Shown in pieces: positions 1-32,939 of a stretch of 32,939 nt of DNA (positions within the stretch are counted from its first letter, which is position 1; each line of letters opens with the position of its first letter). The translations under genes were made by a program, and so were the position numbers. The stretch spans positions 1-32,939 of IMG/VR virus record IMGVR_UViG_3300034106_002158; one strand, written 5' to 3'. The DNA comes from a virus. Under the pieces are notes generated by a model that saw only the letters and a program-made list of their open reading frames with translations, was not told the DNA's origin and made no database searches.

Positions 1-97
1 GTTCTGTGTCAACGAACCAACCGTCCTCCCATTCAAGTTCCGGCCACGCCTCCCGCGGCACATCACGCACGATTTCGTATAGGTCAGTTGCCGTCAT
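1..97 (-). CDS. 5' fragment of the 110-aa protein gene (second copy)
   Basis: The first 32 codons of the gene seen complete at 31429-31761 are repeated here and cut by the window edge. The ATG at 97 has the same leader, with AAAGGA upstream. The fragment encodes an acidic, Trp-rich start (MTATDLYEIV...). It is best read as the same locus seen twice because the molecule closes here, not as a real duplicate. Upstream on the minus strand it follows the 90-aa gene at 132-404, whereas the complete copy follows the PP-loop gene. Confidence 0.8.
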   Translation of the reverse strand, partial: MTATDLYEIVRDVPREAWPELEWEDGWFVDTE

Positions 98-126
98 CGT
101 TCACCGTCCTTTCAATCCCCACCACA
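1..126. repeat. 126-bp direct repeat, copy 1 (window start)
   Basis: The first 126 bases are identical to 31665-31790. Identity stops at base 127 (C here, T at 31791). The copy begins at the window edge, so its true left limit is unknown. A contig end that matches an internal segment for about one assembly k-mer is what a closed or permuted genome, or a branch in an assembly graph, would give. Confidence 0.97.
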
Positions 127-131
127 CCCGG

Positions 132-404
132 TCACTTCCGCTTGCGGCTTGGCCGCTTCGCCTGGATTGCGTCGATGAGTTTTTCACACAGCAGATGCGG
201 TGCAATCCGAATGGTTCGGTCGAGAAAGTACCGATCTCGCTCCGGCATGATGATCCCCACGCACCTCTCCCGCTCGGCCTTCACGGCTCGGCGGATGGCG
301 GAACGGATGATCCGTGCTGACGCTGCCCTGTCGTGCAACGGCCTGCCGTCCCAATCGACCTGAAACATCTTGTCCGCAATCTTCGCTGCTGCTGCGTCTT
401 TCAT
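132..404 (-). CDS. Hypothetical 90-aa basic protein
   Basis: The start at 404 has GAGGAG six bases upstream and overlaps the stop of the preceding gene by four bases (ATGA), so it is translationally coupled. The product is basic and helical, with an Arg/Lys-rich middle (around residues 30-45) and a Lys/Arg-rich C-terminus. I do not recognise a family. A middle segment (SAIRRAVKAERER) loosely resembles the 'AI..AL..AR' pattern near the N-termini of several other small proteins of this phage. It is the last gene before the putative circle junction. Confidence 0.75.
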   Translation of the reverse strand: MKDAAAAKIADKMFQVDWDGRPLHDRAASARIIRSAIRRAVKAERERCVGIIMPERDRYFLDRTIRIAPHLLCEKLIDAIQAKRPSRKRK

Positions 405-760
405 GGCTGCTCCTCAAACTTCGCCGGGTCGAGGGCGTTGGTGTCAACCGTCCGCACGATGCACGCATCCAGATGATTCTCGGCCTGCTGCTTGTCGCCA
501 GACGATGCGGCATCATCGAAATACTTGTCGTCCCATGCGTGCCACGCTCGCACCTCCGCCTCCAGAACGTCCGCCCTGCTCATCGCCTTCGCAAGTTCAA
601 GGTCGTTCTCGTTGAGTGCTTGGCGTGCCGCGTCACGCTCGCCCCGAAGCCGCTCAACGTCCGGGTTGTTGGCGAACCCACGCAGGAACTCGTTGTCCTT
701 GCGTGCCGCGTCAAGTTGCTGCCGCAGGTCCGCCAGAGTCGCCGCTGTTTGAACGTCCAT
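401..760 (-). CDS. Coiled-coil protein, 119 aa
   Basis: The start at 760 overlaps the previous stop as TAATG and has AGGAAGGA upstream. Residues ~5-85 are charged and heptad-like (ATLADLRQQLDAARKDNEFL, then ERLRGERDAARQALNENDLE), which predicts a long coiled coil. Residues 70-119 are acidic. No catalytic motif is visible. Its place just after two DNA-binding-like proteins and its four-base overlap with the next gene suggest an accessory or regulatory partner, but the function is unknown. Confidence 0.8.
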   Translation of the reverse strand: MDVQTAATLADLRQQLDAARKDNEFLRGFANNPDVERLRGERDAARQALNENDLELAKAMSRADVLEAEVRAWHAWDDKYFDDAASSGDKQQAENHLDACIVRTVDTNALDPAKFEEQP

Positions 761-963
761 TAGGTTGATTCCTTCCTGATCGCATCCACCACGCGGTCGA
801 TGCTCGCCTCACTCAGCCGAGTTTTTCGGCACCCTTTCAGCCACCGCGTCAGCAGTGACCGATTGACATTTGGCAACTGGCTGTAGATTTGCACGGGCCG
901 CTTGCCGCTTTCGCGGTAGATGCCCAGCACGTAGTTCTGTACCCATCTGGTCTTCATCCGCAT
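760..963 (-). CDS. Small helix-turn-helix protein, 67 aa
   Basis: I chose the ATG at 963 over the upstream ATG at 1008 because GGAGGGG lies about eight bases before it and it starts four bases after the previous stop. The basic N-terminus (MRMKTRWVQNYV) is followed by a segment resembling Cro/XRE recognition regions (VNRSLLTRWLKGCRK, then LSEASIDRVVDAI). This pattern of a Ser-containing turn, an Arg-rich helix and 'G.R..LS...ID' is typical of phage Cro-like DNA binders. A role as transcription regulator is inferred. The alternative is an unrelated basic helical protein. Confidence 0.7.
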   Translation of the reverse strand: MRMKTRWVQNYVLGIYRESGKRPVQIYSQLPNVNRSLLTRWLKGCRKTRLSEASIDRVVDAIRKEST

Positions 964-967
964 GACG

Positions 968-1246
968 TTACGACCCCTCCGCACGGTAGTCAAGGCTCCC
1001 GTGTACAAATCCGACCAGCGTGTAGGTGTGAAGCCCCCGCCGCTTGGCTACTACCCGGATCGTCGCCCCCTCGCTGCGAACGTCACGGATGCGGGCGGAT
1101 GCACTCGCTTGGGGGGCCTTCGCCTTGCGGGCGATTGCAGCCAGCGTTAGGGGACGATTGAAGTTCTCGAACAGCACAGCACGCACGCGGTCAAGCTGCG
1201 TCCTGAGCCTGGTACGGTCCTGACCACGTACGCTTCGGTTCAACAT
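968..1246 (-). CDS. Winged-helix-like DNA-binding protein, 92 aa
   Basis: The ATG at 1246 has a strong AGGAG seven bases upstream although the gene overlaps the previous one by 56 bases. Residues ~15-75 fit a small winged helix: helix RVRAVLFENF, then PLTLAAIARKAKAPQASASARIRDVR as helix-turn-helix, then an IRVV...LHTYTLVGF beta wing. This layout occurs in phage regulators and replication accessory proteins. Target and partner are unknown. A long overlap in another frame is unusual here, where overlaps are normally 1-14 bases. Confidence 0.7.
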   Translation of the reverse strand: MLNRSVRGQDRTRLRTQLDRVRAVLFENFNRPLTLAAIARKAKAPQASASARIRDVRSEGATIRVVAKRRGLHTYTLVGFVHGSLDYRAEGS

Positions 1247-1697
1247 TGCGGACTCCTTTCAGTGATGTCATAACGGTTGAGTGATTCGTGCCAAACGCCG
1301 CCGCGATTTCCGGCAGCGAGTACCCGGCCCGCCGCAGGATCGCAAACACCTCGCGTCGTTTGGCTACCCGGTCGCCGCCACGCAGCAGCGTCCCGAGTGT
1401 CGATTTCGCGGTTACATGCTCGATGGTTGTTCCAGCCACGATGCATGCGTTATGCATGCTTACGGCCATGTGGTTGCCATCCCCGATGTAATGCTCACGG
1501 TCGGCCCGTGCCTGCATCTCGCGTGTCTGGAAGTACCGCACGGCGTAGATCAGTTCCGCCGCCCTCGCCATTGCGATGGTCTTGCGTGGATGCTCCATCC
1601 ACCTCGGCAGGTCCGGACCCATCGGAAGCGGCGACGGTTTGACCGTGCATCCGTCCTCGGGTATCGGTGTTGTGTCGAGCAGGTTACGAGCCTTCAT
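1191..1697 (-). CDS. Protein with C-terminal DnaA domain IV-like helix-turn-helix, 168 aa
   Basis: The start at 1697 overlaps the preceding stop (ATGA) and has GGAGGTG upstream; an ATG at 1739 would extend into that gene without a site. Residues ~100-150 resemble the DNA-binding domain of DnaA: a basic helix (VAKRREVFAILRR), then GYSLPEIAAAFG, then TNHSTVMTSLKGVR, matching DnaA's 'S..EIG..FGGRDHTTV' signature. No AAA+ ATPase is present; the N-terminal half (1-95) is of unknown fold. It sits in the replication block two genes after the helicase ATPase. Binding to DnaA-box-like sites is inferred. Confidence 0.75.
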   Translation of the reverse strand: MKARNLLDTTPIPEDGCTVKPSPLPMGPDLPRWMEHPRKTIAMARAAELIYAVRYFQTREMQARADREHYIGDGNHMAVSMHNACIVAGTTIEHVTAKSTLGTLLRGGDRVAKRREVFAILRRAGYSLPEIAAAFGTNHSTVMTSLKGVRNVEPKRTWSGPYQAQDAA

Positions 1698-1906
1698 CGG
1701 CAGCACCTCCACACCTTCGGATGCGTGGGCGAACCCCACAGGCTTTCAATCGTCACGGCCTCGCCGGAGTCGATGGCCTCACGCAGACGCAGGTACGCTT
1801 CTGCACGCCACGCCGGCCCCATGCGATTCATCACGGCTTGCGGCGACTCGTCAAACTTCAGCCGGATTAGTTGGTGAAGCATGGTGGTTAGTTCTGGTTC
1901 GCTCAT
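1694..1906 (-). CDS. Hypothetical 70-aa protein
   Basis: The ATG at 1906 overlaps the helicase stop (ATGA) and has AAGGAG eight bases upstream, so it is coupled to the ATPase gene. The product is small and helical (LTTMLHQLIRLKF, then EAYLRLREAIDSGE) with a C-terminal basic/Cys tail (WRCCR). No family is recognised. Its position between the helicase ATPase and the DnaA-IV-like protein makes a replication accessory plausible, nothing more. Confidence 0.7.
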   Translation of the reverse strand: MSEPELTTMLHQLIRLKFDESPQAVMNRMGPAWRAEAYLRLREAIDSGEAVTIESLWGSPTHPKVWRCCR

Positions 1907-2871
1907 AGTCCAAACTCCTTTGCCATGTCCTCGGTCGTGTCGCCGTCCCGCCGTTCCTTGATCCACCCATGCTCCACAAACGTGAGGTTGTCACGCCGCA
2001 GGCTCATCGAGAGTTTGCGACCAGCGGCGACACCATCGCGGCACTTGCATACGTGCAGGATGCGGTCGGCCTCCACCGTTGCCCCGCCAAACAGAACGTG
2101 AGTCTCTGGCTTCTCTGGCCGCTCCAACCAGATGACGTTGTTGACGAATCGGCTGATAGCCGCCCCGCCTGCAATCACATCCATCGAGATTTCAAACTTC
2201 CGCCCCTTCTTCGGGTGCGTCACAATCCACACCGCCGCGTGGTACTTGTCCACAATCCGCCGTAGTTGGGTGATGGTGTGGTGATCGTCGATCCAAGGCT
2301 TCTGTGACGGCAGGAGTGCGGTGATTGGGTCGATGCCGATCAGTCTCGCACCTTCGGAGCATCGCTTCTCGGCCCACATCAGCAGCTCGTCGGCTGGTAC
2401 GGCCCGGTCATTGGCACAGATCAACGATGCACCGATCTTGCTGATTTCATCCGTGTGCCTGTCGTAGATCAGCCCCACCCGTTCTGGGTTGGCCTGCACG
2501 TACGCCATGTCCGTTACGCGGGTTTCACCCGACACCATCGCCAACGCACGCGACAGGTGCCACCCCATCGTTTCTTCCAGTGCGTACAGCCATGCCGATT
2601 CCCCGATCCCCAGAACGTGCATGAACAGTTGGAGCGTCAGGAATGACTTTGCTGAACCGGGGTCGCCGCACAGCACGTTGATCGTCCCCGGCAGATTGAG
2701 CCGTACGTCAGCGTCGATCAGCGGCCACGGGGTAGGCAGTACCCGCATCCGTCCCGACATGATTGCGTCCAGCCGCTCGCGGAGGATCTGGGCTCCGCTC
2801 TTGGCTGGCTCCGCTGCCTTGTTCGCCTCGGCCACATAGTCCGTCATCCACGGGGCAATGTCCTCGCTCAC
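1903..2871 (-). CDS. RecA-fold replicative helicase ATPase (DnaB/RepA-like), 322 aa
   Basis: The start is the GTG at 2871, which overlaps the preceding stop as GTGA and follows GAGGTGG; the longer ATG frame would run into that gene. Visible motifs are Walker A GDPGSAKS (~69-76), an acidic pair after strand 2 (YALEE, ~97-100), Walker B RLIGIDP (~176-182), and a sensor-like strand VWIVTHPKKG (~214-223). This is the SF4 DnaB/RepA ATPase fold. The DnaB N-terminal domain is absent but a DnaB-N-like protein is encoded just upstream, so the two probably form the phage helicase. Confident as a RecA-fold ATPase, less so as a translocating helicase. Confidence 0.85.
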   Translation of the reverse strand: MSEDIAPWMTDYVAEANKAAEPAKSGAQILRERLDAIMSGRMRVLPTPWPLIDADVRLNLPGTINVLCGDPGSAKSFLTLQLFMHVLGIGESAWLYALEETMGWHLSRALAMVSGETRVTDMAYVQANPERVGLIYDRHTDEISKIGASLICANDRAVPADELLMWAEKRCSEGARLIGIDPITALLPSQKPWIDDHHTITQLRRIVDKYHAAVWIVTHPKKGRKFEISMDVIAGGAAISRFVNNVIWLERPEKPETHVLFGGATVEADRILHVCKCRDGVAAGRKLSMSLRRDNLTFVEHGWIKERRDGDTTEDMAKEFGL

Positions 2872-3389
2872 GGTTCCACCTCGGTGTAGGAGTCCCACTG
2901 GACCAGACACTCTTTGCCTGGGTTGTATACCCACACGCCAGCGTTCGCCCGCTCCCACGCCGCAAAAGCCAGAACCTCCGCCGCCCGGCGAACTACCCGC
3001 CCGTCGGCACCCTCATCGAGCATCCGAACCGCCCACTTGAGAATGGGGATGCCCCAACGTGCAAAACTCAAGTGTGCCCCCCGTTGGAACGCCATCAACA
3101 ATCCGTGGTTATCGGTCCAGCATGGAGCCGAGTAGTACAGCACCGCGTCTTCAAGGTTCCGCCACAGACCCGTTTGCTGGCACGTGAATGGCCGTTCCCG
3201 GCGTTCTTGCAGCATGGGGGCATCGAACGTACCACCCCCGACGATAACGTCGTATACGGCCTTGCAGTCGGCGTGGGTGAACGCTTGGCTAGTCACGCCC
3301 ATAGCCAATGCCCACGCCCGTACGGTCGGGGAAAGCACCATCGCGGCGGTCATGGCTACTTCGTGGTCGGGCGGTTGGTTGAAGCTCAT
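2868..3389 (-). CDS. DnaB N-terminal-domain-like protein, 173 aa
   Basis: The start at 3389 overlaps the initiator stop (ATGA), and its own stop overlaps the helicase GTG. The first ~50 residues (PPDHEVAMTAAMVLSPTVRA, then FTHADCKAVYDVIVGG) follow the layout of the DnaB N-terminal primase-interacting domain, 'P..EAE..LLG..L.....F....H..IF..I'. The rest is helical with no ATPase motif. Coupling to the separate ATPase gene suggests a split DnaB-type helicase. Alternatively it could be a helicase loader or an unrelated helical protein; similarity is by eye only. Confidence 0.6.
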   Translation of the reverse strand: MSFNQPPDHEVAMTAAMVLSPTVRAWALAMGVTSQAFTHADCKAVYDVIVGGGTFDAPMLQERRERPFTCQQTGLWRNLEDAVLYYSAPCWTDNHGLLMAFQRGAHLSFARWGIPILKWAVRMLDEGADGRVVRRAAEVLAFAAWERANAGVWVYNPGKECLVQWDSYTEVEP

Positions 3390-4246
3390 TCAAACTCCTT
3401 GATTGGGGCGGTCGGGGGATTCTCAAGATACATCCGGTTCATCAGCCAGCGGTACGGGTTGCACACAAACTGCCCGCCGTCCTTGTTCCATTGGTGGCAG
3501 TTCTTCCACCGGCGAAGTCCCTCTGTAACAACCTCCGACGCCTTCTCCCGGTCAAGGAAGTCGGCCTGCCACCGCTTCCAGCACTTCTGCTTGTCCTGAC
3601 GGCGGACGGTTGGGTAGGCGTTCCAGAAGGCGAGGAACTGGGGGGAGAAGTCCGGGATCAGCTTGGGTGGTTTCTTATCGGCCTTACCCACAACCACACC
3701 CCCAGCAGCCGCAGGCTGCGGATTGCTTTGGATTTTCCCGACTTCGGTAGTGGTTTGGTTAGTGGTCTCGGTAGTGGTCTCGGAGGGACTGCTTTCCCCC
3801 GGATTATTTTGGATTCCCCCGGATTCACCCGGATTCCCTTGGATGCACCCGGATTCACCGGCACTGGTCTGGATTCCCCCGGATTCCTCTGGATGCATCG
3901 GGATACGCTGGATGCGGCGACCGTTCTTTCCGGCTGGCTGCTTGTCGATGAAACCGATGATGTGCAGGTACTCATCGCCGTCCACGCGGTACACGAACGC
4001 CAGCCGTGCGTTGACCAACTCAGCCGTCAGGCGTTGAGCGTCTGCAATCGAAACCTCGCGGATCGGGGATGCGTCCACCGCCAGCACACGCCACTTCAGC
4101 GAGAGGTTCCCGAAGTCATCGGCCAGAACCACCAGCCGCCAGAACCACGCTTCGGCCTGCCACGAAAGCCGGTTCACCTTCTTGTTCCCAAGGAAGCCGG
4201 AGTAGATACGGCGGTACACGCCGTCCGTCATGTCAAGGTTTGCCAT
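3386..4246 (-). CDS. Phage replication initiator / replisome organiser (lambda O-like role), 286 aa
   Basis: The ATG at 4246 has GGAG nine bases upstream; the earlier ATG at 4318 lacks a site. Residues 1-105 fit the winged-helix start of phage replisome organisers (YSGFLGNKKVNRLSWQAEAW, then LADDFGNL). Residues ~117-178 are a low-complexity linker with 10-residue repeats (GESGGIQ-type). Residues ~200-275 fit the C-terminal partner domain (FLAFWNAYP..., then CNPYRWLMNRMYLE). The linker DNA is an array of 10-bp repeats, as in lambda O where the origin iterons lie inside the initiator gene. The DnaB-N-like and helicase genes follow at once. Confidence 0.75.
   Translation of the reverse strand: MANLDMTDGVYRRIYSGFLGNKKVNRLSWQAEAWFWRLVVLADDFGNLSLKWRVLAVDASPIREVSIADAQRLTAELVNARLAFVYRVDGDEYLHIIGFIDKQPAGKNGRRIQRIPMHPEESGGIQTSAGESGCIQGNPGESGGIQNNPGESSPSETTTETTNQTTTEVGKIQSNPQPAAAGGVVVGKADKKPPKLIPDFSPQFLAFWNAYPTVRRQDKQKCWKRWQADFLDREKASEVVTEGLRRWKNCHQWNKDGGQFVCNPYRWLMNRMYLENPPTAPIKEFE
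3720..3909. repeat. Phased 10-bp tandem repeats inside the initiator gene (candidate origin iterons)
   Basis: On the plus strand GGAT recurs at 3801, 3811, 3821, 3831, 3841, 3851, 3871, 3881, 3891 and 3901, exactly 10 bases apart with one degenerate unit (3861). The consensus is GGATTCMCCC. GGAT also occurs at 3720 and 3730, and a short G/T-rich tandem (GGTAGTGGTCTC, twice) lies between. Because 10 is not a multiple of three, the protein repeat is 10 residues per 30 bases. Phasing of about one helical turn suits repeated protein binding. Function as origin is inferred. Confidence 0.75.
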
Positions 4247-4451
4247 CAGTGGCACTCCAAAACGCAACGTCCCCCAACCGTGACTAGTCCGGAGTGTCGC
4301 ATGTCTGCGAGTCGGCACGGTGGGGGGACGATGGTTTTTGGGTGTGGTGCAACAGACATGGATAACTCCGACTAGTGCGGAACTATACGCAAGACCAAAC
4401 GGCGTGTATCACGAATCCCTGAGGAAATGTCCGCTCAGGGTTCCTCAGGGT
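4247..4451. promoter_or_regulatory. 205-bp non-coding region with repeats upstream of the initiator gene
   Basis: This is one of the longest gaps in the early region and no ORF with a ribosome binding site is seen in it. ACTAGTCCGGAGT (4283-4295) and ACTCCGACTAGT (4365-4376) form an inverted pair with one base missing; ACTAGTSCGGA also reads as a direct repeat at 4283 and 4371. TTATCCATG on the minus strand (4365-4357) matches seven of nine bases of a DnaA box. TATAGT on the minus strand (~4382-4387) could be a -10 box but no clear -35 goes with it. It may hold a promoter, operator or part of the origin. Confidence 0.45.
4417..4450 (-). promoter_or_regulatory. Perfect 10-bp inverted repeat just after the Zn-ribbon gene
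   Basis: CCCTGAGGAA at 4417-4426 and TTCCTCAGGG at 4441-4450 pair over 10 bases with a 14-base loop, and CCCTGAG is repeated within the loop. It lies one base after the stop of the 4452-4703 gene. There is no T-run after the stem on the minus strand, so a simple intrinsic terminator is unlikely. An operator, attenuator or RNA-processing hairpin before the initiator gene is possible. Confidence 0.6.
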
Positions 4452-4703
4452 TTACCACCGGAACGCCGCCCCGCAATACCGGCACACCTTCGCTTCGGCC
4501 TTGACATGCTCGGCACACTGGCCGCAGACCTTCGTCGGTTCGGCGGCTGGTTTGCGTGTCACGCTAGACACCGCGTACAACAACAACGCCAATGGCCCGA
4601 GCATTGCACCTGCGACGAAACCGATAGCCGCGTTCCAACCGCGTGCCTTCGCCGCACAAAACCCAACGAATCCCCAAAGAACCAACCAAATGACAATTTC
4701 CAT
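4452..4703 (-). CDS. Two-TM membrane protein with C-terminal zinc ribbon, 83 aa
   Basis: The ATG at 4703 has AAGGAG six bases upstream. Residues ~3-18 and ~26-48 are hydrophobic and likely span the inner membrane. The C-terminal tail carries Cys60-x2-Cys63 and Cys74-x2-Cys77, a zinc-ribbon pair, ending YCGAAFRW. Small 'membrane plus zinc ribbon' proteins are widespread and mostly uncharacterised. It is the last gene of the recombination block before the regulatory gap. Topology is predicted by eye. Confidence 0.8.
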   Translation of the reverse strand: MEIVIWLVLWGFVGFCAAKARGWNAAIGFVAGAMLGPLALLLYAVSSVTRKPAAEPTKVCGQCAEHVKAEAKVCRYCGAAFRW

Positions 4704-4711
4704 GATGCTCC

Positions 4712-4936
4712 TTACAGGCTATCCATCTTCGGGAACGTGCAGTCCATCGACCACATCAGGTTGCGTCCGCAGGCTTCGCGGGCGTGCTTCGCGTCACGCC
4801 AGCCCGCAGCCGCGTATCCGTTCAGCGGCTCTGGACGGCCACGCAGGTAGCCACGCCAACCCGCCGTGTACCACGATTCCCGCAGCATGGCAAGCCGCGC
4901 CGTTTCCAAGTCGGTAAGTTCGTCAATGTCGCTCAT
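4712..4936 (-). CDS. Hypothetical 74-aa protein, Trp/Arg-rich
   Basis: The ATG at 4936 has AAGGAG eight bases upstream; the longer ATG at 5005 would overlap the RecT-like gene and has no site. The N-terminus is acidic (MSDIDELTDLETARLAML), followed by an aromatic Gly/Arg segment (SWYTAGWRGYLRGRPEPLNG, then AAGWRDAKHARE). This size and composition are seen in small phage proteins but I cannot name a family. It sits between the RecT-like gene and the zinc-ribbon membrane protein. Confidence 0.7.
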   Translation of the reverse strand: MSDIDELTDLETARLAMLRESWYTAGWRGYLRGRPEPLNGYAAAGWRDAKHAREACGRNLMWSMDCTFPKMDSL

Positions 4937-5001
4937 CGCTTTGCTCCTTAAACCATGCCCACGCACTTTCGCACGCGGGCAGGTCCACCGCACACAGAGA
5001 T

Positions 5002-5697
5002 TCATCCGGCCAACGCCGCCGCCGCGGTCGCCGCCGTGTCTTCCTTCGTGCCGTCGTCGTATTCCTCAACCATGCCGATACCCATCAGAGCATCCGCAAA
5101 CTGGTCACGCAACGCGAACGCACGGGCACGGTTCTGGAGCATCCGATCTGGGTACTTCGCCCACACATCGCCAGCCAGGCCAGCCCGCTTCGCATCGTCA
5201 GCACCGAACCGCTGCACCGCGTCCGGGCATCCCTTCCGGTGAACGGTCACGGTACAAGCACGCTCCATTCCGCTTCCGGTCCAGACGCACTCGATACCAG
5301 CCCAGTCCCGATGCCGCTGGCACAGTGCTACGGCCAGATCGCCCCAGATGCACAGACGGCCACGGATGTAGGCGATGTTTGAAAGCGACTCACGCGGGCC
5401 GATGCCGAGCGACTTGCCAGCCTCGATGATGCACAGCACGCGGGCCATGACCTTCTGGCTGTTCCCTTCGCAATCCTTGATCGACGGAGCAGGCACCGCC
5501 CCGCCTTCGATGTAGACCTTGGCGAGCCTGAAAGCACCTTCGAGCGTAGTGACCTCAAACCCACGTTCGCCCATTGTCACGGGCGGCAGTGCAACCCGCT
5601 TCGCCATGATTGCATCCATATCGCCGGATGCCTTCGGTGCAGGTGCGGCTTCGCTCAACGCCGCGTCGATGTCTTGTGCTGTCGGTAGTTGTCCCAT
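5002..5697 (-). CDS. recT: RecT-family single-strand annealing protein, 231 aa
   Basis: The ATG at 5697 follows GAGGAG and starts 11 bases after the exonuclease stop. The core fits RecT/Bet annealing proteins: an early 'F..A..L...G..P.S' region (FRLAKVYIEGGAVPAPSIKD), then 'VMARVLCIIEAGKSLGIGP.E.LSNIAYIRGRLCIWGD' with the typical glycine-rich look-up segment, then RHRDWAGIE and GDVWAKYPDRMLQNRARAFALRDQFADAL near the C-terminus. The tail is acidic and Ala-rich. RecT proteins anneal complementary single strands and work with a 5' exonuclease, here the adjacent PDDEXK gene. Confidence 0.82.
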   Translation of the reverse strand: MGQLPTAQDIDAALSEAAPAPKASGDMDAIMAKRVALPPVTMGERGFEVTTLEGAFRLAKVYIEGGAVPAPSIKDCEGNSQKVMARVLCIIEAGKSLGIGPRESLSNIAYIRGRLCIWGDLAVALCQRHRDWAGIECVWTGSGMERACTVTVHRKGCPDAVQRFGADDAKRAGLAGDVWAKYPDRMLQNRARAFALRDQFADALMGIGMVEEYDDGTKEDTAATAAAALAG

Positions 5698-5708
5698 TGC
5701 GTTTCTCC

Positions 5709-6566
5709 TCAGAACGGGTGTTCGGAATCGGTGCCGCTGTCCGCCCATTCAATCGGCAGCGATGATTGGAATGCCCACTCGGGCACGGTGATTTCCTGCG
5801 GTTCGGTTGCGTGGTGGTTCGCCGCTTGCGTCGATGCGGTACGCACCCAGTCGTAGTACGCCTTGACGGTGCGGTCATTCAGTTGGCGGGCCGCTTCGAT
5901 CTGGTCCGCTGGCAACGTGTAGAGGCCGACACTGTACGGCGTGGATGATTCGACGGCAACGAACAGGAACGGCACACGCACGCCGTAGACCGCATGCACG
6001 ATGTCGATGTACCACGCGGCCTGCTGTGCGTATCCGTACCGTGCGACCGACCGGGCAAACCCGGAAGGTGTCGCGTCCTGCGTGGTCTTCCAGTCGATGA
6101 TAATGGCGGGCTTGTCGTCACGCATGACCAGACGGTCAATCATCGCCTTGCGTCCATCGGCCTGTAGCACCAGTTCCGCCATGCCGGGCCTGATCAGAAT
6201 CCGCCGCACGTACTCCACGGTTTGCAGGCTGGCGACAATCGCCCGGCATCTATCCAGATCGTTGCGAGTCGTCGCGTCTTCGACAATGATCGCATCAGGC
6301 GGCAGCGTGCCGGTCCACGTTTCCCACGCCTCTTTGCCTGCCTTCGTGCGGCGGTCAATGCCTTCTGGACGCACGGCATACCGAGCATCCCACCCATCGC
6401 CCACACGCATCGCATCGTGCAGCATGGACCCCAGCGATGTCTGCCGCGACTCAAACGACAGCAGCCCGCACAATGCCGCGTGCATCTTCGGCAGGCTGGT
6501 TCTACCGTGCTTGACGGCGGAGAAGTTGACGGCCTTGATCTGGTCGTAGTCGGTACGTTCGCTCAT
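5709..6566 (-). CDS. PDDEXK exonuclease (RecE/YqaJ/DUF3799-like), 285 aa
   Basis: The ATG at 6566 follows GAGGAGCAA; the longer frame lacks a site. The restriction-endonuclease fold is marked by LGSMLHDA (His50), AELVLQ (Glu131), a metal-binding AMIDRL (Asp144), IIIDWKTT (Asp158, Lys160) and YAQQAAWYI (~179-187), the usual order for RecE/Cas4-like nucleases that resect one strand 5' to 3'. It precedes the RecT-like gene, forming the classic nuclease/annealase pair for replication-linked recombination. Catalytic residues all appear present. The exact subfamily (DUF3799 or YqaJ) is not certain. Confidence 0.85.
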   Translation of the reverse strand: MSERTDYDQIKAVNFSAVKHGRTSLPKMHAALCGLLSFESRQTSLGSMLHDAMRVGDGWDARYAVRPEGIDRRTKAGKEAWETWTGTLPPDAIIVEDATTRNDLDRCRAIVASLQTVEYVRRILIRPGMAELVLQADGRKAMIDRLVMRDDKPAIIIDWKTTQDATPSGFARSVARYGYAQQAAWYIDIVHAVYGVRVPFLFVAVESSTPYSVGLYTLPADQIEAARQLNDRTVKAYYDWVRTASTQAANHHATEPQEITVPEWAFQSSLPIEWADSGTDSEHPF

Positions 6567-6701
6567 TGTATTGCTCCTCAAAAACGCCGCCGCACCAACA
6601 AGGCACGGCAGCACTACAGCGGCTCTTAACAATGTTCAACCGCACCAACGGAGAACGCCGCCGAAATGACCGCTTCAGCGTTAGCCTGGCGGTCGTGGTT
6701 G

Positions 6702-6872
6702 TTATTCGTTGTCCGCTGCGTCGTCACACGCGGCACAGTACCAGACGCATTCGCTTACGCCGGTATCCGGGTCGTCCGGCTCATGGTCCATCATCTTGCC
6801 GCACTTGTCGCACTTATGCAACTCGCGGTCTTCGATTGGCGTTCTGCGTTCGACGGTTCTGCATTGGCACAT
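6702..6872 (-). CDS. Small Cys-rich putative zinc-binding protein, 56 aa
   Basis: The ATG at 6872 has AAGGAG seven bases upstream. The protein starts MCQCRTVERR and has Cys2, Cys4, Cys21-x2-Cys24 (CDKCGKMM), then Cys42, Cys46-x2-Cys49 (CVWYCAAC), with a very acidic middle and tail. Two zinc sites are plausible. No family is recognised. It lies between the 79-aa gene and the exonuclease, with 135 bases of sequence holding no supported gene between it and the exonuclease start. Confidence 0.75.
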   Translation of the reverse strand: MCQCRTVERRTPIEDRELHKCDKCGKMMDHEPDDPDTGVSECVWYCAACDDAADNE

Positions 6873-6914
6873 GGGCAACTCCTTCCCGTACGGTAGTCCG
6901 TCATACCGTGCGTG

Positions 6915-7154
6915 TCAAGCGGGCTTCTCGTCACGCTTGGCGACTTCCGCATGGAACGAGTCGATCAGAACCAACGCCGCCTCCGGGTGCGTGTCGATCA
7001 GCATGCGGGCCGCGTGGTTGTAGCCTTCCGCAAACCCGAGCGATGCCCGGTTGTCGCCGTACCGCTTCACGGTGTCCATGAACGGATCGGCCTCCGCCTT
7101 GGTGTCAGTGCCAACGTCCGCAGGACAGCCGCCGTCGAATCTATCTTCGCCCAT
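6915..7154 (-). CDS. Hypothetical 79-aa acidic protein
   Basis: The ATG at 7154 has AAGGAG seven bases upstream, a strong site. The N-terminus (MGEDRFDGGCPADVGTDTKA) is acidic; the rest is predicted helical (YGDNRASLGFAEGYNHAARM, then ALVLIDSFHAEVAKRD). No family is recognised. The gene begins after a 112-bp non-coding stretch holding a GC hairpin and a degenerate repeat, so it may start a new transcription segment. Confidence 0.75.
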   Translation of the reverse strand: MGEDRFDGGCPADVGTDTKAEADPFMDTVKRYGDNRASLGFAEGYNHAARMLIDTHPEAALVLIDSFHAEVAKRDEKPA

Positions 7155-7241
7155 TTCAAAGCTCCTTGTGTGAACTATTCGGAACTACCGAACAGTTGAA
7201 ACCTCGCCGCACGCCTTTCGGCCCGCGACGGGTGAGAGAGC

Positions 7242-7258
7242 CGGGGCCACAAGCCCCG
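7242..7258 (-). promoter_or_regulatory. GC-rich hairpin after the small TM protein gene
   Basis: CGGGGC (7242-7247) and GCCCCG (7253-7258) flank a five-base loop, eight bases after a stop codon on the minus strand. No T-run follows, so termination would be weak or factor-dependent. The 100 bases around it also contain TTCGG-AACTA-CCGAA (7170s-7180s) and one copy of a degenerate CTCACCCGTCGCG repeat. Confidence 0.45.
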
Positions 7259-7266
7259 TGTGTGTG

Positions 7267-7527
7267 TCAGTCGTAGCGAGTCGGATCCTGCCGGATGCGT
7301 TCACGCAGCCACGCCCGGAACGCATCGCGTTTGCACTGCTGGTAGTCGGCAATGGCCTGCATACGCCGCGTGCGTGCCGTTTCGTGGGTGATGAGCCCGT
7401 GAGCGTCTGCGATGTTGATCTGGTTCAACGTGGCAAGGAACGCTTCGAAGCAACTGGAATAGGTGGGTGTGAGAGGCGGTGCCAGCATGAGCCAGAACGC
7501 CGCAACGATGATGGGGACGATGTTCAT
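7267..7527 (-). CDS. Small protein with N-terminal membrane segment, 86 aa
   Basis: The start is uncertain. The ATG at 7527 puts a hydrophobic stretch (IVPIIVAAFWLMLAPPL) right at the N-terminus, as expected for a membrane anchor or signal peptide, but lacks a good ribosome site. An upstream ATG at 7608 would overlap the previous gene by 40 bases. The remainder is helical and basic with two Cys residues and an Arg-rich C-terminus. Export or inner-membrane location is inferred; the function is unknown. Confidence 0.6.
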   Translation of the reverse strand: MNIVPIIVAAFWLMLAPPLTPTYSSCFEAFLATLNQINIADAHGLITHETARTRRMQAIADYQQCKRDAFRAWLRERIRQDPTRYD

Positions 7528-7568
7528 AAACCACGCCGCGATTGTTTCCGCTCGCGACGGGTGAGGAG

Positions 7569-7793
7569 TCAGAGGATTCTGCGTTCGTCGTTGATGCGTC
7601 CGAGCCAATACGCCGCCTGCCGAGAGCGGTCAGACAGTTCGTAGAAAAAATCCATCGTGTCGCCCTGCTCACGGTCGATGGTTGTGATGTGGTCGGTGAT
7701 CTGCCGCGAAAGTTCGGCAACGAGCTTGCGGATCGCCTCGGCCTTGTCTGCGAATCCGTTGACCGCCGCCGCGTGTTCTGGTGAAATCTTCAT
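7569..7793 (-). CDS. Hypothetical 74-aa helical protein
   Basis: The ATG at 7793 follows GAGGAG, and the leader plus first codons are identical to those of the Csx16-like gene. The product is almost fully helical with heptad-like spacing (GFADKAEAIRKLVAELSRQI, then YELSDRSRQAAYWLGRINDE), so a coiled-coil oligomer is likely. No motif is recognised. It directly follows the Csx16-like gene and could be co-expressed with it. Confidence 0.75.
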   Translation of the reverse strand: MKISPEHAAAVNGFADKAEAIRKLVAELSRQITDHITTIDREQGDTMDFFYELSDRSRQAAYWLGRINDERRIL

Positions 7794-7806
7794 GGTGTCT
7801 CCTCAA
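7789..7806 (-). repeat. 18-bp direct repeat at the 3' end of the Csx16-like gene
   Basis: Minus strand TTGAGGAGACACCATGAA, identical to 8191-8208. It holds the stop of the upstream gene (TGA), the ribosome binding site and the next ATG. Together the two copies bracket the Csx16-like gene. Confidence 0.9.
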
Positions 7807-8195
7807 TCGTTGCTGTCACGATACCCGGCTGGTCCAATGGGACCGGCCACGTATTCTGCCTGATGCTGGCGATACCGACCGTTCGGCCCGATTCGTCCAC
7901 CTGCCGCGTCGATGTACGGCAGGTCGATGACACGGTACAAGGCCAGTTGTGCCCCAGCGGCTACCATCGCCGCCGCGTCTAGTTCGCTTCCGCGCGGCGG
8001 AGTCGAAAACTCCACTGCCACCACAGCAGCCGCGTACGCGGCCAGATGCAGCGGGATGTTGCCAAACACCACCTTGCCCGCCACATCTGCGACAGCGGCG
8101 TTCCCGGAAATTACCGGAGTGTTCTCAGGAAGCCTGGCTTCCTTGATGATCCAAGCGGCGGTTGCCGCGTGCCGACTGATAATGACTGCTTTCAT
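7803..8195 (-). CDS. csx16-like: Csx16-like protein (Cas_VVA1548 family), putative ring nuclease, 130 aa
   Basis: The ATG at 8195 follows GAGGAG. The protein shows the Csx16 layout: first strand VIISRHAATAAW (Ser7-Arg8-His9, Trp15), then KVVFGNIPLHLAAYAA (~41-56, the 'GtLPvnlAa' motif), then PPRGSEL (~66-72) and GAQLALYRV (~81-89). Residues 91-130 are a Gly/Pro-rich tail not expected in the family. Csx16 is normally linked to type III CRISPR-Cas, where it is proposed to remove cyclic oligoadenylate. No cas gene is nearby, so in a phage it could damp that alarm, as AcrIII-1 does by another fold. The family call is by eye; the anti-CRISPR role is inference. Confidence 0.7.
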   Translation of the reverse strand: MKAVIISRHAATAAWIIKEARLPENTPVISGNAAVADVAGKVVFGNIPLHLAAYAAAVVAVEFSTPPRGSELDAAAMVAAGAQLALYRVIDLPYIDAAGGRIGPNGRYRQHQAEYVAGPIGPAGYRDSND

Positions 8196-8208
8196 GGTGT
8201 CTCCTCAA
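8191..8208 (-). repeat. 18-bp direct repeat at the 5' end of the Csx16-like gene
   Basis: Identical to 7789-7806. It carries the TGA of the 88-aa gene, GAGGAG and the ATG of the Csx16-like gene. Such a stop-SD-start junction is a natural homology patch for swapping single genes in and out. Confidence 0.9.
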
Positions 8209-8471
8209 CGCTTGGCAAGGTACGAACGCAACACACGTTCCGCCGTTGCCCGTGCAAATCCACGTACTCCGGTTTCCTGTTCGATTTCAAGGCTGGCGAT
8301 GATGCGGGCCTTCTCGTCCTTGGAGAGCCATCCGTTCGTGATAACCGCACGAATCGGAGGCTCTGCCATTCCCCATGAGAAGAACCAGCCCCTGCGGTCT
8401 TCTGATCCGATGTACCCAACAGCATTGCCATTCTCATCGGTGCAATCGTGTGCTGAAATCGTGAGTTTCAT
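8205..8471 (-). CDS. Hypothetical 88-aa protein, first gene of the early operon
   Basis: The ATG at 8471 is preceded by GAGGAC about 10 bases upstream. The product is compact and mixed alpha/beta (MKLTISAHDCTDENG..., then RGWFFSWGMAEPPIRAVITN), with a basic helical C-terminus. No family is recognised. It is the first gene after the candidate promoter at 8491-8542 and directly precedes the Csx16-like gene, a usual place for host-takeover genes, but nothing in it proves such a role. Confidence 0.7.
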   Translation of the reverse strand: MKLTISAHDCTDENGNAVGYIGSEDRRGWFFSWGMAEPPIRAVITNGWLSKDEKARIIASLEIEQETGVRGFARATAERVLRSYLAKR

Positions 8472-8490
8472 TGGTGCGGTCCTCGTTTGA

Positions 8491-8542
8491 GTCAGGCCTA
8501 TTCCTGACCCATTACTCTACGGTACTATATCGTACCGTTCAA
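8491..8542 (-). promoter_or_regulatory. Candidate early promoter with two palindromic operators
   Basis: On the minus strand TTGAAC (8542-8537) and TAGAGT (8519-8514) are 17 bases apart, a plausible sigma70-type pair. The spacer holds a near-perfect 20-bp palindrome, ACGGTAC-6-GTACCGT (8519-8538). A second palindrome, GTCAGG-6-CCTGAC (8491-8508), covers the expected start site. This sits in the 147-bp gap between the last late gene and the first early gene, 20 bases before the 8471 ATG. Two operators on one promoter suggest repression, perhaps by one of the phage's small DNA-binding proteins. Confidence 0.6.
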
Positions 8543-8618
8543 GCCCAAGGTACACATTCTGCACCCGATTCTTTCAAATCGTCAGCAGCACCCTAACGGG
8601 CCGTTTGGTGTCGGTTTG

Positions 8619-8918
8619 CTACCAGCGTCCTTGTGGGCATTTCTCGCCGCTGCAAGTGACCTTTCCCGCCGCCGCGTCTGGTCGGCCCCCGTCATTCGCC
8701 CACAGCACCAGACACCCGCAGGTGCGGTTAGTCGCCGCTAACGGGTCGCCACAGAACCCTGCAGCCAGAACCGTACCACGCACCCGCATTGGCACCACGG
8801 ACGGGCATTGGCGGCAGATGCTTGCCCGCTGCTCCGCCACGCCCGCCGCTACCGGCTGGCAGCTGATCCACCGGGCCGCACCCGTCACGCCCGCCCAGGC
8901 TCGCCCGATGATGCTCAT
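8619..8918 (-). CDS. Cys-rich zinc-ribbon-like small protein, 99 aa, end of the late operon
   Basis: The ATG at 8918 overlaps the previous TGA (TGATG). The order of cysteines is Cys35-x2-Cys38, Cys56, Cys67-x-Cys69, Cys89, Cys94, ending KCPQGRW. The pattern 'R...IC..CP...CGC.L......CP.G.W' occurs in small proteins at the end of phage tail operons, whose job is unknown. The N-terminus is hydrophobic and basic (MSIIGRAWAGVTGAARW). About 70 bases of featureless sequence follow before the promoter region. Confidence 0.75.
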   Translation of the reverse strand: MSIIGRAWAGVTGAARWISCQPVAAGVAEQRASICRQCPSVVPMRVRGTVLAAGFCGDPLAATNRTCGCLVLWANDGGRPDAAAGKVTCSGEKCPQGRW

Positions 8919-9841
8919 CAGAACGGCTCCAGCGTGGCACGGTCGCCGCAGTTGCTACAGCCGGTGCCGCCGTTGACTTGGCCGGTTCCTTCGCACGAGC
9001 ACCATTGCCTGGTGGCGGTTAGTTCGTATTGCGAAAAGAACGAATCAACGATTCGCCGCCCACGTTGCACGTAGTCGCTAGCTGACTCATACCGCGAAGA
9101 GATTGCCGCTGGTCCGTCGCACGAATCCGATGCGTTCCAGTTCCACGTATCGGACCCGAACTGAAAGTCCTGACGGAACGACCCGGAACATGAACGGTAC
9201 AAGGGGCCAGCCGTTTGGTAGCTTCCACCTACTCCTACGCCAGTCGATCCGAATCCGCTGTTTCCAACTAGAGGTGCGGACCCACCAGCAGATACGTTTG
9301 CACCTGCAAAAAACTCACGGTTGGCATCGAACTGGAATGCAAGAGACATCACGGTTGGCCCGAGTCCAGCCGTCTGGTACTGCACAGGCCATCCAGCAGA
9401 ACTTCCCGCTTCTGGTCCGATCACTTCGCCGGAAGATTCGAATCGGTACAACTCAACGCCGCCAAGCGTTTCGTTGATGCTTACGAGTCCTGACGCATAT
9501 TCAGGCAGCAACGAAACGCCCAAGTTGCTGGCCCTGCACAGCACAAACCCGAACTGTGCAAGTGAACTTGCATACACCCGGTAGCCGTTTGATACCGTGA
9601 AGATCCGCTGCGATGCTACCCGCAGCGTGACGTTTTCCGTCATTGCCCGAGCGTCCCGGCAATAGTCCGCCCGGAACTGGCCGTCTACACATTGGGCCAC
9701 GTACCGCGGAAGGCACAGCCACGAACTATCGCAACACTGGGGATGCGAGCCCACGCAACAGCAAGGGGCCCCGCCCGCGTCCGTCACCAGCCGCCGACCG
9801 AGCGTCCGTAGTTTGCCGTCGATGGCGAGGAGTTTGGGCAC
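8918..9841 (-). CDS. Cys-rich structural or adsorption protein, 307 aa
   Basis: The start is a GTG at 9841, four bases after the previous stop; no strong ribosome site is visible, so coupling is likely. Two Cys clusters stand out: one near the N-terminus (~27-62, including CCCVGSHPQCC) and one near the C-terminus (CSCEG...CSNC, a CxC...CxxC knuckle). Between them is a Gly/Ser/aromatic-rich region (SAGWPVQYQTAGLGPTVM) typical of beta-rich virion proteins. It is the last large late gene, a usual place for adsorption or tail-tip proteins. The function is inferred from position. Confidence 0.7.
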   Translation of the reverse strand: MPKLLAIDGKLRTLGRRLVTDAGGAPCCCVGSHPQCCDSSWLCLPRYVAQCVDGQFRADYCRDARAMTENVTLRVASQRIFTVSNGYRVYASSLAQFGFVLCRASNLGVSLLPEYASGLVSINETLGGVELYRFESSGEVIGPEAGSSAGWPVQYQTAGLGPTVMSLAFQFDANREFFAGANVSAGGSAPLVGNSGFGSTGVGVGGSYQTAGPLYRSCSGSFRQDFQFGSDTWNWNASDSCDGPAAISSRYESASDYVQRGRRIVDSFFSQYELTATRQWCSCEGTGQVNGGTGCSNCGDRATLEPF

Positions 9842-9845
9842 GGTA

Positions 9846-10751
9846 TCACGTCAGGCCGTTTGCACCGGTGCCGATTGACTGACGGCCATTGGTAACGCCG
9901 CTGTAGGTGGTGATGGTCAGGAGCTTGGACGGAATGACCGTCAGGCCCGGTCCGTCTTCCAGCAGCGTAACCGTCAGGGGCCGCTGCAACCTCGAGAAGT
10001 CCAGCGTGCCAGCGTACCCGGAGATAACCGCAATCGTGCCAGCGTTCAGGATCGTGGTGTACCCGCCGTAGATGCGAAGGTCGCTGATCGTCTCGCCGTA
10101 TGCGTCAATCGTCAACTGCCCGCCGCAGACGTTGAGCCCTTCCACGAACCCCGTCGATACCATCGTGCTGCCCTGAATGCCTCGCTTCAGGATCAACTGC
10201 CCGCCGCTCATGGTCAGGGCGTGTACCTTGGTCGAGCCGCTGATGCCGTCGATGGTCGCAGATCCGCCGCTCACAACCCACCGATAGGTGGCGATGCTGT
10301 CGATGGCAGCACCGACCAGCAGCCGCCCGCTCTGGCATTCGATGCGGCGAATGGTGCCTGTGCCGGTGATCGACATGAACCCGCCGCCGATGATCTGGAC
10401 GAACCCGGCAGAGTTGGCCGCACCGCCAGCACCCTGCGGGCTGTAGTTCATCAGACCGCCCGCCGCGTTGTAGCGGATACGGCTCACCTGCGTCGATGCG
10501 TTGAACGATGCCAGGTCGGTTTCGACCGCAAGCGAACCGGCAGACCCGCCAATCGTGCCGGAGAACCCCGGCAGGATGTCCAAGTTGTTGATGCCGGTAC
10601 TGATCGACACGGCAAGCCCGCCCGTGATGGTCTGCGTACCGGACTGAATGAAGCATGTCGCGTTCGCCGCGTTGATGCCGTTGGTGTCGGTCCAGTTTGA
10701 GGCCGATGCCGCGAAGGACGTTGCGCCTGCGATGAGATATGAGTCAGCCAT
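9846..10751 (-). CDS. Parallel beta-helix-like tail or receptor-binding protein, 301 aa
   Basis: The ATG at 10751 has AAGGAA nine bases upstream. Residues ~55-280 are built of short strands ending in Gly/Thr/Ser turns (e.g. SGGSATIDGISG, MSGGQLILKRG, NVCGGQLTIDA, IYGGYTTILNAG), a cadence of about 20 residues per coil typical of right-handed beta-helices in phage fibres and tailspikes. No enzymatic motif is visible. The N-terminus (MADSYLIAGATSFAASASNW) may attach to the virion. A role in binding the host surface is inferred from fold and place. Confidence 0.7.
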   Translation of the reverse strand: MADSYLIAGATSFAASASNWTDTNGINAANATCFIQSGTQTITGGLAVSISTGINNLDILPGFSGTIGGSAGSLAVETDLASFNASTQVSRIRYNAAGGLMNYSPQGAGGAANSAGFVQIIGGGFMSITGTGTIRRIECQSGRLLVGAAIDSIATYRWVVSGGSATIDGISGSTKVHALTMSGGQLILKRGIQGSTMVSTGFVEGLNVCGGQLTIDAYGETISDLRIYGGYTTILNAGTIAVISGYAGTLDFSRLQRPLTVTLLEDGPGLTVIPSKLLTITTYSGVTNGRQSIGTGANGLT

Positions 10752-10767
10752 GATTCAGTTCCTTGTG

Positions 10768-11829
10768 TTACCCGCCGATGACGATGCCCGATGTGCTGCC
10801 GCCCGATCCGTCGTGAACCTTTGTGACCAGCAGCGACATACGCGGCCGTCTGGTGGTTGTCTCGCTCCACGCCCCCGCGTCGGTTCGCTGCGACCAATAC
10901 GCATTCTGCCCGAGGTCAAACATGTCGAGCGATGCCGCCGCCCGCGTGTCGGCAATTCGATAGCTTACCGCCGTGGTTGTGGTCGGCTTGATTGCCAGCC
11001 GGTAGTACGCATTGGCGGTCAGGTCGATTTCGGACGGAAAAACAACCATCGTTCCTGTAGATGATGTTGCTGCTCGCACGTCCGAATCGAGTGATACCGT
11101 TGCAAGTGCGGTTGTTCCGTCTGTGTCATAAAGAACAATGTCCGCCGCCGCATCAAGGTCCATGAACACGTACGCGCCTCCAACCGTCACCCCTACCGGA
11201 AACTGGAAATAGAGGGCCACTTCATCGGGAGTGGTGTTTGATGCAACCGTTCCCGCACCACCAACGCCCGGCATTAGCGTGTCTGCGTAAGCCATCGACC
11301 CGTCGTCGTACTCAAGTTCAAAACACCCGACCGTGTTTCCTGATTTGACCCACGTTCCCCCGGTCTTTAGTGCCGTGTAAGCACTGTTTCCATAATCGAG
11401 AACACTGAACGTGTTGACGATGTTCATGTTTCCGGCTACGTAGGAATCAAACTCGATGACGATGGCGAGCAAGTCACCCCGCGTCACTGACCGTTTGCCT
11501 CCGGTGTCGGTCCCATCGTCGGTGATGAGTCCGGTACTGATCCACGTATTGTCGTCAGCGTTGCCAACGCTCACCGTGCGGTACTGGTCCGCAGTCTCAT
11601 CGGGGTTTCCAGTCGCCATGTCCACATCTTGAAACGACACCTTCATCGTGTCACCCGTGGTCACTGTCGCCGTGCGGAACCGTACCTTCCCGAGCGTACC
11701 GGTCTTTGGCACACGGAACACGGCGGCCAACTTCTCGCCGGATGCGTCGAGAAGAAGGTTGACGTTCGAGTTTGCGAAGTTCTCGGGCTTCGGCATGAAC
11801 ATGCCTCCGCCCAATGATGTCAGTGCCAT
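10768..11829 (-). CDS. Beta-rich virion structural protein, 353 aa
   Basis: The ATG at 11829 lies three bases after the upstream stop with only weak GGAC upstream, so translational coupling is likely. The sequence is Gly/Thr/Val-rich with regular strands (LAAVFRVPKTGTLGKVRFRT, then VTVGGAYVFMDLDAAADIVLYD, then RPRMSLLVTKV), reading like two jelly-roll-type domains. No signal peptide or enzyme motif is visible. Its place between the small Pro-rich protein and the beta-helix protein points to a distal tail or fibre component. The specific family is not recognised. Confidence 0.7.
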   Translation of the reverse strand: MALTSLGGGMFMPKPENFANSNVNLLLDASGEKLAAVFRVPKTGTLGKVRFRTATVTTGDTMKVSFQDVDMATGNPDETADQYRTVSVGNADDNTWISTGLITDDGTDTGGKRSVTRGDLLAIVIEFDSYVAGNMNIVNTFSVLDYGNSAYTALKTGGTWVKSGNTVGCFELEYDDGSMAYADTLMPGVGGAGTVASNTTPDEVALYFQFPVGVTVGGAYVFMDLDAAADIVLYDTDGTTALATVSLDSDVRAATSSTGTMVVFPSEIDLTANAYYRLAIKPTTTTAVSYRIADTRAAASLDMFDLGQNAYWSQRTDAGAWSETTTRRPRMSLLVTKVHDGSGGSTSGIVIGG

Positions 11830-11832
11830 TGA

Positions 11833-12132
11833 TTAGTCCGGTGCGATGAGGTCCAAGCGGATTGCTACGGGAAGGCCGGTCATTGCCAGCAGTTCAGGCT
11901 GCATGCCTTGAAGCAACTTGATGACCGTCTCGATGTCGTTGGTTGCACCGTACTGGCGGGAGAGGATTGTCACGCCGGTAGGGGCAACGCTGGTGAACGT
12001 GCCCACGGTGTTGTTGTTGAGAGGTACGCCGGGAGTCGCCGGTACGGCTGGCGTGTCTCCGTCTGCCGGGATTTCTGGCGTGCCGGGGGTTGCTGGCGGG
12101 CGGGGGATGAGATAGAGGGAGGTGGTTGCCAT
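11833..12132 (-). CDS. Pro-rich linker-like structural protein, 99 aa
   Basis: The ATG at 12132 follows AAGGAAAGCAC. The N-terminal 40 residues are a Pro/Ala/Thr stretch (IPRPPATPGTPEIPADGDTP...), probably extended and disordered. The C-terminal half has mixed helix and strand (ATNDIETVIKLLQGMQPELL). It may be a short connector between tail proteins. No family is recognised. Confidence 0.65.
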   Translation of the reverse strand: MATTSLYLIPRPPATPGTPEIPADGDTPAVPATPGVPLNNNTVGTFTSVAPTGVTILSRQYGATNDIETVIKLLQGMQPELLAMTGLPVAIRLDLIAPD

Positions 12133-12141
12133 GTGCTTTCC

Positions 12142-13071
12142 TTATTGCTTGCTTCGGAACCCGATCATTGAAACTGAAAGTGTCGTCGCCGCTGCTGATC
12201 CATCAAACGCCGCCGCCGTGTTCACGCTGAACCGCAACGGCACCGGGAATGCATGGATGCACCCGCCGTTCGCAGGCACCGGGAACGTCGCGAGAACCGC
12301 ACCCGCCGAACCGTCCCGAATGTCTACCGTGATGTTGCTGGCCGAACTGTTGGCGATGATGAGCGAGGTGAGGTAGATCCGCTGGCTGGCCGTCGCCGCG
12401 AATGCGCCCGTCATGGCCGTCGATGATCCGTCCGTGTTCGTCTTCACTTCTGAGATGATGTCTTCCAGCGAAGTGTGGGGCCGCGAGAACATCACGCCGT
12501 CAAGCCCTGCGAATACGTCGGTACGGTCGCCCGCCGCGACGGGGGTAGCACCCAGCACGCTTGCCGTAGCCTTCGCCCCGATCTTGTGGGGGTTGCCGCT
12601 GTCCGCCGAATCGTGGGCGATGCCCGAGCCGGTCAGGGTCGTGAGCGTCGTGACCGTTCCGGATGAAATGACCACCGCACCCGTGTTGCAGGCCGTGATC
12701 TTGCCGTCAATGCTGGCCGTCGATACCGCGATTGCACCCGTGTCGGTGTCGATGGTGCCGAGCAGCGTTTCCACGCCGTCAAGGTGCCCGATGATCGTGG
12801 TCTGGTTCGCCGCCGTTGATGCGCCGGTAGGGAGGCTCACCGTGCCCGATACATTGGTGATGTTCCAAGTGCCGCTCTGTGTTGCCTGAACCGCGAACGT
12901 GCCCGCGTTGGTCACCACGCTCTGCGTGACGAACGTGCCAGTGCCCGCAACCGTCACCGTACCCGTCACCGAATCAACGATGTGATGCGGCGTGTGGACG
13001 CTGGTGTTATCAGTTGTCTTGACAGTCTTGGTCGTCCCTGTCGCGTCCAGAATGTCTAGGTTGTTTGCCAT
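12142..13071 (-). CDS. Virion-associated beta-rich protein, 309 aa
   Basis: The start at 13071 follows the upstream TGA by three bases with GGATTC as a weak site. The middle carries a wording common in phage structural proteins: GTFAVQATQSGTWNITNVSG then TVSLPTGASTAANQTTIIG, followed by repeated 'TD.GAIAVSTASIDGKI' segments. The last ~100 residues form a compact beta domain (QRIYLTSLIIANSSASNITV, then VLATFPVPANGGCIHAFPVP) like those binding along the virion surface. Tail fibre or tail surface protein is inferred. Confidence 0.72.
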   Translation of the reverse strand: MANNLDILDATGTTKTVKTTDNTSVHTPHHIVDSVTGTVTVAGTGTFVTQSVVTNAGTFAVQATQSGTWNITNVSGTVSLPTGASTAANQTTIIGHLDGVETLLGTIDTDTGAIAVSTASIDGKITACNTGAVVISSGTVTTLTTLTGSGIAHDSADSGNPHKIGAKATASVLGATPVAAGDRTDVFAGLDGVMFSRPHTSLEDIISEVKTNTDGSSTAMTGAFAATASQRIYLTSLIIANSSASNITVDIRDGSAGAVLATFPVPANGGCIHAFPVPLRFSVNTAAAFDGSAAATTLSVSMIGFRSKQ

Positions 13072-13074
13072 AGG

Positions 13075-13350
13075 TCAGAATCCAATCGTCAGGTATTGCC
13101 CGCTGTTCACCGCGTCATTGAACTGCCATTCGCCCGGCGTGCCGCTTGGTCCTGCCTGCGTCCAGTTCGTGATGAGCCCATCAACAATAGTCACCGTATT
13201 CAGGACGTTGACCGTGCCGCCGCTGGTTGCCGCTGCGTAAAACGTGATTGTGTCCGTGAATGACCCGCCGCCGCCAGGCTCCGTGATGACACCCGGAACC
13301 TCGTAGGGCCACCCAATCACCCCCAGCGGCAGCGGAGGCACGTTAGACAT
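13075..13350 (-). CDS. Small structural protein, 91 aa
   Basis: The ATG at 13350 lies inside the end of the previous gene (eight-base overlap). The product starts MSNVPPLPLGVIGWPYEVPG, then a Gly-rich loop and strands (FTDTITFYAAATSGGTVNVL, then GEWQFNDAVNSGQYLTIGF). It reads as a small beta sandwich without motifs. It is coupled between two other small beta proteins of the tail region. The function is unknown. Confidence 0.68.
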   Translation of the reverse strand: MSNVPPLPLGVIGWPYEVPGVITEPGGGGSFTDTITFYAAATSGGTVNVLNTVTIVDGLITNWTQAGPSGTPGEWQFNDAVNSGQYLTIGF

Positions 13351-13699
13351 GCGCCACCCCGCAGATGGTCAGCATCACCTCCACCGTGCCGCTGGTGGTC
13401 GTGAACTGCACACGGACAAACCGCACCCCCTCCACGTTGATGGCTGGCTTCAGGCCAACCGTCGTGTAGGTGATCGCCGCAGCCGGGAAGTCATACCAGT
13501 TGTGATTGTCCAGCGATGCCTGAACCGTCAGCGTGCCAGCCAATGCCGCATCTACCGGACAGTCCACCTGCACGATGATTGCCGAGTACCCCGTAACGTC
13601 ATAGGTCGCCCCGCTGTTGATCGCGGAATAGACCGTCGAAGGGTTGAACCCTTGGCCGTCAGTCCCGGTCGGGTACAGGATGTCCACCTTGATAGCCAT
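13343..13699 (-). CDS. Small beta-sandwich structural protein, 118 aa
   Basis: The ATG at 13699 overlaps the previous stop by one base (TAATG). After a short N-terminal arm the chain is nine or so strands (YSAIIVQVDCPVDAALAGTL, then HNWYDFPAAAITYTTVGLKP, then VRFVRVQFTTTSGTVEVMLT). The 'SLDNHNWYDF...VRFVRVQFT' pattern is common in small phage proteins that resemble carbohydrate-binding or decoration domains. A surface or adsorption role is a guess. Confidence 0.7.
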   Translation of the reverse strand: MAIKVDILYPTGTDGQGFNPSTVYSAINSGATYDVTGYSAIIVQVDCPVDAALAGTLTVQASLDNHNWYDFPAAAITYTTVGLKPAINVEGVRFVRVQFTTTSGTVEVMLTICGVAHV

Positions 13700-14109
13700 T
13701 ACTCAGCCCCTCCCGGTGTAGGTCCTGCCGGTGCGTCCGTCCCCGTACCCGCAGCCGTAGACGCATTGGGCGGCTCCAGGTCCCGCAGCAATCGCACTTC
13801 CTCCTGAATCATGTCCAGCAGTTTCGACTTTCCCGAGTTGTCCGGGCATGCCCCAAAGTCTGGCATCTCCATCGAATGCCATTGCAAGATCGCCGCATCG
13901 GTAACACCCACCACCATCGACCCAACCGCGAACGCCACAGTGTCAATCGAATCAGGCCAGCGACGAATGGGCCGCTGGTTCACCACGCGGAACGGGCCAT
14001 CTACCTGCGGGTCATGGCACGCAATCGTGTACGTGATACCGCTAGCCGGCCCCGGCGTGGTGCCTTGAACCGCAACGATCCGACCGAGGATGAGTCTTGG
14101 GCTTGCCAT
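13699..14109 (-). CDS. Tail-region protein, 136 aa
   Basis: The ATG at 14109 overlaps the previous stop (TAATG). The first ~70 residues are beta-rich (LILGRIVAVQGTTPGPASGI..., then FAVGSMVVGVTDAAILQWHS); residues ~95-110 form a helix (SKLLDMIQEEVRLLRDLE); the C-terminus is a Pro/Ala/Gly-rich tail. This may be a baseplate-hub type OB-fold protein, but it is too short and divergent to name. Its location is after the 287-aa structural protein. Confidence 0.65.
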   Translation of the reverse strand: MASPRLILGRIVAVQGTTPGPASGITYTIACHDPQVDGPFRVVNQRPIRRWPDSIDTVAFAVGSMVVGVTDAAILQWHSMEMPDFGACPDNSGKSKLLDMIQEEVRLLRDLEPPNASTAAGTGTDAPAGPTPGGAE

Positions 14110-14972
14110 TAGATGATCAGGTTAGCTCCGGGTAGGTTCGTCCAGCCGGTTTCGTCAATGGGGTAGAGTGCGTTCAGCTCGCAGTTGGGAATCGTTTCTG
14201 ACGGGTCGCCAATCTGGTAGGCCACGAACACGGTGTAGGGGTTGCGGAAGATCGGGCCCCCGTCCGGGTCGCTTGGCACCTGCCCATTCGTGATCTGCAC
14301 GCAGTACCGAGCATTGAAGCTCTCGAACTTCGGGAAGTCGTACGTGCCCTCATCCAGCTCCCAGATGTACGCAATGTCGTAGGTGCCGTTGTCGTCAACC
14401 TGGTTGACCGTTGCCCCTTCGAAGTGGTACTGCTTTCCATCCGGCATCGTGTGCAGGCGGTCCTTCTGCTTGGCGATGATGTCCAGATCCCGCACATTCT
14501 GCACCTTCACCCGCACGTTCAGCGGGCGGATGATGCGGGTTTCGTTGACGTACTTGTGACTGATCCGCCAAACCAGCCGCTCGTCGCCGTTCCCAAACTG
14601 GTCCTTTGCGATGACCTTGGTTTTCACGGCTACCGGAATGTCAATCTGTACCGACCGTGATGCCCATCCCCAGTGATACCAGCGGGGATTATCCTTGTTC
14701 GGCGTGCGGGTCGATCCGAACTGTCGGCTGTTGCTGTACCGACAGACCACATTGCACACGCCGGTATCCTGCGGCTCAACCGTCACCGCGTCCAGGATCA
14801 GGCCCGTCAGGGTGGGATGCTGGCTGTTGATCGTCGGTACGCCGTCAGCGGCCAACGCGGCCTGCGGGCTGATCGTTTCCACCACGAACGTACGGGTAGC
14901 GGACCCCTTGTTGTTGAAGTCGATGGACTGGCTGTTGCCAGTGAGCCCGAGTTCGTAGGCGGTCAATGCCAT
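14109..14972 (-). CDS. Tail structural protein downstream of the tape measure, 287 aa
   Basis: The start overlaps the tape-measure stop by one base (TAATG). The protein is beta-rich with conserved-looking aromatic segments (NPRWYHWGWASRSVQIDIPV, then FGNGDERLVWRISHKYVNE, then DNGTYDIAYIWELDEGTYDF). In siphoviruses the genes after the tape measure encode the distal tail and tail-tip hub, so it may fill one of these roles. No Dit or Tal signature is recognised. It is the longest protein before the run of small beta proteins. Confidence 0.68.
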   Translation of the reverse strand: MALTAYELGLTGNSQSIDFNNKGSATRTFVVETISPQAALAADGVPTINSQHPTLTGLILDAVTVEPQDTGVCNVVCRYSNSRQFGSTRTPNKDNPRWYHWGWASRSVQIDIPVAVKTKVIAKDQFGNGDERLVWRISHKYVNETRIIRPLNVRVKVQNVRDLDIIAKQKDRLHTMPDGKQYHFEGATVNQVDDNGTYDIAYIWELDEGTYDFPKFESFNARYCVQITNGQVPSDPDGGPIFRNPYTVFVAYQIGDPSETIPNCELNALYPIDETGWTNLPGANLII

Positions 14973-16111
14973 TAGTCGTCACCCCCCACGACAATGCGGT
15001 TCATGTTGGCCGTTGCAATGGTGGCCGTCGTGCGAAGGTTGCCAGCGAGCTGCACCATCGTTGCGGCTTGATCGGTGTTGAATGCACGGTTGGATTCTTC
15101 GCGGATCGCACGCAGCGAATCGACCCACGCATCTTGTGAACGCTTGGCCTGCTTGGTCATTTCGTCGCCAATGTCACGCATGGACTGGCGGAAGTCTTCG
15201 ATTTGGCGGTCGCGGGCGTTCGTTTCGTCTTCGAGTACCTTGTCAACGCGGGCGTTGTATTCGGTGGATGCGTCGATGCGTTTGTTCAGAAGGTCGCGGT
15301 ACGCCACCATCTCAGCGGCATCGCTCTCTTCGCGTGCAGCCCGTTCCTCCCGTAGCTTCACAATGTACGTATCGAGCCACTTGTCAAACTCTGCTGCCTT
15401 TGCGTCTGATGCTTTCTTGGCAGCGGCTGCGTCCTCTTTGACCTTATCAGCAGTCGCCTTGCTTTCTTCAATCCGCAAGCTGCGGCGAAGTGCAGCAAGT
15501 TCCTGCTCTAGTTTCGCTTGAACTTCTGGCCCACGCATCAGATCGGCGGTAGCACCGAACCCAGCGTCCCTCACTGCGTCATATGTTTCCTTTGTCGCGG
15601 CAAGATCGCCTTCGACCTGCTGAATCTTCGCCCGCAACTCGTCAGCGGCCTTCTTCGAGTCATTGAAGTTCAGGCTCGCAGAGAAGTCCTTAGCCTTCTC
15701 CGATCCATCTTCCAACGCAGAAACAACGTACTCGCGGATTGCCTGCCCCAACGCGAACATACCCGTTGCAGTTCCAACGATTGCGGCCAACTTTCCGAAC
15801 AGCGATTGAGCCTGACCAACACTGTCAGCGAGTGCTTGGTTTACACCCTTCAGGCCGCCACGCAATGGAGAAGACGGCCCTACGGCCTTCTCGCCAGCCT
15901 GCCCCATCTGATTGAGTGCTTCAGTCGATGCGGTCGCCGCTACGCCAACCTTCGCAACGTCCGCCGCCGCCTGCGTCGATGCCGCACCAACCTTGCCAGT
16001 CGATCCTTCCGCTTCTACCTTGGCCTTCGCAGCGGCTACCGATGCCTCCAGTGGGGAGGTGTCGCCAGTTACCTGAATCTCTACAGACCCGTCTTTGCCG
16101 CGAGTCGCCAT
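14972..16111 (-). CDS. Short tail tape measure protein, 379 aa
   Basis: The ATG at 16111 lies nine bases after the tail-tube stop. The N-terminus (GSVEIQVTGDTSPLEASVAAA) is the usual start of tape measure proteins. Then come Ala-rich helices, one hydrophobic segment (~103-130, LFGKLAAIVGTATGMFALGQ), and a long charged coiled coil (~150-345). Tail length scales at roughly 0.15 nm per residue in siphoviruses, which here predicts only about 57 nm. No muralytic domain is visible. A coiled-coil tail protein other than the tape measure is less likely given its place after the tube gene. Confidence 0.75.
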   Translation of the reverse strand: MATRGKDGSVEIQVTGDTSPLEASVAAAKAKVEAEGSTGKVGAASTQAAADVAKVGVAATASTEALNQMGQAGEKAVGPSSPLRGGLKGVNQALADSVGQAQSLFGKLAAIVGTATGMFALGQAIREYVVSALEDGSEKAKDFSASLNFNDSKKAADELRAKIQQVEGDLAATKETYDAVRDAGFGATADLMRGPEVQAKLEQELAALRRSLRIEESKATADKVKEDAAAAKKASDAKAAEFDKWLDTYIVKLREERAAREESDAAEMVAYRDLLNKRIDASTEYNARVDKVLEDETNARDRQIEDFRQSMRDIGDEMTKQAKRSQDAWVDSLRAIREESNRAFNTDQAATMVQLAGNLRTTATIATANMNRIVVGGDD

Positions 16112-16120
16112 TGTGCCCCC

Positions 16121-16978
16121 TTACGCCACGGTGATAGCACCAGCCGCCCGGAGAGTACCGCTAACCCGGACTACATCATCCATCTTCCACGCGAGGTTCA
16201 GCCGCGTCCAGAAGAACGGGCCGGTGTAGGTGCGACCGCTCGCCACTGTCAGGACGCAGGTGTTATCCGCCACGCCGTCAGACCCGGACACATCCCATTG
16301 CGGCTTGGTGATGACACCAGATGCAGCGGTCAGGCCGGGGAACGTAGTGCCAGCCGTCTGCGTCAGGTCGCCAGAGCCCGTGAACGAATACACGCAAACC
16401 GACTCGTCGCCAATCCGAACCGTCTGATTCAGTCGCGGAGTCGTGATGCTTCCGGTGAGTGTGGGAACCGAAGTAGCCTCGTACGCCAGTTTGAACGTCG
16501 CCGCCGCCGCAGCCGCCGCAGAAGTCGGCAACGTGGGCGGGGTGGCATTGTCCGCGAGGCAGGTGTACGAACCGCTCCAGCGGCCTGTGCCCTTGGGACG
16601 GAACGCCCGCCACGTACCAGCCGCACCCGTCGTAGAAGTCGCGTCGAACTCACCGAACTCGATGCTCATGTTGAACGCGGTCATGTGCTTCACGTATCCG
16701 CTCGCGTACTCCACCAGCGAGGTGATGCCAAGCGGGCTTGCCGCACGCGGGTAGATGCCGTTGAAGTCGATGGTCGCAGACCGCAGGCCGGAATTCATCG
16801 TCATGAAGTTGACCGCAGAACCCGTCGGCGTGGTCGCGTCGTACTCGTTGCTCTCGATGTTCAAGGTGGCAACGTCCGCCGCGATGCGGATCGAAGTACC
16901 GAACAGGTAGTGCAGGTCGCCAGCACCAGCCGTGCAGGTCAGGTTTCCAAGTTGTGATGTCAGCGGCCAGTCTGCCAT
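16121..16978 (-). CDS. Major tail tube protein, 285 aa
   Basis: The ATG at 16978 has AAGGAG nine bases upstream. The chain is beta-rich with Gly/Thr turns (IEFGEFDATSTTGAAGTWRA, then GRWSGSYTCLADN, then FFWTRLNLAWKMDDVVRVSG), where a strand set with 'W.GS' and a terminal 'V.VSGT..' resembles tail tube folds. It follows the tail-terminator-like gene and precedes the tape measure, the standard position for the tube. The family is inferred from fold cadence and order, not from a signature motif. Confidence 0.72.
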   Translation of the reverse strand: MADWPLTSQLGNLTCTAGAGDLHYLFGTSIRIAADVATLNIESNEYDATTPTGSAVNFMTMNSGLRSATIDFNGIYPRAASPLGITSLVEYASGYVKHMTAFNMSIEFGEFDATSTTGAAGTWRAFRPKGTGRWSGSYTCLADNATPPTLPTSAAAAAAATFKLAYEATSVPTLTGSITTPRLNQTVRIGDESVCVYSFTGSGDLTQTAGTTFPGLTAASGVITKPQWDVSGSDGVADNTCVLTVASGRTYTGPFFWTRLNLAWKMDDVVRVSGTLRAAGAITVA

Positions 16979-16990
16979 GAGTCGTACTCC

Positions 16991-17494
16991 TTACGGGTTC
17001 GCGGCGATTGCCGACACCCTGAATGTCATCTTCATCGTCGCCATTACCACGTTCTCGCTCACAATCGTCGCGTCATTGTCCTCAACGATGCACGTACTCG
17101 CCACAGCGGAATACCCGTTCGTCGGCAGCACCAGCCGATGCCGGTTGAACCCGTAGGTGGGAACTCGGCCAGACACCAGAACCGCGTTCCCGTGCAGGCG
17201 GTCGAGTGCTGGCAAGAGCGAGGTGCCGATGTACGCCGTCTGCGATGATTCGTTCAAACGGTCGTAGAGGTTGAACGTTGCCGTGCAAAGGAACTCGTCG
17301 CCCGTTGTCGTGTTCTGCTGTTGCATCGCCACGCTGAAGACCAGGTAGGGCCCGGTGATCGGCGTAGGTGCCGCGAATACGGTGTATGCCCCGCCCGTGA
17401 TGAGATTCCACGCCCCACCGTTGTAGAGCCCGCCCGCGCCAGTATCCGCCTTCATGCGGTCGTAGATCGCCTGATAGATCGGTGCGAGGATCAT
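16991..17494 (-). CDS. Tail terminator / tail completion protein (DUF3168-like place), 167 aa
   Basis: The start at 17494 overlaps the previous stop (ATGA). It begins APIYQAIYDRMKAD and continues with VFAAPTPITGPYLVFSVAMQ, ATFNLYDRLNESS and ALDRLHGNAVLVSG: the order 'I...I...L..D......V......P..PYIVF......' followed by a dyad helix matches tail terminators such as lambda U and the DUF3168 group. It caps the tail tube and joins it to the head. Placement between the gp10-like and tube genes agrees. Confidence 0.75.
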   Translation of the reverse strand: MILAPIYQAIYDRMKADTGAGGLYNGGAWNLITGGAYTVFAAPTPITGPYLVFSVAMQQQNTTTGDEFLCTATFNLYDRLNESSQTAYIGTSLLPALDRLHGNAVLVSGRVPTYGFNRHRLVLPTNGYSAVASTCIVEDNDATIVSENVVMATMKMTFRVSAIAANP

Positions 17495-18117
17495 GCGGCC
17501 CCCTTGCTCAGAACTTCCTTGACCGCCGCTTCGAAGGCATCGGTAGCCTTGACGTAGAGGGCCGCGTTCTGTTCAGCGGGCCGCATGTACGGGCGTGCCG
17601 CGATGGTCACGGACTTTTTGAGGATGAACATCATCTGCGAGCCGATGAGCTTGGTTGCGTTCTTGGTCTTGCGGGTCAAATGCTTCACGAGGAACAGTCG
17701 CCCGGTCTTGGTGCGGAGAATGTGCATCGGGGTTGCGGAGTTGCGAAGCCCGCCCGCTGTCCGCTTCTGGAGTCGCTTGGCTTCCGCGTTCAGAGGAACC
17801 GGCAGGAACCCGCCAGACTTCGCCCGGATCGTCCCGCCAAACTCCATCATGGCGGCGTACTTGGCTTTGGAAGTCGTGATGATGCTCTTGCCGTTCTTGG
17901 CTGGCGTAGCACGGATGCCGTTCCGCAGCATGCCCGTCTGCGTTCCCGGTGGCTGGCCCGGTGCGGAGTGCGTTCCTACAGCCGTCTTCGGCATTGATTC
18001 CTTGATGAACGCCTCATAGACCAACGCCGCACGGTACACGCCCGTATTGACCGCCCGCTCAAGTTTCGCCTTGAGTCGAGCCGTGTCCACGGTCATTGTC
18101 ACCTTGCCGACGTTCAT
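17491..18117 (-). CDS. HK97 gp10-like neck / minor tail protein, 208 aa
   Basis: I chose the ATG at 18117 because it overlaps the previous stop (TGATG); the longer frame would sit inside that gene. Features of the HK97 gp10 family are visible: RLKAKLERAVNTGVYRAALV helix, TGMLRNGIRATPAKNGKS, then KYAAMMEFGGTI, the typical 'G.LR.SI....YA..VEFGT' line, and ARPYMRPAEQNA near the end ('RPFl.PA'). It has a longer basic insert (~110-160) than usual. The family contributes to head-tail joining. Confidence 0.8.
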   Translation of the reverse strand: MNVGKVTMTVDTARLKAKLERAVNTGVYRAALVYEAFIKESMPKTAVGTHSAPGQPPGTQTGMLRNGIRATPAKNGKSIITTSKAKYAAMMEFGGTIRAKSGGFLPVPLNAEAKRLQKRTAGGLRNSATPMHILRTKTGRLFLVKHLTRKTKNATKLIGSQMMFILKKSVTIAARPYMRPAEQNAALYVKATDAFEAAVKEVLSKGAA

Positions 18118-18470
18118 CAGTTCAAGTCCCTCGATACTACCAGCTTCTTCAGCACGCCCATGCTGCACATGTCCTGCGGCTTCCCTTCGATGCGATACAC
18201 CACGCTATTGATCGAAATCTGATCAGCTGGCGAACAGTCCCACGCGGCCCCGGTTGAATCGGTTGGTGCCAGGAACAGGTCATACATCTGCGTCGTCGTG
18301 TCACGCCCGTACACCAGACCGTCCGCCGCACTTGTCGGCTGCATCGCACATGCAATGTCAATCGGATCTGGTGGCAACGACCCGTACGGGATGCCACTAT
18401 TCGCCGTCAGCCATGTCTTGTTGTCCAAAGATGCCGTCATCGTCAACAGGTGCCAAGGGGTTGATGCCAT
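18117..18470 (-). CDS. Head-closure / head-tail joining protein, 117 aa
   Basis: The start overlaps the previous stop by one base (TAATG). The product has a beta-barrel-like middle (MYDLFLAPTDSTGAAWDCSP, then ADQISINSVVYRIEGKPQDM) in which 'D.I.i.g..Y.V.G.P....' is the signature region of HK97 gp7 / SPP1 gp16-type head-closure proteins. It sits between the connector-like and gp10-like genes, the normal position. Confidence 0.72.
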   Translation of the reverse strand: MASTPWHLLTMTASLDNKTWLTANSGIPYGSLPPDPIDIACAMQPTSAADGLVYGRDTTTQMYDLFLAPTDSTGAAWDCSPADQISINSVVYRIEGKPQDMCSMGVLKKLVVSRDLN

Positions 18471-19105
18471 TACGCACCCCCCGTCACGTAGCCACGCAGC
18501 AGGCTCATGCGGATGTCGTCCACCCGCTTCTGGTCCGCGAGCGTGTACGAATACTGGCCGATGGTTTCAGACTGAACCGCCATGTCACGCCCACGCCCGT
18601 TGAAGAGCATGTCCGCCAGAAGGCATGTCGCCTTCTGCAATGCCCCGGGGATGGTCGCGTAGCCAGCCACGTACACAACCGTGAAGTTGTTGAAGCCTTC
18701 CTCGAATCGCGGCGAAGGCTTGAAGTCGCCACCCTGCCCCAAGTACGTTGCGTTATACGAGGCGAACCGATTGCGTGCAACGTCGATCCGCGACAGCAGG
18801 CCCGAATCAGCATCGACGCGGTACGTGCTGGAGTCGAGTACCACGCTCTGCCCACCCGCGTAGGTCTGCGTTACCGAGGTAATCGACGTAACGGGCCGTT
18901 CGCGGAGTTGGATAATCGCATCGTCAGGCCCGCTGTAGTATTCCGTCCGCGTTGCAGACTCGAAGCCGTTGGTCCCGTCGCGGCTGCAATAGTCGCGGAT
19001 GTCGTTTGACACCCACCCCAAAATCTGGTCGATGAAGGTATCTTGGGCCGTGCCCGTGATGCCTCGCCAAGTCTTGTAGTCGGTGCGTGAGACAAGGAAC
19101 GCCAC
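18470..19105 (-). CDS. Head-tail connector protein (HK97 gp6-like), 211 aa
   Basis: The start is the GTG at 19105, six bases after AAGGGG; the longer ATG frame overlaps the whole previous gene end and has no site. Features: an N-terminal helix set (DTFIDQILGWVSNDIRDYCSR), a strand pair (TRTEYYSGPDDAIIQLRERP then VTSITSVTQT), then FNNFTVVYVAGYATIPGALQ and a helical end. The 'L.L...PV..I..V......YR.D...GLL' order is typical of gp6 adaptor proteins that dock under the portal. Confidence 0.8.
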   Translation of the reverse strand: MAFLVSRTDYKTWRGITGTAQDTFIDQILGWVSNDIRDYCSRDGTNGFESATRTEYYSGPDDAIIQLRERPVTSITSVTQTYAGGQSVVLDSSTYRVDADSGLLSRIDVARNRFASYNATYLGQGGDFKPSPRFEEGFNNFTVVYVAGYATIPGALQKATCLLADMLFNGRGRDMAVQSETIGQYSYTLADQKRVDDIRMSLLRGYVTGGA

Positions 19106-19115
19106 GGGTAGCCCC

Positions 19116-19658
19116 TTAGTTGATGATGCTGACGTAGAGCGGAACGGTGCCGGTTGAGACGTTTGCTGCGGTGGACACAAGCACGATGATCGCCTTGGCC
19201 CCACGCAACTGGTAGCCAATCGAACTAGTTGCGGGCAGGACCGATGACCATGCAAATGTCGATCCGTCATTCTCAGCCGATGCCGCCGCCGCCAGCGTGA
19301 CCGTCAGGCCCGTAGCCGTGAACGAATCGCCGTCGATGCGGTGGAACAGCGTTCCGGTTGGGAACACGCCCGATGAGTTGGGGATCTGGTCAGCCCCCAA
19401 GATCCGCACGATTGGCGAGGTTGTCACGGTCGCCGCGTAGGCGATGCGTGCCCGGATCATCAACCGCGTTCCCTGCGTCACGATGCCGGGTATTACGAAC
19501 GCTGACGACACGCTGATTGGGTTCAGCAGTTCGGCAGCGGTGTTTGCCTGTTCCGCGTCCGTGTGGACCTGAATCCACTTACCGAACATGTTGCTTTGGA
19601 ACATCACATCGGGACCGCCCTGCTTGATGTCCGGACCAACGTATACGGGTGCCGCCAT
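19116..19658 (-). CDS. Virion structural protein, possibly decoration, 180 aa
   Basis: The ATG at 19658 has AAGGAG eight bases upstream. The N-terminal arm (MAAPVYVGPDIKQGGPDVMF) is followed by a beta-rich domain (TRLMIRARIAYAATVTTSPI, then GTLFHRIDGDSFTATGLTVT, then IIVLVSTAANVSTGTVPLYV). It lies between another small beta protein and the connector gene, where capsid decoration or cementing proteins are common. About 70 bases without a gene separate it from the upstream gene. The role is inferred. Confidence 0.7.
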   Translation of the reverse strand: MAAPVYVGPDIKQGGPDVMFQSNMFGKWIQVHTDAEQANTAAELLNPISVSSAFVIPGIVTQGTRLMIRARIAYAATVTTSPIVRILGADQIPNSSGVFPTGTLFHRIDGDSFTATGLTVTLAAAASAENDGSTFAWSSVLPATSSIGYQLRGAKAIIVLVSTAANVSTGTVPLYVSIIN

Positions 19659-19729
19659 GTGTTAGCTCCTTAGGTGAAACCGACCGGCCCACGTTTCCAT
19701 GAGCCGGGGGTGAGAGAAACGGGGGAGGA

Positions 19730-20209
19730 TTACAGCACGATGCGACCGAGGAGCGACGAGCTGTTGCCGAGGTTCTGAGCCGCACCACGGGCGATTTCAT
19801 TCGAGCCGTTGATGCCCTGAGCCGGGTTCAGGCCGATCCACACGGCACCGTAGAGGGTTGCCGCCGCACCGGGCGTACAGGAAACACGCAGATACCGCTT
19901 GCGTGAACCACCAAGTTCAAGGTGGAACAGCCAGAGCTTGTTGTCGCCAGCGGCTGCGGTCGGCAGGGCCGTACCGCTGAATGCACCGCCGCTCACATCT
20001 CCCCACGATGAGTTGTCGTCAGACTCCTCGATCTTGAGTGCGGTTGTATCAGCGGCGACGTTGCCGAAGGTCACGATGCAAGCGGCTTCACCGAGACCGC
20101 CGAGGATTGCCGTATCGAACGCGGTGCCTGTGTTGGCTGCACCGTTGATGTCGAGCGGACCACCCGTTGAGGTGCCGCCCTTGAAGTATGCGTTGAGAAG
20201 GGTCTTCAT
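19730..20209 (-). CDS. Capsid-associated beta-rich protein, 159 aa
   Basis: The ATG at 20209 follows AAAGGAAACTGACAC. The sequence contains a 'N...TAFDTA.LGG..EAACIVTFG..AADTTALKIEESDD' segment found in small proteins coded just after major capsid genes, then ELGGSRKRYLRVSCTPGAAA with a strand-rich end. Such proteins probably decorate the capsid. The C-terminus (NLGNSSSLLGRIVL) is flexible. No enzyme motif is visible. Confidence 0.72.
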   Translation of the reverse strand: MKTLLNAYFKGGTSTGGPLDINGAANTGTAFDTAILGGLGEAACIVTFGNVAADTTALKIEESDDNSSWGDVSGGAFSGTALPTAAAGDNKLWLFHLELGGSRKRYLRVSCTPGAAATLYGAVWIGLNPAQGINGSNEIARGAAQNLGNSSSLLGRIVL

Positions 20210-20238
20210 GTGTCAGTTTCCTTTGCGTTGATGGTCTA

Positions 20239-21603
20239 TCAGGCCGTCTTGAATCCGACGATGGGGCCGTAGGTCGAACCGCGACCGTCGCCATGGATGT
20301 TCACGTTGAAACGGCTGGTGCCGCGAACGGCGACGCTGTTGGTGTTGAACAGGAACTGATCGGCGGTAGCGATGCTGAGCATCTGACGGTCGCCAATCAT
20401 CGATCCGCCTTCGAAGTCACCGAAGTAGCAGGGGAAGTGCGTTGAAGATGCAGCCGAAACGGTCGGCATGACCTGAGAGAACACAACGTCGTAGCCCATG
20501 AACGTTCCGCCGCCGAGGTTGCCGGTTGCGATGTCCTTGAACTGGCTGCTGGCCTTGTCCAGACGCATCATCACCTGCACGAAGAACTGACGGCTGCAAG
20601 TGAACTTCAGACGGGCCGCGTTCACGTTCTCGACCGCACCCATCAGCAGGGCGAAGTGGTCCTTGGTGATCGAAGCCCATGCAGCCGCCGTGATGTACGC
20701 TGCGGTGGGCAGGGCACCGGCCAAGCCGACCTGACCGGCGTATGTGCTGGTGCCGTTTCCGAGGAAGTACGCATTGTCGATTGCAATCGACTCAGCCTCA
20801 ACCATCGTGCGGGCGATGTCGTCAGGAACGCTGATCGCGGCATCGTTGAAGAGCGAGTTGCTGTAGCTCATCAGCACGCCGTATTCCTTGGCCGTCAGCG
20901 TCACGTTGCCGTAGCTGTTGGTCGTCACGGTCATCGTGGAGCCTTCGCCCATCGGAGTCATGGCCGTGATGCCCGTCTTACGGGGGTATGCACATGACTC
21001 AGAAGTCATCGGGATGACGTTGGCGAGCCGCTTGGATGCACCGTACTGCTCGGTCAACCAGATGAGCTGGGGAATGAACACCTGCGGGACGAGAGCCCCG
21101 CCAAGCTGCTGGTTGAACTCAACCTGATTCTTCTTGCAGATGTCGATGTCAGCAGCCTTCGACGGGTAGTGATACTGGCCCGCGATGTTCAGGCGTGCCC
21201 ACGCCTTGAACGCCGTAGCCTGGTCGTAGTCGGTGAAGACTGCGGTGCCTTCACGCACCTTGCGTTCGTACGCCTTGCGGTGGCTGTTGCCGATGTTGAA
21301 CGTGGTCGGGCTGCGGTCTGCAACCACATCATCTCCGTGCGGCGAGGTCGAGCCCTTCGCGTCAGCGATGATCGACTTCCGATGAGACTCGCTCAGTGCG
21401 GTGTCGGCATCGTCGCCAGCGAGCGTCAGGACCGACTTCGCGGCCCAAACGGTGTCCACGTTGATGGGGTTGCCGTCCGAGCCGTTGATTTCAACGCCTT
21501 CGGCAGCGAGCTTGGCGACGAACGCCTTGGTAGTTTCGAGAGTGGGGGTGGTTTCGGTGAAACCGTTGTTTCGGATGAGTGAGATGAGGCCCTTGCGATT
21601 CAT
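20239..21603 (-). CDS. Major capsid protein, HK97-fold, 454 aa
   Basis: The ATG at 21603 has AAGGAA nine bases upstream. Residues 1-~110 are charged and helical (KAFVAKLAAEGVEINGSDGN, then ALSESHRKSIIADAKG), the usual N-terminal delta/scaffold region removed by the protease. The HK97 core follows: LGGALVPQVFIPQLIWLTEQ, ANVIPMTSESCAYPRKTG, YGVLMSYSNSLFNDAAISVP with the spine helix, DNAYFLGNGTSTYAGQVGLA, and a P-domain ending in FLFNTNSVAVRGTSRFNVNI. The position after the protease and the length agree with the family. Confidence 0.88.
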   Translation of the reverse strand: MNRKGLISLIRNNGFTETTPTLETTKAFVAKLAAEGVEINGSDGNPINVDTVWAAKSVLTLAGDDADTALSESHRKSIIADAKGSTSPHGDDVVADRSPTTFNIGNSHRKAYERKVREGTAVFTDYDQATAFKAWARLNIAGQYHYPSKAADIDICKKNQVEFNQQLGGALVPQVFIPQLIWLTEQYGASKRLANVIPMTSESCAYPRKTGITAMTPMGEGSTMTVTTNSYGNVTLTAKEYGVLMSYSNSLFNDAAISVPDDIARTMVEAESIAIDNAYFLGNGTSTYAGQVGLAGALPTAAYITAAAWASITKDHFALLMGAVENVNAARLKFTCSRQFFVQVMMRLDKASSQFKDIATGNLGGGTFMGYDVVFSQVMPTVSAASSTHFPCYFGDFEGGSMIGDRQMLSIATADQFLFNTNSVAVRGTSRFNVNIHGDGRGSTYGPIVGFKTA

Positions 21604-21791
21604 GGAGAGATTCCTTCCCTTGCGGGTTTGGTGTATCTCTGCTCATGCTGGAGAGTGGGTGAACGGTGGCCTACGTAGCGAGCGTTACCGAGTCTCTGCG
21701 AGTCGCAGGGTCTATTCAGTTGAACCCGGCATGTGAGCGTGTTTCTCAACGTGCCGGGGAGGAGACAATGCCCCACATTGTACCCACGATG
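21604..21791 (-). promoter_or_regulatory. 188-bp gap upstream of the capsid gene with hairpin (21725-21758)
   Basis: CCCGGCA (21725-21731) and TGCCGGG (21752-21758) form a 7-bp stem; within the 20-base loop GTGAG and CTCAAC can extend the pairing with a bulge. It starts 33 bases after the protease stop. The minus strand continues with only two T's, so termination would be weak. A processing hairpin, partial terminator or leader that lets capsid mRNA be made in excess of protease mRNA fits the position. No small ORF with a site is seen here. Confidence 0.5.
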
Positions 21792-22496
21792 TCAGGTCAG
21801 GATCAGAATCCGCTTCGGCTTGATTCCGAACCGCTTGACCACATCGGCGGAAACGTGTGCGTCGATCAGGGCCTTGCGTGATTTCTCGGCCACCACTTCC
21901 GCAGCCGCGAGGTTCGTTGAGACTTGGCGGCAGGTCACGTTCATCGGAAGGGCCGTGTACGACACCTCCAACGCCTTCCACCGCCGCACGATGCTCTCGA
22001 TGCCGGGGTACAGCCGCTGTTCCTCTTGCGTAGGGTCGCCCCAATCCAGAGCCTCGAACCCGATGGACATCGCCAGCGTTCCGGCCATTGCCAACGCCAG
22101 GCATGCCTTCGTGTACTCCGTCTCGAACCCACGGAAGAACTGCCCAGTGCAGAGCCAGCCGGTAGGGTCCAACGCCATGCGAAGGCACTTGGCTACCACG
22201 TGTTCCATGTCGTACTGATGATCCACGAACAGGTTCCCATTCGTCGTCAGGTACGAACGAACATCGCCGCCGCTTGGCACCACTACCTCGCGTTCCAGAT
22301 CCACCGCCGACGTATTGGCGTACGCCACGATTTCAAGGGGTCGCCCGTTGGCAACGTCCGCCTTGCGAATCAGGCTCTTGCGATGTGCCCCCCACGGGGC
22401 CGACAGCAGGCCGATGGGGTTGGCCGGGTCGCTCATCGACCGGAAGTCAGCCGCACGCCGGCGGATCTTGTGGATGATGGGGTTTTCATTGCTCAT
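21792..22496 (-). CDS. Prohead protease (HK97 family), 234 aa
   Basis: The ATG at 22496 overlaps the portal-fusion stop (ATGA). The U35/S78-like fold is marked by LEIVAYANTSAVDLEREVVV, a catalytic-type His93 in FVDHQYD, a Ser144 in LAMSIGFEA ('mSiGf' motif), then RRWKALEVSYTALPMNVTC, matching 'l.EvS.v..PAn'. The enzyme matures the head by cutting the capsid N-terminal region. The C-terminal tail (KRFGIKPKRILILT) is basic and hydrophobic. The third catalytic residue is not assigned. Confidence 0.85.
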   Translation of the reverse strand: MSNENPIIHKIRRRAADFRSMSDPANPIGLLSAPWGAHRKSLIRKADVANGRPLEIVAYANTSAVDLEREVVVPSGGDVRSYLTTNGNLFVDHQYDMEHVVAKCLRMALDPTGWLCTGQFFRGFETEYTKACLALAMAGTLAMSIGFEALDWGDPTQEEQRLYPGIESIVRRWKALEVSYTALPMNVTCRQVSTNLAAAEVVAEKSRKALIDAHVSADVVKRFGIKPKRILILT

Positions 22497-25222
22497 TGGG
22501 GCATCTCCAAAACAGGGACGTATGAACATCGGCAGTTAGGGTGAAGTACGGGATGCTCCACAGATACGCCGCCGTATTCGAACAGGTCGTCAATCGGAAT
22601 GGGTCCGGGGTACTTCGCCGCGAGCCCTTCGCATTCGGGGCAGGGACCGCCAGCCAGAATCCAACGCTTGCCCTGAACGCCCGCCTCTTTCCACGACTGC
22701 AACGCACCCTGATTGAATGCGTTTGTGGTTTCCGTGCGGGCGATGCGTTCAGCCTGGTACCCGCTCAACTCCGGTGCCGCCTTCGCAATCGCGTCCCGCA
22801 TCTGGCCAGTACTGGTGCCATCCGCCAGTTCCTTCTCGATTGCGGCCTGCACGGTGCCGACCAGAGTTTCCGGTACGCTGGTAGCCAGTTCCAACCCACG
22901 ATCACGGATGTACTGCATGGCCGGTTCGTTGGCCGTGTTGAACGTGTCTGCCGTTGCACCGGGGATCTGTGCGATGCCGACCGCCGCCCCGTTCTGCAAG
23001 GTCTTGGCGATGAAGTCGTCGGTGATGTTCGTAAAGTCCTGCATCTGCTTGACGGTCGGCGGGTCCACGCCTGCGGTGTCATTCACCATCGACGGAATCA
23101 CGGTCATATACCACGTGTTCATCTTGTTCGCAAACTCGTTGAAGATCCGCACCGTTGACTTCGGCACGTTCGCATCTTCGTCCCATTCGCCCATGGCCTT
23201 CAGTTCGATGCCGTCCCGTCCGTGACCATCCGTTCGAACGTCCGCTGATCCACGATTGCCACCAGCCGCTGCGGTGTCATTGGCAGACTCGAGAACCGCA
23301 CTCCCTCCCTTGCCGCAAGATACGCATTCGCACGCTCCAACTGACGAGCCAACGGACTTTCCGCCGGACGGGCTCGGATCGGTGTCATCATCGCTTTCAA
23401 CCTGCTTGACGATCTTCTCCGCCCACGTACGCCCCGGATCGCCGCCCCACAAGGCCCATGCGATGCGACCTGCAGACGGGTAGCCGTCCTGATCCGGGCT
23501 CCAGCCCTGCCCCTGCTTGTCCACCTCATGCCGTGCGAAGTACGAGGCCATGCGGTACACGGTGTCCAGCGACAGGCCGCGTTTGTTCGTGATGTCACGG
23601 GCACGGGCTACGCCAATCTCGGTCCCGCCGCGTCCAAACTCCTGCCGCCAATCGAGCCCACGTTGTGCTTCCTCGGCCATGCTGTCGGTGGGTTCGTATG
23701 AGTCGGCCTTGGTCGTGACGGACTTGGTTACGGTGTCGTCTGTGTTTCCTTCGGCATCGTCTTCCTCGTCGGTTGCATCTTCTTCCGTGTCGTCTTCCAT
23801 CTCGGCCTCGGCAGCGGGCGACACCTTCGCCGGCACGCTGAACGGGTCGAACATCGGGGCGGGTGCCTCCGTCTGCCGGAAACGAAGCACGTTCATTTCA
23901 TCCGGCAACGCTTCAAGGTCCAGAATGTGCCGGTACTCATTCGGGTAGATGATGCCCTGCATCTCAGCCGCACGCAGTTCCGCCGCAAGCAGTACCACAT
24001 CGTCCCGCACGGGGTTGTCATACGAGAACCACATCTCGCCTGGCTCAACGCCGAACAACGGCAACAGGCCCTCGGTCAACTCGCTCGCCATGGTCGCCAG
24101 ACGAGGGGCGATGGACAACTTGGCGAACATCGCATCGGCCACGGTCGCACTCGCAAGGTTCGCACTGTTGAGGCGATAGATCGGCTCGGGGATTCCCGCC
24201 GCGTCATAGATCCGCTTCTGCGTAGCCTCCATGCCTTGGATGTACTGCATTTCGTGCGGCTTGGTGGCGTACTGAACCAACTCCGTGTCACGCAACAGCA
24301 GGAAGTTCCCCGCCTTGCCAACGCCGCGAATCTGGTTCTCCAGTGCCGACCGCATCTGCATCATCTGCGTGTTGTCGTTCTGTGCCCCGGCCTTGAAGAC
24401 CATGCCGGGATGCCCGCCGTTGTTCCACCGTGCGACTTCGGCAGTCAGTGCAGCCGCTTCCATGTCGGCTTCGGCGGTCACGCTCTGGAGCCACGACAAC
24501 GCCCCCACCGGGTCAAACGGATCGGGCATGGACCGGATGTACACCACATCGTCAGTCGATGCGTGGAACATGTCCGAGCGATTGCGGGCGTAGATGAACT
24601 CAGAGATGAGCCCGGTACGTGACTTGACGGGCCATGTGTACGCGGACGGGAGCAGGTACAGACTCGTCGGGATGCCGCCCACGCGGTCCCCCGCCCAGAT
24701 GTACGAACGCCCGCACGCCTCACGCTGCCACCAGAGCAACTTCATCCACAACTGCCCGCAATACACGGGGTCTGGGTTCTGAAGCACCGACAGGATGGGG
24801 CTATCCAGCACTTCCTCGATGCCGTCGCCCGCCTTGCTGGCGTAGTTCGCACCCTTGCACGCGGTCGGGCGTACCTCGCCGTCGCCGCGAAGATACTTCA
24901 GCGTCTTGCGGTCGGTGACAGCACGCGAGGCGTACCGCTTGGCACCACGGGCCGCACGGCGATACAGCCGAAGCGTCTGCGAGCTGCACACGTTCGCAAG
25001 GATTCCGCACGCATGGGCAGGCGTACCAAGTCGAGCCCGTGCGACCAGTTCGTAGTCGCGGCCCGTGTTGTTGTTGTACCTCGAGCTTGCGTCCTCGCCC
25101 GGAACCACAGACGCGGACACCCACCCGGCATTCAAGGGGCGGTCGTCGTACGGCTCAACGGCCTTCACGCCACGCATTGCGGGTTGGCCTTGCATCTTGA
25201 TCGTGGGTTTCTTGGCCGTCAT
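22493..25222 (-). CDS. Portal protein fused to an inserted domain and a MuF-like domain, 909 aa
   Basis: The start overlaps the terminase stop (ATGA). Residues ~50-450 are an HK97/SPP1-type portal (LDSPILSVLQNPDPVYCGQL, then ARWNNGGHPGMVFKAGA, then RIYDAAGIPEPIYRL). Then comes an acidic linker (~475-500, EDDTEEDATDEEDD). Residues ~510-610 form a separate unit with FGRGGTEIGVARARDI, ARHEVDK and GYPSAGRIAWALWGGDPGR, a phrase I know from other phage proteins without known function. The end (~824-909) is Phage_Mu_F-like: ARTETTNAF, CPEC (861-864), HPNCRC (894-899). Portal-MuF fusions exist; the middle domain is unusual. Confidence 0.85.
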   Translation of the reverse strand: MTAKKPTIKMQGQPAMRGVKAVEPYDDRPLNAGWVSASVVPGEDASSRYNNNTGRDYELVARARLGTPAHACGILANVCSSQTLRLYRRAARGAKRYASRAVTDRKTLKYLRGDGEVRPTACKGANYASKAGDGIEEVLDSPILSVLQNPDPVYCGQLWMKLLWWQREACGRSYIWAGDRVGGIPTSLYLLPSAYTWPVKSRTGLISEFIYARNRSDMFHASTDDVVYIRSMPDPFDPVGALSWLQSVTAEADMEAAALTAEVARWNNGGHPGMVFKAGAQNDNTQMMQMRSALENQIRGVGKAGNFLLLRDTELVQYATKPHEMQYIQGMEATQKRIYDAAGIPEPIYRLNSANLASATVADAMFAKLSIAPRLATMASELTEGLLPLFGVEPGEMWFSYDNPVRDDVVLLAAELRAAEMQGIIYPNEYRHILDLEALPDEMNVLRFRQTEAPAPMFDPFSVPAKVSPAAEAEMEDDTEEDATDEEDDAEGNTDDTVTKSVTTKADSYEPTDSMAEEAQRGLDWRQEFGRGGTEIGVARARDITNKRGLSLDTVYRMASYFARHEVDKQGQGWSPDQDGYPSAGRIAWALWGGDPGRTWAEKIVKQVESDDDTDPSPSGGKSVGSSVGACECVSCGKGGSAVLESANDTAAAGGNRGSADVRTDGHGRDGIELKAMGEWDEDANVPKSTVRIFNEFANKMNTWYMTVIPSMVNDTAGVDPPTVKQMQDFTNITDDFIAKTLQNGAAVGIAQIPGATADTFNTANEPAMQYIRDRGLELATSVPETLVGTVQAAIEKELADGTSTGQMRDAIAKAAPELSGYQAERIARTETTNAFNQGALQSWKEAGVQGKRWILAGGPCPECEGLAAKYPGPIPIDDLFEYGGVSVEHPVLHPNCRCSYVPVLEMPQ

Positions 25223-26634
25223 GCAAACATCCTGTGTTCGAGGTCGCGTCGGACAAGTGTATCACGATCCATCGTTGGCACCTTAGCGGCAGGCTCCGGT
25301 TCTTTCGCAGATCCACCAGACCACGCCCCGTATCCCTTGTTCGGAGAGTCGAGCCACATCACCGCGTACCTCATCGCGTCCATGCCGTGGTCATTGTCCT
25401 TGATCGGGTCTTCCTTCTCGGCCTTCCCGTCCTTACCCGGCGGGTAGATGTACGAATCGAATTCGGCCAGCGTACTGGTCGGTCGCTTCTTCTCGTACAA
25501 GTCTCGGTCCAGTTCATGCGTACATCCGGCCAGCACAAACAGACGCGGCCTCCCGTCCCCTTGCACCCGCAGGCGAGCATGCACCGCGTCCCGGCCTGCC
25601 CCATGCCCCTTCTCGGCAATGACGCTTTGGATACCAGACTTGGCGAGGATGCCGCGTACGTCGGGGTCATGGTCCGTGATTGTGGCCTCGTACGTCTCTC
25701 CCTTGCTCAGTTCTTTGATTCTGGCAGCATGCTCGTCGGTCGTCATGTTGGCCCGGTATGTCTCACGGTACAGGTACATACGCCCGTCGCCGTCGATCGC
25801 CCACCATTGGCACACGAAAGGATGGACGAACCCGAAGTCCATGGATCGGATCTTCCGCCACGATTCCCAACCCTCGGGCATGCGGTCCAGCAAGTGTACC
25901 GATGTGTTGAACTCCGGGTATACCAGCCCCTCGGACGCAGCCCAACGGCCTTCAAGCAGGCGGGCCCGGCGATGCCCGCTCATGTTCCCAAGCGTACCGA
26001 AGATGTATTCCCGGCCAAAATCGGTCCATTCGCCCTTCTTGTGGTCCCACAGAGTTGGGTTGTCTTTGTGGGTTGAAGGTATTTCGACCATCGGTGAAAC
26101 TGACGCTGCGAGCCGGTCGCAACGTCGCCGCAGCCAGTGGCTAGGGTGTTGCGGGTTGCAATCGCCAATGATCTGCCGGTATGGTCCCTTGCGGCTACGC
26201 AATCGGGTCAACAGGTTTTCCCAGTCTTCTTCGGTCAGTTCGGTAGCCTCGAACACGGCGATGATGTCGTACTTTGACGACATGATCCGCGTCTGTTTGT
26301 CCATGCCGCCAAGTACCAGAATCGACCCGTTCGGGTATCGGTAACTTGCCCGGTTGTCTCTCTGCCTCTTGCCGTCCACGATGCCGATGGCTACGTCATC
26401 CTCGAAGTCAGGCAGGATGGTTTCGCTCATACTGGCCCGCGTCTTACGCACGAACAACCCACGGGCGTTTGGGTACTTCATCAGGTAGAAGTTCACCTTC
26501 TCCATCACGCCCCGGCTCTTGCCAGTTCCGGCAGGCCCAGGCACAAGTATCTCCTTGGCCTTGCATTTCCATAGTTCAGTGACCGCCCCGTATGTGACGT
26601 ATCCCCCGCCTTGGTTGTCGGCTGAACTCGTCAA
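25219..26634 (-). CDS. terL: Terminase large subunit, 471 aa
   Basis: The start is a TTG at 26634 with AAGGAG five bases upstream; no ATG fits. The ATPase has Walker A GPAGTGKS (33-40), Walker B YDIIAVFEA (122-130) with a catalytic Glu, and a coupling-motif region QIIGDCNP (154-161). The RNase H-like nuclease has SMDFGF (Asp266), a middle acidic ITDHDPD (~319-325) and DNDHGMDAMRY (413-423). It pumps DNA into the prohead and cuts the concatemer. If the genome is circularly permuted, headful packaging is likely. The rare TTG start may lower its level relative to the portal. Confidence 0.93.
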   Translation of the reverse strand: MTSSADNQGGGYVTYGAVTELWKCKAKEILVPGPAGTGKSRGVMEKVNFYLMKYPNARGLFVRKTRASMSETILPDFEDDVAIGIVDGKRQRDNRASYRYPNGSILVLGGMDKQTRIMSSKYDIIAVFEATELTEEDWENLLTRLRSRKGPYRQIIGDCNPQHPSHWLRRRCDRLAASVSPMVEIPSTHKDNPTLWDHKKGEWTDFGREYIFGTLGNMSGHRRARLLEGRWAASEGLVYPEFNTSVHLLDRMPEGWESWRKIRSMDFGFVHPFVCQWWAIDGDGRMYLYRETYRANMTTDEHAARIKELSKGETYEATITDHDPDVRGILAKSGIQSVIAEKGHGAGRDAVHARLRVQGDGRPRLFVLAGCTHELDRDLYEKKRPTSTLAEFDSYIYPPGKDGKAEKEDPIKDNDHGMDAMRYAVMWLDSPNKGYGAWSGGSAKEPEPAAKVPTMDRDTLVRRDLEHRMFA

Positions 26635-26643
26635 TGCCGCTCC

Positions 26644-27198
26644 TTACACATCGTCGATGGGGGTGCCAATGCCGTACAACTTGATCGCCTGCGTTGCCTG
26701 CCCGTTGTCCATCCGCTCCTGATCTTCCGACCGGTGTTCGTCCTTCTGGCACTGGTCCTCGATCGCCACAGCCGTACGCACCACGCTGGCGATGACCTTG
26801 GCCGCGTCCAGCGGGTCAACCTTGGCTGCGATGCACTCGCGGGCGACCGCAGCCGCTTCCTTCAGGCCCTCGATCATCTGGGCCTTGAAGTCTGCATCTA
26901 CGCCAGCCCACCGCCTCGGACGTTTCAGCAGAGCCTTACGGACCATTCCCCGGTCTCTCTCGTCTGTCATGTCAAGTGCGCACCGAGCCCCTCCCGGGTC
27001 CATCGGACCAGAAAGTGTAGCATCTGCTCCGTTTTGCGTCGGTCCGACTTGAGATTCGCCGTTTGCCTGCGTACAAGAACCCCATTCTTGTGCGGCATGT
27101 GGTGCCTGTTGCTTGGGGCCTTCGTCAGCGTCGGCCTCCAGATCGTCGCTAGACCAGTGGTCGAGTGGTTGGGTGTTGTTCGTGTCGCTCTCGCTCAT
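26644..27198 (-). CDS. Possible small terminase subunit, 184 aa
   Basis: The ATG at 27198 overlaps the previous stop (ATGA); GAGGG lies upstream. The first ~75 residues are acidic, Gln/Gly-rich and probably disordered. Residues ~85-150 are helical and basic-to-acidic (RDRGMVRKALLKRPRRWAGV, then FKAQMIEGLKEAAAVARECI, then AAKVIASVVRTAVAIEDQCQ). Direct placement before the large terminase suggests the small, DNA-recognising subunit, and a helical oligomerisation core would fit. There is no clear helix-turn-helix, so the call rests on position. Confidence 0.5.
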   Translation of the reverse strand: MSESDTNNTQPLDHWSSDDLEADADEGPKQQAPHAAQEWGSCTQANGESQVGPTQNGADATLSGPMDPGGARCALDMTDERDRGMVRKALLKRPRRWAGVDADFKAQMIEGLKEAAAVARECIAAKVDPLDAAKVIASVVRTAVAIEDQCQKDEHRSEDQERMDNGQATQAIKLYGIGTPIDDV

Positions 27199-27410
27199 GG
27201 AATGCCCTCGATGCAAGCCGTGTACTGGCCCCGCGATGCCGCCTCACAGACCGCCCGTTGGATGCTGGTTGCGTCCGGGTGTTGAACCGCACACTCATGC
27301 AGCCTGACCAGATGGGCGGACCAGCATGTATTGCCCGTGTTGACGGGCAACTGCCAACGGTACCACTTGGCAGGCGTGACGAGTGTGATAAGTAACGCTA
27401 TCACGGTCAC
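27195..27410 (-). CDS. Small Cys-containing exported or membrane protein, 71 aa
   Basis: The start is a GTG at 27410, overlapping the previous stop as GTGA and eight bases after AGGAG. A hydrophobic N-terminus (MTVIALLITLVTPAKW) is followed by a polar chain with four Cys (CWSAHLVRLHECAVQHPDAT, then CEAASRGQYTACIEG), consistent with export and disulfides. Being next to a TM-plus-coiled-coil protein and a lipoprotein, it might belong to the lysis set, but no lysis motif is visible. Confidence 0.65.
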   Translation of the reverse strand: MTVIALLITLVTPAKWYRWQLPVNTGNTCWSAHLVRLHECAVQHPDATSIQRAVCEAASRGQYTACIEGIP

Positions 27411-27730
27411 TTGCGTGGCTCCTGCGTCAGCCGCTCCAAAAGGCCCTCGATACGTCCGAGTTTGGACGATAGGGCGACGAGAGCCCCCTGAAGTTCGGCC
27501 TTGACGGCGTTTGACTGGTCGAGTGCCTTCGCTGCGTCCCTGGCCGCGTCCTTCGCCTCGCGTGTCGCGTCAGCGATTGAACCCTGCATGCTGGTGATGT
27601 AGACCGCACAGCCTACCGCCGTGGAGATGATCAACCCCAAGACCTTGCCCCACTCGCCTGCAGACATGCGGGCCGTAATGGGGTCGTGCGGGGTGATGTG
27701 GTGCCCGGTGGATTGGTCAATCGTACTCAT
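27407..27730 (-). CDS. Single-TM coiled-coil protein, holin-like or inner-membrane spanin candidate, 107 aa
   Basis: The start overlaps the lipoprotein stop (ATGA). A polar N-terminus is followed by one membrane segment (~29-46, KVLGLIISTAVGCAVYITSM) and then a charged heptad helix (~50-100, DATREAKDAARDAAKALDQS, then LSSKLGRIEGLLERLTQ). This resembles small phage membrane proteins encoded beside lysis genes, such as XhlA-type holin partners. No endolysin gene is recognisable near it, so the role is not secure. Confidence 0.65.
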   Translation of the reverse strand: MSTIDQSTGHHITPHDPITARMSAGEWGKVLGLIISTAVGCAVYITSMQGSIADATREAKDAARDAAKALDQSNAVKAELQGALVALSSKLGRIEGLLERLTQEPRK

Positions 27731-28482
27731 GGCTTGCTGGTCCCCTTGATCCGGTCAACGATGCGTCGGGTGGTCTTGCTGGTCTGGATGCGGTTGGCGA
27801 TGGTCTTGAAGTCTGGGGCGAACCCCTTGACGGCCTCAACGGTAGCGACGATCTGAGTGCTTGCCTTGCGTTCCGTGATGATGCACCAAGCGGCGTAGGC
27901 GCCTGCGACCAGAAGCCCGCAAATGGCAACGTACGCCCGGTACTGGATGATCCACATGCCAGCGGCACACGCGGCGAAGATGCCGAGGCCGGTTACAACC
28001 CCCTGCCATGACCTGAGCCAGATGCCGGAAACGACAGCCAGGGCGAGGCCCGCAATGCTGGACCCGATGAGGATGGTGTTGAGCAGTCCGTTGGCCTTGT
28101 CCTCGAGCTGGGCGATTCTGGCGTTAGCCGCTGCAAGGTCCTTCGCCATGCCGCTGGCGAGCTTGGCTTCCGCGGCGAGCGATTCCCGCATCTGCCGCAG
28201 TTGTGCCTCAACCGCATGCAGCCGGTCAACCCCCGCCGCAATCTGGCTGGTCTGGGGTGCGACTTCCGGCACCGCCGCCTGAATCTCCGCGTTGGCCTCG
28301 CCGATGCTGTTCGCGGCCTCGCGGACGACCGTAGCGGCCTGCCCGGTGGTTTCGGCGGCTTGGGGTAGGCTGGACGGTGCGGCGTGCCGTAGCGGGTTTG
28401 ACCGGCACCCGCCAATGAAAGCGGCGGCACAGCACAAGGCCAATGCCGCCGCTACGTGTAGTGTGTTGCCCTTGTGCGTCAT
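27727..28482 (-). CDS. Lipoprotein with coiled coil and C-terminal membrane segments, 251 aa
   Basis: Two starts are possible: ATG at 28482 (chosen) or TTG at 28488, which adds two residues. The N-terminus has a signal sequence with lipobox FIGGC (Cys26), predicting lipid attachment. Residues ~45-130 are Ala-rich helix and coiled coil (VDRLHAVEAQLRQMRESLAA). Two or three hydrophobic spans follow (~135-205). A basic helical tail ends the chain. Lipid anchor plus spanning helices is odd for one protein. It is a possible spanin- or superinfection-exclusion-type envelope protein. Confidence 0.7.
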   Translation of the reverse strand: MTHKGNTLHVAAALALCCAAAFIGGCRSNPLRHAAPSSLPQAAETTGQAATVVREAANSIGEANAEIQAAVPEVAPQTSQIAAGVDRLHAVEAQLRQMRESLAAEAKLASGMAKDLAAANARIAQLEDKANGLLNTILIGSSIAGLALAVVSGIWLRSWQGVVTGLGIFAACAAGMWIIQYRAYVAICGLLVAGAYAAWCIITERKASTQIVATVEAVKGFAPDFKTIANRIQTSKTTRRIVDRIKGTSKP

Positions 28483-28512
28483 GCACAAGTATACCGACCA
28501 CGCTCCTAGTGG
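28482..28512 (-). promoter_or_regulatory. Candidate promoter before the lipoprotein gene
   Basis: On the minus strand TATACT lies six bases before the ATG at 28482, and a CTGACC that could act as -35 lies about 18 bases upstream of it. If real, the start of transcription would fall at or next to the start codon, giving a nearly leaderless message. AGGAG also occurs 20 bases upstream, too far for the ATG but about 14 from the TTG. Weak evidence. Confidence 0.3.
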
Positions 28513-28521
28513 GTCAGGTGG

Positions 28522-28923
28522 TCACGCCATGCCGCCGATCTGTACTTCGGCCCCGGTTGTTGAGTTGTGCCACAGGATGCACCACCAATCGCCGCACACC
28601 TCTAATCCGTTGCCGTCGCTGCCAATCATCTCGGCAACCTCATCGACAACAGACCCGGTACACAAGCCAATCGCCAAACAACCTTTCCACTCGCTCACCC
28701 AATGGATGTACGCCAGAGCGTCGTCGCACAGCGAGTTGATGAAGTCAATGACGCGGGAGTCGTGGTCCTCGTCCCACGTAATCAGAATGCCGCGATGAAC
28801 CGACACCGCCAATGGTTCTGGCCTCCGGTTTGGAAGGTGCGGTCGAAGGATGTGTACCGACGATTTCGCCGTCACAAACTCTGATAGCATTCCGTCGATC
28901 TTGACTGCTTCACGCTTTGCCAT
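28522..28923 (-). CDS. Hypothetical 133-aa protein
   Basis: The ATG at 28923 overlaps the previous TGA (TGATG) with AAGGGGG upstream; longer frames lack a site. The sequence is mixed alpha/beta with aromatic strands (LAVSVHRGILITWDEDHDSR, then DDALAYIHWVSEWKGCLAIG, then CGDWWCILWHNSTTGAEVQI). No catalytic signature is recognised. The alternation of short strands and turns suggests a small globular protein. It is the last gene of the accessory block before the envelope genes. Confidence 0.7.
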   Translation of the reverse strand: MAKREAVKIDGMLSEFVTAKSSVHILRPHLPNRRPEPLAVSVHRGILITWDEDHDSRVIDFINSLCDDALAYIHWVSEWKGCLAIGLCTGSVVDEVAEMIGSDGNGLEVCGDWWCILWHNSTTGAEVQIGGMA

Positions 28924-29111
28924 CACGCACCCCCTTGTACGCCAAGGTCGATAACGGTGAAGCCGGGAACCTCGTAGGCTGTTGGTTGCCTCGCGTCCTT
29001 CAACGCCTTCAGGATTGCCGCTCGCAGCGTTTCGTGGTTCCTGTTCTCGCTCCAGTCCCGTTGCGTACACGCCTTGTCGATGATTTCATCCACGATTTCT
29101 TCGTCAGTCAC
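28923..29111 (-). CDS. Small acidic helical protein, 62 aa
   Basis: The start is a GTG at 29111 with AAAGGAG seven bases upstream. The N-terminus (MTDEEIVDEIIDKACTQRDW) and the helix TLRAAILKALKDARQ share wording with the 156-aa protein (31439) and the 43-aa ORF at the window end, 'MTDE......L..AI..AL..AR'. The function is unknown. Its start overlaps the tiny membrane gene upstream. Confidence 0.75.
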   Translation of the reverse strand: MTDEEIVDEIIDKACTQRDWSENRNHETLRAAILKALKDARQPTAYEVPGFTVIDLGVQGGA

Positions 29112-29199
29112 GTTCCGCTCCTTTCATTCGCACCCACACCACAGCCGCCGCGACGAGCAGCAGCAGTTCCGCGATTGCGACGTATTGCCATGTGGTCAT
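29104..29199 (-). CDS. Tiny single-TM protein, 31 aa
   Basis: The ATG at 29199 overlaps the previous stop (ATGA), has AAGGGG upstream, and its stop overlaps the GTG of the next gene. Residues ~5-23 are one hydrophobic helix (YVAIAELLLLVAAAVVWV) followed by a basic and polar end (RMKGAERD), so an N-out, C-in membrane anchor is likely. The tight couplings on both sides make it a real gene despite its size. Confidence 0.72.
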   Translation of the reverse strand: MTTWQYVAIAELLLLVAAAVVWVRMKGAERD

Positions 29200-29516
29200 T
29201 TCTTCCCCTTCGTTCTGATTTCCAGCACGCGGCTACCTTCCACCTTGCCGACCTTGCCGGATTCGTACCTGACCACGGCGACGACTACCGAATGATCCGC
29301 CCGCCATGCGTACGCCTCGATCAGCACCGCGTTCAGCGGGCCGTTGACGCTGTTTACGAGTACCTTGCTGTTCGGCTTCAACGCCAGAACCCGCTTGGCG
29401 TTCTGCTTGACACCTTCCAAGCGTTCAAGATGTGCCGGTAGATCCTTGTGGATGATCTGCGATTGCGGCGATGGGACGAATGACCGATCACCGCTGTAGG
29501 CTGCTATGCGTGGCAT
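29196..29516 (-). CDS. Hypothetical 106-aa basic protein
   Basis: I chose the ATG at 29516, with AGGAGG five bases upstream, over the ATG at 29561. The gene overlaps the previous one by 29 bases. The N-terminus is polar (MPRIAAYSGDRSFVPSPQSQ); the C-terminal half is beta-rich (KPNSKVLVNSVNGPLNAVLI, then SVVVAVVRYESGKVGKVEGS) and may be a small barrel. It ends with a basic tail (RTKGKK). No family is recognised. Confidence 0.7.
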   Translation of the reverse strand: MPRIAAYSGDRSFVPSPQSQIIHKDLPAHLERLEGVKQNAKRVLALKPNSKVLVNSVNGPLNAVLIEAYAWRADHSVVVAVVRYESGKVGKVEGSRVLEIRTKGKK

Positions 29517-29868
29517 GTGCCTCCTCTGTGTGTGCCCGTGAGTGTTGCACCGCGGCGACAATCGCCATCGGTGTTGGACGTTTGACGTAGGCCATGGGGA
29601 TGCCGTTTGATGAGCATATGGCCCGAAGTTCCTTGGTCGCTTGCGTTCGCAGCAGGCCGAAGATACAGACGAGCAAACCAGGCTTGAATCGCTCCACGAT
29701 CGCCCGATACGTGCTGGTCCGCGTGTTGCGTTCGCTGGTCGGCACCCATTCGATTGTGGAGTGCGGGAACGCTTCGGTAAGCCGTGAGAGCTGGTCCGGC
29801 CTGCAATCCCCGCCGATGAGCAGCACGCGGCGACGGTCCATGTAGGATGCGATGGGCGGGGGGATCAT
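29488..29868 (-). CDS. DUF2325-like Rossmann-type protein, 126 aa
   Basis: The start overlaps the VRR-NUC stop (ATGA) with AAAGGGG upstream. The pattern RRVLLIGGDCRPDQLSRLTE, then RAIVERFKPGLLVCIFGLLR, TQATKELRAICSSNGIPMAY and VKRPTPMAIVAAVQ follows DUF2325 ('vliiGG......l.......aDlVv.......h.a...vk..ck....p..y.k..s...l...l'). That family has no settled function. It could be a nucleotide-sensing or adaptor domain in the accessory block. The family call is by eye. Confidence 0.55.
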   Translation of the reverse strand: MIPPPIASYMDRRRVLLIGGDCRPDQLSRLTEAFPHSTIEWVPTSERNTRTSTYRAIVERFKPGLLVCIFGLLRTQATKELRAICSSNGIPMAYVKRPTPMAIVAAVQHSRAHTEEAHATHSSLQR

Positions 29869-30188
29869 GTGGCCCCTTTCTTCACTTCATCCAACGCGGC
29901 CAGCGTATCTTCCGCCGACCGCACCACGAAATACCACCCGCCCGCTTCGTTCCACTGTGCGGCCCATTCGACTTGCGATGGCTGCTGTTTGCCCTTGGCG
30001 GTCTTGACTTCAAGAGCGATTGCACGGCCCATGTACGATCCGATCAGGTCCGCCGTGCCAGCCTCCGCCCCGCGAACGAAATGCTTGCCGACCATATGGG
30101 AACCAGCCTGCACACGTACCACCATCGCCCCGCGAAGTTGGCACGCCTGACGCACGGCCTTTGTGACGGCGTTCTCAGCCTTGCCCAT
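29865..30188 (-). CDS. VRR-NUC family nuclease, 107 aa
   Basis: The ATG at 30188 has AAAGGA seven bases upstream; the ATG at 30209 lacks a site. VRR-NUC features: KAVRQACQLRGAMVVRVQAG, GTADLIG (Asp47), AIALEVKT (Glu60, Lys62), GKQQPSQVEW (Gln72), and a final strand GGWYFVVRSAED. Stand-alone phage VRR-NUC enzymes are PD-(D/E)XK nucleases, some cutting branched DNA. A role in resolving replication or packaging branches is inferred. All core residues are present. Confidence 0.88.
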   Translation of the reverse strand: MGKAENAVTKAVRQACQLRGAMVVRVQAGSHMVGKHFVRGAEAGTADLIGSYMGRAIALEVKTAKGKQQPSQVEWAAQWNEAGGWYFVVRSAEDTLAALDEVKKGAT

Positions 30189-30291
30189 TGTGCGTCCTTT
30201 CGTCGTCATGCAGCATCAGTGCCTGCTCGATCCGCAGAACGATTCCAAACGCCGCGAGGATTGCGGCGACGATGATGAGTAGGTAGATCAT
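30175..30291 (-). CDS. Tiny single-TM protein, 38 aa
   Basis: The ATG at 30291 overlaps the previous stop (ATGA), with AGGAAGG upstream, and the gene overlaps the VRR-NUC start by 14 bases. It has one hydrophobic helix (~2-19, IYLLIIVAAILAAFGIVL) followed by a charged tail (RIEQALMLHDDERTHNG). It is like the 31-aa protein at 29104: short N-out helix with a polar cytoplasmic tail. The function is unknown. Confidence 0.72.
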   Translation of the reverse strand: MIYLLIIVAAILAAFGIVLRIEQALMLHDDERTHNGQG

Positions 30292-30491
30292 CCCCCCGCC
30301 TTCCTCACGGCCTCTGCCGCGATTTCGTTTGCCCACACTTCGTCGCACACTTCCGCGTCCCAGTGCTTGCCTACCGCACGGTCATTGGCGTTGCTGCGGA
30401 CGGATGCCGCCAGCACCTTCACCGCCGTTTGCAGTTCTATCACTTGTGCTTCAATGTCGAGAATCTTGCACATTGTTTCCATCGGTGTCAT
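30288..30491 (-). CDS. Hypothetical 67-aa helical protein
   Basis: The start overlaps the previous stop (ATGA). The N-terminal ~35 residues form a heptad-like helix (ILDIEAQVIELQTAVKVLAA), and the C-terminal half is polar and helical (WDAEVCDEVWANEIAAEAVR). No motif is recognised. It is part of a run of small coupled genes. Confidence 0.7.
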   Translation of the reverse strand: MTPMETMCKILDIEAQVIELQTAVKVLAASVRSNANDRAVGKHWDAEVCDEVWANEIAAEAVRKAGG

Positions 30492-30727
30492 TCCTTGCTC
30501 CCTTCGTTCGCCAGATCCTTCGCAATCCGCATAACCATTTGCCGGTCGTACGACAGATCGAGTGCTTGTGCAATGTGATGCTCAAGAGGTTTTGCTGCAC
30601 TTCGGCACACGCCCCGCAGCCGCCCAATCTCCCCCGCCAGTTCGTTGAGCGTGTGCCCCACGGCCTCGGGGTCTGACGTTCGTGCGAACGCGGTCCACTT
30701 CGCCAGGTTGGTTTCGTTGTCGGTCAC
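30488..30727 (-). CDS. Hypothetical 79-aa helical protein
   Basis: The start is a GTG at 30727 that overlaps the previous stop as GTGA. It starts with MTDNETNLAKWTAFARTSDP and continues helical (HTLNELAGEIGRLRGVCRSA, then DLSYDRQMVMRIAKDLANE). No domain is recognised. Both ends are coupled to neighbours, which supports it as a gene. Confidence 0.7.
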   Translation of the reverse strand: MTDNETNLAKWTAFARTSDPEAVGHTLNELAGEIGRLRGVCRSAAKPLEHHIAQALDLSYDRQMVMRIAKDLANEGSKE

Positions 30728-30972
30728 GCCGTCCTCGCTTTCGTTCCATCGTTCCCATACTTATCGATCAGGTCGCTCGGTGCCCCAAAGTGCCCGTCAT
30801 TCGCCCAAATGGTCTGTGTGTTGTTGCGGACAAGGCACTCAACGCCAGCGTCCAGCATCGCGGCTGTTGCCTCATTGACGTTGCGAACGATGTACGTGCA
30901 TCGTCCATCTGCGTACTCGCGTGCCGCGTATTGCAGTTGTTGGAGATGGTGCGAGTCGATTTCAACTTTCAC
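30724..30972 (-). CDS. Hypothetical 82-aa protein
   Basis: The start is the GTG at 30972, coupled to the previous stop as GTGA with GGAAGGAGG upstream; a longer ATG frame would overlap the previous gene by 55 bases. It begins KVEIDSHHLQQLQYAAREYA and is mixed alpha/beta (TYIVRNVNEATAAMLDAGVE, then NNTQTIWANDGHFG). The function is unknown. Confidence 0.7.
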   Translation of the reverse strand: MKVEIDSHHLQQLQYAAREYADGRCTYIVRNVNEATAAMLDAGVECLVRNNTQTIWANDGHFGAPSDLIDKYGNDGTKARTA

Positions 30973-31439
30973 GCCTTGCCTCCTTCCATCGCGGCTTTCG
31001 CGGCGGATTCGGTGGAATAGCACTTCACCACGCCTCCAAACGGTTGTAGTTCTGCAATCTCGCTGTATCTGTCAGGAAACGCAGCCTTCGCGTGGCACGA
31101 CATCCGACCGTGCGAAACGATGCCTTCGTCAATGTACCACGATTCAAACACGCCGCGTCCGACAACCACGCCATCCGCCGTCACCGGCAACGTCCCCAGC
31201 ACCCGCCTCACTATCGGCACCTCGCCCGTGCAGTCGATGATGGAGCCGCCAGACCTCGCCTCATTGACCATGTTGGCAAACTCGTACACGCGGGCCTTGT
31301 TGTTGTCCTCGTGAACGCTCGTCACACCTTCCCGCCTCGCAGCATCCAACGCCGCGACGATGGCCTGCTTCAACGCAACCCGATCGTTTCCGATGCGGCT
31401 GTCCATCAAGATCGACTGTGCCGTCTGTTCATCCGTCAT
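30969..31439 (-). CDS. Hypothetical 156-aa protein
   Basis: I chose the ATG at 31439, with AAGGAGG six bases upstream; it overlaps the previous gene by 11 bases. N-terminus: MTDEQTAQSILMDSRIGNDR, then ALKQAIVAALDAARREG, the wording shared with two other small proteins here. The rest is mixed alpha/beta with GEVPIVRRVLGTLPVTADGV, SHGRMSCHAKAAF and a final YSTESAAKAAME. No enzyme motif is recognised. Confidence 0.72.
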   Translation of the reverse strand: MTDEQTAQSILMDSRIGNDRVALKQAIVAALDAARREGVTSVHEDNNKARVYEFANMVNEARSGGSIIDCTGEVPIVRRVLGTLPVTADGVVVGRGVFESWYIDEGIVSHGRMSCHAKAAFPDRYSEIAELQPFGGVVKCYSTESAAKAAMEGGKA

Positions 31440-31761
31440 TGCCAACCTCCTTGCACGCCGCCGCGAGGGCCGCGACGAGGGATGTACCAGTTCCGTACCA
31501 CGTCCACACACCACTCGATAGCTCGCGGTCATTCTCCGGCCAACCGACAAGGTTGCCAGAGACAATGACAGTTCGCTTTGATCCGTCATGCTTCCTGCTG
31601 AGCCGAGACAACATGCTGCCGACGAAGGCGGTTTCGGCTACGGATGTCAGAATCGCCGACGTTTGTTCTGTGTCAACGAACCAACCGTCCTCCCATTCAA
31701 GTTCCGGCCACGCCTCCCGCGGCACATCACGCACGATTTCGTATAGGTCAGTTGCCGTCAT
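31429..31761 (-). CDS. Hypothetical 110-aa protein (complete copy)
   Basis: The ATG at 31761 has AAAGGA about 10 bases upstream. The product is Trp-rich and acidic at the start (EIVRDVPREAWPELEWEDGW), then FVGSMLSRLSRKHDGSKRTV, then NLVGWPENDRELSSGVWTWY and a helical end. This composition recalls small phage proteins of unknown function. The first 32 codons recur at the window start, where a different gene lies upstream. Confidence 0.72.
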   Translation of the reverse strand: MTATDLYEIVRDVPREAWPELEWEDGWFVDTEQTSAILTSVAETAFVGSMLSRLSRKHDGSKRTVIVSGNLVGWPENDRELSSGVWTWYGTGTSLVAALAAACKEVGNDG

Positions 31762-31790
31762 CGTTCACCGTCCTTTCAATCCCCACCACA
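31665..31790. repeat. 126-bp direct repeat, copy 2
   Basis: Identical to 1-126. It covers the leader and first 32 codons of the 110-aa gene. Its upper end coincides exactly with the inner edge of the PP-loop cassette (31791-32612). Confidence 0.97.
31778..31790. repeat. 13-bp direct repeat downstream of the PP-loop gene
   Basis: AATCCCCACCACA on the plus strand, also at 32613-32625 and, within the longer AATCCCCACCACACCCGG, at 114-131. On the minus strand it reads TGTGGTGGGGATT and supplies a GGTGGGG ribosome-binding element. Confidence 0.85.
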
Positions 31791-31793
31791 TCA

Positions 31794-32612
31794 TCAATCC
31801 GTGCATTGGCACGGCAACGTGTCATCCTCAACCGCATCGTCGTACAACTGCCCCTGCACAGTGATCTGCGTGAGCATCTGCCGATACGTCGGGCGGTCGA
31901 TTCTGAACGGCATCCCTTTGCGTTCCTCTTGTTCCGCCCACCAAAGAGCCGCGTCCGGATTTGCTCTCGCAATCTTCTCCAGTTTTGCACGCGACTTGAG
32001 GAAGCACATATCGCAGTTGCCGAACGTGTTGTCTCCTCCGGGCAACATCAGATCAAACGGATGCTGTTGCCAAAAGTGAAGTACGTCGTCAATGGTGTGA
32101 CCGGCCTTTGCCATTGGCGTTCTTGCCGTCACGCTCTTGTTGATCGTTCCGACGTTTGCCACCCGTCGCGGCTCATCAGCACGTAAGCCAAGCACCGCGT
32201 CATACTCATCAAATCCGCCCGACTTTGCCCACTGGTGCGCCGTCCAGATCTTTAACTGCTTCGTGCAGTTTCGAGCAATCGGGTTCGGAAGCACCTTCAT
32301 CGAGTCAATCAGCATTGCAAACGGCTCCCCGTTCCTGCTGGCTCCGCAGTAGTCCACCACCTTGAATCCCTTGACACCATCAATGAATGTGAACTCAAGC
32401 CAGGTGATCGGTACGGCCCAACGCTCCGACATCTCCTTGAGAAATGCCAGCGTTGCTTCATGTTCCTTGCCGGTGTTCTGGAACACCGCACGCACATCGT
32501 CAGGGAGCGTTCCTCCATGCGCGTCAAGAATCTTCCGCAGCATGAATCCGCTGGTTCGACCTCCGCTCACCTGAATGAGTGCTGGACCTTCGATGAAATA
32601 CGGGTTGTTCAT
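31794..32612 (-). CDS. PP-loop ATPase of the PAPS reductase-like family, 272 aa
   Basis: The ATG at 32612 follows GGTGGGG; the longer ATG at 32699 has no site. Features: PP-loop LIQVSGGRTSGFML (~12-25), VFQNTGKEHEATLAFLKEMS, RNCTKQLKIW (conserved Cys), LGLRADEPRR, and a Cys pair GNCDMCFLKS, with PCQCTD at the C-terminus. Such phage proteins are often labelled PAPS reductase/sulfotransferase; they activate a substrate by adenylation, possibly for sulfur or nucleotide chemistry. No dnd, ssp or queuosine partner is nearby, so the substrate is unknown. Confidence 0.82.
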   Translation of the reverse strand: MNNPYFIEGPALIQVSGGRTSGFMLRKILDAHGGTLPDDVRAVFQNTGKEHEATLAFLKEMSERWAVPITWLEFTFIDGVKGFKVVDYCGASRNGEPFAMLIDSMKVLPNPIARNCTKQLKIWTAHQWAKSGGFDEYDAVLGLRADEPRRVANVGTINKSVTARTPMAKAGHTIDDVLHFWQQHPFDLMLPGGDNTFGNCDMCFLKSRAKLEKIARANPDAALWWAEQEERKGMPFRIDRPTYRQMLTQITVQGQLYDDAVEDDTLPCQCTD

Positions 32613-32630
32613 AATCCCCACCACACCCGG
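32613..32630. repeat. 18-bp repeat upstream of the PP-loop gene
   Basis: AATCCCCACCACACCCGG, identical to 114-131. The first 13 bases also occur at 31778-31790. The matches place the same leader before the PP-loop gene and, in the other arrangement, before the 110-aa gene. Confidence 0.9.
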
Positions 32631-32805
32631 CAGGATGGGATGGGTTTGTGATAGGTGGGCTGAATGCTGAACTCGGTCTTGCGTGATGGTCTTTGTCAAT
32701 GTCCCGCACAGGGGTATTTGAGAGTGTCCATCAGGTTGGCAGTGCCGGTTCGCTACTCCAACATCACTGCATCCAGCCCACTTTGTTCAAACCGCGTGCG
32801 TTCCT
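32631..32805. other. Non-coding stretch upstream of the PP-loop gene
   Basis: I see no ORF with a ribosome binding site here; an in-frame extension of the PP-loop ORF (to 32699) is possible but unsupported. No clear promoter or terminator is visible. Confidence 0.4.
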
Positions 32806-32937
32806 TCAACGCCTCGCCTGCTCCAACGCCGCGACGATGGCGGACCGCAGCACGGACGGATCGTTGCCCATCTGCAACTCGTCTGCGTTCATTGCCGCCG
32901 TGAGGATCTGTGCCACCGTTTCATTGTCACTTGTCAT
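32806..32937 (-). CDS. Small helical protein or truncated gene, 43 aa
   Basis: An ATG at 32937, two bases from the window edge, opens 43 codons ending in TGA. The ribosome site would lie outside the window. MTSDNETVAQILTAAMNADE, then SVLRSAIVAALEQARR, resembles the first 40 residues of the 156-aa protein and the 62-aa protein. It ends exactly after the shared motif, so it may be a complete mini-version or a degraded 5' remnant of such a gene in the alternative branch. Confidence 0.55.
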   Translation of the reverse strand: MTSDNETVAQILTAAMNADELQMGNDPSVLRSAIVAALEQARR

Positions 32938-32939
32938 TG

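Follow-up and report, generated by a model that had tools for sequence, protein, structure and literature searches.

We analysed an IMG/VR virus record of 32,939 bases (this whole stretch is hereafter called the window), in which, by sequence comparison, one small gene (7803-8195, minus strand, stop codon included; 130 aa) encodes a member of the Csx16 family. The product is probably a virus-borne anti-CRISPR ring nuclease, which would bind cyclic oligoadenylate (cOA, probably cA4), open its ring and thereby silence the type III CRISPR-Cas effectors of the host.

Family membership is shown by several profiles. The protein matches PF09652 (Cas_VVA1548, Csx16) over profile positions 2-90 of 91 with an E value of 9e-9 and a score of 35.9 bits, the curated gathering score being 25 bits, and it matches three PADLOC Csx16 models (best 1.3e-8). 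When the 16-member clade containing the window protein was compared by hhalign with three CRISPR-linked Csx16 proteins, the alignment spanned the whole domain (94 columns) at 97.9% probability and an E value of 6e-13. The initial annotation had read Csx16 from the sequence and suggested a profile comparison as its check; that comparison returned a high-probability match, and both the PF09652 score and the hhalign result bear the family call out. PF09652 was found in 44 of the 46 aligned members (E <= 0.001) and PADLOC Csx16 in 45 of them. Csx16 also occurs fused to CARF effectors, as represented by the PADLOC models CARF2--CARF_HEPN_CSX16 and CARF8--CARF_CSX16_TM, which match 35 and 16 members of the set of relatives, respectively. 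The NCBIfam model TIGR02620 (Csx16, hypothetical equivalog domain) gives the window protein 18.7, below its cut-off of 46.35, and the protein is therefore a divergent member; among its relatives, L027 (16.3) and L042 (33.0) also fall below this cut-off, and L023 (93.7) lies above it. In PHROGs, neither the window protein nor its group of relatives has a family.

H9, G45 and P48 are invariant in all 53 aligned members, and R8, R68 and G69 are present in 52 of the 53; all six are kept in the window protein and in viral and CRISPR-linked copies alike. The copies differ in the length of the segment from the LA to the RG motif, read directly from the sequences: it comprises 21 residues in the CRISPR-linked copies and in two viral copies of CRISPR type, 17-18 in most other viral lineages, and 15-16 in the window clade, a consistent shortening of 3-6 residues before the R-G motif relative to the CRISPR-linked copies. 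The window protein is 34% identical to the Csx16 of A. tepidum. In the tree, it falls within a set of 16 rows (support 95/84), all of them viral except one contig of a metagenome-assembled genome (MAG), L071. The CRISPR-linked copies fall elsewhere, together with L023, L024 and the copies of archaeal viruses, a separation that is to be read with a weakly supported deeper fork (57/63) and three CRISPR plasmid sequences only.

Hoikkala et al. demonstrated cleavage of cA4, but not of cA6, by one representative CRISPR Csx16 (PMC12409355); the window clade is divergent. Given its homology and the invariant residues that it retains, the window protein most likely acts on cOA as well. It would bind the messenger, probably cA4, and cleave the ring, possibly as a dimer; we found no catalytic residues of Csx16 in the literature consulted, and R8, H9 and R68 are candidates for the active site. 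With cOA destroyed, cA4-dependent effectors such as Csx1 would stay inactive and type III signalling would be blocked during infection, and the benefit to the phage would be counter-defence. A blocker of type III signalling is the most economical reading, strengthened by the unexpected viral family and the published cA4 activity of a CRISPR Csx16. The main competing explanation, which we consider unlikely, is that the pocket for cyclic nucleotides persists in the viral clade with a different ligand or chemistry, the protein acting as a sponge or as a nuclease for another messenger such as a CBASS cyclic trinucleotide. The strong divergence from the CRISPR-linked copies and the shortening before R-G would fit such a change, but the invariant R/H/G/P residues held in common with CRISPR-linked Csx16 persist. 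Phages are known to use sponges, and Csx15 binds cA4 well while being a slow nuclease; on the other hand, the type III messenger is so abundant that sponging may be fruitless (PMC13148439).

In the AlphaFold2 model of the window protein (mean pLDDT 85, pTM 0.78), the alpha/beta core is predicted with confidence (pLDDT 92-97) and the tail with less. In a VIA-align search of the PDB, the first match was a Sulfolobus protein-cA4 complex (9jxx, Z 6.0, 94 residues, 3.4 A) and the second AFV3-109 (2j6b, Z 4.6, 71 residues, 2.2 A), both Z values being below 8, a range in which unrelated Rossmann-like folds also score. AFV3-109, a viral homologue of AcrIII-1/Crn2, is also the significant DALI match of the published Csx16 model (Z 4.8; PMC12409355). 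The initial annotation had supposed a fold different from that of AcrIII-1, which finds no support here, the second-best match being an AcrIII-1 homologue. At the level of predicted models, these matches are in line with the result from sequence and prove neither it nor common descent; they could reflect a general Rossmann-like resemblance. Other structural matches of the predicted models were generic, formyltransferases and response regulators among them, and Foldseek against the PDB and BFVD gave nothing significant. A second model, of the virus-borne CRISPR-type copy L023 (pLDDT 95), had mostly general Rossmann-like matches, including the CARF ring nucleases 7z55 (Z 4.2) and 7ygh (Z 4.0) as well as Cam1. 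Searching the PDB by sequence with Csx16 gave nothing significant, and no solved structure of the enzyme family was found in this way. Neither the window record nor any of the 46 related viral records contained a match to PF08960 (DUF1874).

Relatives are spread widely through uncultivated viruses. Besides the window, at least 52 IMG/VR contigs carry one, comprising 45 loci and four further contigs from motif scans, and L020, L023 and L024 from DNA patterns; these counts are lower bounds, the scans requiring exact motifs, and they contain near-duplicates (L010/L014, L029/L030, L061/L070) and one locus, L020, that is in frame for its second half only. Other DNA-pattern matches, such as L006 and L007, were set aside as chance matches. 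Most of the IMG/VR relatives are of the virus type with the shortened segment (15-18 versus 21 residues). A terminase (phrog_2) was recognised in 28 of the 47 viral records (27 of 46 searched relatives, and the window). Searching 50,697 phage and 72,556 plasmid records by tblastn with the window protein gave no match, and with other members only Methanobacterium viruses were found. A genome collection of 84,980 species yielded one window-type relative, L071, on a 7.7-kb MAG contig, which is probably a phage fragment because it also bears an ORF that we take to be RusA-like. Among Armatimonadota genomes, PF09652 occurs in 1 of 149, namely this phage-like contig itself. Different contigs hardly ever have neighbouring genes in common, as one would expect if an accessory gene passes between unrelated viruses. 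A role as a phage regulator or metabolic protein with the Csx16 fold and no connection to defence signalling is improbable. The many functions of Rossmann-like folds, the generic structural matches named above and the unusual tails or long extensions of some members would suit such a role, but the sequence match covers the whole domain with its invariant residues retained, and so patchy a distribution with almost no common neighbours is unlike that of a core phage gene.

Outside viruses, the plasmid pMESIL02 of Allomeiothermus silvanus encodes two Csx16-like domains (L005:5911-7926 and L079:4989-5774), each of which continues into a long C-terminal region (671 and 261 aa). This plasmid has mating-pair genes, one of its Csx16-like genes adjoins a conjugative coupling-protein gene, and no cas genes were seen around either in the stretches viewed; the fusions are possible plasmid counter-defence proteins.

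CRISPR-associated Csx16 genes stand beside type III cas genes, and the window gene does not. Neither RAMP nor Cas10 was found in the window record, and PADLOC recognised no CRISPR protein among the 54 other window ORFs. Together with the phage structural genes described below, this agrees with the initial annotation, which had called the gene phage-borne and noted the absence of a cas gene. Cas10 (PF22335) was detected in none of the 47 viral records, the window included, and in both CRISPR-plasmid controls. RAMP occurred in 1 of the 47, where the neighbouring genes match type IV csf genes. In that 55,863-bp contig (L080:6343-9840, IMGVR_UViG_3300028840_002412), two ORFs match csf2 (E 3e-16) and csf3 (E 2e-15), with scores under the NCBI cut-offs. 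They adjoin a PAPS-reductase ORF, an arrangement found in type IV-B CRISPR-cysH clusters; the contig also carries a terminase and a portal-like ORF, and its Csx16-like relative (L048) lies about 50 kb from the csf-like genes. This single contig is what favours the idea that the gene belongs to a phage-carried CRISPR system and serves as its off-switch. Cas10 is missing from the 47 viral records, RAMP occurs in one, the window shows neither, and type IV-B systems are not known to make cOA; the idea is very improbable.

On the minus strand, the gene starts with ATG at 8193-8195 and stops with TGA at 7803-7805, and a GAGGAG ribosome-binding site (8201-8206) lies 5 nt upstream of the ATG. The four motifs on which the initial annotation relied are all present in the order given: SRH (residues 7-9, 8169-8177) with W15, GNIPLHLAA (residues 45-53, 8037-8063) and PPRGSEL (residues 66-72, 7980-8000), as placed by the alignment, and GAQLALYRV (residues 81-89, 7929-7955), the last core strand according to translation and the AlphaFold2 model. 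The C-terminal tail of about 40 residues that had been described is likewise real (residues 91-130, 7806-7925); the model is less confident there, and among the aligned members this tail is confined to the window protein and L001. GNIPLHLAA resembles the ankyrin consensus, and phmmer against the PDB gives designed ankyrin proteins (up to 4e-7), but these matches are limited to the PLHLAA segment with each stretch weak alone, the Pfam scan reports no ankyrin family and the model shows an alpha/beta sheet fold instead of helix pairs, so that an ankyrin-repeat-like protein is scarcely credible. C-terminal additions vary among viral Csx16-like proteins, some bearing zinc-ribbon-like CxxC pairs or an extension of about 130 residues (L010:461-907, L029:5989-6390, L037:5989-6666).

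Within the window, the gene is the second in a run of small genes on the minus strand. It is preceded by an 88-aa gene (8205-8471), which also stands upstream of the Csx16-like gene in L001, and followed by a 74-aa gene (7569-7793) with the same GAGGAG ribosome-binding site; family searches gave no match for either. The run follows a 147-nt gap (8472-8618), a possible promoter region, in which a sigma-70-like promoter was sought and none was found. The initial annotation had placed the gene second in the likely earliest operon: the second place after the gap holds, and "earliest" finds no backing in a recognisable promoter. Downstream come genes for an exonuclease VIII-like (PDDEXK) protein (5709-6632, minus; PF12684, phrog_412) and a RecT-like annealing protein (5002-5748, minus; phrog_561). 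This position would suit an early region, and it is plausible that the gene is expressed early.

The window is a tailed phage, because terminase, portal, capsid and tail tube proteins were recognised in it; all recognised genes lie on the minus strand. An exact 126-bp repeat occurs at 1-126 and 31665-31790, which may mean that the genome is circular, at about 31.66 kb, and that 31791-32939 is an alternative branch holding one gene. The ORF on this branch (31794-32699, minus) is PAPS-reductase-like and is probably the member that matches PADLOC SspD at 9.6e-13, an inferred assignment; proteins of the SspD type belong to phosphorothioate DNA modification. The same Csx16-like gene is present in contig L001 (95% protein identity). 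The L001 phage and the window have the run of small genes in common at about 97% DNA identity, and just downstream their recombination genes differ (L001 compared with window 4470-6558): a module has been exchanged near the Csx16-like gene. Between the two, dN/dS is about 0.5, a value from 10 changes, too few to conclude from.

The window protein can be set beside several known systems. With CRISPR-linked Csx16 from Allochromatium, Aeromonas and Photobacterium plasmids, it has in common a homology over the whole domain, a core of about 100 residues, and the R-H, G..P and R-G-x-E motifs with the final strand; it differs in having no adjoining cas genes, PLHLAA in place of PVNLAA, 15 instead of 21 residues from LA to RG, an extra 40-residue tail, and a TIGR02620 score below cut-off. 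Csx16 has been counted in only two phage genomes (PMC12409355), which are probably those of the Methanobacterium viruses Drs3 and PhiF3. Like the window, these carry an annotated Cas_VVA1548/Csx16 gene and show no cas genes in the stretch viewed; unlike it, they are archaeal viruses, whose copies are about 30% identical and sit with the CRISPR-linked ones on long branches of the tree. AcrIII-1/Crn2 (DUF1874, PF08960) is also a small virus-borne protein, which destroys cA4 and blinds type III CRISPR; it belongs to a different family, linked to the window protein by the distant structural match to AFV3-109 and by no PF08960 sequence match. AcrIII-2, a viral SAVED ring nuclease, and phage Crn4b are likewise virus-carried, defence-derived and cOA-degrading (PMC12751052, PMC12830947), but AcrIII-2 is a SAVED protein with two CARF-like domains and Crn4 has an unrelated fold, and both are of other families than the window protein. 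In the literature that we found, AcrIII-1 and AcrIII-2 are the only viral ring nucleases named as type III anti-CRISPRs. The idea of viral ring nucleases is already known, from AcrIII-1, AcrIII-2 and phage Crn4b; what is new is how large and how diverged the viral Csx16-like group is.

More than 50 viral contigs carry relatives, and most of these relatives belong to lineages apart from the few CRISPR-linked copies sampled; the alignments of the set can be used directly to search for the active site of this enzyme family. It is possible, if doubtful, that the lineages of viral Csx16-like proteins constitute a large and so far overlooked class of anti-defence enzymes, present in uncultivated viruses of bacteria and archaea, whose ligand range has diverged; some would then act on a messenger different from cA4, be it one of CBASS or of systems yet unknown. 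If these relatives do cleave cOA, viruses would destroy the messenger more often than cultured phages lead one to expect.
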